NCBI GenBank assembly: GCA_947504205.1
Contig: CANNGL010000003.1
Coordinates: 682,001 to 746,000, forward strand
DNA length: 64,000 nucleotides
Reading direction: 5' to 3'
Origin: an uncultured Litoreibacter sp.
GTDB lineage: Bacteria; Pseudomonadota; Alphaproteobacteria; Rhodobacterales; Rhodobacteraceae
A model generated the notes under the pieces. It saw nothing but the letters and a program-made list of their open reading frames with translations, ran no database searches and was not told where the DNA came from. This document shows positions 1 through 64,000 of the stretch, piece by piece. Every line of letters begins with the position of its first letter. Within the stretch, counting starts at the first letter, position 1. Made by a program: the position numbers and the translations under genes.

Positions 1-1578
1 TTGGGGCCGGTTCGGGATGACTACCCAGCCAAACCACATGATCCGGGCTCGGGCCTGTGGTTGCCACCCGCATTGCTGGTGGTTCTGGTCGTCGTCATCG
101 GGGTCGCGCCATTTTTGGCTGAACCCTTCGTTAAGCTGGTTACAGCGTCAGTACTGGGAGAGGCCGCCGAAGTTCCGAAGGCCTATTTCAAAATCTGGCA
201 CGGGCTGGTTCCGGCACTCTTCATGTCTGTCGCGGCCGTTGTGGGCGGGCTTTTGTTGATGATGGTCTACAATCCGGCATTGCGGCTCTGGGATGGCACT
301 CCGCGCCCCGAGGCCAAGACCATTTTTGATGCGATCATAGCTGTTGCGGTGCGCAGCGCCCGAAAGGTGATCCACGCTTTGCATGACGGCGCATTTTCCA
401 GATATGGCGCCATCATGGCCGTAACAGTGATTGGGGCGGGCTACTATGCTTGGGTCACCGGATCGGTAGGTGAGGCGACGCGCGAGATGCAAACGGCAAC
501 GCCAATTCAAATGGCGGGCTGGCTGATGCTTGTAGGGGCGACGGGCGGTCTGGTTTTCCTTCACCGGGATCGTCTGTTGTCTCTCATCCTGATCGGGATC
601 GTCGGCTTGATGGTCTCTATCGGTTTCGTGCTGTTTAGTGCGCCTGATTTGGCGATGACGCAGTTCACCGTGGAAGTCGTGACGATCATCCTGCTGCTTC
701 TGGCCCTCAACTTCCTGCCCAATGCGACGCCAGTTGAAAGCAGTGTCCTGCGCCGGACCCGAGACAGCGTGATCGCGATTGCAGGGGGGCTCGCCACGAT
801 GGCCTTGTCCTACCACTATCTGCTGCGTGACGCAGTTACCTCGCCCATCTCGGAATTCCATCTGGCCAATTCCTATAAGGGTGGCGGAGGCACCAACGTC
901 GTTAACGTGATCCTCGTCGATTTTCGTGGGTTTGATACCTACGGCGAGATTATCGTGCTTGGGATCGCGGCGCTGCTGATTTACGCCCTGACCGAAACGT
1001 TGCTGAACGGGCCGGTGCGCGCGCGCCTGTTGAACCGAAAACCAGACCAACCAAGGGCCGGCGATATGCATCCGACCATGATGGTGGTGTTGACGCGTGT
1101 TATCATGCCGGTGGTTCTGATGGTCGGCTTCTATATCTTCCTGCGTGGGCACAACGAGCCGGGCGGCGGTTTTATCGCCGGTTTGGTCGTCTCGATCGCG
1201 GTCGTTATGCAGTACATGGCCAGCGGGTTCGCCTGGGCGTCAGCGCGTCAGCGCTACCCGTATCATGGCATCATTGGCTGCGGCGTTTTGATCGCGGGCC
1301 TGACAGGTATTGGATCGTGGTTTTTCAGCAAGCCATTCCTGACCTCGGATTTTACCTACGTGCGCATTCCACCATTCGAGAAGTTCGAGTTGGCCACCGC
1401 CGCCCTTTTTGATGTCGGTGTCTTCCTGGCTGTCGTCGGAGCGGTGATGTTGTCTCTGGAAAGTTTCTCCAGACTGGCACGCCGCGCGCATGTTACCGAT
1501 AGTGAGCACCCGATGGATATTGATCCTTCACGGGAGAACCTCGTCGAAGCGCAAAAGCTCGCGCAGGAGGGGCAGTAA
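1..1578 (+). CDS. mnhA: Monovalent cation/H+ antiporter subunit A (MnhA/MrpA C-terminal part fused to MnhB-like domain), 5' truncated by window edge
   Basis: Multi-TM protein with MnhB-like 'RVIMPVVLMVGFYIFLRGHNEPGGGFIAGL' region, followed by mnhC-D-E-F-G genes; open at the left edge so the TTG at 1 is probably not the real start. Confidence 0.85.
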   Translation: MGPVRDDYPAKPHDPGSGLWLPPALLVVLVVVIGVAPFLAEPFVKLVTASVLGEAAEVPKAYFKIWHGLVPALFMSVAAVVGGLLLMMVYNPALRLWDGTPRPEAKTIFDAIIAVAVRSARKVIHALHDGAFSRYGAIMAVTVIGAGYYAWVTGSVGEATREMQTATPIQMAGWLMLVGATGGLVFLHRDRLLSLILIGIVGLMVSIGFVLFSAPDLAMTQFTVEVVTIILLLLALNFLPNATPVESSVLRRTRDSVIAIAGGLATMALSYHYLLRDAVTSPISEFHLANSYKGGGGTNVVNVILVDFRGFDTYGEIIVLGIAALLIYALTETLLNGPVRARLLNRKPDQPRAGDMHPTMMVVLTRVIMPVVLMVGFYIFLRGHNEPGGGFIAGLVVSIAVVMQYMASGFAWASARQRYPYHGIIGCGVLIAGLTGIGSWFFSKPFLTSDFTYVRIPPFEKFELATAALFDVGVFLAVVGAVMLSLESFSRLARRAHVTDSEHPMDIDPSRENLVEAQKLAQEGQ

Positions 1579-1579
1579 C

Positions 1580-1936
1580 ATGGAACTTCTCGTTGCTTCT
1601 GCCATTGGCATCTTAACCGCCGCCGGTCTCTACCTGGTGATGCGTTTGCGCACTTTCCCGGTGATCCTTGGCGTCTCGCTGCTGACATATGCCGTGAATG
1701 TTTTTCTGTTCGCGTCTGGCCGTTTGGTGGTCGGTGCACCACCTATCCTGCGTGATGGCGTGAGCACCTATACTGATCCCTTGCCTCAGGCGTTGGTTCT
1801 GACGGCAATCGTGATTTCGTTCGGTATGACGGCCGTAGTCGTCATGATCGCTCTGGGCGCCTATCTGGGTTCCAATGATGATCGGATTGATGATCCCGTT
1901 CCGATGGATGAAGTCATCCCGGAGGATCCGTCATGA
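1580..1936 (+). CDS. mnhC: Na+/H+ antiporter subunit C
   Basis: NuoK-like small membrane protein; ATG at 1580 inside ORF 1490..1936; gene order mnhA/B-C-D. Confidence 0.88.
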   Translation: MELLVASAIGILTAAGLYLVMRLRTFPVILGVSLLTYAVNVFLFASGRLVVGAPPILRDGVSTYTDPLPQALVLTAIVISFGMTAVVVMIALGAYLGSNDDRIDDPVPMDEVIPEDPS

Positions 1937-3474
1937 CCCATTGGATTGTCTTGCCCGTCATTCTGCCGGCCATCGTCGCCCCCTTTATCATCCTCGCTGC
2001 GCGGTATCATATCGGTATCCAGCGCGTGTTCTCGATTGTTGGTGTTCTGGCGTTGATCGGGATAGCTGCGGGCCTTGCGTGGCAAGCCTCTGACGGCACG
2101 ATAACGCTCTACCAGCTTGGAGATTGGGCAGCCCCTTTTGGCATTGTCCTGGTTGGGGACCGCTTGTCGACAGTGATGGTCCTGCTGACAGCGGTGCTCG
2201 CGCTCTTTGTCCTGCTATACGCAATCGGATCGGGCTGGGACGAACGCGGGCGACACTTTCACGCGCTTTATCAGTTCCAGTTGATGGGGATCATGGGGGC
2301 TTTCCTGACAGGAGACCTGTTCAACCTGTTTGTGTTCTTTGAAGTGCTGTTGATTGCGTCCTATGGCCTGATGATCCATGCTGGTGGGAACGAAAGACTT
2401 CGTGCAGGCGTGCAGTACGTCCTGTTCAATCTCTTGGGCTCAACGCTGTTTCTGTTCGCGCTAGGAGCGATCTATGCCGAAGCGGGCACGCTCAACATGG
2501 CCGACCTCGCTGTGCGTGTTCAGTCCATAGATGTTGGCGAAAGCGTTGGCATACGGGTTGCGGCGGTTCTGCTGATCTTGGTGTTTGCGATCAAAGCCGC
2601 GCTGGTCCCGCTGCACTTCTGGTTGCCCTCCAGCTATGCCGAAGCTCCGGCCCCTGTTGCCGCGCTGTTCGCTATCATGACCAAGGTCGGCGCCTATGCG
2701 ATTATCCGGGTCTACACGATTGTTTTCCCGCCCGACCTCGAGGTCACAGCGGGGCTGCACACAACATGGCTGCTTCCGGCCGCGCTTGTCTCGCTTGCGA
2801 TCGGCATGGTGGGCGTATTAGGGGCGAAGAAGCTGGATCGTCTGGTTGCTTTTGCTGTGATCGGATCGATGGGAATGGTGATGATCGCCATCTCGTTGTT
2901 CACGCCCGGCAGCATTGCGGCGGCACTCTATTACATCATCCATTCGACACTCTCGGCGGCCGCGTTGTTTTTGATCGTTGATCTGGTCCGCACCAGTCGC
3001 GCGCATCTTGGTCTAACGCTCGAACCTCCGGTGTCCGGTACGGTCCTGATTGCTGCACTGTTTTTCCTTGCCGCAATTGCCATGGCGGGCCTGCCACCGC
3101 TTTCGGGTTTTGTCGGAAAACTGCTGATCATGGATGCGGCCTTTTCGACCTCATCCATGGCGTGGATCTGGAGCGTTATCCTGATTTCGAGCCTGATCAG
3201 CGTTGTTGGTTTCTCGCGCGCGGGCAGTATCCTGTTCTGGAAAGCCCAAAGCGTGGAGCCAACTGACGAGGCCGAGGTTGTGGCGGGACCGGGGGCGCTA
3301 TCTTACATTGCGGTTGGCGGATTGCTGGTGCTTTTGACCGCGCATACGGTTTTTGCCGGGATTGGGCATCGATATATGCAAGCGACAGCGGCACAACTAT
3401 TTTCTCCTGAGCCCTACATATCGACCGTGATCGAGACGGCCGGTAAGCTCAGTGAACCAAAGGAGGGATATTAA
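1933..3474 (+). CDS. mnhD: Na+/H+ antiporter subunit D
   Basis: NuoM/N-like protein with 'GDLFNLFVFFEVLLIASYGLM' and 'KAALVPLHFWLPSSYAEAPAPVAALFA'; ATGA overlap with mnhC. Confidence 0.92.
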   Translation: MTHWIVLPVILPAIVAPFIILAARYHIGIQRVFSIVGVLALIGIAAGLAWQASDGTITLYQLGDWAAPFGIVLVGDRLSTVMVLLTAVLALFVLLYAIGSGWDERGRHFHALYQFQLMGIMGAFLTGDLFNLFVFFEVLLIASYGLMIHAGGNERLRAGVQYVLFNLLGSTLFLFALGAIYAEAGTLNMADLAVRVQSIDVGESVGIRVAAVLLILVFAIKAALVPLHFWLPSSYAEAPAPVAALFAIMTKVGAYAIIRVYTIVFPPDLEVTAGLHTTWLLPAALVSLAIGMVGVLGAKKLDRLVAFAVIGSMGMVMIAISLFTPGSIAAALYYIIHSTLSAAALFLIVDLVRTSRAHLGLTLEPPVSGTVLIAALFFLAAIAMAGLPPLSGFVGKLLIMDAAFSTSSMAWIWSVILISSLISVVGFSRAGSILFWKAQSVEPTDEAEVVAGPGALSYIAVGGLLVLLTAHTVFAGIGHRYMQATAAQLFSPEPYISTVIETAGKLSEPKEGY

Positions 3475-3475
3475 C

Positions 3476-3976
3476 ATGGCCAATGCTTTGCGATGGCTCA
3501 TGCCACACCCGCTTTTGACGCTGATCCTCGCTGTTGTCTGGGTGTTGCTCCAGAACGAAGTGTCTGCGGGCATGGTCGTGTTTGGCATTATCTTGGGCAT
3601 CATCATCCCGATGATCACATCAGCCTGGTGGCCAGACACGCCCAACAGCTTCCACATGGGACGGATGATTTCGTATAGCGTCGTGGTCCTTTGGGATATC
3701 TTGGTCGCGAATGTCCAGGTTGCTTGGATCGTTTTGACCAAACCCAACTCACAACTGCGTCCGGCTTGGATTGTGGTGCCGCTGGATCTTGTGCAGCCCG
3801 AAGCCATCACTATCCTTGCAGGCACCATAACGCTGACGCCCGGAACTGTGTCGGCGGACCTTTCCGACGAGGGCCACAGCCTGCTTGTGCATGTTCTGCA
3901 CACCGACGATCCTGATGGCGTCCGTGATGAGATCAAGTCGCGCTATGAAGCCCGCTTGAAGGAGGTGTTCGTATGA
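3476..3976 (+). CDS. mnhE: Na+/H+ antiporter subunit E
   Basis: MnhE-like sequence ('TLTPGTVSADL', 'LLVHVLH'); operon position. Confidence 0.88.
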   Translation: MANALRWLMPHPLLTLILAVVWVLLQNEVSAGMVVFGIILGIIIPMITSAWWPDTPNSFHMGRMISYSVVVLWDILVANVQVAWIVLTKPNSQLRPAWIVVPLDLVQPEAITILAGTITLTPGTVSADLSDEGHSLLVHVLHTDDPDGVRDEIKSRYEARLKEVFV

Positions 3977-4260
3977 GCATGGCTGAAGACTTCTTGAACT
4001 GGGCGCTGATCATAGCGTTCGTGTCGGTCGCACTGGCGCAGATCATGGCGATGATCCGACTTTGGATTGGACCAAGTACGGGCGATCGCATTCTGGCGCT
4101 TGATACCATGGTCGTGAATGCAATCGGCCTGATCGTGCTGCTGGGCATCGCGCAAGGTATGCGGATTTACTTCGAAGTGTCACTTCTGGTCGCCATGTTG
4201 GGGTTCGTCTCGACCGTGGCCTATGCGCGCTTCGTACTCAGAGGGGACATCATCGAATGA
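3973..4260 (+). CDS. mnhF: Na+/H+ antiporter subunit F
   Basis: Small 3-TM protein with 'GPSTGDRILALDTMVVNAIGL'; ATGA overlaps both sides. Confidence 0.9.
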   Translation: MSMAEDFLNWALIIAFVSVALAQIMAMIRLWIGPSTGDRILALDTMVVNAIGLIVLLGIAQGMRIYFEVSLLVAMLGFVSTVAYARFVLRGDIIE

Positions 4261-4658
4261 GCTTTGCAGAAATCGGTGCCTTCGTTGTCGGAATTTGCCT
4301 GTTGATCGGGGCCTTCTTCGCGCTTGTGGGCTCCATAGGCCTGCTGAAATTCAATGACTCCATGACGCGACTTCATGCACCGACGAAAGTCGGAACGATT
4401 GGTGTCGGCATGTTGCTTCTCGCGTCGATGATCTATTCTTGGGTTTTCGGTGAAGGTTGGTCGATGCATGAACTTCTGATCATGTCGTTCCTGTTTGTGA
4501 CGGCTCCGATATCGGCGAACTTCATGGCTAAGGTGAACATTCACCGCCGTGCATGCGACACGCCACCGTCGCCGCCACGAGACGAGACATGGTCGACCCT
4601 GAACGTGCCGGAAGCAGATCGGGATATCGAAGAGACCGTGGAAACACCGGTCAATTGA
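4257..4658 (+). CDS. mnhG: Na+/H+ antiporter subunit G
   Basis: 'SIGLLKFNDSMTRLHAPTKVGTIGVG' is typical of MnhG; last gene of the mnh run. Confidence 0.9.
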   Translation: MSFAEIGAFVVGICLLIGAFFALVGSIGLLKFNDSMTRLHAPTKVGTIGVGMLLLASMIYSWVFGEGWSMHELLIMSFLFVTAPISANFMAKVNIHRRACDTPPSPPRDETWSTLNVPEADRDIEETVETPVN

Positions 4659-5100
4659 TCTGGATCTGCTGGCGCGTATAGCTTGCAGTTGCTGTGGTTC
4701 CGTCGTCGAAGAGAAGCTCCACATCAATGGTTTGAAGACTATCGAGCGGGGCCACTGCATACGGCAGATGCGTCTCAAGCTTCAGAGCATTTGGCTGCGC
4801 CTCCTCCCGCCAGCACGGCTCTGCCTGCCACACCTGCATCGGGCCACCGTTATAGGCGAAACGGATCTCTGAGATGCCGCAGCGATACGCCAGAATTGTC
4901 GTGAAATAGAGCAAGTCCTGACCTTCATAAGGTCGAATGGCGGCCCATTGTCCCTTAATCATCTCCAGAATTGGTTTGACCTCAGCAGAGGTTGTGAACG
5001 GCTTGGCGTTACCACCAATGATAACGGTCGGACTGGAGGTTTGCGCAGTAGCGGTTCCAAGAAGGGCACCAGACAGGATGAGGGCAATCGTGAATTTCAT
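4651..5100 (-). CDS. Hypothetical secreted protein
   Basis: Signal peptide 'MKFTIALILSGALLGTATAQ' if started at internal ATG (5100); tail-to-tail overlap of 8 nt with mnhG. Confidence 0.65.
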   Translation of the reverse strand: MKFTIALILSGALLGTATAQTSSPTVIIGGNAKPFTTSAEVKPILEMIKGQWAAIRPYEGQDLLYFTTILAYRCGISEIRFAYNGGPMQVWQAEPCWREEAQPNALKLETHLPYAVAPLDSLQTIDVELLFDDGTTATASYTRQQIQIN

Positions 5101-5232
5101 AAAACAGCTCCTTTGTGCGAAATTATCAGGGCAAATGTCCTGCAAAGGCAATGGTCGTGGAAATTTAGGACAGGTGGACTGTTTTGCCGCGGTGTTTCGG
5201 ATTAGAAAGGCTTAACAACAGCAGAGGCTTTA

Positions 5233-6303
5233 ATGGCAGCCCGCAAATCGAGCAAACCCAAGGTGCCGGCAAAACCAAAGGCACGCGCGAAGCGAAAGGC
5301 CGCTACGCCGCCAATGATGACCGACACATTCAATCTGATGGTTGTTGGTCAAAACGGGCGGCTGTCATTTGAGGCATTGTTGCTTGTGGCGTCTCTGCGT
5401 CATAGCTGCCCGGATTTCAAAGGCCGCGTCATCGTGGCGGAACCCCAGAAAAATGCTCGATGGGATGTCGATCCGACGATCCGGAATTCGGATGTTCGTG
5501 ATGCACTCGCAATGCTTGGGGCCGAAATCCTGCCGTTTGAAAACAAGGTGTTCGGCGGTGGATATCCGTACGGAAACAAGATCGAGGGCCTGCAGGTTCT
5601 GCCGGAAGGAGAGCCATTTCTGTTTCTCGACACCGACACGCTGATAACCGGAGACCTTGCAGCAGTTCCCTTTGATTTCGAGCGACCTACAGCGTCTATG
5701 AAACGAGAAAACACCTGGCCGCAGCTAGAACTTTACGGCCCCGGATATGCGCAAATTTGGGGGTCGCTTTACGACAAATTCGGCCTTGATTTCGAAAGTT
5801 CGCAGGACAGCAGCGCGCCCCACGAATACTGGCGCCGTTATCTCTATTTCAACGCCGGGTTCTTCTATTACAAATGCCCCAAGTTATTCGGGCAACGGTT
5901 TCTCGATTATGCCAAGGCGATCCGCGACGACCCACCTGTAGAGTTGGTTTGTCAGGAGATGCGTCCGTGGCTCGATCAGGTGGCCCTGCCACTGGTCGTT
6001 CATTCCTTTGGCGGAGGTCGCGTGGCGGAGGTTAGCGATCTCATGGACCACCAGACCACCTGCCACTATCGAGTGTTGCCTCTGCTCTATGCGCGTGAGC
6101 CAGACCGCGTGGTTGAGCTGTTGGAGACTGTCGCTGCGCCCAACAAGCTCAAGAAAGTTCTCAAGCAATATGAGCCAATGAAGCGCATGATCTTTCAGAA
6201 GCGCGGGCACAAAGTACGCGATATGTTTGATCGTGACGCGCTGCCCCGCAAGGAGCAGGCCATTCGCAACAAGATCAAGCGTGCGAACTTGTGGATGCGG
6301 TAG
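5233..6303 (+). CDS. Glycosyltransferase-like (GT-A fold type) protein with Lys/Ala/Pro-rich N-terminus
   Basis: 356 aa; 'FLFLDTDTLITGDL' DxD-like motif; N-terminal 'MAARKSSKPKVPAKPKARAKRKAATPP'; an alternative start may be the ATG of MTDTFNLMV. Confidence 0.6.
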   Translation: MAARKSSKPKVPAKPKARAKRKAATPPMMTDTFNLMVVGQNGRLSFEALLLVASLRHSCPDFKGRVIVAEPQKNARWDVDPTIRNSDVRDALAMLGAEILPFENKVFGGGYPYGNKIEGLQVLPEGEPFLFLDTDTLITGDLAAVPFDFERPTASMKRENTWPQLELYGPGYAQIWGSLYDKFGLDFESSQDSSAPHEYWRRYLYFNAGFFYYKCPKLFGQRFLDYAKAIRDDPPVELVCQEMRPWLDQVALPLVVHSFGGGRVAEVSDLMDHQTTCHYRVLPLLYAREPDRVVELLETVAAPNKLKKVLKQYEPMKRMIFQKRGHKVRDMFDRDALPRKEQAIRNKIKRANLWMR

Positions 6304-6343
6304 CCAAACGGAGCGCTGCCGCGCATTCTTGATGCTCGGGACG

Positions 6344-6652
6344 TCAGCGCGCGGCTTTTTCTGCCAGACCTGATTGACCTTGGCGGCGTTCAAGCTCTAC
6401 CTCAACATCAGCCAAGCTGATGTCACGCGAAGCAAGCATGACCAGCAGATGGTAGAGCACATCGGCGGCTTCCGAGGTCAGGCGAGCCTGATCGCCTTTG
6501 GTGGCCTCGATAATGGCCTCAATAGCCTCTTCACCAAATTTTTCGGCGCATTTCTCTGGACCCTTCTGCAGCAGTTTGGCGGTCCATGATTCATCCGGAT
6601 CGGCGTTTTTGCGTGCCGCAATCGTGTTTGCGAGTTCGTACAGGATACTCAT
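6344..6652 (-). CDS. hisE: Phosphoribosyl-ATP diphosphatase
   Basis: '[17 protein letters not shown]...[13 protein letters not shown]' HisE motif; next to hisF. Confidence 0.93.
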
Positions 6653-7413
6653 GCGTCCAACCTCATGTTGAGGCCTGCTGCGGCCATATGGGCCTTCGCC
6701 TCGGCTATGGTGAAATCACCAAAATGGAAAATGGAGGCCGCCAGAACCGCATCGGCCCCGCCCTTGGTCACGCCTTCGACAAGGTGGTCGAGCGTGCCGA
6801 CGCCGCCTGAGGCAATAACCGGAACAGAAACGGTATCGGAGATGGCTCTGGTCAGCGGCAGATTGAAGCCCGCGCGGGTGCCGTCACGGTCCATAGAGGT
6901 CAAAAGAATTTCGCCTGCCCCCTTTGCAACAACCGTTTCAGCAAACTCGATTGCGTCGATACCCGTGGGTTTGCGTCCGCCGTGGGTGAAGATTTCCCAC
7001 TTGCCGGGGCTCGTCGTTTTGGCATCGATAGCGACAACGATGCATTGGGATCCAAACCGATCAGCCGCATCGCGCACCACATCCGGATCAGCGACAGCGG
7101 CAGAGTTGAAACTGACCTTGTCGGCCCCGGCCAGAAGCAGTTTGCGCACATCGTCATGTGTTCTAACGCCGCCGCCAACGGTCAGCGGGATGTAACATGC
7201 CTCAGCCGTTCGTGTGACGACGTCAAACATGGTGCCGCGGTTCTCATGGGTCGCGTTTATGTCGAGAAAGCAGAGTTCATCCGCGCCAGCCGCGTCATAG
7301 GCTTTTGCCGCCTCCACGGGATCGCCAGCGTCGATCAGGTCGACGAAATTGACGCCTTTGACAACGCGGCCGTCTTTCACGTCGAGACAAGGTATGATGC
7401 GCGTTTTCAACAT
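6649..7413 (-). CDS. hisF: Imidazole glycerol phosphate synthase subunit HisF
   Basis: '[23 protein letters not shown]' and '[17 protein letters not shown]'. Confidence 0.97.
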
Positions 7414-7532
7414 AAGCGTTTGATCCTTTGGCGGCGGTTTAGCGCCATTCCGGCGTCGATGCCAGAGAAGTGACTGGAACCCGGGTGAACTTCGCGTGTT
7501 AATCTGAGTAATGAATTAGAGGAGACTTTACG

Positions 7533-7979
7533 ATGCGCCGACTGCTTCTTTCCGCGTTTGTTTTAATAGGATTTGCGATACCCGCCATGGCCACTGATCT
7601 GATTAAGGTTAAAACTGATAAATCTGTAGCTGAGGCGATGGATGCGCTGGAGGCGGCGGTCGGAAATGCCGGGGCCACTGTGTTCGCACGTATTGATCAT
7701 CGCAAAGGCGCTGAGAGTGCCGGTTTGGAGATGGACTTCGCGGAAACTCTGATCTTTGGAAACCCCAAACTTGGCACACCTGCGATGAATGCCGATATTC
7801 GCGCGTCGCTCTATCTTCCTCTGAAGGTTGCAGCTTACGCAGCACCTGAAGGTGGTGTTGTCCTGACATATGAGGACCCGGCGGAGATGTTTGACGATCT
7901 GGAAATCCCTGCAGATGCTGAATTCGTAGCCAAGATGCAGGGCGCTCTAAAGAAGCTGACAGAAGCGGCTGCGAATTAG
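7533..7979 (+). CDS. DUF302 domain-containing protein
   Basis: Signal peptide; 'VKTDKSVAEAMDALEAAVGNAGATVFARIDHRKGAESAGLEM...FGNPKLGTPAM' typical of DUF302. Confidence 0.8.
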   Translation: MRRLLLSAFVLIGFAIPAMATDLIKVKTDKSVAEAMDALEAAVGNAGATVFARIDHRKGAESAGLEMDFAETLIFGNPKLGTPAMNADIRASLYLPLKVAAYAAPEGGVVLTYEDPAEMFDDLEIPADAEFVAKMQGALKKLTEAAAN

Positions 7980-7981
7980 GT

Positions 7982-8461
7982 TCACGCTGCGATCTGGCCC
8001 GGGGTGGCGTCGGCCACACGGGCCAGAGCATTTCTGGCAATCAGAATGTGAAACGGCATGATGGCGGCCAGATAGGCGCGCCCGGCGATGTTGTGCGGGT
8101 GTACCCATGTCGCCAGCGAGACTTGACCATGCTCTGACAATACCGAAACCCGGAAATTCAGATGGCTGTCATCGAAACCGGCGATCAGCTCTTGCTCGGT
8201 TTCGCTTTCGACCGGAAAAATCCCAACGATGTCATCTGCTTCGGGGGGATCGTTGCGCAGCCCGAACGGTGTGGTCAAGAGGCGTCGCAAAGCGACAAGC
8301 CCCTGCGCCCAACCTGGGAAATCTGTTATGATTTCAGCGGCCTGTCGGGGTGGCAGATCCGATGCGACGGCATAGCAGTCAAGAAAATCGCCAGTCATCT
8401 TACGCGCGTGCAACGCGCTGGAGTTGGGAAGGTCAATGGCTCGAACGCGTGATAGGCGCAT
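7982..8461 (-). CDS. DUF2867-like protein
   Basis: 'GIFPVESETEQELIAGFDDSHLNFRVSV...YLAAIMPFHILIARNALARV' pattern. Confidence 0.6.
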   Translation of the reverse strand: MRLSRVRAIDLPNSSALHARKMTGDFLDCYAVASDLPPRQAAEIITDFPGWAQGLVALRRLLTTPFGLRNDPPEADDIVGIFPVESETEQELIAGFDDSHLNFRVSVLSEHGQVSLATWVHPHNIAGRAYLAAIMPFHILIARNALARVADATPGQIAA

Positions 8462-8465
8462 TGGA

Positions 8466-9188
8466 CTAGCTCCTGAGGGTTGTGAGGGCCTCGCTGAGAT
8501 CTATCGCCCCATCGTAGAGCGCACGTCCGGAAATGGCACCATCAAGCGGTGCGCCACAATCGCGCAGGGCGATCAGATCATCCAGCGATGACACGCCGCC
8601 AGAGGCGATCACCGGGATCGAAACCGCGTTTGCCAAAGCGGCCGTGGCCTCGATATTTGGGCCTTGCATCGCCCCGTCGCGATTGATGTCCGTGTAAATG
8701 ATTGCCGCAATGCCCGCGTCCTCGAATTGGCGCGCTAAGGCGGTGACTTCGACGTCGGTCTCTTCCGCCCAGCCTTTCGTGGCGACCATGCCGTTGCGCG
8801 CGTCGATGCCCACAGCCACATGTCCTGGAAAGCTTCGGGCGGCCTCGCGCACCAAATCCGGGTTTTCGACGGCAACCGTGCCAAGGATGACCCGTTCCAG
8901 ACCTTTGTCCAACCAGCCTTCGATGGTGGCCATATCGCGTATGCCACCACCTAGCTGGGCCGGTATTTTGGTGGCCTTGAGGATGGTTTCAACAGGAGCT
9001 GCATTTACCGGCTCACCTGCAAAAGCGCCATTGAGATCAACAAGATGCAGCCATTCGCACCCGGCCTCCACAAATGCCAGAGCTTGAGCCGCCGGGTCAT
9101 CATTGAAGACTGTCGCTTGCTCCATTTCGCCCTTGTACAAGCGAACGCATTGTCCGTCCTTGAGGTCGATTGCGGGGTAAAGGATCAT
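8466..9188 (-). CDS. hisA: HisA, 1-(5-phosphoribosyl)-5-[(5-phosphoribosylamino)methylideneamino]imidazole-4-carboxamide isomerase
   Basis: '[32 protein letters not shown]'; start set to the ATG at 9188, not the longer ORF start. Confidence 0.96.
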
Positions 9189-9333
9189 GGTGCGCCCTGT
9201 TCTGAATGTCCCAGTTTTGAGTTCTATTCCATGATTTTCCCCGTGACGAAAGAGGGCAATGGACCCCACGTCATGGTTGATTGCAAAGCGCGACCTCCGC
9301 AAAACTGATTGCAGATAAAGGGAGGAAAAACCT

Positions 9334-9726
9334 GTGAAACTTACGATTATCGCAACCGGCATTGCGCTGGCACTTGCTGCACCGGCATTCGCGGCTGATC
9401 CGCTGGAAGGTCAATGGCGCACCGCTAAAGACGACAATGGCAATTCGGGCATCATCAAAGTCGCTCCTTGTGGCGACGCGCTATGCGGAAAGCTTGTGCA
9501 ATCATTTGATAAGGCGGGCAAAGCATTCAAATCTGAAAATCAGGGTCGCAATATTATCTCCGCGACCAAGCCCTCGGGCAACGGACAATACAAAGGAAAG
9601 GTCTATTCGCCGGATCGCGGCAAGACCTACAATTCCAAGCTTAAACTTTCCGGTAACAAGTTGAAGGTATCGGGATGTGTGTTGGGGATCTGCCGGGACG
9701 GCGGAACCTGGACACGGGTAAAATAG
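9334..9726 (+). CDS. DUF2147 domain-containing secreted protein
   Basis: Signal peptide; '[34 protein letters not shown]' and C-terminal '[18 protein letters not shown]'. Confidence 0.85.
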
Positions 9727-9748
9727 CCACTCACGCTAGACGGAAAAG

Positions 9749-9779
9749 GGTCGGTGCAGGGACGCACCGGCCTTTTTTT
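9749..9779. terminator. Rho-independent terminator, probably bidirectional (DUF2147 gene / hisH)
   Basis: GGTCGGTGC-AGGGAC-GCACCGGCC followed by TTTTTTT; on the minus strand the same stem is followed by CTTTT. Confidence 0.85.
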
Positions 9780-9782
9780 GTT

Positions 9783-10424
9783 TCAGGGTGCCCATTTCAG
9801 GAAGTTGGCAATCATCCTTAGGCCTGTCGTTTGGCTTTTCTCTGGGTGAAATTGTGTGCCGATCATAGTATCGCGGCCGACGATTGCAGTGATTTCGCCA
9901 CCATAGTCGACATAGGCAAGCCGTTGGGCCGGATCATCGACCTCAAAGTGGTAAGAGTGCACGAAATAAGCGTGTTGGCCGCTGGAGATACCGTCAAGCA
10001 CCGGATGTGTCGCGGTAAGAACCAGATCGTTCCACCCCATATGCGGGACCTTCAAACTTGGATCGCCGGGTGCGATTTCGACAACAGTGCCTGTGATCCA
10101 GTCAAAGCCGGGCGTGTCCTCATATTCCCGACCGAGACTCGCCATCATCTGCATCCCGATACAAATCCCCATGAATGGGCGCGCGCGCGTGGTGGCCGCC
10201 TCGACAATGGCCTCGTAAAGCGCCGCATGATCGCGGGTCAGGGCATTACGGCAAGCTGGGAATGCGCCATCGCCGGGCAGCACGACCCGATCAGCGCGGG
10301 CAATATCATCGGCGCATGAGGTGACAATCACCTCACCCCCGCCGACTTCCTGCGCCATACGCTGAAACGCCTTTTCGGCAGAGTGCAGGTTGCCGCTGTC
10401 ATAATCGACAAGGGCTGTCAGCAT
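9783..10424 (-). CDS. hisH: Imidazole glycerol phosphate synthase glutamine amidotransferase subunit HisH
   Basis: 'MLTALVDYDSGNLHSAEKAF', 'GICIGMQMMAS', 'GTQFHPEKSQ'. Confidence 0.96.
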   Translation of the reverse strand: MLTALVDYDSGNLHSAEKAFQRMAQEVGGGEVIVTSCADDIARADRVVLPGDGAFPACRNALTRDHAALYEAIVEAATTRARPFMGICIGMQMMASLGREYEDTPGFDWITGTVVEIAPGDPSLKVPHMGWNDLVLTATHPVLDGISSGQHAYFVHSYHFEVDDPAQRLAYVDYGGEITAIVGRDTMIGTQFHPEKSQTTGLRMIANFLKWAP

Positions 10425-10425
10425 G

Positions 10426-11013
10426 TCAGAGCGATCCCTTGGTTGATGGAATTGCATCGGCCTTGCGCGGGTCCGTCTCAACCGCTTCGCGAAGGGCGCG
10501 GGCAACTGCTTTGAAGGCGGCTTCGACGATGTGGTGGCTATTGAAACCGTGCAGTTGATCAATATGCAGCGTTATACCGCCATGGGTTGAAAACGCTTGG
10601 AAGAACTCCCGCACCAGCTCTGTGTCGAAGGTGCCGATCTTTGCCGTAGGGATATCGACATTGAAGATCAGAAAAGGCCGTCCGGACAGGTCGAGTGCCG
10701 CACGGATCTGCGCGTCATCCATCGGAAGCAGGCAACTGCCATATCGACGTATGCCTTTTTTGTTTTCCAGAGCTTTTGCCAATGCCTGACCCAAAGCGAT
10801 GCCCGTGTCTTCAACGGTGTGATGATCGTCGATATGCAGATCACCTGATGCGCGGATTGTCATGTCGATCAACGCGTGACGAGAGAGCTGATCCAACATG
10901 TGATCGAAGAACCCAACGCCCGTCTGGTTGTCGTAAGCGCCTGTTCCATCGAGATTTATCTCGACAGAAATATCTGTTTCCGCGGTTTTTCGCATAATCT
11001 TGGCGCTGCGCAT
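10426..11013 (-). CDS. hisB: Imidazoleglycerol-phosphate dehydratase
   Basis: '[46 protein letters not shown]'. Confidence 0.97.
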
Positions 11014-11221
11014 GTGTGATCTCCAACTCTGCGACTGCGCTTATAGTGAGAGCCACATGGAAGGCCAAGCAATTCGCACATGATGCTTCAAATCTGTTGG
11101 CAGTTGTCGCCTATCAGGCGCGCTCTCATTCTTTTGCCTTATTCTTTCAAGGAAAGGGCCAAGGTGGGACATATTTCTGCCGCCTCAATCCTCTTTTTCG
11201 GGCGCCGGGGAAAAGGACATC

Positions 11222-12880
11222 ATGGCGGCACTCAACGCAGATACCAGCGCAACAGCTGAAACAATGGCTGGTGAAATCCTAGGTTCGGGATTCACCATCA
11301 ATTCGGCGACCTATTCTGGCGATCCAAACTCGTCTGGCACGTACACCGATGGTGATACGACCAATCCGGATGTTCTACCGTCAGACACTGGTGTTATCCT
11401 GTCGACGGGCAACGTCGCGGATTTTGCCAACGCGACCGGTGCGAACAACCAGTCAGGCGGCACATCCAGCAATACAAGCGGCACAGATGGTGTCTCCCAG
11501 TTTGATACGGCCGCCGGTACCGGTACTTTTGATGCCTCCTATCTGGAGATCAATTTCACCCCTGAGCCCGGACAGACGTCGCTCAATATCGAATTCCGGT
11601 TCTATTCCGAGGAATACAACGAATACGTCTATTCGAACTTCAACGACATTGCGTTGGTGCAGCTTGATGGCGTCACGCAACCGATCTCGGTCGGCTCGGG
11701 TGAAATCTCGGTTAATGGGATCAACAATGCCGGTGCTGTTAACCCAACCAACGGCTCCGAGGCCAATGACCCTAATCCCGGCAACGGACAGTTCGATAGT
11801 GCCAACCCCAACCTTTATGTCGACAACGCCGGGGGCACCTATGCGACCGAGATGGATGGCTTCACCGTCACGCTGTCATTAGACATTCCCGTGGTGCCGG
11901 GTGTGCCACAAACCCTGTTCATTGGTATCGCCGATGTCGGCGACAGCGCCTGGGACAGCTCAATCGTGATCGCGTCCAACAATTCAGACGCCACCGATAC
12001 TGATCCTATCGCGACCGATGACATGGGGATCGAAACCTTTGGGGCAAATCCAAAGACGGTTGACGTGTTGGCGAACGACACCGATCCGAACGGGCAGACC
12101 CTGACAATCACCGAGATCAACGGTGTCTCCGTCGTTGCGGGCGATACCGTTACCTTGGCGACCGGTCAGGAAGTCACGCTGAACGCGAATGGCACGATAA
12201 CGCTGGTCAATGTCGGCGGGGCTACGGGGCCAGCATCATTCAGCTACACGATTTCCGACACGGACGGGAATACTGACAGTGCATTTGTCAGCTTCGACGC
12301 GCAGCCGATCTGTTTTGTCGAAGGCATGCGAATTGCGACACCTCATGGTCAGCGTTTGATCGAAGATATTGTCCCGGGGGACCGCGTCTTGACTCGTGAT
12401 CATGGGGTTCAGACTGTGCGCTGGCATGGCATCAGAACATTGGCAGGTGGCCCGAAGGTCAATCCGATTGAAATCGCGCCGGGTAAGTTCGGTAACGATC
12501 GCCCACTGCTGTTGTCGCCCCAACATCGTATTTTGGTCGGCGACATGCGCACACAACTCTATTTCGGCGAAGAAGAAGTGCTGATCGCAGCGAAACATCT
12601 GGTCGATGGCCATTTGGTTCGGATACGCGAGGTGGCTGAGGTCACGTACCACCATATCCTCTTTGATCAGCACGAAATCGTGTTTTCCGAGGGCGTGCCA
12701 ACGGAAAGCTTCCATCCCGGTCACTATTCTCTTCCGGGCCTGGACAGTCGTTCACGGCAGGAATTGTTCGAACTTTTCCCGCAGCTTCGCTCGGACCCCG
12801 TTGGTTTCGGGCCCTCTGCACGGATGAGCGTCAAAGCTGCCATGGCCGGTGTCCTGCTTGAGCCGCAGCCTTGTCACTGA
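11222..12880 (+). CDS. Choice-of-anchor L domain protein with C-terminal Hint domain
   Basis: N-terminal 'FRFYSEEYNEYVYSNFNDIALVQLDG' (choice-of-anchor L), middle 'DVLANDTDPNGQTLTIT' cadherin-like/VCBS-type segment, C-terminal 'CFVEGMRIATPHGQRLIEDIVPGDRVLT' Hint_2-like. Confidence 0.85.
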   Translation: MAALNADTSATAETMAGEILGSGFTINSATYSGDPNSSGTYTDGDTTNPDVLPSDTGVILSTGNVADFANATGANNQSGGTSSNTSGTDGVSQFDTAAGTGTFDASYLEINFTPEPGQTSLNIEFRFYSEEYNEYVYSNFNDIALVQLDGVTQPISVGSGEISVNGINNAGAVNPTNGSEANDPNPGNGQFDSANPNLYVDNAGGTYATEMDGFTVTLSLDIPVVPGVPQTLFIGIADVGDSAWDSSIVIASNNSDATDTDPIATDDMGIETFGANPKTVDVLANDTDPNGQTLTITEINGVSVVAGDTVTLATGQEVTLNANGTITLVNVGGATGPASFSYTISDTDGNTDSAFVSFDAQPICFVEGMRIATPHGQRLIEDIVPGDRVLTRDHGVQTVRWHGIRTLAGGPKVNPIEIAPGKFGNDRPLLLSPQHRILVGDMRTQLYFGEEEVLIAAKHLVDGHLVRIREVAEVTYHHILFDQHEIVFSEGVPTESFHPGHYSLPGLDSRSRQELFELFPQLRSDPVGFGPSARMSVKAAMAGVLLEPQPCH

Positions 12881-12992
12881 ATTCCTTTTGAGACGCCACG
12901 TCGCGCCGAGTTGATGCCAGAACGGCTCGTCAGCTGGCGTGTTCAGACTATGTAACCGCTGTCGGCCTATATCGGCCTATGCCAGTTTCTGT

Positions 12993-13040
12993 ATTGCAAC
13001 TAATTCGCAATATCACTTGACAGTTGCGAACGATTTGCAT
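12993..13040. promoter_or_regulatory. Two tandem TGC-N9-GCA palindromes, candidate Mur/Fur-family operators upstream of the metal ABC operon
   Basis: TGCAACTAATTCGCA at 12995-13009 and TGCGAACGATTTGCA at 13025-13039, spaced exactly 30 bp, upstream of sitA-like gene. Confidence 0.55.
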
Positions 13041-13076
13041 CTACAGATTGGGCTGAAAGCCTTAATGGAGGTTCAT

Positions 13077-13979
13077 GTGATTGCTAGATTGCTGAAAATT
13101 TCTTTGATCGCCGCTGTCGGCGCCGGGTTGAGCACCAGTCTCCACGCGGCCGACAAAATGAAAGTGGTGACCACCTTCACAGTGATCGCGGATATGGCGG
13201 CGAACGTGGCGGGCGAGGCGGCAGAGGTCGTATCGATCACCAAGCCCGGTGCCGAAATCCATGGCTATGAACCAACCCCGCGCGATATTGTCAGGGCCTA
13301 TGACGCCGACTTGATCCTGTGGAACGGCATGAATCTCGAACTTTGGTTCGAGCAGTTTCTGTCCAATTTGAAGGATGTCCCGTCGGTGACCCTCACAGAG
13401 GGCATCGATCCAATCCCGATTGCGTCCGGCAGCTATGAGGGCAAGCCAAACCCGCACGCCTGGATGGGTTTGGATAACGCATTGACCTACATCGATAATA
13501 TTGCAGCCGCATTCGCGGAGTACGACCCGGAGAATGCGCAGACCTATGCCGACAACGCGGCGGTCTACAAAGAAGAGCTGCGCGCCACCATCGAACCGTT
13601 GAGGCAAGCTGTTCTGGCGATCCCCGAGGATCAGCGTTGGCTGGTTACCTGCGAAGGGGCCTTCAGCTATCTGGCACGCGACTTTGCAATGAAGGAGCTC
13701 TACCTCTGGCCGATGAATGCCGATCAGGTCGGTACGCCGCAACAAGTCAGGTCGGTGATTGATGGTGTGCGGGAAAATGACATCCCTGTCGTATTTTGCG
13801 AAAGCACGGTCAGTTCGGCACCGGCCAAACAAGTTGCCCGCGAAACGGGTGCCGAGTTTGGCGGTGTGCTGTATGTTGACTCGCTCAGCGAGGCTGGCGG
13901 TAAGGTTCCAACCTACCTCGATCTGCTGCGCGTGACGTCATCTACTATTGCCAATGGGTTGGGCTCTGCCATCAATTGA
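13077..13979 (+). CDS. sitA: Metal (Mn/Zn) ABC transporter substrate-binding protein, SitA/ZnuA-like
   Basis: 'MKVVTTFTVIADMAANVAG...GYEPTPRDIVRAYDADLILWNGMNLE', 'NPHAWMGLDNALTYIDNI'. GTG 13077 preceded by GGAGG; ORF also open from ATG 13065 and 12939. Confidence 0.88.
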   Translation: MIARLLKISLIAAVGAGLSTSLHAADKMKVVTTFTVIADMAANVAGEAAEVVSITKPGAEIHGYEPTPRDIVRAYDADLILWNGMNLELWFEQFLSNLKDVPSVTLTEGIDPIPIASGSYEGKPNPHAWMGLDNALTYIDNIAAAFAEYDPENAQTYADNAAVYKEELRATIEPLRQAVLAIPEDQRWLVTCEGAFSYLARDFAMKELYLWPMNADQVGTPQQVRSVIDGVRENDIPVVFCESTVSSAPAKQVARETGAEFGGVLYVDSLSEAGGKVPTYLDLLRVTSSTIANGLGSAIN

Positions 13980-14008
13980 GTGTCAGCACGGCCTCGTAGG
14001 ACTTAGAA

Positions 14009-14902
14009 ATGCATCACGACCCGATATCGCCACCAAGCCAAGACAATGATCCAGGCGCGGGCATCGCGGCGCAGGATGTCACAGTCACATATCGCAACGG
14101 TCATACAGCCTTGTGGAACGCCAGTTTTGATATTCCTCGGGGTACGGTGACGGCCTTGGTAGGCGTCAACGGCGCGGGCAAGTCGACGCTTTTCAAGGCG
14201 ATCATGGGGTTTGTTCCGGCGGCCAGCGGCCAGATCAAGATTCTCGGGCTGAGCGTTCGTGAAGCATTGGCGCGAAACCTTGTCGCCTATGTTCCGCAAT
14301 CCGAAGAGGTCGACTGGGCGTTTCCGGTTCTGGTCGAAGACGTTGTGATGATGGGTCGCTACGGCCATATGGGTTTTTTGCGCCGTCCAAGCGCTGCTGA
14401 CCGGGCCGCAGTGGATCAGGCGCTCATGCGTGTGAATATGCAGGATTTCCGACATCGCCAGATCGGAGAACTGTCCGGTGGTCAACGGAAACGCGTTTTT
14501 CTGGCACGATCCATCGCGCAAGACGGGCAGGTGATCTTGTTGGATGAGCCCTTCACCGGTGTGGATGTTAAAACGGAAGAACAAATCGTCGCTCTGTTGG
14601 GAGAGTTGCGGGATGAAGGGCGGGTCATGCTGGTCTCGACCCACAATTTGGGCTCGGTGCCGGAGTTTTGCGATCGTACGATCCTCGTGAAAGGTACTGT
14701 CCTTAGCCACGGTCCCACCGAGACGACGTTCACGCGCGAAAATCTTGAACAGGCGTTCGGCGGCGTACTGCGTCACTTCACGCTCGGCGGTACCACGCTG
14801 CACGATGACGAAGACGCACGTCAGGTCACGATCCTGACGGATGATGAACGTCCCTTCGTTCAATATGGCGAGAAGACCCAACGCTCCGAGAAAAAGCCAT
14901 GA
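14009..14902 (+). CDS. sitB: Metal ABC transporter ATP-binding protein, SitB-like
   Basis: Walker A '[16 protein letters not shown]', signature '[16 protein letters not shown]', '[12 protein letters not shown]'. Confidence 0.92.
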
Positions 14903-15783
14903 TCGAAACGCTGCTCGAACCATTTGGCTACGGGTACATGACCAACGCGATGTGGGTGTCCGCGCTGGTCGGCGGCGTGTGCGCGTTCCTTTCGGCCTAC
15001 CTCACCCTGAAAGGCTGGTCATTGATCGGCGACGCGCTGTCCCACTCGGTTGTTCCGGGTGTCGCTGTCGCTTACATTTTGGGCTTGCCCTTCGCGTTGG
15101 GGGCGTTTCTTGCCGGGGGACTGGCCGCAGGCGCCATGCTCTTTCTTTCGGAGCGGTCTGGCCTGAAAGTGGACGTGGTGATTGGCCTGATCTTCACATC
15201 CTTCTTTGGATTGGGCCTGTTCATCGTGTCGATTAACCCGATTTCAGTGTCGATCCAAACCATCACGATGGGCAATATTCTCGCCATTACGCCGGAAGAT
15301 ACACTGCAATTGGTGATCATTGGATTGGTGTCCCTGACCGTGCTTCTGATTAAGTGGAAAGACCTGATGGTCACCTTCTTCGACGAGAACCATGCCCGGA
15401 CAATCGGTCTTCGTCCGGGTTTTCTGAAAGCCCTTTTCTTTACCCTCTTGTCAGCATCGGTTGTTGCGGCGATGCAGACGGTGGGCGCTTTCCTGGTGAT
15501 CGCTATGGTGGTGACCCCCGGCGCCACGGCCTATCTGCTGTGCGATCGGTTTCCCCGGCTTATCGCGACGTCGGTGGTGATTGGGGCAACCACGAGTTTT
15601 CTGGGGGCCTATGTCAGCTACTTTCTGGATGGTGCAACCGGCGGGGTCATCGTGACGTTTCAGACGCTGATCTTTCTTCTAGCTTTCGTCTTTGCGCCGA
15701 AACATGGCGTATTGGCCGCCCGTCGCAAAGCGCGTGAGGCCTTGATGGACAGGCAAGGCATACTTGCCTCGGAGGTCAGTTGA
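14899..15783 (+). CDS. sitC: Metal ABC transporter permease, SitC-like
   Basis: ABC-3 type permease; '[23 protein letters not shown]'; ATGA overlap with the ATPase gene. Confidence 0.9.
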
Positions 15784-16637
15784 TGGATCTCGAAACGCTT
15801 CTGATGCCGTTCAACTTCGCCTTCATGCAGAAGGCGTTCCTGATTTCGATCATCGTCTCCGTGCCCACGGCTCTTCTGTCGTGTTTCCTTGTGATGAAAG
15901 GCTGGGCCCTGATGGGCGATGCCGTCAGCCACTCCGTCCTACCGGGGATTGTCCTCGCTTACATCGTGGGCATCCCTCTGATCGTCGGGGCGTTTGCGGC
16001 GGGGATGCTATGTGCAGTGCTGACCGGCTATTTGTCGAACAATAGCCGCGTGAAGCAAGACACTGTCATGGGCGTGGTCTTTTCGGGCATGTTTGGGATC
16101 GGGATCGTCTTGTACGTCTCGATCGAAACCAATGCGCATCTCGATCATATCCTATTTGGCAACATGCTCGGTGTTGAAACAGATGAGCTTTGGACCGCTG
16201 GCGTAATCTCCGTTGTTGTTGGCGCGTCACTGGTTCTGAAGTGGCGCGATTGGTTGCTCCACAGTTTTGACCCGGCACAGGCTCAGGCCTCGGGGTTATG
16301 GGTCAACTGGCTTCACTACGGTCTGCTGGCTGCTCTGTCTTTGACCATCGTCGCAACCCTTTCCGCGGCAGGTCTTATCCTTGCAATTGGTCTGTTGATC
16401 GCACCGGGCGCCATAGCGTTTCTAATAGTGCGAAAGTTCTCGACCATGCTGTGGGTCTCGGTGCTGGTCTGCATGGTATCGATGGTGCTGGGCACCTATG
16501 CGAGCTTCTTTTTGGATAGTGCGCCAGCTCCGACAATCATCTTGATCTTAACGGCCCTGTTTATCGCGGCATTTCTGCGCCGCCAGATCCTGACCCGACG
16601 CGCCTCTGCACAGCGGGTAGTTCAAACCAACCCATGA
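15780..16637 (+). CDS. sitD: Metal ABC transporter permease, SitD-like
   Basis: ABC-3 type permease; 'MKGWALMGDAVSHSVLPGIVLAY'; ATGA overlap with sitC. Confidence 0.9.
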   Translation: MMDLETLLMPFNFAFMQKAFLISIIVSVPTALLSCFLVMKGWALMGDAVSHSVLPGIVLAYIVGIPLIVGAFAAGMLCAVLTGYLSNNSRVKQDTVMGVVFSGMFGIGIVLYVSIETNAHLDHILFGNMLGVETDELWTAGVISVVVGASLVLKWRDWLLHSFDPAQAQASGLWVNWLHYGLLAALSLTIVATLSAAGLILAIGLLIAPGAIAFLIVRKFSTMLWVSVLVCMVSMVLGTYASFFLDSAPAPTIILILTALFIAAFLRRQILTRRASAQRVVQTNP

Positions 16638-16643
16638 GTTACG

Positions 16644-17843
16644 CTATGCTGCCGATCTCGGGTTCGCGCTGAGGAAATACTGCGCGAACACAGGCGCGCA
16701 TCCTGCACCAATCACTCGGGCCTGACCGCCGATGGTGCCTTGCGCAATCTTGGGAAGGATCAATCCTCTGCTGTCTTCGAGGGGCAAAGCCTTTTGAATG
16801 GCCGTCACAAGGCGTTGCCGGATATCGGCTGGAAACGCCCCGTCGATGAGGATGGCTTCAAAGTCGATGACGGCGCAGGCTGACAGGCAAGCCCTTGCGA
16901 TTTCCGGGGCCGTGGCTGCAATCCAGTCGCTCACAAGATCGTCGAAGGGGGACCAGTCCTGCGGCTGGTGCCACAAGGCCTGTGGGTCCAGACCGGCCAA
17001 TTTCATCTTGGCCTCCAGCAGGTGGATAGAAGCGCAATCAATCAATTGCCGTGTGCGTCCTTCCGCGTCGCCCACACGCAGTGATCCAAGCGAGCCAGCG
17101 TTGCCCTGCGTGCCTTCATAGACGGATTGATTGATGACAATCCCGCCGCCGATGAAAGTCGAGACAAAGAAATAGGCGTAATCGCTGAACTCTTTCCCGC
17201 GCCCGTAGACATGCTCGGCCCAACACGCGCCTGTCGCGTCGTTGACCATATAGACTGGCAGTCGCGTAAACTTGGCAACCTCGGCTTTGAAATCCACATC
17301 CTTCCACGACAGAAACTCATCGGGCGCTGGCTTTCCCGAAATATCCCATTTCCAGATCTCGAACGGTAGCGCGATCCCGATACCACAAAGCTTTCGTGTC
17401 ACCGTTTCATCGAACGTGGCCATCACAGTCTCAAAGCTCGTTTCGAGAAATCGAAAGATGTCCTTTGGCAGGGCAACTTCGTAGTTCACTTGCTTCTCGA
17501 AAAGAATATCGCCGCTGAGATTGGTCAAGCACATCTCGCTGCTACGACGCCCGATCTTGTAGCCGATCGCGTAGGCGCCATTCGAATTCAGGGCGATCGG
17601 AACCGAGGGCTTGCCGACTTTACCCCTCTTCGGTGCGCCTTTGGTCAACAGGCCGTCTTGGTCCAGTTTACGCAGAATAACCGAGACCGTCTGGGCGGAC
17701 AAACGCGTGTGGCGCGCGATATCACTGCCCGGCAAATCGCCGTGGCGCAACAGGGTCGACAGAATGAGGCGCTCGTTGTGGTCACGTACACCCTTTTGGT
17801 TAAACCCGTTGCTCAAGGCCCGTATTTCCGAGGTCTCGTTCAT
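16644..17843 (-). CDS. frcR: ROK family transcriptional regulator (FrcR-like)
   Basis: N-terminal wHTH 'LILSTLLRHGDLPGSDIARHTRLSAQTVSVILRKLDQDGLL' plus ROK fold 'FFVSTFIGGGIVINQSVYEGTQGNAGSLGSL'; divergent from frcBCAK-like genes. Confidence 0.82.
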   Translation of the reverse strand: MNETSEIRALSNGFNQKGVRDHNERLILSTLLRHGDLPGSDIARHTRLSAQTVSVILRKLDQDGLLTKGAPKRGKVGKPSVPIALNSNGAYAIGYKIGRRSSEMCLTNLSGDILFEKQVNYEVALPKDIFRFLETSFETVMATFDETVTRKLCGIGIALPFEIWKWDISGKPAPDEFLSWKDVDFKAEVAKFTRLPVYMVNDATGACWAEHVYGRGKEFSDYAYFFVSTFIGGGIVINQSVYEGTQGNAGSLGSLRVGDAEGRTRQLIDCASIHLLEAKMKLAGLDPQALWHQPQDWSPFDDLVSDWIAATAPEIARACLSACAVIDFEAILIDGAFPADIRQRLVTAIQKALPLEDSRGLILPKIAQGTIGGQARVIGAGCAPVFAQYFLSANPRSAA

Positions 17844-17999
17844 CTTGTCCTTTTGTTTGAAAGCGTTCGCAACCTGCGCCGGATCGATTATTAAATCAAG
17901 TTTATTTATTAATTGACTTCGCGTCAGAATCGCCCAATTTTAAAGCCATTAGCCGCCTGGGATTGCTGGGCGGTGTTTGTTTTCTTTTGGGAGGAAATC

Positions 18000-19019
18000 A
18001 TGAAAAAACTTATCGCAAGTACCGCGCTGGCTCTCGTCGCGATGGCGAGCACTGCGGCTGCTGATGGCCACGCTGTCTCGGCTTGTTTGATCACCAAAAC
18101 TGATACGAACCCGTTTTTTGTGAAGATGCGCGAAGGTGCTCTGGCCAAGGCTGAAGAGCTTGGCGTGACGCTCAATACCTATGCAGGCAAGGTGGACGGC
18201 GATCACGAAACCCAGGTTGCGGCCATCGAAACCTGCATCGCCAATGGGGCGAAAGGTATTTTGCTGACGGCGTCAGATACGGCCTCGATTGTACCGGTGG
18301 TGCAGCAAGCCCGTGACGCAGGCCTTTTGGTTATCGCTCTGGATACACCACTTGAGCCCCTTGATGCCGCTGACATGACTTTTGCGACCGACAACTTTTT
18401 GGCGGGTAAGCTGATTGGCCAATGGGCCCGCGCAGCGCTGGGCGATGAGGCAGAAAATGCTCGCATCGCGACGCTTGACCTGAACGTGAGCCAGCCAACC
18501 GTTGACGTTCTGCGCAACCAGGGCTTCCTGGAAGGCTTTGGCATTGATCTGGCAGACCCTAACGTCATTGGCGATGAAAGCGATCCACGCATTGTCGGCA
18601 GTGACGTCACCGATGGGAACGAGGAAGGCGGCCGTCGTGCGATGGAAAACCTGCTCGCCAAGGATCCAACTATCAACGTGGTTCACACCATCAACGAGCC
18701 TGCTGCCGCCGGTGCCTATGAGGCGCTCAAAGCCATCGGTCGTGAGAATGATGTGCTGATCGTATCTGTTGATGGTGGCTGCCCCGGCATCGCCAATGTG
18801 AAAGACGGCGTGATCGGTGCTACATCTCAGCAATACCCGCTGTTGATGGCGTCCCTCGGCATCGAGGCTATCGCAGCCTGGGCCAAAGATGGCACCAAAC
18901 CGGCGGCGTCAGAAGGTAAGGACTTCTTTGACACAGGCGTATCTCTGGTCACGGACCAAGCCGTTGATGGCGTCGAGTCGATCGATACCACCAAGGGCAC
19001 CGAGCTTTGCTGGGGTTGA
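18000..19019 (+). CDS. frcB: Fructose-type sugar ABC transporter substrate-binding protein
   Basis: Signal peptide; periplasmic-binding type 1 '[29 protein letters not shown]'; operon context. Confidence 0.85.
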
Positions 19020-19051
19020 TTTGAACCAGTGCGCAACGCACAGTAATTGAA

Positions 19052-19078
19052 GGGGGCGGGCGTCGGCCCGCCCTTTTT
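19052..19078 (+). terminator. Intercistronic hairpin with T-tract between frcB and frcC
   Basis: GGGCGGGC-GTCG-GCCCGCCC + TTTTT (8-bp perfect stem, 4-nt loop). Confidence 0.85.
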
Positions 19079-19123
19079 CTACCCTCAGTCCCGTAAGCTG
19101 AGGGAGACCACGGGAAGAAGCAC

Positions 19124-20185
19124 ATGTCCAAAGACTACGATGCCGCCGTCGCCGAGGCTGACACGTCTGTCGCGCAATTTGATGACCATAACAAAGGTCT
19201 GCTCGGCAAGTTCCATCACGCGCTGCATACAACACCTGCTCTGGTTCCGTTGATTGTTCTGGTGGCCTCCATCGCAGTGTTCGGGATGCTTCTCGGGTCC
19301 AAGTTTTTCTCGCCCTTTGCACTTACACTGATCCTGCAACAGGTTCAGATTGTCGGAGTGCTGGCCGCCGCGCAAAGTCTCATCATCCTGACAGCAGGTA
19401 TTGATCTCAGCGTCGGCGCAATTGCTGTGCTCAGCTCGGTGATTATGGGGCAGGCAACATTTCGGTACGGATTGCCTGTTCAGCTTTCCATTCCGCTGGG
19501 CCTGTTGGCAGGCACACTGATCGGCGCCTGCAGCGGTTGGCTGGTCGCTCGGATCAAACTGCCGCCGTTTATCGTCACGTTGGGGATGTGGCAGATCGTG
19601 CTGGCGGCGAACTATATCTTCTCTGCCAATGAGACGATCCGCAGTCAGGATATCGCGGCTGAAGCACCTTTGCTGCAGTTCTTCGGGACGCAGATCAAGA
19701 TCGCCGGGGCAACCTTCACCTATGGCGTGATCTTCATGATCTTGCTGGTTTTGGTGCTGGCCTATGTGCTTAGGCACACGGCGTGGGGACGGCATGTCTA
19801 CGCGATTGGTGATGACCCCGAAGCCGCGCAGTTGGCGGGTGTCAATGTCGGACGCACTCTTATTCAGGTCTACGCGCTTGTTGGGCTGATCTGCGCCTTT
19901 GCGGCGTGGGTGATGATCGGGCGGTTTGGTTCCGTATCACCCTCTGCTACGACGGGTGTGATTGGCAATATTCAAGCCATCACCGCCGTGGTGATCGGGG
20001 GCATTTCACTATTTGGTGGGCGCGGCTCAATCATGGGGGCGCTGTTCGGCGCCTTGATCGTGGGCGTTTTCGAACTTGGCTTGCGCATGTATGGCGCAGA
20101 TCCCCAGTGGACCTTCATGTTCATCGGCGTGTTGATCATCGCAGCGACAACTGTCGATCAATGGATCAGAAAGGTGGCGGCATAA
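19124..20185 (+). CDS. frcC: Sugar ABC transporter permease (FrcC-like)
   Basis: 'LIILTAGIDLSVGAIAVLSSVIMGQ', 'GDDPEAAQLAGVNV', 'VIGGISLFGGRGSIMGALFGALIVG'. Confidence 0.88.
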   Translation: MSKDYDAAVAEADTSVAQFDDHNKGLLGKFHHALHTTPALVPLIVLVASIAVFGMLLGSKFFSPFALTLILQQVQIVGVLAAAQSLIILTAGIDLSVGAIAVLSSVIMGQATFRYGLPVQLSIPLGLLAGTLIGACSGWLVARIKLPPFIVTLGMWQIVLAANYIFSANETIRSQDIAAEAPLLQFFGTQIKIAGATFTYGVIFMILLVLVLAYVLRHTAWGRHVYAIGDDPEAAQLAGVNVGRTLIQVYALVGLICAFAAWVMIGRFGSVSPSATTGVIGNIQAITAVVIGGISLFGGRGSIMGALFGALIVGVFELGLRMYGADPQWTFMFIGVLIIAATTVDQWIRKVAA

Positions 20186-20955
20186 TGGAACCTATTCTGA
20201 AAGCCACCGGCCTGACCAAACGCTTTGGACGCGTCACCGCCTTGGACAATTGCGACTTTGAACTGATGCCGGGAGAAATCCTCGCTGTGATTGGCGATAA
20301 CGGTGCGGGTAAAAGTACGTTGATCAAAGCTATCTCGGGCGCGGTTATTCCAGACGCTGGAACCGTCACGCTCGAAGGCAAGGAGATACGGTTTACTTCT
20401 CCTATGGAAGCGCGCGATGCTGGTATCGAGACCGTATATCAAACACTGGCGATGTCTCCGGCACTTTCGATTACGGACAATATGTTCATGGGGCGTGAGA
20501 TTCGAAAATCCGGGTTGCGCGGCAGCCTGCTGCGTCAACTGGATCGCAAAAAGATGGAAGATATCGCGCGTGCGAAGCTTTCCGATCTGGGCCTGATGAC
20601 GATCCAGAACATCAATCAGGCCGTCGAAACACTGTCGGGTGGGCAGCGCCAAGGGGTCGCTGTGGCCCGTGCTGCGGCCTTCGGATCGAAAGTCATTATT
20701 CTTGATGAACCCACGGCTGCACTGGGCGTGAAAGAAAGCCGTCGGGTTTTGGAGCTGATTCTTGACGTCAAAAGTCGCGGAATTCCGATTATCCTGATCA
20801 GTCACAACATGCCGCATGTGTTCGAGGTTGCTGACCGTATTCACGTGCACCGCTTGGGCAAGCGTCTGTGTGTTATCGATCCGAAAGACCACACGATGTC
20901 TGACGCCGTCGCATTGATGACCGGCGCCAAGGACCCGAACGCGGCGGCTGCTTAG
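20185..20955 (+). CDS. frcA: Sugar ABC transporter ATP-binding protein (FrcA-like)
   Basis: '[16 protein letters not shown]', 'LSGGQRQGVAVARAAAFGSKVIILDEPTAALG'; ATG at 20185 overlaps frcC stop. Confidence 0.9.
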   Translation: MEPILKATGLTKRFGRVTALDNCDFELMPGEILAVIGDNGAGKSTLIKAISGAVIPDAGTVTLEGKEIRFTSPMEARDAGIETVYQTLAMSPALSITDNMFMGREIRKSGLRGSLLRQLDRKKMEDIARAKLSDLGLMTIQNINQAVETLSGGQRQGVAVARAAAFGSKVIILDEPTAALGVKESRRVLELILDVKSRGIPIILISHNMPHVFEVADRIHVHRLGKRLCVIDPKDHTMSDAVALMTGAKDPNAAAA

Positions 20956-20965
20956 GATCAGGCCA

Positions 20966-21577
20966 ATGACACTCGACGAGCTTGTCGTTGAAATCGAACG
21001 AACACCCTATTCCGGCCTGAGACGTGTTGTGGCGTTGGTGGGGTCCCCTGCTAGCGGTAAATCCAGCTTGGCGGATAAGCTGGTTACGAAAATTGACGCC
21101 AGTTGCGTTGTGCCCATGGATGGTTTCCATCTCGACAACGGGCTTTTGTTGCAGCGCGATCTGATCGAGCGCAAAGGCGCGCCGCAGACCTTCGATGTTG
21201 CCGGGTTTGTGCATATTGTGGGTCGGCTGAAGCAGGAGCGGGAGATCGTCTATCCCGTTTTTGACCGGACATTGGATAAAGCCATCGCGGGCGCAGGCTG
21301 TGTAGCCGAGGATATCAAGACCGTCATCGTCGAAGGGAATTATCTTCTTCTGGATCAACCGGGATGGCGTGAATTGAGCTCGATCTGGGATCTCTCCATC
21401 ACCTTGGCGGTTTCTCGAGATGTTTTGTGCGACAGGTTGATCCGTCGCTGGCTCGATCACGGGTTTTCAGAGGAAGATGCCCGAAAAAAGGCCGAAGGCA
21501 ACGATCTCAAAAACGCTGATCAGATCGAGCAAGGGTCATTGCCTGCCGATATCGTGCTGGAGGGCATTGCGATCTAA
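20966..21577 (+). CDS. frcK: Nucleoside/nucleotide kinase family protein, fructose transport system kinase-like
   Basis: P-loop 'GSPASGKSSLADKL', 'VVPMDGFHLDN', pantothenate-kinase-like; end of frc operon. Confidence 0.78.
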   Translation: MTLDELVVEIERTPYSGLRRVVALVGSPASGKSSLADKLVTKIDASCVVPMDGFHLDNGLLLQRDLIERKGAPQTFDVAGFVHIVGRLKQEREIVYPVFDRTLDKAIAGAGCVAEDIKTVIVEGNYLLLDQPGWRELSSIWDLSITLAVSRDVLCDRLIRRWLDHGFSEEDARKKAEGNDLKNADQIEQGSLPADIVLEGIAI

Positions 21578-21603
21578 GGCGTGTGGCATGCGACGCTGAC
21601 GTC

Positions 21604-22968
21604 TCAGTTTGCGAGGTGACCCCAAAGGTCGTATTCGCCAGCCTCATCAACAACAACCTCGACCAGATCGCCTACGGAAAGCTGCTCGAAGCCTTCATCG
21701 ATGAACAGGTTCCCGTCGATCTCGGGCGCATCGGCCATCGTCCGACATGTCGCGGCTTCCGCATCCAACTCGTCCACGAGCACGGACATGCGTTGCCCGA
21801 CCTTGGCCGCAAGTTTCGCCTCCGAGATGGCCTGAGCCTTTTCCATAAAGCGCTCCCAACGGTCCTGTTTGATCTCGGCGGGAACGTGATCCGGCAAGCT
21901 GTTTGATCGTGCACCATCCACGTTTTCGTATTGAAAACAGCCCACCCGGTCGAGTTGCGCTTCGTCCATCCAGTCAAGCAAGTGCTGAAACTCTGCGTCG
22001 GTCTCGCCGGGATATCCAACGATGAAAGTCGACCGCAAAGTGATGTCTGGGCAGTCGCTGCGCCACGCTGCGATTTCGTCCAGTGTCCGCGATGCGGCGG
22101 CCGGGCGGGCCATGCGCCGCAATGTGTCGGGGTGCGCGTGCTGAAAGGGAATATCCAGATAAGGCAGAATGCCGTTTGACGGATCCGCCATCAAAGGGAT
22201 CATCTCGCGGACATGGGGATAAGGGTAGACATAATGCAACCGCACCCAAGCGCCCAAACCGCCCAGATCGCGTGCGAGCGCCGTAATGGGCGCCTTTGTT
22301 TCGCGATCCTTCCAGTCGGTACCGTAGGCGGATGTATCTTGTGAGATAACCAGCAACTCTTTCACGCCGGCTTCGACAAGTTTTTCAGCTTCTCGCATGA
22401 CGGCCTTTTGCGGACGCGAGGTCAGGCGACCGCGCATATCAGGGATGATGCAGAACTTGCATTTGTGGTTACAGCCCTCGGAAATCTTGAGGTAGCTGTA
22501 ATGGCGAGGGGTCAGCTTAACGCCCGCAGCTGGCAAGAGGTCGATAAATGGATCGGGGGCAGGGGGCACGGCGGTATGGACGGCGTCCAGCACCTGCTCG
22601 TATTGGTGGGGACCCGTGACGGCCAGCACCGAGGGATGCGTCCCACGGATGTAGTCCTCTTCCGCACCCAGACAGCCCGTGACGATCACCCGCCCGTTTT
22701 CGGTCAACGCCTCACCAATCGCATCCAGACTCTCGGCCTTGGCACTATCGAGAAACCCACAGGTGTTCACGATCACCGCTTCTGCGCCAGCGTAATCAGG
22801 CGAGATCGCATAGCCCTCCGCTCTGAGCCGTGTCAGAATGCGCTCGCTATCGACCAATGCCTTGGGGCATCCCAGCGAAACCATCCCGATTTTCGGCTGG
22901 TTGCTGCGCAGTTCAGGCACCTGGGCATTGGCAAGATCAGGGCGGAGATCGGGTGGGTTCTGTGACAT
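21604..22968 (-). CDS. rimO: Ribosomal protein uS12 methylthiotransferase
   Basis: Radical SAM '[16 protein letters not shown]', '[16 protein letters not shown]', '[11 protein letters not shown]', C-terminal TRAM region. Confidence 0.95.
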
Positions 22969-23066
22969 GGCGCTGATCTAGGCTTTTTCGCCCGCAAACA
23001 AAAGCCTTGCTTGTGCGAACGCAGGCTGCGGCCTAGATTCAAAAGAAAAAGAGCAGGAGGCGCTTG

Positions 23067-25070
23067 ATGCGCTGGATACTTCGAATTGCCCTGACTTTGC
23101 TCACGCTTCTGGTGGTTGCGGTGGCCGCGTTGTTTTTGATCCCAACGGATCGCATCGCCCGCATCGCCGAAGCTGAATTTGAGAAGACCACCGGGCGCCA
23201 GCTTTCCCTGTCAGGCGATGTACAGCCGCAAGTGTTCCCGCGTCTCGGCGTGGTGCTCAATGACGTGGCTATCGCAAACGCCCCTTGGGCCGATGGAGAA
23301 CCAATGCTGCAAGCCGAGCGGCTGGAAGTTGGTGTCACACTGTCTGCGCTTCTGGGTGGGGAGATCAATGTCGAGGCCTTCACAATCGATAGTCCGGTAA
23401 TTCGCCTGATCCGCAACAATGATGGTCAAACCAACTGGGACTTCATCGCCGAGATCGGTGGAGGCCCGGATGAGGCCAGCAGCGAGACCCCCAGCGTCTC
23501 CCTGCCAAAAGGAACGATCACCAACGCAGTCCTGTCTTATGTGGACAAACAAGCTGGTACCTCCGAAGCCTTAACCGAACTCGACGCTGATTTGGGTTTG
23601 CCCGATCTGCAAGGCGAGGCAACGTTTTCGATATCGGCCCGTCGTGCAGGGCAGCCTTTTGCGGTTTCGGGCGCGCTTGATGGCTTGCAACAATTTCTCG
23701 ACGGCGGGCAACGTACTGTCTCGGTCGCGTTTGAAACCGGGGGATCGACGGCCTCTTTTGACGGGCTCGCGCAATTGGAACCGTTGCAGGCCAAGGGTCG
23801 TGTGAACGCGGATATCGCAGATCAACCGGCAATATTCGCGCTGTTGGGCAGCACTCCGCCCCGCATTCCCGAAGGTATGGGGCAGCACACTCAACTCAAG
23901 GCCGATCTGACCTTCACCTCTGACAATCAGCTCTTTCTTCGGAACACGACGCTGCAATTGGATCAGAACGTCTTTAACGGCAATATCGACGTGGCGCTAC
24001 GGGACAAACCCGTGGTGACGGCAAGCTTGTCCGCAGATCGCATCGATTTCTCCGCGATGAGCACGGACACCTCCGATGGGGATGGCGCCGCGAACGCCGG
24101 TGCGGGAGGCTGGTCAGATGCCCGTATCGATGTCAGCGGTCTCTCCGCAGTTGATGGTGAGTTTTCATTGACGGCGAACGCGATCGATTTGGGGTCTTTG
24201 CAACTTGCCAAAACGGATCTGCGTGGCCGCCTGAACAATTCGCGCCTCGTGCTTGATCTCAGGGAGATCGGCGTCTTTGACGGGCGTGTTGCTGGCCAGT
24301 TTGTCGTCAATGGGCGCGGTGGCTTGTCCGTTCGTGGCGATTTGAATGCGGCCAATGTAGCGATGCAGCGCGTCCTGAATGATTTTGCGGGCTATGATCG
24401 GCTTGTTGCGGATGGGGCGATGTCCCTGCAGTTTCTGGGCGTCGGAGATACGATGGACGAGCTTATGAAAGGGCTCGAAGGCAGCGGGGCCATTGATGTC
24501 GGTGCCGGTGAAATTCTGGGCCTCGACATTGCGGGTATGATCAAAAACCTCGACACGTCCTTCCGCGGCGATGGTTCGAAGACCGTCTTCGATGATATCA
24601 CCGCAAGTTTTGCGATTACGGGTGGCGTCTTGCGCAACTCTGACCTCAACTTTGTAGCGCCTTTGTTGACGGCGACCGGTGAAGGGCAAGTTGACCTCGG
24701 TGGCCAGACCATCAACTACCGTCTCGATCCAACTGCATTGTCCAGCCAGCTGGAGAAAGGCATCCGCGTTCCCATCCTGATCGAAGGCCCATGGTCGAAC
24801 ATCAAGTTCCGTCCCGATCTCAAGGCATTGATCGATACAGAGCTTGAGGCGGAAAAAGAGAAACTCAAGCAGCAAGCGAAGGCGAAAGAGGATGAATTGC
24901 GCGCCAAGGCCCAAGCCAAAGAAGCAGAGCTGAAGGCCCAAGCCGCCGAGAAGCTGCAACAAGAGCTGGGCGTCACTCGCGAGGACGGACAAAGCGTTGA
25001 AGACGCCTTGAAGGACGGGCTGGAAAATAAGCTGAAAGAGGGGCTGGGGCGGCTGCTTGGTGGCAATTGA
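23067..25070 (+). CDS. AsmA family protein
   Basis: N-terminal TM; 'GRQLSLSGDVQPQVFPRLGVVLNDVAIANAPW' AsmA N-domain; C-terminal coiled-coil repeat. Confidence 0.88.
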   Translation: MRWILRIALTLLTLLVVAVAALFLIPTDRIARIAEAEFEKTTGRQLSLSGDVQPQVFPRLGVVLNDVAIANAPWADGEPMLQAERLEVGVTLSALLGGEINVEAFTIDSPVIRLIRNNDGQTNWDFIAEIGGGPDEASSETPSVSLPKGTITNAVLSYVDKQAGTSEALTELDADLGLPDLQGEATFSISARRAGQPFAVSGALDGLQQFLDGGQRTVSVAFETGGSTASFDGLAQLEPLQAKGRVNADIADQPAIFALLGSTPPRIPEGMGQHTQLKADLTFTSDNQLFLRNTTLQLDQNVFNGNIDVALRDKPVVTASLSADRIDFSAMSTDTSDGDGAANAGAGGWSDARIDVSGLSAVDGEFSLTANAIDLGSLQLAKTDLRGRLNNSRLVLDLREIGVFDGRVAGQFVVNGRGGLSVRGDLNAANVAMQRVLNDFAGYDRLVADGAMSLQFLGVGDTMDELMKGLEGSGAIDVGAGEILGLDIAGMIKNLDTSFRGDGSKTVFDDITASFAITGGVLRNSDLNFVAPLLTATGEGQVDLGGQTINYRLDPTALSSQLEKGIRVPILIEGPWSNIKFRPDLKALIDTELEAEKEKLKQQAKAKEDELRAKAQAKEAELKAQAAEKLQQELGVTREDGQSVEDALKDGLENKLKEGLGRLLGGN

Positions 25071-25186
25071 AGCTGGAAAATCGTTCTGAAAAGACCCCCT
25101 ATTTGCGGGGTGACAGGTGGAATTTCGATTGTTAGGCTCCGACCGTTAAAGCGCGGAAACACTGCGCTACGAAATGGGAGGACTTC

Positions 25187-26167
25187 ATGACAACACGTCT
25201 ATTCAAGGCGCTTCTTACGAGTGCCGTGGTGGCTGTTTCCGCCACTGGTGCAACAACCTTCGCCACATCTGCTGCGGAATGTATCGCTCCGGCAAACCCG
25301 GGCGGTGGTTGGGACTTCACCTGCCGCCAGATCGGCAAAATCCTGTTCGACATCGGCGCGGTCGATAAGCCCGTTCAAGTCACAAACATGCCCGGCGCTG
25401 GTGGTGGCCTGGCCTATAACACCGTTGTAAGCGAGCGCGGCTCCGATGAAGATCTGATCGTTGCTGCATCCTCTGCGACAACCACACGACTGGCGCAAAA
25501 TGCATATGCTGGCATGACCGCTGATCAGGTGCGCTTCGTGGGTGCAATCGGTGCCGACCCCGGCGTTATCGTCGTTGCTGCAGACAGCCCCCATCAGTCA
25601 CTTGGTGATCTTGTTGAGGCGATCAAAGCCGATCCCGGCTCGGTTGCCTTCGCTGGCGGTTCTGCCGTTGGTGGCTTTGACCATCTGAAGCCACTGATGA
25701 TCCTCAAAGAGGGCGGTTTCACCGACATCACCAAGGTGAAATATATTGGTGTCGATGGCGGCGCGGATGCGATCACACAAACCGTTGGTGGCTTCACGCA
25801 GGCGATGACAGGCGACATGTCCGAAGTCGTGTCGTTCCTTGCCAATGGCGACATTCGCGTGATTGCCGTGCTGACGGATGAGCGCGTGCCGGGCTTTGAC
25901 GATATCCCGACTGCGAAAGAGCAGGGCTATGATGTCGTCGCGGTGAACTGGCGCGGTCTGTATGTGCCAAAAGGCATCTCAGACGCCAAGTTTGACGAAT
26001 GGGCCGGAAAGCTTCAGCAAGTTGCTGATAGCGCTGAATGGGCTCAGGCGATGAAAGACAACGGTCTTGCTCCATTCACCAAGGTTGGCGGAGACTTCCA
26101 GTCTTACGTCGATGGTCTGGTAACCGAGATCAACGCCATGTCCAAAGAGCTGGGGGTTCTCCAGTAA
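25187..26167 (+). CDS. tctC: Tripartite tricarboxylate transporter substrate-binding protein (TctC)
   Basis: Signal peptide; 'CIAPANPGGGWDFTCRQIGKIL...VTNMPGAGGGLAYNTV'. Confidence 0.9.
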   Translation: MTTRLFKALLTSAVVAVSATGATTFATSAAECIAPANPGGGWDFTCRQIGKILFDIGAVDKPVQVTNMPGAGGGLAYNTVVSERGSDEDLIVAASSATTTRLAQNAYAGMTADQVRFVGAIGADPGVIVVAADSPHQSLGDLVEAIKADPGSVAFAGGSAVGGFDHLKPLMILKEGGFTDITKVKYIGVDGGADAITQTVGGFTQAMTGDMSEVVSFLANGDIRVIAVLTDERVPGFDDIPTAKEQGYDVVAVNWRGLYVPKGISDAKFDEWAGKLQQVADSAEWAQAMKDNGLAPFTKVGGDFQSYVDGLVTEINAMSKELGVLQ

Positions 26168-26655
26168 TGGCATCAGACCGTATTTTCGGTCTGATCACTT
26201 TGATTACGGCGGTCGCATATATTGCGGCCGCCACTCAAATTCAGACGAACTTTTTCTCCGGGGAATTTCTGCCCAAACTGTTCCCGCTCCTGATCGGTGG
26301 CGTCGCGGCTCTGTGCTCGCTGACAATCCTGTTCAAACCGGACCCCGATCCAGACTGGCCCATCGGCCACACGTGGCTGGCCATGGCGATCGCCGTTCTG
26401 GTTCTTGCGATCTACGCCGTGCTTCTGACGCCCATGGGTTTTCTCATTCCGACGGCATTCGCTGCAGGTATCCTGAGCTATCAGATTTCGCCCCGCGCCA
26501 TACCTGCGATCCTGTCAGGTATTGGTCTATCGCTTGGGTTGTTCGTCTTGTTCAAATACGCACTTGGTCTGGGCAATATCGTGGCCTACCGAATTCCGAC
26601 GGCAGCAAAGCTCTGGGATGCGTTGACCATTCTTATTCCGTTTGTGGGGCATTGA
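26167..26655 (+). CDS. tctB: Tripartite tricarboxylate transporter small membrane subunit (TctB)
   Basis: 4-TM small protein between tctC and tctA; TAATG overlap with tctC. Confidence 0.85.
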   Translation: MASDRIFGLITLITAVAYIAAATQIQTNFFSGEFLPKLFPLLIGGVAALCSLTILFKPDPDPDWPIGHTWLAMAIAVLVLAIYAVLLTPMGFLIPTAFAAGILSYQISPRAIPAILSGIGLSLGLFVLFKYALGLGNIVAYRIPTAAKLWDALTILIPFVGH

Positions 26656-26656
26656 T

Positions 26657-28162
26657 ATGGATATTCTCGCAAACCTTGCTCTTGGCTTCGGCGTAGCGCT
26701 TTCGCCCTATACCTTGTTCTTAGCGATTTGCGGTTGTTTTCTGGGCACAATAATCGGCGCGTTGCCGGGGCTTGGTCCGTCAAACGGCGTCGCAATTCTG
26801 ATCCCGATCACCTTCACACTCGGCCTTGATGCGACATCGGCCTTGGTGCTGATGACAAGCGTTTACTATGGCGCGATGTATGGGGGACGGATCAGTTCGA
26901 TCCTGCTCAACATCCCCGGTGACGAGCCTGCGCTGATGACAACACTTGATGGCTATCCAATGGCCAAGCAAGGCCGCGCGGGCGACGCGCTCGTTCTGTC
27001 AGGTGTTGCGTCTTTCGTGGGCGCTTTTCTTGCAACCGTCGGTCTGATGCTGCTGGCTCCGACCCTGGCGCGCGTAGCATTCTTCTTCGGCCCGGCGGAG
27101 TATTTCGCACTCTATCTTCTGGCGTTCTGTACACTGGGCGGCATGGCTTCGAACAATCAGGCCAAAGCAGCGCTTGCGGCCTGCATTGGTCTTGGCATCG
27201 CGATGATCGGCGTTGATTCATCATCCGGCCTGCCTCGCCTGACCGGGGGCAATCTGCACCTTTACGACGGGATAGACTTCCTTGTTGCGATTGTGGGGCT
27301 GTTTGCCATCGCTGAAGTCTTCTTCTTCATCGAGAGCCACGGGAAAGGCTCGTCCATTGGTGTGAAACTCGACAAAGTTCGCATTCCTTGGAAGGACATC
27401 GTTTCGACCAAATGGACCATGCTGCGCGCCTCTGGCGTCGGCTTCGTTGCTGGTATCCTGCCCGGTGCCGGGGCCTCACTTGGATCATTTCTTGCCTATA
27501 TGTCCGAAAAGTCATTCGCGGGTGAGAAAGGCGGCTTTGGCACTGGTGTTCCCAAAGGCGTCGCCGCACCCGAGGCCGGCAATAATGCAGCCGCTGGCGG
27601 CGCGCTCGTGCCGATGCTGACACTTGGCGTGCCCGGATCAGGTACGACGGCGGTTTTGCTGGCCCTGCTGATGACACTGAACATCACGCCAGGGCCTACG
27701 CTCTTTACCGAGCGGCCCGAGGTCGTCTGGGGCCTGATCGCATCACTTCTCATCGCGAATGTCGTTCTGCTGCTGATGAACGTGCCGATGGTGAAAATCT
27801 TTGTCAAAGTGCTGATGGTTCCCGCTTGGATTTTGCTGCCGGGTGTCACGATGATCTCATTTGTCGGTATCTATTCCCTGTCGGGCAGCTATTTTGATCT
27901 TCTTCTCATGGTCGCTTTCGGCATCCTTGGCTATTTCCTGCGTAAGCTCGATGTGCCAACAGTGCCGGTTATTCTGGGTATCTTGCTTGGGGGTAATATG
28001 GAGGATGCGCTGCGCCGTGCCATGACCCTGTCAGATGGTGATGTGACCTATCTGTTCTCTAGCCCAATTGCCGTTGGCCTTTGGATTGCCGCCATTGCGG
28101 GTTTTGTGGCGCCGATGTTCTTGCGCGGCGTTCTGAAAAAACCACCGGCAGTGACAGACTGA
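26657..28162 (+). CDS. tctA: Tripartite tricarboxylate transporter large membrane subunit (TctA)
   Basis: 'GCFLGTIIGALPGLGPSNGVAILIPITFTL', 'YGAMYGGRISSILLNIPGD', 'GVAAPEAGNNAAAGGALVPMLTLGVPGSGTTAVLL'. Confidence 0.95.
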   Translation: MDILANLALGFGVALSPYTLFLAICGCFLGTIIGALPGLGPSNGVAILIPITFTLGLDATSALVLMTSVYYGAMYGGRISSILLNIPGDEPALMTTLDGYPMAKQGRAGDALVLSGVASFVGAFLATVGLMLLAPTLARVAFFFGPAEYFALYLLAFCTLGGMASNNQAKAALAACIGLGIAMIGVDSSSGLPRLTGGNLHLYDGIDFLVAIVGLFAIAEVFFFIESHGKGSSIGVKLDKVRIPWKDIVSTKWTMLRASGVGFVAGILPGAGASLGSFLAYMSEKSFAGEKGGFGTGVPKGVAAPEAGNNAAAGGALVPMLTLGVPGSGTTAVLLALLMTLNITPGPTLFTERPEVVWGLIASLLIANVVLLLMNVPMVKIFVKVLMVPAWILLPGVTMISFVGIYSLSGSYFDLLLMVAFGILGYFLRKLDVPTVPVILGILLGGNMEDALRRAMTLSDGDVTYLFSSPIAVGLWIAAIAGFVAPMFLRGVLKKPPAVTD

Positions 28163-29517
28163 TGACACGCGTCCTCGTTCCATCCGGCGCGCTCGGCCTC
28201 AACTACGACAAAGAGGCCCTGCGTCGTGGCATTGCGGCCAAGCCGGACATTATAGCCATTGATGGCGGGTCGACCGATAGCGGCCCGTCTTATCTGGGCA
28301 GAGGTGTCTCGAAATACGCACGCAGCTCAACCAAGATCGAATGGGCCGGGTTGATGGAGGCGCGGGCGGAGGCCGGTTGCCCTCTTGTCATCGGCACTGC
28401 GGGCACGTGCGGGGCCGACAGCGCGGTCGATTGGATGCTCGATATCACGCGCGAGATTGCCTCCGAGCAGGGCCGTCCGCTGAAGGTAGCGGTACTGCGT
28501 AGCTCACAAAGCCCGGTCGATGTGGCTCAAGCCTTTCTGGAGGCAAAGGTGGCACCCTTGGCCAATGCGCCTGAGATCAGCGCAGATCTGATCCGGAACT
28601 GTACCAATATCGTGGCTCTTGCCGGCGCGGAGCAGATCGACGCAGCACTTGCCACTGGCGCAGATATCGTGATTGCGGGGCGCACCACTGACACGGCCAT
28701 CATTGCTGCCTTGCCCTTGCGTGAAGGATGCCATGTCGGCGGGGCATGGCATGGGGCCAAAATAGGGGAGTGCGGCGCGCTTTGTGCCAGCAATCCCCAA
28801 TCCGGTGTGATCCTTGTGGATTTCGACAAAGACGGGTTCACCGTCACCCCGCTTGCAGATGGTGCCCATGCGACGCCCCACACGGTGTCTGCACATATGC
28901 TTTACGAGAATTCGGATCCCTTCATTCTCTACGAACCCGGCGGTTATCTGGACGTCACCGACGCCACATATGATGCCGTTGATCAGACCAGCGTGCGCGT
29001 GAGTGGTTCAAAATGGGTCCCCTCGGATCAGTATTCCGTGAAGCTCGAAGGTGCCCGACCTGCCGGGTTTCAGACCGTTTTGATGGCTTTGTTGCGCGAT
29101 CAGCATTACGTGGCGAACGCACAGCGCTGGGCGGATGATATTGTCGAGAAATGCTCGGCCAAGGCGCGGGATCGTCTGAATCTGACTGCGGCGGACTTCC
29201 AGATAGAGATACGCCTGATCGGCCAAACCGCGAGCTTTGGTGACTTGGAAAGCAATCAGACCACACCGCCTGAAGTCGGGGCAATTGGGATCGTCACGGC
29301 CAAATCGGAAGCCCTGTCACAGGAAATCGGCCAGCTTCTCAATCCTTATCTGCTTCATCACCCGCTGACGGCCGAGGAGGAGCAACCGACCTTCGCATTC
29401 CTCTTTTCTCCGGCAGAGATGTATCGGGGCCAAACCTACGAGTTTGCATTGAACCATGTATTGCACCTGAGCGATCCCATGGAAGCCTTCAAGCTGGAGG
29501 TACATGAGATTGGCTAG
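28162..29517 (+). CDS. AtuA-like (DUF1446) acyclic terpene utilization family protein
   Basis: 'PSGALGLNYDKEALRRGIAAKPDIIAIDGGSTDSGPSYLGRG', 'IVIAGRTTDTAIIAALPLREG', 'LAHMLYENSDPFILYEPGGYLD'-type AtuA motifs; TGATG overlap with tctA. Confidence 0.82.
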   Translation: MTRVLVPSGALGLNYDKEALRRGIAAKPDIIAIDGGSTDSGPSYLGRGVSKYARSSTKIEWAGLMEARAEAGCPLVIGTAGTCGADSAVDWMLDITREIASEQGRPLKVAVLRSSQSPVDVAQAFLEAKVAPLANAPEISADLIRNCTNIVALAGAEQIDAALATGADIVIAGRTTDTAIIAALPLREGCHVGGAWHGAKIGECGALCASNPQSGVILVDFDKDGFTVTPLADGAHATPHTVSAHMLYENSDPFILYEPGGYLDVTDATYDAVDQTSVRVSGSKWVPSDQYSVKLEGARPAGFQTVLMALLRDQHYVANAQRWADDIVEKCSAKARDRLNLTAADFQIEIRLIGQTASFGDLESNQTTPPEVGAIGIVTAKSEALSQEIGQLLNPYLLHHPLTAEEEQPTFAFLFSPAEMYRGQTYEFALNHVLHLSDPMEAFKLEVHEIG

Positions 29518-29809
29518 GCTAGGGGATCAGGTTCAGAAAATACGCAGCAAAAATGCCGGGCCGTTCTGGCTCACGATTGATATCTTTTGCGGCTCGCAGG
29601 AGGCCTACGAGGCGATCGTCGCAACCTTGCCGACAAGCCGCGTGGCTCAGACGTTCGGCACAAGCCTTCAGAACATCAAGCGGTTCGATATTTCGCAGCT
29701 TCATGTCGTCAAATTCAGTTTGCCGCGACCCACAGTGCAGGGCGCGCCGAATGACAGGGATATGCATGGTGCCTCATGGGCGGCGCTTTTATCTGACATC
29801 GACTTGTGA
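29504..29809 (+). CDS. DUF4387 family protein
   Basis: 'KIRSKNAGPFWLTIDIFCGSQEAYE...VKFSLPRPTVQGAPNDRDMHGASWAALLSDI'; overlaps the AtuA-like gene by 14 nt. Confidence 0.82.
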   Translation: MRLARLGDQVQKIRSKNAGPFWLTIDIFCGSQEAYEAIVATLPTSRVAQTFGTSLQNIKRFDISQLHVVKFSLPRPTVQGAPNDRDMHGASWAALLSDIDL

Positions 29810-29830
29810 GGTCTCAAGGCGCATTCAGAC

Positions 29831-30406
29831 CTAGGCGCGACCACCATCAGCGGACAGAACCAATGGGTTGATGCCCATGCTTTCCAGCGCACCCTGCCAC
29901 TTGGCATTGTTGTCCTCGCCGAAAACCAGGTCCTGTATCGCATCGCAGATCAACCAGCCATTTGCGGCGATCTCATCTTCCAACTGCCCCGGTCCCCAGC
30001 CTGCATACCCCATCGCCAACAGGCTTCGCGTCGGCCCCGCGCCTTGGGAGATATCCTCCAGGATATCCAGCGTGCCGGTCATGCCATACTCGCTGCCCAC
30101 GGTCAGCGTGGAGTTGTTCTCGTTATAGTCAGAGGAATGTAGAACGAAGCCGCGCCCGTATTCTACGGGGCCGCCGAAATGGACCTTGATTGGGCGCACC
30201 TCTGGGTCCGGCTCGATGTTCAACTGCGCCAGAAGATCTTTGAATTTGAGGTCTGGTGCAGGCTTGTTGATGATCAACCCCATCGCGCCCTCTGTCGAAT
30301 GCGAGCAGAGGAAAATCACGCTGTGATCGAAGCGGGGATCACCCATTCCGGGCATCGCGATCAGAAGTTTGCCGTTGAGGTCAACGGAATCAGTATCAGC
30401 CACCAT
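29831..30406 (-). CDS. YqgE/AlgH family protein
   Basis: 'LNGKLLIAMPGMGDPRFDHSVIFLCSHSTEGAMGLIINKP', 'GYAGWGPGQLEDEIAANGWL'. Confidence 0.93.
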   Translation of the reverse strand: MVADTDSVDLNGKLLIAMPGMGDPRFDHSVIFLCSHSTEGAMGLIINKPAPDLKFKDLLAQLNIEPDPEVRPIKVHFGGPVEYGRGFVLHSSDYNENNSTLTVGSEYGMTGTLDILEDISQGAGPTRSLLAMGYAGWGPGQLEDEIAANGWLICDAIQDLVFGEDNNAKWQGALESMGINPLVLSADGGRA

Positions 30407-30517
30407 GGGAGATATGGTGGGGCTTTGGGCGGTTTAGTTCAACCGTTGCAAAATACCCATCGACACAATCTATCGCTCAAACGTGATTTCCTCGAGCGGG
30501 ATGACGTGCTTATCTAG

Positions 30518-31351
30518 GTGGCCGTGAGCAAACGTATTCTCATAGCCGCCGCTTTGGCTTGCGCCTCTGCAACTCTTGGTCCGCCTGACACCCTTCAGGC
30601 GGGGGCTCAGGATATGCCCGACAGCTTGTCTGATGTTGTGCGGGTAGAGTTTCTCCCGGGCTGGAAAATGGAGGATGGGACCCGAATGGCCGGGCTGTCC
30701 TTTGATCTGGCGCCGGGCTGGAAAACCTATTGGCGCAGCCCGGGTGACGGCGGATTGCCGACCTATATCGGAACAAGAGGCTCGATGAACCTCCAGAGCA
30801 TGGCAATCCTCTGGCCTCGCCCGGAGGTGTTTCGGACGGGCAATCTTCGGTCGATCGGTTACCGCGACGCTGTTGTTTTGCCGCTCCATCTGGTGCCCAA
30901 TAATGACGGTCCGATGAACGTCAATCTCAGCGTCAAATTCGGAATTTGCGAGGATGTCTGCATCCCGGTGCATATGCGGTTTGACCATCAGTTCACCAGC
31001 ACCTCCGGTGCTGGTGCAGAACTGATTGCTGATGCGCTTGAGGAACGTCCACGCATGGCCTCCGGTCCTGTGAAGTGTAGTTTTGAGCGGATATCCAATG
31101 GCGTTGCTGTAACCGTTGGTCTTCACTCGGAGGCTCTTGCCGGAAAGGGCGAGGCGTTGGTTATCGAAACGCCCAACCCTCGTATCTGGATAAGTGAACC
31201 CAGTGTTTCACGCGATGGCGATTATGTCAGAGGTGCCGCCGAGTTTATTTCGGAAGATATTGAGCCGATCCGCATCAATCCCGCCGATATTGAGTTCACG
31301 TTGATCAGTTCGCGCGACGCGGTAAGCTTTTCGGGCTGCGAGCGCCAGTAA
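30518..31351 (+). CDS. DsbD N-terminal-domain-like (protein-disulfide reductase DsbD family) secreted protein
   Basis: Signal peptide; 'PGWKTYWRSPGDGGLPT', 'FGICEDVCIPVHM' CxxxC motif; GTG start. Confidence 0.78.
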   Translation: MAVSKRILIAAALACASATLGPPDTLQAGAQDMPDSLSDVVRVEFLPGWKMEDGTRMAGLSFDLAPGWKTYWRSPGDGGLPTYIGTRGSMNLQSMAILWPRPEVFRTGNLRSIGYRDAVVLPLHLVPNNDGPMNVNLSVKFGICEDVCIPVHMRFDHQFTSTSGAGAELIADALEERPRMASGPVKCSFERISNGVAVTVGLHSEALAGKGEALVIETPNPRIWISEPSVSRDGDYVRGAAEFISEDIEPIRINPADIEFTLISSRDAVSFSGCERQ

Positions 31352-34300
31352 CGGCGTGCAGCGCTACAGCGGCAATCCAAGCCACAATGAGCAAGACCAC
31401 CACAAGACATATGAACAGCCCCAGTGCCGTGGCCATCGCAGGTGCTTCGGACAGGACCGGCATCGGCTGAAGCAGGTAGCTTGGAAGGGACCCATTAAGG
31501 ATTGTCGTACCCAGGGTCGCGGCGAACAGGGCGAGGCAGGCCAGAACAAGACCGGCTAACCCAACGCGCGCGGGCCAAGCAACGGATTGCCCGAGGATCA
31601 TGCGCCGCACAGCCGTTGTTTGCCGTTTTACATCTGCCTGCATCGCCATAAGCGATGGCACGACCAACAGCACCAAAAACAGCCCGACGCCCAAGCCGTA
31701 ACAGAGGGTGATCACAGTTGGTTTCAGGAACTGGGCGTGGCGCGATCCTTCAAACAACAGAGGTGCCAGCCCCAGCACCGTTGTCAAAGTCGTCAGCAAT
31801 ACGGGTCGCAGACGGTCAGATGCTCCGTCGATGATAGCGGGGATCAGACCGCGATCTTTTGCGTAGTCGTCCACCGTCGAGACCAGCACAATGGAGTCAT
31901 TGATAATGATCCCGGTCATGCCGATCAGACCGACCACGGTAAACATGGACAGTGGTACCTCCCATGCATAGTGCCCGTAGATCGTGCCGATCAATCCGAA
32001 GGGGATGATCAGCATGATGACGATGGGCCGTGTCCAGCTTGAAAAGACCCAGGCCAAAGCGATGTAGATGCCGATCAGGCAGAGTATGAAGCCCAATGCG
32101 GCATCTGTAAGGAACTCGCGTTCCTGCTCGGCCAGCCCCGAAAGTTGCGATGAGACGCCCAGCGTTTGTTCGATCTCCGGCAGGATCACCTCTTTGACAT
32201 TGGTCATGATTTCTTCGGCACGCGCTGGATCATCTTCGGAAATATCGCCGGTGACAGATATGACCCGAAGCCCGTTTTCACGCCTCACGGTCGAGAAGCC
32301 GCTTTGAGACGTGACCGCAACCACATCCGTCAGGGGTATATAGTCGCCCGTCGCGCTGCGCAGGAAGGTTCTTTCCAGAAAATCCGCGGTCAACTCGCCA
32401 CGTGGAAGCTCAACCCGGATGGTTGCGGATCTGGGGCCGTCGGGGAAGGTTGCCGCCTCGATACCGTTGAGCCGGTTGCGTAACACTCGGCCCAGTTCGT
32501 CGATGGTGAAGCCAAGAGCCTGCCCCTGCGCTGTCAGATCAAGGATCAGCTCTTCCTTGTCATAAGCCAGATTGTCCTCGACCGCTGACACTTCTCCAAA
32601 CTGCGCCAAGGCTGTCTTCAAGGCTTCGGAAGCGGCCTTGAGGGTCTCCGCCTCTGCCCCGTAGAACTGCACATCCAGACTGTCGCCGCCTGGCCCAGAC
32701 CGCCACCCGCGGAAAGAGACGGTTTCCAGCAGTGGATGCCTGCGCACGGCATCCTGCAGATCAGCGACGAACTTGAAACTTGAATAGGGGCGCAAATCAG
32801 CATCTATCAACTCGATGGCGATGGAGCCCAGTTGATCAGTGTCCTTAGTGTCCGACCCCGCCAGCCCGCGCCCACTTGATCCACCGATCTGGGTCAGCAC
32901 GAAGTCCAGTGGATTGCGACCATGTTCTGCCTCATAGGTCGCCGCCACTTCGGCTGTTGCGCGTTGCATCTCGCGCATCATCTCTAACGTATCGTCGCGG
33001 CTGGCGCCCGGCAGCATAGCGAAGTTGCCGGTGACCGACCCCCGTTCAGGGGCGTTGAAGAAGCGCCATGTCACATCCCCTCGGATGAAGAATGAGGACA
33101 TGGCAACAAGGGCGAGGACTGCCATTGCGAAGACGGGGTAACGCGCCCAGATGACATAGGTGATGAAGCGGCGGAAAACAGTTTCGCGGAACCAGTCGAA
33201 CCCTTTGGTCACGGTGCGCGACGGCCAGTCATACCAGTGTCGTTTTCCTGATGCCATCAATGCATGGGACATATGGTGCGGCAGGATCAGGAAGCACTCG
33301 ATCAACGAGGCCAGAAGAACCACGATAACGGTGAACGGGATATCAGCAATCAGATCACCAAATCGGCCTCCGACTGCGACCAGCCCAAAAAAGGCGATGA
33401 TCGTGGTGATTGTTGCGGAAAAAACCGGGGCCGACATGCGCTTGGCGGCGTTTTCAGCGGCGGTCACAGGATCTTCGCCAAGCCGTGTATGCCTGAAATC
33501 GGCGTGCTCCCCTACGACAATGGCGTCATCGACGACAATGCCCAAGGTAATGATCAGGGCAAACAGCGACACCATATTGATGGTCAGGCCAGCCAGATAC
33601 ATCAGCGCGATGGCGCCCAACATCGCAACGGGAATGCCAGCGGCGACCCAAAAAGCTGTGCGCGCATTGAGAAACAGGAACAGCAGCAAAACCACAAGCC
33701 CAAGGCCAACAAGTCCGTTATCGAGAAGGATATCCAAGCGCCCCGTGATCGCTTCAGAGCGGGTCCTGATCAATTCGACGGAAGTGCCTTCGGGCAGGCT
33801 GAGCTCCAACTCGGCGGCTACCTCCTGGACCTGCGCTTGAATATCAATCGCGTCGCCTTGGTTGGATCGATCCACCCTGATGGAGATGGCAGGATTGTCA
33901 TCAACGAAGAACGCCCGCTCCCGATCCGTCCCTTCAACCAGCACACGCGCCACATCACCGATGGTCAGCTTCGATCCATCATCGTTAGAGCGTAAAACGA
34001 TGGCCGCGATCTGATCTGCCGAACGTTTCGCAACCCCAGTTCTGACTCGCGCGTTTGCTCCGGTGACGTCCCCGGCAGGGTCCGTCGATGCCTCTCCGCG
34101 GATCGCCTCGGCAATCTCGGCCATGGTCAGATCATTGCGGATCAGCTCAAGCGACGGAACTTCAATCACCGTTTCAGGCGCGGCAACCCCACGGATCGTC
34201 GTGCGAGTGACGCCCGCCGCAAAAAGCCGCGTGATGAACTCGTCGGCGAACCGTCCAAGCTGGTCCACTCCCACGGGGCCGCTAATGACCACATCGGTCA

Positions 34301-34733
34301 CGCGGTCATGCCAAGCGCCCCGCCTCACAACAGGTTCTTCGACATCTTCAGGCAGGTTGTTGATCTGATCTACTGCGACCTGCACCTCGTCAGTCGCGCG
34401 TGACATGTCCCATCCGGGTTCAAATTCCAGATTGAGCGTGGCGCGCCCTTCACGACTGTCGGAGGTGGAGCTTTCCACGCCCTCAACAGACAGCAGAGCC
34501 GGCTCAAGAAGCTGGACAATCGCACGGTCAACATCATCGGCGCCCGCGCCTTCCCAGACGACATTGACCGAAACGCTGTCGATGATCACATCTGGAAAGA
34601 ACTGCGCCCGCATTTTGGGAAGCGCCGCGACGCCCAAGGCTATCAGAACCAGCAACAGAAGATTGGCAGCGGTTTTGTGCCGCGTGAAGTAGCTCAGAAA
34701 GCCACCCGTGCTATCGCGAATGGCGTCCCGCAT
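31305..34733 (-). CDS. RND family efflux pump inner-membrane permease
   Basis: 1142 aa; 'GIVVDDAIVVGEHADF', 'MTGIIINDSIVLVSTVDDYA', 'LTTLTTVLGLAPLL'. Confidence 0.93.
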   Translation of the reverse strand: MRDAIRDSTGGFLSYFTRHKTAANLLLLVLIALGVAALPKMRAQFFPDVIIDSVSVNVVWEGAGADDVDRAIVQLLEPALLSVEGVESSTSDSREGRATLNLEFEPGWDMSRATDEVQVAVDQINNLPEDVEEPVVRRGAWHDRVTDVVISGPVGVDQLGRFADEFITRLFAAGVTRTTIRGVAAPETVIEVPSLELIRNDLTMAEIAEAIRGEASTDPAGDVTGANARVRTGVAKRSADQIAAIVLRSNDDGSKLTIGDVARVLVEGTDRERAFFVDDNPAISIRVDRSNQGDAIDIQAQVQEVAAELELSLPEGTSVELIRTRSEAITGRLDILLDNGLVGLGLVVLLLFLFLNARTAFWVAAGIPVAMLGAIALMYLAGLTINMVSLFALIITLGIVVDDAIVVGEHADFRHTRLGEDPVTAAENAAKRMSAPVFSATITTIIAFFGLVAVGGRFGDLIADIPFTVIVVLLASLIECFLILPHHMSHALMASGKRHWYDWPSRTVTKGFDWFRETVFRRFITYVIWARYPVFAMAVLALVAMSSFFIRGDVTWRFFNAPERGSVTGNFAMLPGASRDDTLEMMREMQRATAEVAATYEAEHGRNPLDFVLTQIGGSSGRGLAGSDTKDTDQLGSIAIELIDADLRPYSSFKFVADLQDAVRRHPLLETVSFRGWRSGPGGDSLDVQFYGAEAETLKAASEALKTALAQFGEVSAVEDNLAYDKEELILDLTAQGQALGFTIDELGRVLRNRLNGIEAATFPDGPRSATIRVELPRGELTADFLERTFLRSATGDYIPLTDVVAVTSQSGFSTVRRENGLRVISVTGDISEDDPARAEEIMTNVKEVILPEIEQTLGVSSQLSGLAEQEREFLTDAALGFILCLIGIYIALAWVFSSWTRPIVIMLIIPFGLIGTIYGHYAWEVPLSMFTVVGLIGMTGIIINDSIVLVSTVDDYAKDRGLIPAIIDGASDRLRPVLLTTLTTVLGLAPLLFEGSRHAQFLKPTVITLCYGLGVGLFLVLLVVPSLMAMQADVKRQTTAVRRMILGQSVAWPARVGLAGLVLACLALFAATLGTTILNGSLPSYLLQPMPVLSEAPAMATALGLFICLVVVLLIVAWIAAVALHAVTGARSPKSLPRRAN

Positions 34734-36191
34734 CTAGCTGCCCATGCGGCTTTCAAGCCGCTGAATGACGTCCGCGGGCACCTTTGGTTCCGCGAGCCGT
34801 GCCAAAAGCCGTTCTCGAACCTCGGCTGGCATCCGGTTGTTTTGCTCGACAAAGGCGATCAGTTTGGCGCGCCGTGCGTCGTCAAGTTCAACCAGCTCGG
34901 GCTCGGGTGCTGCATTCGGCTCACCAGACCGCAGGGGGCGCACTTTGATGCCAGGCCCCAGTAATGCGGAGCGTTCCGCTACGATTTCACGTCCGCGCAG
35001 TTCGGGCGCGCGGATCAGAACATCGTCGCCCTGACGCCGCATCAGTTGCACTGGCGCTTCCTCAAGCCTGTCATCCTCCGCAAGCGCCAAAACCGATCCA
35101 GCGGCACTGACTGCGGTTGCCGGTACGCGCGCAACTCGCTCCAATGTCGGCTCTTCGATCGACAGGGTCACAAAATCACCGGGCCGCAACCCTTTTGGAT
35201 TTTCCAGCGAGGCAAACAACAGTCGCCCCGTTGTGCCTGCAACCACGGCCGCACTTTCGCGAACCAATCGACCCTCGGTCACAAGATCCACGCCAAATGC
35301 GTCAAGCGTTACTCGGACCGGGGCCCCGATAAGCCCGCCTTCGCTGTCGAGCAATCGGCCATATTGGGCGGTTGAGACCCGAAACGAGACCTCCAGCGCA
35401 GTTGGATCAACAAGTTGGCCCAGCTTTTCATTTGGCGCGACAAGCCCGCCCGCAGTCGCCGTGACGTCCGAGAGGCGACCAGTGAACGCTGCGAATATCT
35501 CTGTGTCTGCCAGAAGGCGTTCAGCATCTTCGAGGGTGATTTGCCGTCTGTTGATCAAAGTTTCGGCCTGGGTAATCCGCGTTTCGACCTGTTGTTCAGC
35601 CTGTCGGCGCGAGAGCACCGCTTGGGTGGCGGAGGACAAAGCAAGCTCTGCCGTTTCGACCGCTGCTTCTGTTCCCACGCCTCTCGATTTCAGGTCGCGT
35701 TGTCTTGCGAGCGCCCGCGCACGCAACTCTTCCTGCGCTTTTGCGGCTGCCAGTTCATCGCTCGCAAGCGTCAACGCCTTCTTGGCATCGCGCAGATCGT
35801 CCTGCGCTTCCTGAAAATCAGTGCGGGCCACGTCCACCGCTGTCTGCGCCTCGGCAGGGTCGAGCCGTGCCAGGAACTGGCCTTCGCGCACGACACCACC
35901 CTCTTGAACATCTGGTGACAACTCGATTACGCGGCCCGCCACGGGCGAGCGTAAATCAAGTGTTCGCCTCGACCGGATCTCCCCGAAGCTGACCAACAGG
36001 GGGGCCACATCTTTTGGCTCGATTGCGATCACATTGACTGCGAAGACACGTTCGCGCGCAGGGCGCGGGCTTGTGTCATCTGCCCATCGCGTCTGCAACG
36101 CCGAATAAAGCGTCTGACCCGTGATCGCCAACAGGCCGATTGTGACTGCCAACAGAAACAATCCGACAAGGCTGCGTCGAAAAAACCGCAT
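34734..36191 (-). CDS. RND efflux periplasmic adaptor (membrane fusion protein)
   Basis: N-terminal TM, 'RTLDLRSPVAGRVIELSPDVQEGGVVREGQFLARLD' biotinyl-lipoyl-like domain, long coiled coil; abuts RND permease. Confidence 0.92.
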   Translation of the reverse strand: MRFFRRSLVGLFLLAVTIGLLAITGQTLYSALQTRWADDTSPRPARERVFAVNVIAIEPKDVAPLLVSFGEIRSRRTLDLRSPVAGRVIELSPDVQEGGVVREGQFLARLDPAEAQTAVDVARTDFQEAQDDLRDAKKALTLASDELAAAKAQEELRARALARQRDLKSRGVGTEAAVETAELALSSATQAVLSRRQAEQQVETRITQAETLINRRQITLEDAERLLADTEIFAAFTGRLSDVTATAGGLVAPNEKLGQLVDPTALEVSFRVSTAQYGRLLDSEGGLIGAPVRVTLDAFGVDLVTEGRLVRESAAVVAGTTGRLLFASLENPKGLRPGDFVTLSIEEPTLERVARVPATAVSAAGSVLALAEDDRLEEAPVQLMRRQGDDVLIRAPELRGREIVAERSALLGPGIKVRPLRSGEPNAAPEPELVELDDARRAKLIAFVEQNNRMPAEVRERLLARLAEPKVPADVIQRLESRMGS

Positions 36192-36277
36192 GTGGTTATG
36201 TACTCCGGAACACGACGTATAATGTAGGGTCAGTCAGTAGGATCGTCCAACTCTACTTTATCACACGCATGAGAGGT

Positions 36278-36820
36278 CTATTTCCGGCGCTTATGCTCAT
36301 CAAGTCTCGGAAAAATCTCGACGAAATTGCAAGGTTGGTGGCGATAATCCAATTGTTTTACCAGAATTTCGTCCCACGCGTCCTTGCAGGCGCCCGTAGA
36401 GCCGGGCAGCGCAAACAAATAGGTTCCGTTGGAGACACCGCCGGTTGCGCGGGACTGAACGGCTGATGTTCCGATCTTGGCCATCGAGACATGAGTGAAA
36501 ACTGTCCCAAACGCCTCGATTTCCTTCTCATAGACATCGCGATGTGCCTCGACCGTAACGTCACGTCCTGTCAGGCCGGTGCCGCCAGTGGATATGATCA
36601 CATCAACGTCGGGATCTGCGCACCAGCTGCGCAGTTGTTCGGCAATCTCTGACCGTTCATCACGCAAAACGGCGCGGTGGGCCAGAACATGCCCCGCCGC
36701 TTCAAGTCGCTCGACCAGAATTTGACCGGAGCGGTCCTGCTCGATGCTGCGTGTGTCGCTGACTGCGAGGATCGCGATGCGGACAGGTATAAACTCGCGG
36801 CTGGTATCGATGTTGCTCAT
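36278..36820 (-). CDS. moaB: Molybdenum cofactor biosynthesis protein B
   Basis: 'DVDVIISTGGTGLTGRDVTVEAHRDVYEKEIEAFGTVF', 'LFALPGSTGACKDAWDEIL'; ATGA overlap with lysE-family gene. Confidence 0.93.
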   Translation of the reverse strand: MSNIDTSREFIPVRIAILAVSDTRSIEQDRSGQILVERLEAAGHVLAHRAVLRDERSEIAEQLRSWCADPDVDVIISTGGTGLTGRDVTVEAHRDVYEKEIEAFGTVFTHVSMAKIGTSAVQSRATGGVSNGTYLFALPGSTGACKDAWDEILVKQLDYRHQPCNFVEIFPRLDEHKRRK

Positions 36821-37443
36821 GTGTTCTGGGTGTCCCATGCCAACTTCAGGGCCAAAGCCCCGAAAACGGATGCTGTGGTAATGCGCAGACCTCTCTCGAC
36901 CCGCGCGTTGTTCGTCATCGTGCGTCCCAGACTGCCAGCGAAATATCCTACAGCACCGTTGATGAAGAACCCGCCGAACGCCAGAACGCCGCCATATAGC
37001 AAAAACTGCGGCAGAACGGGCAAAGACGGGTTCACGAATTGCGGGATAAAGGCGAGAATGAACAGGATAACCTTAGGGTTGGAGAGGTTGACGATGAACC
37101 CGTCGCGAAACGCGCGCGAAGGTCTGACGTCAGGCGTATCTGTTGCGTTCAACGGGCTGCGCAGTGTCTTTATTGCCAGCCAGATCAGATAGGCGACGCC
37201 CAGATATCTTATCGTTCCGAACAGCCATGGCTCGGATGCAACCACAGCCCCAAGACCCAGCCCGGCCAGAGCCGTGTTGACCAATGATCCGGCGGAAATT
37301 CCGGCGGAGGCCGCAAACGCAGGACGTGCCCCGCCGCGAACACCTTGTGCCAGACAAAACAACATATCTGCACCGGGCGTCAGGTTCAGTGCCAATGCTG
37401 CGGGTATGAAAGCCAGCAGCAGGATCGGATCGACGGGCATCAT
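36817..37443 (-). CDS. LysE family translocator
   Basis: 'NLTPGADMLFCLAQGVRGGARPAFAASAGISAGSLVNTALAGLGLGA', 'NPKVILFILAFIPQFV'. Confidence 0.92.
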   Translation of the reverse strand: MMPVDPILLLAFIPAALALNLTPGADMLFCLAQGVRGGARPAFAASAGISAGSLVNTALAGLGLGAVVASEPWLFGTIRYLGVAYLIWLAIKTLRSPLNATDTPDVRPSRAFRDGFIVNLSNPKVILFILAFIPQFVNPSLPVLPQFLLYGGVLAFGGFFINGAVGYFAGSLGRTMTNNARVERGLRITTASVFGALALKLAWDTQNT

Positions 37444-38207
37444 GCGCGCAACTTTTCCTGCACCATCAACAGGTCATGCCAAGCTTCTCGCTTGGCTGCC
37501 GGATTGCGCAACAGATAGGCCGGATGGAACATTGGCATTGCAGGTTTGCCCAAGACCTCAACCCATTTGCCGCGCAATCGCGTGATCCCTTTCCGACCCA
37601 TCAGGGCAAGGCAGGAGATATTGCCCATCAGGATCAACAGATCCGGCTTTGCGAGTTCCACATGGCGCTCTACGAAAGGCATCATCATCGCGATTTCTTC
37701 TGGTTTCGGGTCGCGATTTTGGGGCGGGCGCCATGGCAGGATATTCGTGATGTACACGGGTCTTTCCGCACCCGCCCGATCATGGTCAATCGCAGCCATC
37801 ATCTGATCCAGAAGCTGCCCGGCCCGCCCGACAAACGGCTTGCCTTGCAGGTCCTCATCGCGTCCGGGTGCTTCGCCGATCACCATGATCCGCGCGCCGG
37901 GCTGTCCGTCCGAGAACACGAAATTCCGCGCGCCCTGCTTTAGATCGCAATGGGAATAGGCAGCCTGTGCTTCGGCCAGCGCCTCAAGTGTGTCAGCGCC
38001 CGCCGCGAGGGCTTGTGCGTCGGCAACCGGGTCTGGACCGGCAACCTTCTCCAGCGGCGCGGCCTCTGCCTTCGGTTTGGGTTTTGGCGCTGTTTTGGGG
38101 ACCTCATAGCGGTTGATTGGCGTCTCACAGATCGCCTCTGTCGCGCCCATCTCGATCTGCCATTCGAGCAGCGCCTTTGCGCTATGAAAATCCAGGTCCG
38201 ATTCCAT
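37440..38207 (-). CDS. Uracil-DNA glycosylase, family 4 type
   Basis: '[32 protein letters not shown]', '[21 protein letters not shown]', '[16 protein letters not shown]'. Confidence 0.93.
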
Positions 38208-38311
38208 GTCGCAAGGCTAAGCCTCCGGGGAAGCGAGGTAAATGGTCCGACAACGCTTGTCGCGGGCGAATGCAGTTTCTATAAGGCGCAAGGTCGAAAT
38301 CGGGAGAACCT

Positions 38312-39262
38312 ATGTCATTCCGCGCAAAGCATCTGCTTGGGATTGAGCATCTTGCCCCCGATGAAATTACCGCTTTGCTGGATCTGGCTGATCAATATGT
38401 CGACCTGAACCGCCGGGATGTGAAGCATTCCGAAGTGCTGGCGGGCCTGACCCAGATCAACATGTTCTTTGAAAATTCCACGCGTACCCAAGCCTCGTTC
38501 GAGCTTGCGGGCAAACGTTTGGGGATGGATGTGATGAGCATGGCGATGCAGGCCTCATCGGTGAAGAAAGGGGAGACCCTGATCGACACCGCGCTGACGC
38601 TGAACGCGATGCATCCCGATCTGCTTGTCGTGCGGCACCCGCATTCGGGGGCGGTAAATCTGCTGGCTGAAAAGGTGAATTGCGCCGTTCTCAACGCGGG
38701 GGACGGACGGCATGAGCATCCGACGCAAGCGCTTCTGGACGCCCTGACCATCCGGCGCGCGAAAGGACGATTGCACCGCTTGTCTGTCGCCATTTGCGGT
38801 GACATAGCGCATTCACGGGTTGCTCGATCCAACATTCTGCTGCTGGGCAAAATGGAAAACCGGGTCCGGCTTGTCGGTCCGGCCACGCTGATGCCCTCAG
38901 GCATCGCCGAGTTCGGCGTGGAAGTCTTTGAAGACATGCGAGAGGGCCTTGAAGACGTCGATGTCGTGATGATGTTGAGGTTGCAGAAAGAACGCATGGA
39001 TGGTGGCTTCATCCCGTCTGAACGCGAATATTATCACCGCTATGGCCTCGATCCGGAGAAGCTGAGCTTTGCCAAAGACGACGCGATCGTCATGCACCCC
39101 GGGCCGATGAACCGCGGGGTCGAAATTGACGGAACTTTGGCCGATGACATCAATCGCTCCGTCATTCAGGAGCAGGTCGAGATGGGGGTGGCAGTGCGCA
39201 TGGCCGCGATGGAACTGCTTGTTCGCGCCCGACGTTCCTCCCCCAGGGAGGTACTTGCATGA
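38312..39262 (+). CDS. pyrB: Aspartate carbamoyltransferase catalytic subunit
   Basis: '[20 protein letters not shown]', '[12 protein letters not shown]', '[11 protein letters not shown]'. Confidence 0.96.
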
Positions 39263-39816
39263 CCAAGAAAATAGCAATTCGATCCGGTGAGCACGGTGTT
39301 GTCCGGGTGTTCCATCTTTCTGAAAACCTGGCCGAAGGAATTGATCCATCTGACGGATCACGCACGCTGGCCGCGGCCCTTGGTGTGCAGAATCTTGGCA
39401 CGCAGGATGTCCAGATAGTCGAGCTTGACGCAATTGCGGAGATGGGGCTGACCGATTTCCTGAGAGCAGGCTACGACATTGACGATGTGGAGATTGAACC
39501 GGGACGCGGGCGGCTTGATACATGGAAAGGGGTCATTGCGGTGATACGATCCACTGCCTTTGGTGGGCAGGCGGTCGAGTTGTCCCTGAGTGAAGACATC
39601 AGTCTGATCGGCACCTATCACGAGCAAAATGCACCACCTGCAAGCTTCGGTGATCTCAACGAGTTGCAGAGTGACGCGGCCAAAGGAACCATTGCTGCAG
39701 CCGGTGCCGACGAAAGCCGTCCCCGACCACGGGGCCAGAGCTGGCTCGTCTGGATCGGATATGCCTTTGTCCTGGCCGTGATCCTCTTTATTTTTCGCAT
39801 CTTCTACGGGAGTTGA
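39259..39816 (+). CDS. Hypothetical C-terminally membrane-anchored protein between pyrB and pyrC
   Basis: 185 aa with single C-terminal TM '[24 protein letters not shown]'; ATGA overlap with pyrB and TTGA overlap with pyrC. Confidence 0.75.
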
Positions 39817-41093
39817 CGCAGGTGCTGCTTTTCACCAATGCCCGATTGATTGACCCCGATACGGGGCGCGATGAGAGCGGCGCACTTCTTGTCGAAAACG
39901 GGCAGATCAAAGAGCTGTTCTATGGCGGCAACCCTGATCTTGGCGTGAAAACATATGATTGTGGGGGCAACTGCCTTGCGCCCGGCATCGTCGATATTGG
40001 TGTGAAGGTTTGTGAGCCCGGCGAACGCCACAAGGAAAGCTTTCGAACGGCCGGACTGGCGGCGGCAGCTGGCGGCGTGACGACAATGGTCACACGACCC
40101 GACACGATCCCGACAGTCGATACACCGGAGACGCTGGAATTTGCTAAAGCACGTGGCGCAGAGATGTCAGTGGTGCGCATCGCGCAAATGGCGTCTTTGA
40201 CCAAAGCCCGCGCCGGGCGCGAGATGGTCGAGATGGGCTTTCTGAAAGACGCGGGCGCTGTGGCGTTCAGTGATGGTGACAACGTCGTCGCCGACACCAA
40301 AGTACTGGGCCGCGCAATGACCTATGCGCGGTCGCTCGGAGCGCTTGTCATGGGGCACCCGCAAGAGGCGAACATGTCCAATGGGGCGGCGGTGACATCA
40401 GGAAAGTTCGCCTCCCTGCGCGGATTGCCCGGAGTGTCGACCATGGCGGAACGCATGGGGCTGGAGCGCGATCTGGCCCTGGTTGAGATGACAGGAGTGG
40501 CCTACCACGCTGATCAGATCAGCTGTGCTGCGGCTTTGCCGGCGCTGAGGCGGGCGAAAGATGCGGGCCTTGATGTGACGGCCGGCGTCTCGATCCATCA
40601 CCTGACGCTCAACGCACTGGATGTTGGCGACTACAGGACGTTCTTCAAAGTCAAACCGCCACTGAGGGACGAAGATGACCGTCTTGCGATGGTGGAAGCG
40701 GTGGCGGAAGGTTTGATTGACATCATCTGTTCCATGCACACGCCACAGGATGAAGAGAGCAAACGACTTCCCTTTGAAGAAGCCGCGTCCGGTGCGGTGG
40801 GGCTCGAAACCGTGTTGCCTGCCGCAATGCGCCTCTATCACGCAGGTGCATTGGATATGCCAACGCTCTGGCGGGCGATGTCGCTCAACCCGGCGCAGCG
40901 CTTGGGGCTGCCGGGTGGTCGGTTGGGCGAGGGGGATCCGGCCGATCTGGTGCTGTTTGATCCCGATGCGCCGTTTGTGCTGGACCGCTGGTCTTTGAAG
41001 TCAAAATCCAAGAATACGCCCTTTGACGGGCAGCGCCTGCAAGGCCGGGTCCTGAAAACCTATGTGGGTGGGCGCGAGGTTTATTCACTCTGA
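39813..41093 (+). CDS. pyrC: Dihydroorotase
   Basis: 'NCLAPGIVDIGVKVCEPGERHKESFRTAGLAAAAGGVTTMV' with class-I dihydroorotase layout; TTG start. Canonical metal-binding 'DxHVH' replaced by 'DIGVKV'. Confidence 0.85.
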   Translation: MTQVLLFTNARLIDPDTGRDESGALLVENGQIKELFYGGNPDLGVKTYDCGGNCLAPGIVDIGVKVCEPGERHKESFRTAGLAAAAGGVTTMVTRPDTIPTVDTPETLEFAKARGAEMSVVRIAQMASLTKARAGREMVEMGFLKDAGAVAFSDGDNVVADTKVLGRAMTYARSLGALVMGHPQEANMSNGAAVTSGKFASLRGLPGVSTMAERMGLERDLALVEMTGVAYHADQISCAAALPALRRAKDAGLDVTAGVSIHHLTLNALDVGDYRTFFKVKPPLRDEDDRLAMVEAVAEGLIDIICSMHTPQDEESKRLPFEEAASGAVGLETVLPAAMRLYHAGALDMPTLWRAMSLNPAQRLGLPGGRLGEGDPADLVLFDPDAPFVLDRWSLKSKSKNTPFDGQRLQGRVLKTYVGGREVYSL

Positions 41094-41704
41094 TGCCTGA
41101 GCTTATCACGCCTTTTCCGCTCATGCTTGTTACGGCTGTTCTTGCGTACCTGCTTGGCGCCGTGCCGTTCGGCATCGTCATGGCCCGCCTGTTCGGGTTG
41201 GGCGATCTGCGCAGCGTGGGTTCCGGAAATATTGGCGCGACAAATGTTTTGCGAACGGGCAACAAGCTGGCGGCATTTCTGACGCTGCTGCTTGATTCCG
41301 GCAAAGGCGCGATAGCTGTTCTGTTGGCATGGGGGCTGGTTGGCCCGGATGCTGCCCAATTGGCAGGGCTCGCCGCCTTTATTGGTCATTGCTTCCCGAT
41401 CTATCTGGGCTTCAAGGGTGGCAAGGGTGTCGCCACATATCTTGGCACGATACTTGCCTTGTCCTTTATCACCGGGTTCGCGGCCTGCATGACCTGGCTG
41501 GTGATCGCTTTGCTTTTCAGGTTCTCATCACTTGCCGCACTGATCACTGCCGTGATGGTCCCCGCGTGGGCGTGGAGCTTGGGGCGCCCGGATCTCATTG
41601 TCTTAACGGCTTGTCTGGGCCTGCTCGTCTGGGTGCGGCATCGCGCCAATATCGAACGCCTGCTCAGCGGTCAGGAAACCCGGATCAACCTCAAAAAAGG
41701 CTGA
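41093..41704 (+). CDS. plsY: Glycerol-3-phosphate acyltransferase PlsY
   Basis: 'AYLLGAVPFGIVMARLFGLGDLRSVGSGNIGATNVLRTG', 'FKGGKGVATYLG'. Confidence 0.95.
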   Translation: MPELITPFPLMLVTAVLAYLLGAVPFGIVMARLFGLGDLRSVGSGNIGATNVLRTGNKLAAFLTLLLDSGKGAIAVLLAWGLVGPDAAQLAGLAAFIGHCFPIYLGFKGGKGVATYLGTILALSFITGFAACMTWLVIALLFRFSSLAALITAVMVPAWAWSLGRPDLIVLTACLGLLVWVRHRANIERLLSGQETRINLKKG

Positions 41705-41757
41705 TGCTGCTCCAGTTGGCGAAGGGGGGTCGCCCTGTTTGCGCAGGAGCGATTCGG

Positions 41758-41784
41758 CTGGAAGCGGGCCAAGCCCTCTTCCAG
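41758..41784. terminator. Hairpin at convergent plsY/gshA junction (possible terminator, no T-tract)
   Basis: CTGGAAG-C-GGGC-CAA-GCCC-T-CTTCCAG: 11 paired bases with one mismatch and a 3-nt loop. Confidence 0.5.
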
Positions 41785-41807
41785 TGCCAGGAGACCTCAA
41801 TCAAACG

Positions 41808-43178
41808 TCAGTAACTGTATTCGGCGTAGATGCGGCTCAGATCGCCGTCCCAGTCCCCATGATATCTTGTCAGAAGCTCGTCGGCCGGGGTTTTACCGCT
41901 TTCAAGACTGTCTTTGAGCGCATTCAGAAAATGCGTCTCATCCGGGACCAGACCGCCAGCACCGGGCTTGGCGCGCGCTTTCAGACCCGCCTCTGCGATT
42001 GCCACGGTTTCCCGCGCGATGTCATGCATCGATTGGCCATTTACTGTGGCTTGCAGACCGTCAACTGAGGCGGCCACACGCCAAGCCTCTCGCGTGTCAG
42101 CGTCCCAGCCTTTGGCCAGATCCCAAGCTGCATCGAGTGCGGTTTGGTCGTAGCACAGGCCAACCCAGAATGCCGGCAGGGCGCATAGCCTGCGCCACGG
42201 ACCACCATCCGCCCCACGCATTTCGATGAATTTCTTCAAGCGCGCTTCGGGGAAGATTGTGGTGAGGTGATCTGCCCAATCTGAAAGAGTTGGTTTCTCC
42301 CCCGGCAGGGCAGGAAGTTCACCTTTGAGGAAATCCCGGAACGACATACCGAGCGCGTCCACATAGACGCCATCGCGATAGACGAAGTACATTGGTACAT
42401 CGAGAGCGTATTCTGCATACGCCTCGAACCCGAAACCGTCTTCAAAGACAAAGGGCAGCGTCCCGGTGCGATCAGCATCCAGATCGCGCCAGATGCGGGA
42501 GCGCCAGCTTTTGTGTCCGTTTGGCTTTCCTTCGAAGAACGGCGAGTTGGCAAAAAGAGCCGTCGCGACAGGCTGCAGGGCCAGCGCCACGCGCATCTTC
42601 TGGATCATATCCGTTTCAGAACCGAAATCGAGATTCACCTGCACCGTACAGGTGCGGCGCATCATCGAGGTGCCCATAGTGCCGACGCGTTCCATATAGT
42701 CGTTCATGAGCTTGTAGCGGCCCTTGGGCATAAGGGGCATTTGCTCGTGGAACCATTCCGGTGCTGCACCCAGGCCGATGAATTTAACACCGATCTCATC
42801 AGAGACGGACTTGACCTCTTCGAGATGGATATTCACCTCGTCACAGGTCTGATGCACGGTTTCCAGGGGCGCACCCGACAGCTCCAAGGCGCCACCCGGT
42901 TCCAGCGAAACATTCGCGCCGTCTTTTTCCAGCCCAATAATCAGGCCGCCTTCTTCTACCGGGGTCCAGCCGAAGCGGTCCCGCAGGCCTTCGAGAACGG
43001 CCCGGATCGAGCGTTCGCCGTCGTAAGGCAGGGGGTTGTGCGTATCCTGACAATAGCCGAATTTTTCGTGCTCCGTGCCAATGCGCCAGTCATCCTTGGG
43101 CTTGCATCCGTCTTCAAGATAGGCCGCCAATTGTGCGTGGTCGGTGATCGGGCCTCCGCCAGATTGAGGAATTGACAT
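41808..43178 (-). CDS. gshA: Glutamate-cysteine ligase (proteobacterial/plant type)
   Basis: 'WRIGTEHEKFGY', 'LEPGGALELSGAPLETVHQTCDEVN', 'MMRRTCTVQVNLDFGSE', 'IEMRGADGGPW'. Confidence 0.93.
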   Translation of the reverse strand: MSIPQSGGGPITDHAQLAAYLEDGCKPKDDWRIGTEHEKFGYCQDTHNPLPYDGERSIRAVLEGLRDRFGWTPVEEGGLIIGLEKDGANVSLEPGGALELSGAPLETVHQTCDEVNIHLEEVKSVSDEIGVKFIGLGAAPEWFHEQMPLMPKGRYKLMNDYMERVGTMGTSMMRRTCTVQVNLDFGSETDMIQKMRVALALQPVATALFANSPFFEGKPNGHKSWRSRIWRDLDADRTGTLPFVFEDGFGFEAYAEYALDVPMYFVYRDGVYVDALGMSFRDFLKGELPALPGEKPTLSDWADHLTTIFPEARLKKFIEMRGADGGPWRRLCALPAFWVGLCYDQTALDAAWDLAKGWDADTREAWRVAASVDGLQATVNGQSMHDIARETVAIAEAGLKARAKPGAGGLVPDETHFLNALKDSLESGKTPADELLTRYHGDWDGDLSRIYAEYSY

Positions 43179-43238
43179 GATGGGACTCCGATCGTGACGA
43201 CATTCAGATGTCAGGGGTGCCGGGAGTTTTGGGCGAAG

Positions 43239-43766
43239 TCAATGCAATGCATCCAAGGGTTTGGTCCAGATCACGAAGCTGTCAGAGCCTCGGCTGGCTA
43301 ACGCTTTCTGCGCATTGGAATAATTCACGTCCGGCAGGGCGGCAAAGGCATCAAACAGAAGTTGTGCGCCGGACGCGGCGTTGGGAATGGACAAGGTGAC
43401 GCCGCCATCTTCCTCCAGAACCCAAAGCAGGTCATCGGGACCACCGCCCTTTGCAGGTGCAATGGCTGAGACCCGCGCGAGTTGGTCAATCGAAATCACA
43501 CCGCCTTCGTAGGCTGCAAAATAACTGATTTGGCGTTCGTCCACCTCAACCAGCCCGGGACCGGTCCTCGTAGAGGCAAACCCGATGCGTCGCCAACCGG
43601 CAAAGGCCAGTCCCAAGCCAATCAAGACAATAATCCCACCCAGAACCTGCCAGAACACACCGATCCGGGTGGCGAACCAAACCCCGAGGATGCCGACTGC
43701 CAGACCTGCCAAAACTTCTGACCAACGCATCAGCAGCGATTGAACTTCGGGGCGCACTAGGGTCAT
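43239..43766 (-). CDS. Hypothetical two-TM membrane protein
   Basis: Start ATG at 43766 in ATGA overlap with rsmE stop; TM pair 'VLAGLAVGILGVWFATRIGVFWQVLGGIIVLIGLGLAFAG'. Confidence 0.7.
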   Translation of the reverse strand: MTLVRPEVQSLLMRWSEVLAGLAVGILGVWFATRIGVFWQVLGGIIVLIGLGLAFAGWRRIGFASTRTGPGLVEVDERQISYFAAYEGGVISIDQLARVSAIAPAKGGGPDDLLWVLEEDGGVTLSIPNAASGAQLLFDAFAALPDVNYSNAQKALASRGSDSFVIWTKPLDALH

Positions 43767-44488
43767 GCCCAATCTCCAAACTGGTTTTGCCACAGGGCCA
43801 AAGCCGCAACCGCAGCTGTATCGGCCCGCAAGATACGGGGGCCAAGCCGTATTGGTACCGATTGGGGCAGCGCCCTCAGTTTTTCGCGCTCGCGCTCGGA
43901 AAAGCCGCCTTCCGGGCCAATGATGATAGCGGCTCGCCCGGTATCGTCCGGCAGTTTTGGTGCCTGCGCTTCCGCAAGCGTTTCATCGCAGAACCATAAT
44001 TGCCGATCCTCCGGCCACTCAGCCAGCACCTGATCGAGCTTGGCCAGATTTGCAACTTCAGGCACATATGTGCCGCCGCATTGCTCAGCCGCTTCTACGG
44101 CATGAGCTTGCAGGCGATCTTGCCGAATACGGTCTGCATTTGTGAAGTCAGTTTGTACTGGACAAATCCGCCTTGCGCCCATTTCAGCAGCCTTTTCAAC
44201 GATGAAATCAGTGCGCGTTTTCTTGATCGGAGCGAACAACAGCCACAGATCAGGCGGCTCCTGCAAAGGTTTTGTCAGCTCCAGAACCTCTGCCGTTCCT
44301 GCGCGTTTTCCGGCCTCTCCGATTTCTGCCAGAAACTCTCCGTCACGCCCATTGATCAGCAACAGCCGGTCCCCCCGCTGCAATCGCATCACATTGAACA
44401 GGTAATTTGCCGCATCGCGATTGAACGCGACCGGTTTGCCCCGCTCAAGGGGCTGATCTACAAAGAGCCTGATCTTCGCATCCGCCAT
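43763..44488 (-). CDS. rsmE: 16S rRNA (uracil(1498)-N(3))-methyltransferase
   Basis: 'MRLQRGDRLLLINGRDGEFLAEI', 'AAIIIGPEGGFSEREREKL', 'RLGPRILRADTAAVAALAL'. Confidence 0.93.
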   Translation of the reverse strand: MADAKIRLFVDQPLERGKPVAFNRDAANYLFNVMRLQRGDRLLLINGRDGEFLAEIGEAGKRAGTAEVLELTKPLQEPPDLWLLFAPIKKTRTDFIVEKAAEMGARRICPVQTDFTNADRIRQDRLQAHAVEAAEQCGGTYVPEVANLAKLDQVLAEWPEDRQLWFCDETLAEAQAPKLPDDTGRAAIIIGPEGGFSEREREKLRALPQSVPIRLGPRILRADTAAVAALALWQNQFGDWA

Positions 44489-44501
44489 GAGGCCAGAGCT
44501 T

Positions 44502-45464
44502 ATGACCGACACCGAGCAAACGCCAGTGCAAGGACAGGTGGCAGACGCAGTGCCGCAGAATTGGGTGGACAGGTTTGCGCCAGATTGGTCGCGGCCCTAT
44601 TTGAGGCTGTCGCGGGCGGACCGTCCAATCGGCACGTGGTTGCTGCTTTTGCCGTGCTGGTGGGGCGTGCTTTTGGCCGCAACTGCCGATGCGCCACGCT
44701 TGTTTGATCTGTGGATCATGGCGGGGTGTGCCATTGGCGCTTTTCTGATGCGAGGGGCCGGATGCACATGGAACGACATCACTGATCGCGACATTGACGC
44801 ACAGGTTGCGCGCACTCGCTCTCGCCCGATCCCGTCTGGGCAGGTCAGTGTAAAGGGCGCGCTGCTCTGGATGATCGTGCAGGCGTTGATCTCATTCGGG
44901 ATTTTGCTGACGTTCAATCTGGCCGCAATTGCCTTGGGCATCTTGGCTTTGCTGCCGGTCGCGATCTACCCGTTCGCCAAACGCTTCACGTGGTGGCCGC
45001 AGGTGTTCTTGGGGCTGGCTTTCAATTGGGGCGCGCTTCTGGCTTGGACAGCTCATACGGGACGTCTGAGCCTCGCCCCCGTCATGCTCTATCTGGCGGG
45101 CATTGCATGGACCCTGTTTTACGACACGATCTATGCCCATCAGGACAAGGAGGATGACGCGCTGATCGGTGTGAAATCGACAGCACGGCTTTTTGGCGAT
45201 AACTCCATCCTCTGGTTGCGCAGCTTTCTGATCAGCGCCGTGGTTCTTATGGCCATCGCGATGATCGTAGCCCTTGTGCCAAATGCGAATGTCCTGTCGC
45301 TTACACTCGCCCTGGCCGGGGTCTGGGCGTTTGGATGGCATATGGTCTGGCAACTCAGACGTCTCGATATTGATGATGCGCAGAATTGCCTGCGCCTGTT
45401 CCGCTCCAACAGAGATGCGGGCCTCATCCCTGTGCTATTTCTTGCCATTGCTGCATTGCTTTGA
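44502..45464 (+). CDS. ubiA: 4-hydroxybenzoate polyprenyltransferase
   Basis: 'RPIGTWLLLLPCWWGVLLA', 'GAGCTWNDITDRDIDAQVARTRSRPIPSGQVS', 'YDTIYAHQDKEDDALIGVKSTA'. Confidence 0.94.
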   Translation: MTDTEQTPVQGQVADAVPQNWVDRFAPDWSRPYLRLSRADRPIGTWLLLLPCWWGVLLAATADAPRLFDLWIMAGCAIGAFLMRGAGCTWNDITDRDIDAQVARTRSRPIPSGQVSVKGALLWMIVQALISFGILLTFNLAAIALGILALLPVAIYPFAKRFTWWPQVFLGLAFNWGALLAWTAHTGRLSLAPVMLYLAGIAWTLFYDTIYAHQDKEDDALIGVKSTARLFGDNSILWLRSFLISAVVLMAIAMIVALVPNANVLSLTLALAGVWAFGWHMVWQLRRLDIDDAQNCLRLFRSNRDAGLIPVLFLAIAALL

Positions 45465-45526
45465 TTGAAACTCCATCCCACAGGCTTTAAACCGCCTTGG
45501 GCAAGCTGTGGGAACCTGGCGCATAC

Positions 45527-47416
45527 ATGAAGCTTAAAACTATCGCTGCATTCGTCATTGCCGGTGTGGGATCGGTCGCTGGCGCTTATCTGACTGCTGG
45601 TTGGGTTGAAGCGCGGTCGGCTCAGGTCGTGCGATCCGAATTGATTGATGCGCAGCTTGATTGGGCCGAAGTGTCTACTCAAGGGCTGCAGGTCATACTC
45701 GAAGGCGAAGCACCGGACGAGGCGAAGCGGTTCTCAGCCGTCACAGCCGTGGGGCGTGTGGTGGATCCCGACCGGATCGTCGACCTGCTCGATGTTGCAG
45801 CGAGTGAGGCGATTGAAGCGCCCCGTTTCTCGGTTGAAATGTTGCGGAACGCATCAGGTATTTCACTGATTGGTCTGGTGCCTGCCGATGTGGGTGTCGA
45901 AGAGCTATCCTCGTCAGTTGGTGCGCTCGCAGATGCCAGCCAGATTACCAATCTTGTAGAAATAGCTGACTATCCCGTTCCGGAGGGCTGGAACTCGGCT
46001 GTGGGTTTTGCTGTCGCCGCGCTGGCAGATCTGCCGCGCTCAAAAATATCGGTGTCTGCAGATGCTGTTGATATCACTGCGATCAGCGATAGCCCGCAGG
46101 AAAAGCGTAGCATCGAGGCGGATCTTGCGCGCCGTGCGCCTGATAGTATTCGGCTCGCGCTGAATATCTCGGCACCACGTCCCGTGATCACTCCGTTTAC
46201 ATTGCGCATGACGTTGAGCGGTGAATCGGCCAAATTTGATGCCTGTTCTGCTGAAAATGCGGCCAGCAAGGCGCGTATCCTGCGGGCCGCGACGGCTGTC
46301 GGCGTTTCAGGCAAGGCACCTTGTGCTATCGGGCTTGGCGTGCCCAGCCCGCGATGGGCGGAAGCAGTCGAAACAGCGATTGCCGGTCTGAAAGAGATTG
46401 GTGGCGGCTCGCTGACTTTTTCTGATGCGGATGTCACCTTGGTCGCGCTCGATTCAACGCCGCAAGGGGTTTTTGACCGTGTTGTCGGCGAGTTGGATGC
46501 CAATTTGCCTGAAGCCTTCTCTCTTCATGCGGTTCTGCCAGAAAAGGTGGTTGTGGACGGCACCGGCGCGCCCGAAGTTGTGGAATTTGTCGCCACCCAC
46601 AGCCCCGAGGGTCTGGTTCAGTTGCGTGGACGGCTCACGAATGATGGTGTCGAAGAAATCGTAGGCAGTTTCGCGCGCGCGCAATTTGGCAGCGGAAATG
46701 TCTATCTGGCGACCCGCGACGATCCTGATCTGCCGTCGAACTGGCCGGTTCGGGTGCTCGCCGCCCTGGAGGCGCTGGGTGAGTTGGAGAACGGCAGCGT
46801 TGTCGTACAGGAAGATTACGTCGAGGTGCGCGGCGTCAGCGGGCGCAAGGATGCGTCCGATGAGATTTCCCGACTTCTCGCAGATAAGCTGGGCGAGTCG
46901 GAGAATTTCGAGCTTTCCATCCGCTATGACGAGCTGCTTGACCCGACCTTGAATATTCCGACGCCCGAAGAATGCGTGCTGAAGATCAACAAGATCCTCA
47001 ATGCCAACAAGATCGTCTTTGCGCCGTCCTCGGCCGAGATCCCCGAAGATGCCTCTGACACGATGGATCAGATTGCGGAGCTGGTTACCCTCTGCAAGCG
47101 TGCGAAGATGGAAATTGGCGGACATACCGACAGTCAGGGACGTGAGATCATGAATCTAGATCTCAGCCAGCAACGCGCCGATGCTGTTCTGGCGGCGCTA
47201 CAGGCGCGCCGGGTCCTCACCCGCAATCTGACTGCGAAAGGCTATGGTGAAACCGTACCGATTGCCGATAACAGTACGGAAGAGGGACGGGATGCGAACC
47301 GCAGGATCGAAGTGAAGCTTTTGACCGACCCTCAAACCGCTGAGACTGAGCCACAACCAGATGCAGAGACCGCCACGGATGATGGCGGCACAGGGGATCA
47401 AAGTGAACAGAACTGA
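45527..47416 (+). CDS. OmpA family protein with BON-like repeats
   Basis: N-terminal signal/TM; C-terminal 'MEIGGHTDSQGREIMNLDLSQQRADAVLAALQARRVLTRNLTAKGYGE' OmpA peptidoglycan-binding motif. Confidence 0.88.
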   Translation: MKLKTIAAFVIAGVGSVAGAYLTAGWVEARSAQVVRSELIDAQLDWAEVSTQGLQVILEGEAPDEAKRFSAVTAVGRVVDPDRIVDLLDVAASEAIEAPRFSVEMLRNASGISLIGLVPADVGVEELSSSVGALADASQITNLVEIADYPVPEGWNSAVGFAVAALADLPRSKISVSADAVDITAISDSPQEKRSIEADLARRAPDSIRLALNISAPRPVITPFTLRMTLSGESAKFDACSAENAASKARILRAATAVGVSGKAPCAIGLGVPSPRWAEAVETAIAGLKEIGGGSLTFSDADVTLVALDSTPQGVFDRVVGELDANLPEAFSLHAVLPEKVVVDGTGAPEVVEFVATHSPEGLVQLRGRLTNDGVEEIVGSFARAQFGSGNVYLATRDDPDLPSNWPVRVLAALEALGELENGSVVVQEDYVEVRGVSGRKDASDEISRLLADKLGESENFELSIRYDELLDPTLNIPTPEECVLKINKILNANKIVFAPSSAEIPEDASDTMDQIAELVTLCKRAKMEIGGHTDSQGREIMNLDLSQQRADAVLAALQARRVLTRNLTAKGYGETVPIADNSTEEGRDANRRIEVKLLTDPQTAETEPQPDAETATDDGGTGDQSEQN

Positions 47417-47729
47417 GTTCATCGTAGCGACGGCGATTGTGCTGTTTGTGGCCTTTGCCGTCGGGTTTGTGACCTGCTGGCTCATCCAACGGTTCTCGCG
47501 CGTCAGTACGGCAGATGTGGCTGAGCTCGACGATATGGCCAAAGCGCTGCATGACGCTGAAGAGACACGAGATCAGGCAATCACCTATCTGCAACAGCGC
47601 GAAGCGGAGCTGACCAACCAGTTGAGCCAGACAGAGGCAGAATTGCGCGCCGCGATGGATGGATTGCGCGATGCCCGGCATGAGGCTGAAGAGTTGCGCG
47701 GCTATATTGAGCGGTCAAACCAAGGCTGA
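47403..47729 (+). CDS. Hypothetical single-TM coiled-coil protein
   Basis: GTG at 47403 overlaps end of OmpA-family gene by 14 nt; 'VNRTEFIVATAIVLFVAFAVGFVTCWLIQRF' TM then Glu/Gln/Arg coiled coil. Confidence 0.65.
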   Translation: MNRTEFIVATAIVLFVAFAVGFVTCWLIQRFSRVSTADVAELDDMAKALHDAEETRDQAITYLQQREAELTNQLSQTEAELRAAMDGLRDARHEAEELRGYIERSNQG

Positions 47730-47797
47730 CGGTCAGCCCGGTGTGGCGACCTGCTCATTCTCGGTATTTTTGAAACAGTGATAGACGCTTCGCAGTC

Positions 47798-48244
47798 TTA
47801 GTCCTGCCAGCGGGTCAGGGCGTCTTCGTCAATATCCTTGGCATCGACCCAAGACGCGCCCTCCCGGGTTACTTCTTTCTTCCAGAACGGTGCCCGTGAT
47901 TTCAGATAATCCATCAGAAATTGGGCGGCGTCGAATGCAGCCACCCGGTGGCGGGCCGCGGTGGCAACCATCATGATCTCTTCCTGCGCCTTCAGTCGGC
48001 CATGTCGGTGAATGATCAAGGCATCCTCCAGTGACCATCTGGTCATGGCATCGGTCGCAATCTGTTTCAGCGCCTTTTCGGTCATTCCGGGATAGCATTC
48101 GATTTCCATCGCCTGCAGTTCGCCGATGACGTCTCGGGTAATGCCTGTGAAGCTGACGGTCGCGCCGGAAGCTTTCAGCCCTTCGCTGAAGCGGTTCAGT
48201 TCAGCGCCCGGATCGAATCTTTCGGTTTGTACGACAACCCGCAT
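47798..48244 (-). CDS. moaE: Molybdopterin synthase catalytic subunit
   Basis: 'GATVSFTGITRD', 'LEIECYPGMTEKAL'-type, 'IIHRHGRLKAQEEIMMVATAARHRVAAFDAAQFLMDYLKSRAPFWKKE'. Confidence 0.94.
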   Translation of the reverse strand: MRVVVQTERFDPGAELNRFSEGLKASGATVSFTGITRDVIGELQAMEIECYPGMTEKALKQIATDAMTRWSLEDALIIHRHGRLKAQEEIMMVATAARHRVAAFDAAQFLMDYLKSRAPFWKKEVTREGASWVDAKDIDEDALTRWQD

Positions 48245-48493
48245 CTAGCCACCTGTCATCGGTGGAAAGAAGGCCACTTCCCGCGCGCCGGACAGCGGGG
48301 CGTCAAAATCGGTCAGGTCTTGGTCGACCGCGACGCGCATCGAGTTAAGGTCAGAGAAGGCCAGCGCATAGCGTTCCTCGCGGGACCGCAGCTCTTCGAC
48401 CAGTTCCATCACCGTGGAGGCTTTCGTGTCGACGGCTTCCTTCGGGACGCCAATGCGTTCCCGGACCCATGCGAAATAGAGGACATCAATCAT
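48245..48493 (-). CDS. moaD: Molybdopterin synthase sulfur carrier subunit
   Basis: 'MIDVLYFAWVRERIGVPKEAVD...EVAFFPPMTGG' with terminal GG; start at internal ATG 48493. Confidence 0.93.
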   Translation of the reverse strand: MIDVLYFAWVRERIGVPKEAVDTKASTVMELVEELRSREERYALAFSDLNSMRVAVDQDLTDFDAPLSGAREVAFFPPMTGG

Positions 48494-49158
48494 CAGGCTT
48501 CTTCTCGTAGATGGGGCATGGCTTTGCGCAGGTAGTCGCCCCCTGTGATCAAGGTAAGTAGGGCTGCGACCCAAAGGAGCAAAATCCCACCAAACCAACT
48601 GGCGTTCCATCCGGCGACTTTCCAACCCAGCCCAAGCGTGTCTTCTTCGTGACCGTCGATAATCGCCTCGATCAGGGCCGGGTCCATTCCAAAGGTTTCC
48701 ATACCGATGTAATGCTCGAACGCCCCGTTGGAAAAGAGCACGGCGATGGCGATCATCTGGGCTGTGGTTTTCCATTTCGCCAGTTGGGTGACTTTCAATG
48801 TGCCGGCGGTGTCGCCCAGAAACTCCCGCAGGCCGGATACAAAGACCTCGCGGAAGATGATCACAGTGGCGGGCAGCAAGATCCACGGGTTCATGCCGGA
48901 AAATCCGGTGATCACCAAAAGCGCGATCACGACCATAGCCTTGTCTGCAATAGGGTCGAGCATCGCTCCGAATTTCGATTCCTGTTTCCAGGTTCGGGCC
49001 AGATAGCCGTCAAACCAATCCGTTGCAGCGGCCGTCACGAACAACACCAACGCAAACCAATCTGCCCAAGGACGGGTAAAGTACAGGAACATGACAACCA
49101 CACCCGGGGCCGCCAAAAGACGCAAGAGCGTCAGGATATTGGGGATATTCCATGTCAT
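48493..49158 (-). CDS. pgsA: CDP-diacylglycerol-glycerol-3-phosphate 3-phosphatidyltransferase
   Basis: 'MTWNIPNILTLLRLLAAPGVV', 'DWFDGYLARTWKQESKFGAMLDPIADKAMV' CDP-alcohol phosphotransferase motif. Confidence 0.94.
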   Translation of the reverse strand: MTWNIPNILTLLRLLAAPGVVVMFLYFTRPWADWFALVLFVTAAATDWFDGYLARTWKQESKFGAMLDPIADKAMVVIALLVITGFSGMNPWILLPATVIIFREVFVSGLREFLGDTAGTLKVTQLAKWKTTAQMIAIAVLFSNGAFEHYIGMETFGMDPALIEAIIDGHEEDTLGLGWKVAGWNASWFGGILLLWVAALLTLITGGDYLRKAMPHLREEA

Positions 49159-49292
49159 GTGCTCAGGTGTATCGCAAGGCTTGCACGGGGGGAAGATGGC
49201 GCGACGCGTGCCTGCGCGCGACGCATTGGTGTCGGTTAAAGAAAAGACAGAAAGGCGATCCGTTGACCATCCTGATCTTGGGAGGCGGATCG

Positions 49293-50171
49293 ATGCTGGA
49301 AAGTTTGCAACTTCGGAACGGGCGGTTGGATACCGAGCTTCAGTCGCAATATTGGCGCGACGGATTTTTGTTTCCGTTGCCCGCCATATCGTCCGATGCC
49401 GCGCTGCGCGCGCACAAAGAGTTGGAGGGTATCGAGCACGACTGGCTTGATAATGGCCTGCCATTGCCGCTCAACACCTATAAACGCATCAACGCGCATG
49501 TGGTGATGCCCATGGTTGCCCGCGTGGCTCGCGATCCGAGCATTCTCGATGTGGTCGAAGGAATCCTGGGTCCTGACATAATGATCTTTTCAGGCGAGTT
49601 CTTTATCAAGGAGCCGCATACAACGCAGATCGTCTCGATGCATCAGGACCTGACCTATTGGGGCCTTGGGGCGATTGATGGCCTCGTGACGGCATGGATT
49701 CCCCTGTCGCCAGCGACGCGTGCATCAGGGTGCATGGATTTTGTCGCGGGGTCCCACAAAAACGAGATACTTGAGCACGAGGACACGTTTGATGCCAACA
49801 ACCTGCTCAGCCGCGGCCAGGAAGTGCAGGTTGATGTGCGCCCCGAAGACAAGGTGGCCATCGAGATACATCCCGGACAGATGAGCCTTCACCACGGGCT
49901 GACGATCCATGGTTCGGGTCCGAATACATCGGATGATCGGCGCATAGCTCTGGTGATCCGTTATATTCGCCCCGATATGGCACAACAGGTGGGCGACAAG
50001 GATTATGCCATGCTGGTGCGCGGTGAAGACCGTTTTGGCAATTTCACCCATGTTCCCGCACCAGGAACCAATTTCAGTGCGGAGGCGCTGGCGCTTTACG
50101 AAGAGATCCGCGTGGGTCAGGCCAAAGTGATGATGAAAGGCGCGAAGAAAACCACGGAAATGTATGGCTGA
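49293..50171 (+). CDS. Phytanoyl-CoA dioxygenase (PhyH) family Fe(II)/2-oxoglutarate oxygenase
   Basis: 'SMHQDLTYWG' (HxD) plus distal 'LHHGLTIHGSGPNTSDDRRIALVIRYI'; ATG 49293 preceded by GGAGG. Confidence 0.85.
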   Translation: MLESLQLRNGRLDTELQSQYWRDGFLFPLPAISSDAALRAHKELEGIEHDWLDNGLPLPLNTYKRINAHVVMPMVARVARDPSILDVVEGILGPDIMIFSGEFFIKEPHTTQIVSMHQDLTYWGLGAIDGLVTAWIPLSPATRASGCMDFVAGSHKNEILEHEDTFDANNLLSRGQEVQVDVRPEDKVAIEIHPGQMSLHHGLTIHGSGPNTSDDRRIALVIRYIRPDMAQQVGDKDYAMLVRGEDRFGNFTHVPAPGTNFSAEALALYEEIRVGQAKVMMKGAKKTTEMYG

Positions 50172-50177
50172 TACCCA

Positions 50178-50195
50178 AGCCTCGGCAGCGAGGCT
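50178..50195. other. Perfect 7-bp stem hairpin directly after the PhyH-family stop codon
   Basis: AGCCTCG-GCAG-CGAGGCT; no T-tract. Confidence 0.5.
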
Positions 50196-50389
50196 GCGGT
50201 TTGAATTGAGAATGCCGCGGCGGCGTGATACATTTGGATATCAACCACGGAGATTTTATGGCCCGTTAATGCGGGGACGGTCAGTATCCCTCCCCAGTGA
50301 ACACGTCGCTGAGACCGCTCTGATTGGCCTCAAGCATATGTCACATTTGGCGCAGACATCTGTCTCGCCGGACCATGAAAGATAACTCC

Positions 50390-51451
50390 ATGACACGGGA
50401 CTATTCCCAATTTCTACCTCCTGTCGAGGCTCAGCATTCCACAGCTGTGGCACGTCTGACGTCTCTCGGCTGGCAACCTTTCTTCGCGCAGCAAACCAGT
50501 ATTGACGAGCTGACATCCACGCCGCCCGCGCGCGTGGTCACCGTACATCGCTCCGGGCTTCATGTACTTGGCGAAGATATGGATGTGCACCTCCCTCCAT
50601 CGGTCGAAGCAACCGTTGGGGATTGGTTGCTGATCGATGCCGATCATCCGCACAAATCACGGCTGTTGGACCGCAAAAGTCTGATCAAGCGACGCGCGCC
50701 GGGCCATGATCGCTCGGAGCAATTGATTGCAGCGAATATTGATACCGCGTTTATCACCACCTCTTGCAATTCAGACTTCAACGTCGCGCGGCTCGAGCGC
50801 TATATAGCGTTGGCGTTCGAGGCAGAGGTGACGCCTGTGATCGTGATCACCAAATCCGACCTCGCGGATCCCGCACCCTATGTCGAAAAAGCCAGCGCGA
50901 TTTCTGCCGCGGTGCAGGTGATCGCCGTTGACGCGAAGTCCGGCAATCCGCGCGACAGGCTCGCGCCATGGTGCAAGCCAGGTCAAACCGTTGCATTTCT
51001 CGGCTCGTCTGGGGTGGGGAAATCCACATTGGTGAATGCCTTGTCGGGTCACACCGAGATTGCAACGCAGTCCATTCGCGAAGACGACGCCAAAGGCCGC
51101 CATACCACAACACGCCGTGCGCTTTTTGTCATTCCGGGCGGATGCGCCGTGCTCGATACACCCGGCATGCGCGAATTGCAGCTGAGCGATGTGGCCGATG
51201 GTGTGGCCGAGCTTTTCGAGGATCTTACCGAGTTGTCGCATCGTTGTAAGTTCAACGATTGCGCACATGACACCGAACCTGGATGCGCGATCAAGAAAGC
51301 ATTGGAGACAGGCGATGTTGATCTGGCCCGCGTAACCCGTTGGAAAAAGCTCATGGCCGAGGATGCTTATAACTCCGCCTCGCTTGCGGAGCGCCGTGCC
51401 AAGGACAAGGCCTTTGGGAAAATGGTGCGCGAGATCACGAAAGGCAAATAA
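50390..51451 (+). CDS. rsgA: Ribosome small subunit-dependent GTPase RsgA
   Basis: 'FLGSSGVGKSTLVNALSG', 'KGRHTTTRRALFVIPGGCAVLDTPGMRELQL', zinc site 'CKFNDCAHDTEPGCAI'. Confidence 0.94.
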   Translation: MTRDYSQFLPPVEAQHSTAVARLTSLGWQPFFAQQTSIDELTSTPPARVVTVHRSGLHVLGEDMDVHLPPSVEATVGDWLLIDADHPHKSRLLDRKSLIKRRAPGHDRSEQLIAANIDTAFITTSCNSDFNVARLERYIALAFEAEVTPVIVITKSDLADPAPYVEKASAISAAVQVIAVDAKSGNPRDRLAPWCKPGQTVAFLGSSGVGKSTLVNALSGHTEIATQSIREDDAKGRHTTTRRALFVIPGGCAVLDTPGMRELQLSDVADGVAELFEDLTELSHRCKFNDCAHDTEPGCAIKKALETGDVDLARVTRWKKLMAEDAYNSASLAERRAKDKAFGKMVREITKGK

Positions 51452-51461
51452 TACCGAACCT

Positions 51462-51519
51462 GCGGGGGATTGATCTCAAATGGTCAAACCCCCGCCATGA
51501 TACGGCCCCGTTCAGGGGC
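51462..51519. other. Two tandem hairpins downstream of rsgA
   Basis: GCGGGGG-A-TTGA(10 nt)TCAA-A-CCCCCGC at 51462-51495, and GCCCC-GTTCA-GGGGC at 51505-51519. Confidence 0.6.
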
Positions 51520-51558
51520 GAATATCGGGTATTCACGGTGTATTCGGTAAGGGTCGGT

Positions 51559-52320
51559 ATGGAAATCACGCTCGAGCAACGCCCCCTGTTTGTGGAGGTC
51601 GGGCATCACATTGCACGCGCCATGTGGCAGACCATCGGGCGTTCCGATCCGACCTACGAGACCGAAATGTATGACATGGCCATGTCTGTCTTTGAGCATG
51701 GCTGCGGTCTGATGCAGGATCTTGGTGTGTTCGAATGTACGACACCGGGATCATACAAATTCACCATGCCGCTTGAAAAGGTGCGCGCCTATCTCACAAC
51801 TCTGGAGCCGCAGAGCACCTATACCTTCGATGAGATGATCGGCAACTTCATCTGGGCGTGTTCGGAACATCAAACAGATATCTCGACTGAAAAAGACCCG
51901 TTCGAAGTCCCCGGCTACATGCAGGAGGCGATGTGGGCCTTCGTATCGTTGGGCTACGCCACCCGCGAACCCGCAGGCTTTCAATGGACGCCGCGCATGG
52001 CAACGATCATGATCGCGGAATATCTTTGGTCGAATGAGGGAGATAGCTACGCCACATTGGACAAGCAGCGCGATCTGGAATTTGCCCATCAGATTTGGAA
52101 AGCCGTTCCGATCTGGCGGCGCCACCTTTTGGCACGCTGGATCAAGGGCAAGAGCGAGATGGACGTGTTTTTGTACCTGTTCCGACGCTGGGACGGCAAA
52201 CGCATCCACCTCAAGGAGATCCCTGCGGCGAAGCGTGGCATGCTGCCGTCCGGATATCAGGTTGCAACGCGCGAGGTCGCTCAGAAGCTGATCGATATCA
52301 GGCGCTCCCATCCCTTCTGA
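51559..52320 (+). CDS. Conserved-looking hypothetical protein
   Basis: 253 aa full-length ORF with no recognised domain; start ATG 51559 chosen (ORF open from 51538). Confidence 0.65.
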   Translation: MEITLEQRPLFVEVGHHIARAMWQTIGRSDPTYETEMYDMAMSVFEHGCGLMQDLGVFECTTPGSYKFTMPLEKVRAYLTTLEPQSTYTFDEMIGNFIWACSEHQTDISTEKDPFEVPGYMQEAMWAFVSLGYATREPAGFQWTPRMATIMIAEYLWSNEGDSYATLDKQRDLEFAHQIWKAVPIWRRHLLARWIKGKSEMDVFLYLFRRWDGKRIHLKEIPAAKRGMLPSGYQVATREVAQKLIDIRRSHPF

Positions 52321-52391
52321 CGTTAGTTTTCTCTGGCAAAATGCACGCTCCTTGGGCAGGATTTCGACGGAAGCTGCAGGGAAGATGGGAA

Positions 52392-53000
52392 ATGGATCAA
52401 GTCAAATTCACCGCCATGAAAGACGGCGACAAGGAAGACTATGATTTCCTCCATCCGCTGGAGGTCGAATATGCCTCCGGCACTGCAGATCGTTTGCTTA
52501 AAGCGCTGGTAACGCTGGACGAAAGCATGAGCGGCTATCAGGTGACGCGGCTTGAACACTCCACCCAAAGCGCCACACGGGCTTATCGGGATGGGGCTGA
52601 TATCGACTGGGTCGTCTCGGCCTTGCTGCACGATATCGGGGATATCTTCGCGCCCTATAACCACGACGAATACGCAGCGACCATCCTCAAACCCTTCGTG
52701 CGGGAGCAATGCACATGGGTCGTCGAAAAGCATGGCGACTTTCAGATGCTCTATTACGGCCATCATGTGGGCGGCAATCAGCATAAGCGCGATGCCTATC
52801 AGGGGCACCCGTATTTCGACGATTGTGCAGAGTTCTGCGAGCGTTGGGATCAAAGCAGCTTTGATCCGGATTACGACAGCAAGCCCATCGAATTTTTTGC
52901 GCCCATGGTGCACGAGGTTTTCGCTCGAACGCCCTATGATCCAAAGGTGACGCGCCCCGGACAGCGTGAACCTCTCACCCGCCCGTCTCAGCCTGCTTAG
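52392..53000 (+). CDS. HD-domain protein of PhnZ/MIOX-like (diiron oxygenase-type) appearance
   Basis: 'VTRLEHSTQSATRAYRDGADIDWVVSALLHDIGD', 'YNHDEYAATILKPFV', 'VVEKHGDFQ'; ATG 52392. Confidence 0.75.
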   Translation: MDQVKFTAMKDGDKEDYDFLHPLEVEYASGTADRLLKALVTLDESMSGYQVTRLEHSTQSATRAYRDGADIDWVVSALLHDIGDIFAPYNHDEYAATILKPFVREQCTWVVEKHGDFQMLYYGHHVGGNQHKRDAYQGHPYFDDCAEFCERWDQSSFDPDYDSKPIEFFAPMVHEVFARTPYDPKVTRPGQREPLTRPSQPA

Positions 53001-53117
53001 GGTTAACGCGCGTCGCCCCGGCTTCTTTCTGCAAAAAATATGCAAATCCCACCATCGGGCCCGGGAGTGGCCTTTCCCTCTGCGCGCCCCTCCGGTATCT
53101 GAGGCGTCAAGCAAAGG

Positions 53118-56100
53118 ATGACCTCGACGATGGCACTGGAAAAGACATTCAACGCGGCTGAAGCCGAAGACCGCCTCTACAAGGCTTGGGAAGACGCAGG
53201 TTGCTTCAAAGCGGGCGCGAATGCGTCGCGAACCGAGACCTATTCGATCATGATCCCGCCGCCCAATGTGACGGGTTCTCTGCATATGGGTCATGCCTTC
53301 AACAATACGTTGCAGGACATCCTGATCCGCTGGCACCGAATGCGCGGCTTCGACACGCTCTGGCAGCCCGGCACTGACCATGCAGGCATCGCCACACAGA
53401 TGGTGACCGAACGCGAAATGGCCGCCAATCAGGAACCGTCGCGCGCAGAGATGGGTCGCGAGGAGTTCGAAAAGCGCGTCTGGCAGCAGAAGATCAAATC
53501 GCGCGGCACCATCATCGGCCAACTCAAGCGTCTTGGCGCGTCTTGCGACTGGTCTCGCGAAGCCTTCACCATGTCCGGCGCGCCGTCAGCGCCCGAAGGC
53601 GAAGAGGGCAACTTCCACGATGCCGTCATCAAGGTCTTTGTGGAGATGTACAACAAGGGTCTGATCTATCGCGGCAAGCGACTGGTCAATTGGGATCCGC
53701 ATTTCGAGACGGCCATTTCCGACCTTGAGGTCGAGAATATCGAGGTCGCAGGCCATATGTGGCACTTCAAGTATCCGCTCGCGGGTGGTGCGACCTACGA
53801 ATATGTCGAAAAGGACGAGGACGGGAATATCACGCTGAAAGAGCAGCGGGATTATATTTCCATCGCCACGACCCGGCCCGAAACCATGCTGGGCGACGGG
53901 GCCGTTGCCGTGCATCCCGATGATGAACGCTACGCGCCTATCGTTGGCAAGCTTTGCGAAATACCGGTTGGCCCGAAAGAGCACCGCCGCCTGATCCCGA
54001 TCATCACCGATCAGTATCCCGACCCCGACTTCGGCTCCGGCGCTGTGAAGATCACCGGCGCGCACGACTTTAACGACTACGAGGTCGCCAAGCGTGGCGG
54101 TATCCCGATGTATCGCCTGATGGACACGAAAGGTGCGATGCGCGCCGACGGTGCACCCTATGCGGAGATGGCAGACGTTGCCATGGCTGTTGCCAAGGGT
54201 GAGCGGGAGTTGAGCGAGGCCGAGGCCGACACGATCAACCTCGTCCCCGATGATTTGCGCGGGCTTGACCGATTCGAGGCGCGCAAGAAGGTGGTCGAGC
54301 AGATCACCTCCGAGGGTCTGGCCGTCATGGTCTCCGTTCCGGTCATCGATCCGGAAGACGGGCAGGAAAGCGCCCGCCTTGATCCTTTCGTTGAAAACAA
54401 ACCGATCATGCAGCCCTTTGGCGACCGCTCGAAGGTCGTGATTGAGCCGATGCTGACCGATCAGTGGTTCGTCGACACGGACCAGATCGTCGGCCCCGCG
54501 CTCGACGCAGTCAAAGATGGCACCGTCAAGATCCTGCCCGAGAGCGGGGAGAAGACCTATTACCACTGGCTGGAAAACATCGAGCCTTGGTGCATCTCCC
54601 GCCAGCTCTGGTGGGGGCATCAGATTCCGGTTTGGTATGGGCCTAAAATTTTGGATTCATCCAAACCCCATGGGGATTCAGCGCGTTATATTCAGAAGTC
54701 AAAACAAGCGGATGGCATCACGCTGCTTCATCAGGAGATCGAAGTATTTTGCGCTGCTAATGAGGACGATCTCCAGATCATCGCCAATGAGTATTATGGC
54801 ACTGATATTGTAATCGGAAACAAAGAAGAGATTTTTGCTCTTCCTGAGGTAGCCAATGCACCGACAAAGTTTATGGAAGGCGTCCAGCTTGGTGGGCCAA
54901 TCGCCCTCTATCGCGACCCCGACGTTCTCGACACATGGTTCTCCTCAGGCCTTTGGCCGATCGGCACGCTTGGCTGGCCCGAGCAAACCGAAGAACTCCA
55001 GAAATACTTCCCGACCTCCACGCTCGTCACCGGGCAGGACATTCTGTTCTTCTGGGTCGCCCGCATGATGATGATGCAATATGCCGTCGTCGGTGAACGG
55101 CCGTTCGATACCGTCTACCTCCACGGCCTCGTCCGCGACGCCAAAGGCAAGAAGATGTCGAAATCCACCGGCAACGTCATCGACCCGCTGGAGATCATCG
55201 ACGAATACGGCGCAGACGCCCTGCGGTTCTCGTCCGCAGCGATGGCGGCTCTTGGTGGCGTGCTGAAACTCGATATGGAGCGGATCAAAGGCTACCGGAA
55301 TTTCGGCACGAAGCTCTGGAACGCTGTCCGCTTCGCCGAGATGAACGAGGTTTACGCCAGTGCGCCGCCCACGGACACACCGGTTGCGCAGCAAACCGTG
55401 AACCGCTGGATCTTGGGCGAGACGGCGAAGGTGCGCGAAGTGGTCGATCAGGCGATGGACGCACATCGGTTCAACGATGCGGCCAATGCGCTCTACGCCT
55501 TTGTCTGGGGCAAGGTTTGTGATTGGTATGTCGAGTTTTCCAAGCCGCTGCTGATGGATGGCGCAGACGATGTGAAGCAGGAAACCCGCGCGACGATGGC
55601 ATGGGTGCTGGACCAATGCATGGTCCTGCTGCATCCGATCATGCCCTTCATCACCGAAGAACTGTGGCAGGTCACCGCCACCCGCGACAAGATGCTGGTA
55701 CATGCGGATTGGCCAACCTACGGCGCGGAGCTTGTCGAAGACGCCGCCGACCGCGAGATGAACTGGGTCATTTACCTGATCGAGGCCGTTCGCTCTGCGC
55801 GCGGCGAAATGCATGTGCCCGCCGGGTTGAAGGTGCCTTTGGTTCAGGTCGATCTCGATGACGCTGGCAAGGCGGCGTTCAAAGCGAACGAGGCGTTGAT
55901 CCTGAAGCTTGCCCGGATTGACTCTGTGTCAGAAGGCGAAGCGCCCAAAGGGTCGGTTTCGATTCCGGTTCCGGGTGGAAGCTTTGCCCTGCCATTGGCC
56001 GGGATCATCGATATCGACGAAGAAAAAGCCCGTCTGGAAAAGACCCTTGGGAAACTTGCCAAAGAGCTTGGTGGTCTGCGCGGCCGCCTCAACAATCCGA

Positions 56101-56219
56101 AATTCGTCGAAAGCGCACCTGCGGATGTGGTAGAAGAGGCCAAGGCCAATCTTGCCGCCCGCGAATCCGAAGAAGCGAAGATCGTGGCGGCTCTGGAGCG
56201 ACTGAAAGAGGTTTCATGA
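53118..56219 (+). CDS. valS: Valyl-tRNA synthetase
   Basis: '[48 protein letters not shown]', '[14 protein letters not shown]', C-terminal coiled coil. Confidence 0.97.
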
Positions 56220-56560
56220 TCCGTTTCGCCATCGCATTTCTGTTTGCGGCAACGCCGCTCTGGGCAACTGCTGACGGCCCGGATTTCTGGCAGGTGACGG
56301 GCGTTGCATCCAACGACGTCTTGAATATGCGGATGGGGCCGGGCGCGGATTACATGATCCTTGATGTGCTCGCCTATAACGAGCGTCGGATCAAAGCCGT
56401 TGTCTGTGTGCCAACACTAGATGATGGCGACTATTTTGCCTTGACGGAAGCGGAGCGCGCCGACATCACGAAACTGCCGCGCTGGTGCTACGTGCGGACA
56501 GAAGATTTGCGCGACGGCTGGGTCAATATGCGCTTCATGGAAGAAGATTCAGGCCTATAG
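56216..56560 (+). CDS. SH3-like domain secreted protein
   Basis: Signal peptide; '[32 protein letters not shown]'; ATGA overlap with valS. Confidence 0.8.
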
Positions 56561-56581
56561 ATCGGCTTCACCGCCTCGGCT

Positions 56582-57349
56582 CTATTTTTTCGCCATACCA
56601 CGGGCAATCGCAGCCATCTGATCGGGTTTCCCTATCAGCGCTGCTTGCTCCTTGGCTTCGGCCATCAAAACCTCGGCACGCTCGGCGGTTTCCGCTGTTG
56701 CGATCAGGCGCTTGGCCGCCCGCATGGCGCTTGGGCTCTGTTCAGCGATTGTCTTGGCAAGCTCTTGTGCCCGCACCATAGGATCGTCAGCCATTTCGGT
56801 GATCAGGCCCGCGTTCATCGCATCCGGAGCCTCAAGCACCTCTGCCGTATAAATAATCCGGCGCAGCACATCGCTGCGGACAAGGTCAGGCAGAAGCACC
56901 ATGCCACCCATGTCTGGAACCAATCCCCATTTCATCTCCATCACGGATAGCTTTGTGTCTGGGGCGGCAATCCGGATATCGGCGCCCAAGGCAAGCTGCA
57001 TTCCCGCGCCGAAACAGACACCGTGCAAGGCCGCGATGACCGGCACCTCAAGCGCGCGCCACGCCAGCGAAAACTCCTGAAACCGGTTCGCATCCCCGTG
57101 GGTGCGTTTCACGATCAACTCATCTATGTCCTGACCGACCAGGCCTGACATGGCCATCAGATCAATGCCCGCGCAAAAGGCCCGACCCTCACCTGAGAGG
57201 AGCACGCAATTGATCTCGGCTCCACGCAACGCATGGGCGGCCGCAATAATGTCGTCAATCATCTCAAGTGAAATTGCATTCATCTTGTCCGGGCGGGACA
57301 GGGTGACATGGGCGATCTTGTCGGAGATTTCGGTGCGGATCAGGGTCAT
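56582..57349 (-). CDS. Enoyl-CoA hydratase/isomerase (crotonase) family protein
   Basis: 'VLLSGEGRAFCAGIDLMAMSG', 'VIAALHGVCFGAGMQLALGADIRIAAPDTKLSVMEMKWGLVPDMGG'. Confidence 0.92.
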   Translation of the reverse strand: MTLIRTEISDKIAHVTLSRPDKMNAISLEMIDDIIAAAHALRGAEINCVLLSGEGRAFCAGIDLMAMSGLVGQDIDELIVKRTHGDANRFQEFSLAWRALEVPVIAALHGVCFGAGMQLALGADIRIAAPDTKLSVMEMKWGLVPDMGGMVLLPDLVRSDVLRRIIYTAEVLEAPDAMNAGLITEMADDPMVRAQELAKTIAEQSPSAMRAAKRLIATAETAERAEVLMAEAKEQAALIGKPDQMAAIARGMAKK

Positions 57350-57387
57350 ATCGACAGGCTAAGCACCGTACGTCGGTCTGACCAGCG

Positions 57388-57549
57388 TTACCTTACGACG
57401 CGTTCTACGGCGCGCATCATGCCAAGGCCCTTGTCGAAGACCAGTTCAAGGATCACCTTGGGCTTGGCCCGGGCGATCTGGGGCAGATGCCTGGCAGTTC
57501 CGGCGGCGATACTGGCCGCAATGAAGCCGCGGCGGGTAAGTTCCGGCAT
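57388..57549 (-). CDS. Small protein with twin-arginine-like signal
   Basis: Read by hand: MPELTRRGFIAASIAAGTARHLPQIARAKPKVILELVFDKGLGMMRAVERVVR*; 53 aa, below ORF-track cutoff; GGAGGGTCCGC upstream of ATG. Confidence 0.6.
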   Translation of the reverse strand: MPELTRRGFIAASIAAGTARHLPQIARAKPKVILELVFDKGLGMMRAVERVVR

Positions 57550-57646
57550 GCGGACCCTCCTTACTTGCGAATAGTTTTCATATGGGGTCGTAGACGCTTT
57601 CGATCAAGCCTTGCACCGGCGCAGCGCTTTGTCTTTGATGCGCAGC

Positions 57647-58759
57647 ATGACAAATCCTCGCCTGACCCCGCTCGCTGATACGCTGCCTGCCGCAGTTCCT
57701 TTCGTTGGTCCCGAAGCGCAGGAACGCGCGCGTGGGGCCGCGTTCGAGGCCCGGCTTGGGGCGAATGAAAGCGTCTTCGGGCCATCACCGAAGGTGATCG
57801 AGGCGATGTCCAAAGCGGCTGCAGATACATGGATGTATGGCGACCCTGAAAACCACGATCTGGTCCAGGCGCTTGCCAGCCATCATGGCGTGCTAGCCGA
57901 GAACATCATGGTAGGTGAGGGTATCGACGGCTTGTTGGGGTATGTGGTGCGGCTGTTTGTCGGTCCGGGTGATGCGGTGGTCACCTCTGACGGTGCTTAT
58001 CCGACCTTCAACTACCATGTGGCCGGGTATGGTGGCACGTTGCACAAAGTGCCTTATCGCAATGATATGGAAGATATCGAGGCCCTACTTGAAACTGCGA
58101 CCGACAGGCAGGCCAAGCTGATCTATCTGGCAAACCCAGACAATCCGATGGGAACATGGCACGAAGCGCGCGTCATCGAAGAGATGGTGACGCGGATACC
58201 CGACGGGACGCTATTGGTGTTGGACGAAGCCTATGTGGACACCGCGCCCGACGGCACGGCGCCCAATATCGCAATTGATCAGACCAATGTGCTGCGCATG
58301 CGCACCTTTTCGAAGGCTTACGGCATGGCGGGTGCCCGGGTGGGCTACGCGCTTGGCGCGGCAGAGTTGACGCAGGCCTTCAACAAAATCCGGAACCATT
58401 TCGGGATGAGCCGCGTGTCACAGGCCGGTGCGCTGGCGGCCCTCACCGATCAGGCTTATTTGAACAAGACCAAGGCAAAGATCGCAGCGGCGCGTGAAAG
58501 AATTTGTAAAATCGCGGAGGCCAATGGTTTGACGCCACTGCCATCGGCAACAAATTTCGTGACGATTGACTGTGGTCGGGACGGTGATTTTGCACGTGCT
58601 GTTCTGGCAGAGATGGTGGCGCTGGGGATTTTTGTTCGCATGCCCTTTGTCGCGCCGCAGGATCGCTGCATTCGGATAAGCTGTAGTGTGCCGTCCGATC
58701 TTGATCTCTTCGAGGAGGCTCTTCCAAAGGCGTTGGCTGCCGCCCGCGCGAAAAAGTAA
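57647..58759 (+). CDS. PLP-dependent class I/II aminotransferase (histidinol-phosphate aminotransferase-like)
   Basis: 'GEGIDGLLGYVVRLFVGPGDAVVTSDGAYPTFNYHVAGYGG', 'LANPDNPMGTWH', 'FSKAYGMAGARVGYALG'. Confidence 0.88.
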   Translation: MTNPRLTPLADTLPAAVPFVGPEAQERARGAAFEARLGANESVFGPSPKVIEAMSKAAADTWMYGDPENHDLVQALASHHGVLAENIMVGEGIDGLLGYVVRLFVGPGDAVVTSDGAYPTFNYHVAGYGGTLHKVPYRNDMEDIEALLETATDRQAKLIYLANPDNPMGTWHEARVIEEMVTRIPDGTLLVLDEAYVDTAPDGTAPNIAIDQTNVLRMRTFSKAYGMAGARVGYALGAAELTQAFNKIRNHFGMSRVSQAGALAALTDQAYLNKTKAKIAAARERICKIAEANGLTPLPSATNFVTIDCGRDGDFARAVLAEMVALGIFVRMPFVAPQDRCIRISCSVPSDLDLFEEALPKALAAARAKK

Positions 58760-58817
58760 CTGGCAATTTGGCATCTGCGCGTTACGCTTCTGGGCGATGT
58801 AACCAAAGCTGCCGCCC

Positions 58818-58994
58818 ATGCCAGACCCACACAGACGACAAGTGGAAGACTACACCAATCCGTTTCTTGTGATGGCGGGTGTAACGGTTTTTATTGGTTT
58901 GTTCTTACTCTGGGCGCCGTTTGGCTATCTGGCATCGATCGTGTCAGGCTACGCCCTCCACCTGCTCATCAACAGACTTCCACGTCGCAACTGA
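58818..58994 (+). CDS. Small membrane protein
   Basis: Read by hand: MPDPHRRQVEDYTNPFLVMAGVTVFIGLFLLWAPFGYLASIVSGYALHLLINRLPRRN*; 58 aa, below ORF-track cutoff. Confidence 0.55.
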   Translation: MPDPHRRQVEDYTNPFLVMAGVTVFIGLFLLWAPFGYLASIVSGYALHLLINRLPRRN

Positions 58995-59026
58995 CTTTCG
59001 CCTTCTTGGCGGAGCGTTCAGTCTTG

Positions 59027-60223
59027 TTATTCCGCGCAAATCTTGGCGGCGGCTGCAAGTGCGCCACTGCCATGCGGAATGTCCAACGCTGTCAGGCCTG
59101 CTTCGATAGCGCCAAGCGTGCCAAGCATCATATGTGTGTTCACATGCCCCATATGCCCAACCCGAAAGAAACCATCGGCGTTCGGATCGTCTTGGGTCGA
59201 CATGCCGAGACCTATGCCCAGCGTGACACCCGCCTCGTTTGTTAGCCAGTTGCGCAGGTTGACACCGTTGGGGGCTCCAATCCGAACTGCTGTTACCGCG
59301 TTTGAGCGATGCGCCCGTTCGACCATGTTCAGTTCAACTGGACCGTCCTCGGACCATGCCTCAAATGCCGCCCAAACCGCGCGGGCGAGCTGTGCATGAC
59401 GTGCCCAGACGGCTTCTAGGCCTTCTTCCTTCAGGATCATGTCGAGAGCAACGCGTAGACCGAAAATATGCTGGGTCGGCGCTGTGCCGCAGTGATACTG
59501 GTAATAGACCTCGGGATTGCTGCGCGGCTCCCAATCCCAGTAACTCGACACCCGCTCCACCTGAGAGCGGCGCTTCTGGGCGCGGTCATTGAAGAATACA
59601 AAACAGGTGCCCGCCGGAACCATCAGACCCTTCTGGCAGCCAGCCACCAGAATATCGACGCCCCAATCGTCCATCTGCATCTCGTCGCAGCCCAGACAGG
59701 CGATGGCGTCCACCATCAAAAGCGCCGGATGGCCAACGGCATCCAAGACTTTTCGCAAACCCGCGACATCGCTTTTGGCACTTGTGGCGGTATCCACCTG
59801 CACGGCCAATATGGCTTTTAGCTTGTGCTCTTTGTCGGCGCGTAACGCGGCTTCTACCTGATCAAGATCGATCGGGCTGCGGCGACCATGATCTATCACG
59901 TCGCAATCTACCCCGACGCGTCGCGCCATTTCGGCCCAGCCGTGGCTGAATTGCCCCGTGGCAGGCACCAGAACCCGATCACCTGGGTTCAGCACATTCA
60001 CCAGAGAGGCCTCCCATGCTGCATGACCATTGCCGATATACATCGCCAGATGCCCTTTGGTCCGCGCCACCGCTTTGAGGTCCGGGATCAGCGAGTGGGT
60101 CATCTCGATCAACTCGCCGGTATAGATATTGGGCGAGGGTCGGTGCATCGCCTGCAATACCCGCTCGGGCATCACGGAGGGACCGGGAATGGCGAGGGTA
60201 TGGCGGCCATTGGCAAGAGGCAT
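59027..60223 (-). CDS. Class V aminotransferase, alanine/serine-glyoxylate aminotransferase-like
   Basis: 'TLAIPGPSVMPERVLQAMHRPSPNIYTGEL', 'VDAIACLGCDEMQMDDWGVDILVAGCQKGLMVPAG'. Confidence 0.9.
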   Translation of the reverse strand: MPLANGRHTLAIPGPSVMPERVLQAMHRPSPNIYTGELIEMTHSLIPDLKAVARTKGHLAMYIGNGHAAWEASLVNVLNPGDRVLVPATGQFSHGWAEMARRVGVDCDVIDHGRRSPIDLDQVEAALRADKEHKLKAILAVQVDTATSAKSDVAGLRKVLDAVGHPALLMVDAIACLGCDEMQMDDWGVDILVAGCQKGLMVPAGTCFVFFNDRAQKRRSQVERVSSYWDWEPRSNPEVYYQYHCGTAPTQHIFGLRVALDMILKEEGLEAVWARHAQLARAVWAAFEAWSEDGPVELNMVERAHRSNAVTAVRIGAPNGVNLRNWLTNEAGVTLGIGLGMSTQDDPNADGFFRVGHMGHVNTHMMLGTLGAIEAGLTALDIPHGSGALAAAAKICAE

Positions 60224-60303
60224 TGAACTGTCCTTAAAATCGTCCGCCCAGAGGTAGGCCGCGCCCGGCGGCAGGTCAATTCCACGCGCCGTGATGGATC
60301 AGT

Positions 60304-60993
60304 TCACGATTTTTGATAAGACCTGACCAGATCGTTTGGGTCGGCGCCCAGAAAGTAGCGCGCGAGTGTGAGCAGATTGCGGGCGCCCCGTCTGACCCAG
60401 CCCTGTTCGACATACTTGTCCGCACTTGTATTGGCGACCGAAGCGAGCATGGTAATTTTGCCTTTCAAGGCGCGGGCGATGGAGACATCCTCCATCAGAG
60501 GCTGGTCCGGGTAGCCTCCGATATCATCGTAAAGTGTGCGAGAGATGAGAAGCCCCTGATCGCCGTAGGGAAGATCGAAGAGGCGGGTGCGCAGGTTGGC
60601 CCAGCCCGAGACCAGCAGTGGCGCGATGCCTTTGGCCCGAAAGCTCAAGCGAAACACGGCGGCGTCCGTGCTGTTCTGGATATGGGCGGCCACAGCCCCC
60701 GGCCAGTCGGGCGACAGATATGTGTCGGCGTGCAGGAACAACAACCAATCACCGCGCGCGGCAATAGCTCCGCGGGCCAATTGCCCACCACGCCCGGCAG
60801 GCCCGGTGATGAGCTCGGCGCCAGCCGCGTCCGCGACTTTGGCTGTCTCGTCATCGCTGCCGCCATCACTGATCACCACGTCCCTGATCAATCCAATCTC
60901 GACACCCGGAAGCAGTGCGTTCAGCGCAGCGGGCAGAGTGTCTGCCGCATTTCGCGTCGGCATGATTATGGAGATACGGGGAGGTCTGGACAT
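60304..60993 (-). CDS. TIGR04283-like family 2 glycosyltransferase
   Basis: 'ISIIMPTRNAADTLPAAL', 'VVISDGGSDDETAKVADAAGAELITGPAGRGGQLARGAIAARGDWLLFLHADTYL'. Confidence 0.82.
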   Translation of the reverse strand: MSRPPRISIIMPTRNAADTLPAALNALLPGVEIGLIRDVVISDGGSDDETAKVADAAGAELITGPAGRGGQLARGAIAARGDWLLFLHADTYLSPDWPGAVAAHIQNSTDAAVFRLSFRAKGIAPLLVSGWANLRTRLFDLPYGDQGLLISRTLYDDIGGYPDQPLMEDVSIARALKGKITMLASVANTSADKYVEQGWVRRGARNLLTLARYFLGADPNDLVRSYQKS

Positions 60994-61059
60994 GGGCCCT
61001 CTATGATCCGGTCGCCCACCGTCCTATATGACGAGAAACGCTGTGGCGAGGGCCCTATC

Positions 61060-61809
61060 ATGACGCAGTCTCGAAGCATTATCCGGATCACGGGCGAGGA
61101 TCGTATCGAATTCCTTCAAGGTCTGGTGACCAATGATCTGAGCAAGCTTGATCGCGGTTTGGTTTATGCGGCTTTGCTGACGCCCCAAGGTAAATATCTC
61201 TCTGACTTTTTCCTGTTCACCGATCCTTCGAACTCCGCGGCCATTCTGCTTGATACACACAGCGATCTGGCACCGGGCCTGCTGAAACGTCTGGGCTTTT
61301 ATCGCCTGCGCGCCAAGGTTGCGCTTGAAGAGACGGATATAGCGGTCCGGCGCGGCGTCAGTGATCCACCTCCGGGTGCGCTACGCGACCCGCGTCATGC
61401 TGATTTGGGCTGGCGGCTCTACGGGGCTACTGGTGACGACGATGGCAGCGATTTTGATGCGGTCCGGGTCAAACACTGTATCCCAGAGGCCTTGCGGGAA
61501 CTGATCCCTGACCAGACTTTCATCCTTGAAGCCGGGTTCGAGCGGATCAACGGCGTCGATTTCAAGAAGGGCTGCTATGTCGGTCAGGAAGTGACCGCGC
61601 GGATGAAGCACAAAACCGAGTTGCGAAAAGGCTTCGTCCGGGTAGGGCTGTCCAATCCGGTCCCAGAGGGTACGGAAGTCTTGGCTGACGGCCGCGCAGC
61701 CGGGAGGGTTTGCACTGTCGTAGGTAAGGAGGCCATCGCCTATCTCAGGCTTGACCGCGCGAAGGGGTCCCTGCGCGCGGGCGATGAACTGGTTATCTAT
61801 CCAGCGTAA
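61060..61809 (+). CDS. ygfZ: Folate-binding YgfZ family protein
   Basis: 'IRITGEDRIEFLQGLVTNDLSKL', 'INGVDFKKGCYVGQEVTARMKHK' (K-G-C-Y-x-G-Q-E). Confidence 0.93.
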   Translation: MTQSRSIIRITGEDRIEFLQGLVTNDLSKLDRGLVYAALLTPQGKYLSDFFLFTDPSNSAAILLDTHSDLAPGLLKRLGFYRLRAKVALEETDIAVRRGVSDPPPGALRDPRHADLGWRLYGATGDDDGSDFDAVRVKHCIPEALRELIPDQTFILEAGFERINGVDFKKGCYVGQEVTARMKHKTELRKGFVRVGLSNPVPEGTEVLADGRAAGRVCTVVGKEAIAYLRLDRAKGSLRAGDELVIYPA

Positions 61810-61810
61810 T

Positions 61811-63070
61811 TTAGGCGGCTGCGCTCAGCTTTGCCTCACGCGCAGCGATCTCTTCAATCGGCGCTTTGGCAATGATGTCATCGACATTCTCGAAATTGCG
61901 TAGCAACGCGCCTTTGCGCGTGAAAGTGGCGTAGTAGGGTGTCTTGTTCACCAGCACCAGCCAGCTCGACATCTGTGTTTCCGGCTTTTGTGCCCCATCG
62001 ACAGGGCTGAGCCCGTCAAGCTTGGCATCGTCTCCCAGTTGGGACAGCAAATGCTGCAGGGCAACTGGAGCTTTCAGATCCGCCGCCAACCCCGCGATTT
62101 TCGCACAGGACTGAGTGCTGGCCTCGCCTAACTTCTCGCCCACGCTGGGCGATTTGAATTGAGCCATTCGCCCGTCTGCGATTGCCGCTGACATCCCTTC
62201 CGCGTCCGAAAGATCGGGCATCTCGGGATTGTCGGGTTGGATCAAATCACGAATTTCAACGCGATCATCCAGCGTAAATGCGAATTTCTGGCCCTTGGCT
62301 GTTGCGGCGCGGAAGGCCATCGCCTTTTCACCGTCAAGGTCTTCATAGCTTCCATTGCCTAAATTCATCAGGACATTCGTCTGCCCGTCGCTTGCCACGG
62401 CTGTTGCGATGCCCAGCCAAAGGGGATCGGACATGCGGTGCTTGATATGATCGACCTGACGTTTTTCCATTCGAATGTCGCGATGTTCATTCAGCTTGGC
62501 GGTCTCGTTCATCGCGGCGCCATATGCCTCGTCAGAGACGAGGCGCAGGCCCTGCCAGCTTTGGATCCAAGCCTTGTTCAGGTCGGCCATCGGCGTTTTG
62601 CCTTCTACCGCGTAGAATTCGCTATCGAGCTTGTCGAGGTATTCATCGCGCCCGCCGCTGAAACCTGTTTGAGCCGCTGCCTTCTTCGGGTTCTTCTTCA
62701 CCCATTTGATCATCTTGCGCAGCGTCGCCAAATGCTCGTCAGCCCCCATCGCTTCAAGGCCCAGTTCGGCATTGCGCACAGTGAGCGGATAGTTCTGGCC
62801 CAAGTTGTGAATGAACTGGCTGTGGCCCCCGTTATTGACCTGAGCCAGGTAATAATCCGCGTGATAGCTTTGCAGGGCATGTTCAGGCAGTTCGGTTGGG
62901 TAAAACAACCCGACGCGCTGGATATCATTTACGAAATCCACCACGGCTGAGACCGCGTGCCAGCTTTCGCTTGAGTCCATGGCGGATTGCCGCATGACCA
63001 CTGCTTGCAACCGCTCTGCGGGAGCGGTCTTCGTCACAGCTGCCTTCTTTCGTTTGAATATGTTGAACAT
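61811..63070 (-). CDS. DUF4375 (DMP19-like) domain protein
   Basis: 'YHADYYLAQVNNGGHSQFIHNLGQNY' typical of this family; start ATG 63070 (MFNIFKRKKA). Confidence 0.6.
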   Translation of the reverse strand: MFNIFKRKKAAVTKTAPAERLQAVVMRQSAMDSSESWHAVSAVVDFVNDIQRVGLFYPTELPEHALQSYHADYYLAQVNNGGHSQFIHNLGQNYPLTVRNAELGLEAMGADEHLATLRKMIKWVKKNPKKAAAQTGFSGGRDEYLDKLDSEFYAVEGKTPMADLNKAWIQSWQGLRLVSDEAYGAAMNETAKLNEHRDIRMEKRQVDHIKHRMSDPLWLGIATAVASDGQTNVLMNLGNGSYEDLDGEKAMAFRAATAKGQKFAFTLDDRVEIRDLIQPDNPEMPDLSDAEGMSAAIADGRMAQFKSPSVGEKLGEASTQSCAKIAGLAADLKAPVALQHLLSQLGDDAKLDGLSPVDGAQKPETQMSSWLVLVNKTPYYATFTRKGALLRNFENVDDIIAKAPIEEIAAREAKLSAAA

Positions 63071-63293
63071 TTTAAGCCCCATTCATCTAAACTTCATAAT
63101 TGGGTGCGGAGCGTTCACAGGATTTAGTTCGAATCTGAGGCCGGTTTTGGGCAGTGTTGTGGCAAGTGGCGAGAAAAGCACAGTTGCCGAGGGTCGAAAC
63201 TGTCGGGAATATGTGCGCAATTGGCGCAATCGGCTATCTGATTTTCTGAGGCCGTTCTAACATCGAAACATCCAGCTTCAGGAGGCTCCTTCA

Positions 63294-64000
63294 ATGAAAA
63301 ACGCCCGCAATTTTTATATCAACGGCGCGTGGGTTGCCCCAGTAGCGGCCCGTGATCTGGATGTGATTGATCCTTCAAGTGAAGAGGTGTGCGCGACGAT
63401 CTCGATTGGGGACGAGGCGGATACAAACGCGGCTGTCGCGTCCGCGCGCTCGGCTTTTGATACGTGGTCGCAGACCTCGAAGGCTGACAGACTGGCGCTG
63501 CTCAATCGCATTGCAGAGGTCTATACCGCGCATGAGGCTGACCTGATCGAGGCGATCAGTGTCGAGATGGGGGCGCCGACTTCTGTGTCGCAGGAAGATC
63601 AGTATGGCTCGGGCATCTGGCACATCGAAGGGATCACAAAGGCGCTCGAAGACTACGAATTTGAAGCGCCGCTGTCTGACGACGAAATGATCCTGCATGA
63701 ACCCATCGGCGTTTGCGCTCTGATCACGCCCTGGAACTGGCCAATGAACCAGATCGTGCTGAAAGTAATTGCCGCTCTTGCCGCAGGCTGCACGATGGTT
63801 CTGAAACCCTCTGAGATCGCGCCGCTTTCCGCGCTGGTCTTCACAAAGATCATGCACGAGGCCGGCGTGCCTGCGGGTGTCTACAATATGGTTAACGGCG
63901 ACGGGCCGGGCGTGGGCTCGCAGCTTTCGGCGCATCCCGATGTTGATATGGTTTCGTTTACCGGGTCCACCCGCGCGGGCATTCTGATTTCCAAAGCTGC
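63294..64000 (+). CDS. Aldehyde dehydrogenase family protein, 3' truncated by window edge
   Basis: ATG 63294 after AGGAGG; 'MKNARNFYINGAWVAP', 'PIGVCALITPWNWPMNQIVLKVIAALAAGCTMVLKPSEIAPLSA', 'FTGSTRAG'; not in ORF track because it runs off the end. Confidence 0.92.
   Translation, partial: MKNARNFYINGAWVAPVAARDLDVIDPSSEEVCATISIGDEADTNAAVASARSAFDTWSQTSKADRLALLNRIAEVYTAHEADLIEAISVEMGAPTSVSQEDQYGSGIWHIEGITKALEDYEFEAPLSDDEMILHEPIGVCALITPWNWPMNQIVLKVIAALAAGCTMVLKPSEIAPLSALVFTKIMHEAGVPAGVYNMVNGDGPGVGSQLSAHPDVDMVSFTGSTRAGILISKA

Follow-up and report, generated by a model that had tools for sequence, protein, structure and literature searches.

A conserved TctCBA transporter operon of Rhodobacteraceae whose AtuA-DUF4387 pair resembles the two subunits of citramalate lyase

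Background

The closest described relatives of the enzyme pair considered here are the chains of PDB entries 9ERQ and 9EVF, deposited as citramalate lyase subunit A (cmlA) and subunit B (cmlB), the second entry bearing the title 'citramalate lyase-ADP-pyruvate complex'. The solved chains are near-identical, over their full length, to an AtuA/DUF4387 pair encoded on an E. coli plasmid (L006), which directly follows mal (methylaspartate ammonia-lyase) in a cluster of glutamate mutase, mal and class I fumarase genes. In a 2015 paper a gene in this E. coli cluster was noted as DUF1446, with a function then unknown, and the fumarase of the cluster hydrates mesaconate to (S)-citramalate (PMC4682846), therefore the next step needed is the cleavage of citramalate. 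From this pathway logic and from the PDB name, we infer that a CmlAB-type lyase acting there provides the closing step of the route already known, which leads to acetate and pyruvate. A literature search falling short of most subscription papers found no functional paper on the AtuA/DUF4387 pair or on 9ERQ and 9EVF.

Another branch of the same family (PF07287) is the terpene AtuA, whose name refers to the release of acetate by cleavage next to a hydroxyl carbon (PMC4847356), a step of the terpene pathway that an older review assigns to LiuE (PMC4097962). In Pfam, AtuA is still named only for terpene utilization, and DUF4387 still carries only its label of a domain of unknown function. Most members of the TTT (tripartite) transporter family, to which the other genes of the present locus belong, are orphans.

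Results

The locus lies in a window of 64,000 nucleotides from an uncultured Litoreibacter sp., in which the initial annotation had described five ordered genes, TctC-TctB-TctA-AtuA-DUF4387, at 25187-29809. Open reading frames and a Pfam scan agree with this description (Table 1), all five families exceeding their curated cut-offs, and the three transporter subunits make up a complete tripartite set predicted to import a carboxylate. The junctions were also described correctly (TAATG at tctC/tctB, 1 nt between tctB and tctA, TGATG at tctA/atuA and a 14-nt overlap at atuA/DUF4387), with the caveat that the DUF4387 start is ambiguous, given that ATG at 29504 yields the 14-nt overlap and TTG at 29510 an overlap of 8 nt. 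The TTG codon sits nine bases after a GGAGG at 29496-29500, and 8 nt is the commonest value of the AtuA/DUF4387 overlap among relatives (58/135). AtuA and DUF4387 are present in one copy each in the genome, which has three other TctA genes, the closest of them only 37% identical to the TctA of the window.

Table 1. Features of the five-gene unit in the window.
Feature	Position	Strand	Evidence and remarks
TctC, TTT periplasmic solute-binding protein	25187..26167	+	PF03401, E=5e-23
TctB, small TTT membrane subunit	26167..26655	+	PF07331, E=2e-14; TAATG overlap with tctC
TctA, large TTT membrane subunit	26657..28162	+	PF01970, E=5e-147
AtuA/DUF1446, predicted CmlA-like large subunit of an enzyme resembling citramalate lyase	28162..29517	+	PF07287, E=7e-21; 451 aa
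DUF4387 protein, predicted small subunit (CmlB-like)	29504..29809	+	PF14330, E=3e-22; start possibly TTG 29510
Gap before tctC, 116 bp	25071..25186	+	sole promoter-sized space in the five-gene unit

A sigma-70 consensus site was looked for in the gap before tctC and none was found; scans for promoter-like sites (3 against 2.6 expected) and terminator-like sites (10 against 6.6 expected) were uninformative. Just within tctB, past the TAATG junction, there is a stable 9-bp stem-loop (ATCAGACCG/CGGTCTGAT, window 26147-26212), which could lower the output of TctB and TctA relative to TctC; relatives have a mild tendency to structure at the tctB start (mean z -1.4 over 44 loci, with simple shuffles).

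Both proteins of the enzyme pair match the same two PDB entries. In a PDB search, which gave a single match for each protein, phmmer aligned AtuA with 9ERQ_A (E=1.3e-70) and DUF4387 with 9ERQ_B (E=1.1e-7), and Foldseek placed the AF2 model of AtuA (pLDDT 90.9) on 9EVF_A with a TM of 0.91 and 33% identity and that of DUF4387 (pLDDT 87.8) on 9EVF_B with a TM of 0.84 and 30% identity, no other significant match to either model being found in the PDB. Assignment of the pair to a class of CmlAB-like two-subunit lyases is well supported by these sequence and model comparisons, the predicted reaction being taken from the deposited PDB names. The two genes are adjacent, AtuA first, in 135/135 loci and overlap in 131/135. 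Natural fusions of AtuA and DUF4387 into one protein of 692-715 aa occur in two large-genome alphaproteobacteria (L127:7119-9266 and L136:7169-9247). The small protein is probably a distant relative of PF23544, to judge from the profile comparison (hhalign 69.7%, pairwise E=4e-5, colinear across 81 columns), and this likeness, together with the natural fusions, supports the existence of one enzyme with a large and a small part, fused or split. AtuA and DUF4387 would accordingly be expected to form one complex.

The earlier proposal that the last two proteins act together is supported by their constant adjacency, by the two fusions and by the fact that their homologues occur as chains A and B within a single crystal structure, while the view that the pair lacks an assigned chemistry no longer holds, since a homologue has been deposited as a citramalate lyase. 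It had been said that a demonstrated substrate and reaction for such pairs would count against the original interpretation; the deposited names of 9ERQ and 9EVF largely supply them, for a homologue that is only about 33% identical.

Considering these data, the reading that we favour, with reasonable though far from complete confidence, is that of a self-contained uptake-and-cleavage operon, in which TctCBA imports a citramalate-like hydroxy acid that is then cleaved by a CmlAB-type enzyme. By analogy with its family, TctC would bind its ligand, a small di- or tricarboxylic hydroxy acid, in the periplasm, for TctB and TctA to bring into the cell. AtuA and DUF4387, alike in sequence and fold to the two subunits of CmlAB, would act as a single lyase cutting the bond beside the hydroxyl-bearing carbon in compounds of the R-C(OH)-CH2-COO- kind, to give acetate and a 2-oxo acid; citramalate itself would yield acetate and pyruvate, as suggested by the name and the pyruvate ligand of the solved homologue. 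Since ADP is present in the crystals of the solved enzyme, ATP or ADP is probably involved, for example in activating the leaving carboxylate.

Residue conservation was computed on 91 AtuA and 82 DUF4387 proteins with a threshold of at least 90%. The window proteins keep every residue above this threshold, including D34, S37, D39, G173, R174, D177, K200, E203, H245, E249, K294, E296 and E371 in AtuA, and R14, K16, N17, D26, K70, R75 and D86 in DUF4387. When the window clade was compared with three CmlA sequences, 78 positions were fixed and identical and 52 were fixed but different, some of the latter flanking invariant residues, as do T176 and T178 around D177 and T38 and S40 around D39 (GRTTDTA in the window clade against GRAYDPA in CmlA, and GSTDSGP against GSSDPGP). 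In the tree, the window AtuA is not inside the CmlA clade; it falls in a clade of 57 rows (SH-aLRT 99), and the three CmlA rows linked to mal group separately (SH-aLRT 100). Mesaconate, glutamate-mutase and mal genes, which would indicate a methylaspartate pathway, are absent from the Pfam-scanned neighbours in the window.

Given the separate clade, the 33% identity and the 52 fixed differences, the substrate of the window clade may not be citramalate. Citramalate is still the single most likely compound, a choice that we regard as tentative, with a close analogue having roughly the same likelihood. The alternative of the same lyase mechanism acting on another substrate, which is a sub-case of the uptake-and-cleavage reading, is accordingly a serious contender that falls somewhat short of an even chance, the candidates, all with a carboxymethyl group on the carbon that carries the hydroxyl, being citrate, 3-hydroxy-3-methylglutarate, a 2-alkylmalate and hydroxy acids of plant or algal origin. 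It is favoured, besides the clade-specific differences, by the presence of a dedicated, co-conserved transporter in place of internal pathway genes, and by the genes found upstream of the transporter: at 58-61 of 136 window-type loci a TctD-like regulator, a kinase of the 2CSK_N type and an additional binding protein are encoded there, mostly divergently, as would befit a substrate taken up from outside. On the other hand, all family-invariant residues are shared with CmlA and the fold matches closely throughout.

Nothing in the matches of TctC singles out one of these acids. It resembles 11 solved TctC/Bug-type binding proteins in sequence, and the closest (25HK, E=2e-29) has an entry description that names no ligand. 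No dedicated TctDE system could be assigned elsewhere in the genome, the best TctD-like regulator (G000:C1:62781) being located about 1.3 kb from another TctA (G000:C1:64783).

CoA-transferase III and citryl-CoA lyase (NF004864) genes flank the operon at three loci (L068:1313-4569, L074:2515-4532 and, downstream, L101:9192-11188), lying directly upstream of tctC in the first, which is from the same genus, and they are found near divergent TctCBA genes at L104 and L201. These adjoining genes hint at a citrate- or citramalate-like substrate class, and possibly represent a parallel, CoA-dependent route for the same acid. Genome-wide, citryl-CoA lyase and DUF4387 do not co-occur more often than expected (19 of 64 genomes, where 19.8 would be expected), so we give little weight to this hint. 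Coupling to citryl-CoA lyase was rejected as a general rule, with adjacency at about 8 loci and genome-wide co-occurrence at chance level.

A further alternative is that the fold was kept and the reaction changed, for instance to that of an ATP-linked ligase, an isomerase or a dehydratase acting on the imported acid. Identity between the window clade and the solved enzyme is only about 33%, and the gene settings of relatives are highly varied (hydantoinase-like genes, ABC transporters, an Ldh-type oxidoreductase), which would agree with a change of reaction, but the invariant residues are kept and two branches of the wider AtuA family, CmlA by its PDB name and the terpene AtuA (PMC4847356), are both named as acetate-releasing lyases, and we consider such a change unlikely.

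The conservation of gene order bears on whether transporter and enzyme belong together. Two partly overlapping samples, with some contigs in both, were used. One comprised 80 DUF4387 loci with their flanking sequence, mostly 18 kb, taken from the Rhodobacteraceae-type and other proteobacterial genomes of a survey; the other comprised 80 loci retrieved by scanning a genome collection with the AtuA alignment. Where AtuA was of the window type, the full five-gene order was colinear at 45/55 and 63/69 loci, respectively. The 1-nt overlap of TctC and TctB recurs in 75/110 relatives and that of TctA and AtuA in 52/112; because these junction types recur, the arrangement is conserved and not a product of chance. 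The five genes are thus kept together in most of the related marine bacteria that carry them, in agreement with the original description of a single unit. The possibility that pair and transporter are accidental neighbours handling different compounds is very improbable: the pair does lack this transporter at 10/55 and 6/69 sampled loci, but more than 80% of window-type loci are colinear, with overlapping stops and starts, even though flanks and chromosomal site vary.

DUF4387 is carried by 92 of the 298 Rhodobacteraceae-type genomes sampled, about a third, most scoring like the window type, and by 16/21 genomes of the same genus; about 100 further copies of the five-gene operon were found, mostly in Rhodobacteraceae. 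Among the other same-genus loci examined, none has DUF4387 within about 1.5 kb of yqgE, its neighbour in the window, on the side that it occupies there, and yqgE and the dsbD-like neighbour remain together in same-genus genomes; therefore the five-gene unit seems to change site as a cassette.

The AtuA-DUF4387 pair itself is more widely distributed. It was found beside mal/glutamate mutase genes (L006, L011, L119), ABC transporters (L008, L109-L115), hydantoinase-like genes (L007, L013) or another TctCBA (L004, L014, L080), and at four loci with no adjoining transporter recognised (L071, L078, L092, L095). Therefore the minimal conserved unit is AtuA-DUF4387 and not the five-gene operon, TctCBA being the partner of one large clade. 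Independence of the last two genes from tctCBA, which the initial annotation had named as evidence against its proposal, is thus seen in part, the pair being widespread without this TctCBA.

Several of these loci have features of their own. A second Rhodobacterales subfamily of the pair (L109-L115, L120, L144, L146), with AtuA 27-29% identical, lies beside ABC transporter genes and is accompanied by recurrent genes of its own (clusters c9, c14, c20). On a haloarchaeal (Halomarina) plasmid (L010:6625-8309), the pair is surrounded by amidohydrolase, isochorismatase-family, CoA transferase, CoA ester lyase and 3-isopropylmalate dehydratase-like genes. A divergent DUF4387 match at L129 (G272:C1:477745-477993; 34.8 bits, far under the others), with a weak AtuA-like match alongside, looks like a decayed or distinct subfamily.

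The Pfam-scanned genes flanking the operon are housekeeping or unrelated (AsmA, YqgE/AlgH-like, DsbD_N and others) and include no atu-type carboxylase, hydratase or acyl-CoA ligase, in line with the initial annotation; elsewhere in the window, a 552-aa protein with a bacterial Ig/cadherin-like repeat and a C-terminal Hint_2 domain (11222-12880) is encoded beside a zinc-uptake (ZnuA/ABC-3) cluster. Terpene-type AtuA proteins are long (open frames of 606-647 aa) and in many surveyed genomes carry a fused C-terminal PF23544, unlike the 451-aa window AtuA, which is without this domain, and PF23544 has no match in the genome. Degradation of acyclic terpenes (citronellol/geraniol), for which only the Pfam name AtuA speaks and which this architecture and the missing atu-type neighbours contradict, is hardly credible, as already thought when the locus was first described.

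Discussion

The locus is a TctCBA-linked operon, conserved among relatives, with an enzyme pair from a lyase family that has recently been solved. The link to a solved two-subunit lyase makes a widespread orphan transporter operon testable, and would also indicate which class of ligand is likely in a transporter family rich in orphans. The TctCBA-linked clade might even represent a lyase of its own, dependent on a nucleotide and releasing acetate, that acts on a carboxylic acid other than citramalate, a proposal that we put forward as speculative; if true, it would be an undescribed carbon-source pathway, widespread in bacteria of the roseobacter group and moving as a five-gene cassette.

Regarding known systems, the locus has in common with TctCBA transporters under TctDE-type regulation all three subunits, and many of its relatives also have the upstream regulator and kinase, whereas no two-component system adjoins the operon in the window. 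The five-gene order is identical in an operon on a Paracoccus seriniphilus plasmid (JHW44_RS14280-RS14300), whose AtuA is 62% identical to that of the window and whose flanks and site differ. That plasmid also carries, about 4 kb downstream of the operon, a second TctCBA adjoining molybdopterin oxidoreductase and ornithine cyclodeaminase genes (L003:14501-20291). With CmlA/CmlB the window pair shares two adjacent genes, the same folds, all invariant residues and a predicted two-subunit make-up. It differs from them in its low identity (33% and 30%), in its separate clade with 52 clade-specific AtuA differences, and in its genomic company, a TTT transporter in place of the glutamate mutase, mal and fumarase genes that accompany CmlA/CmlB.
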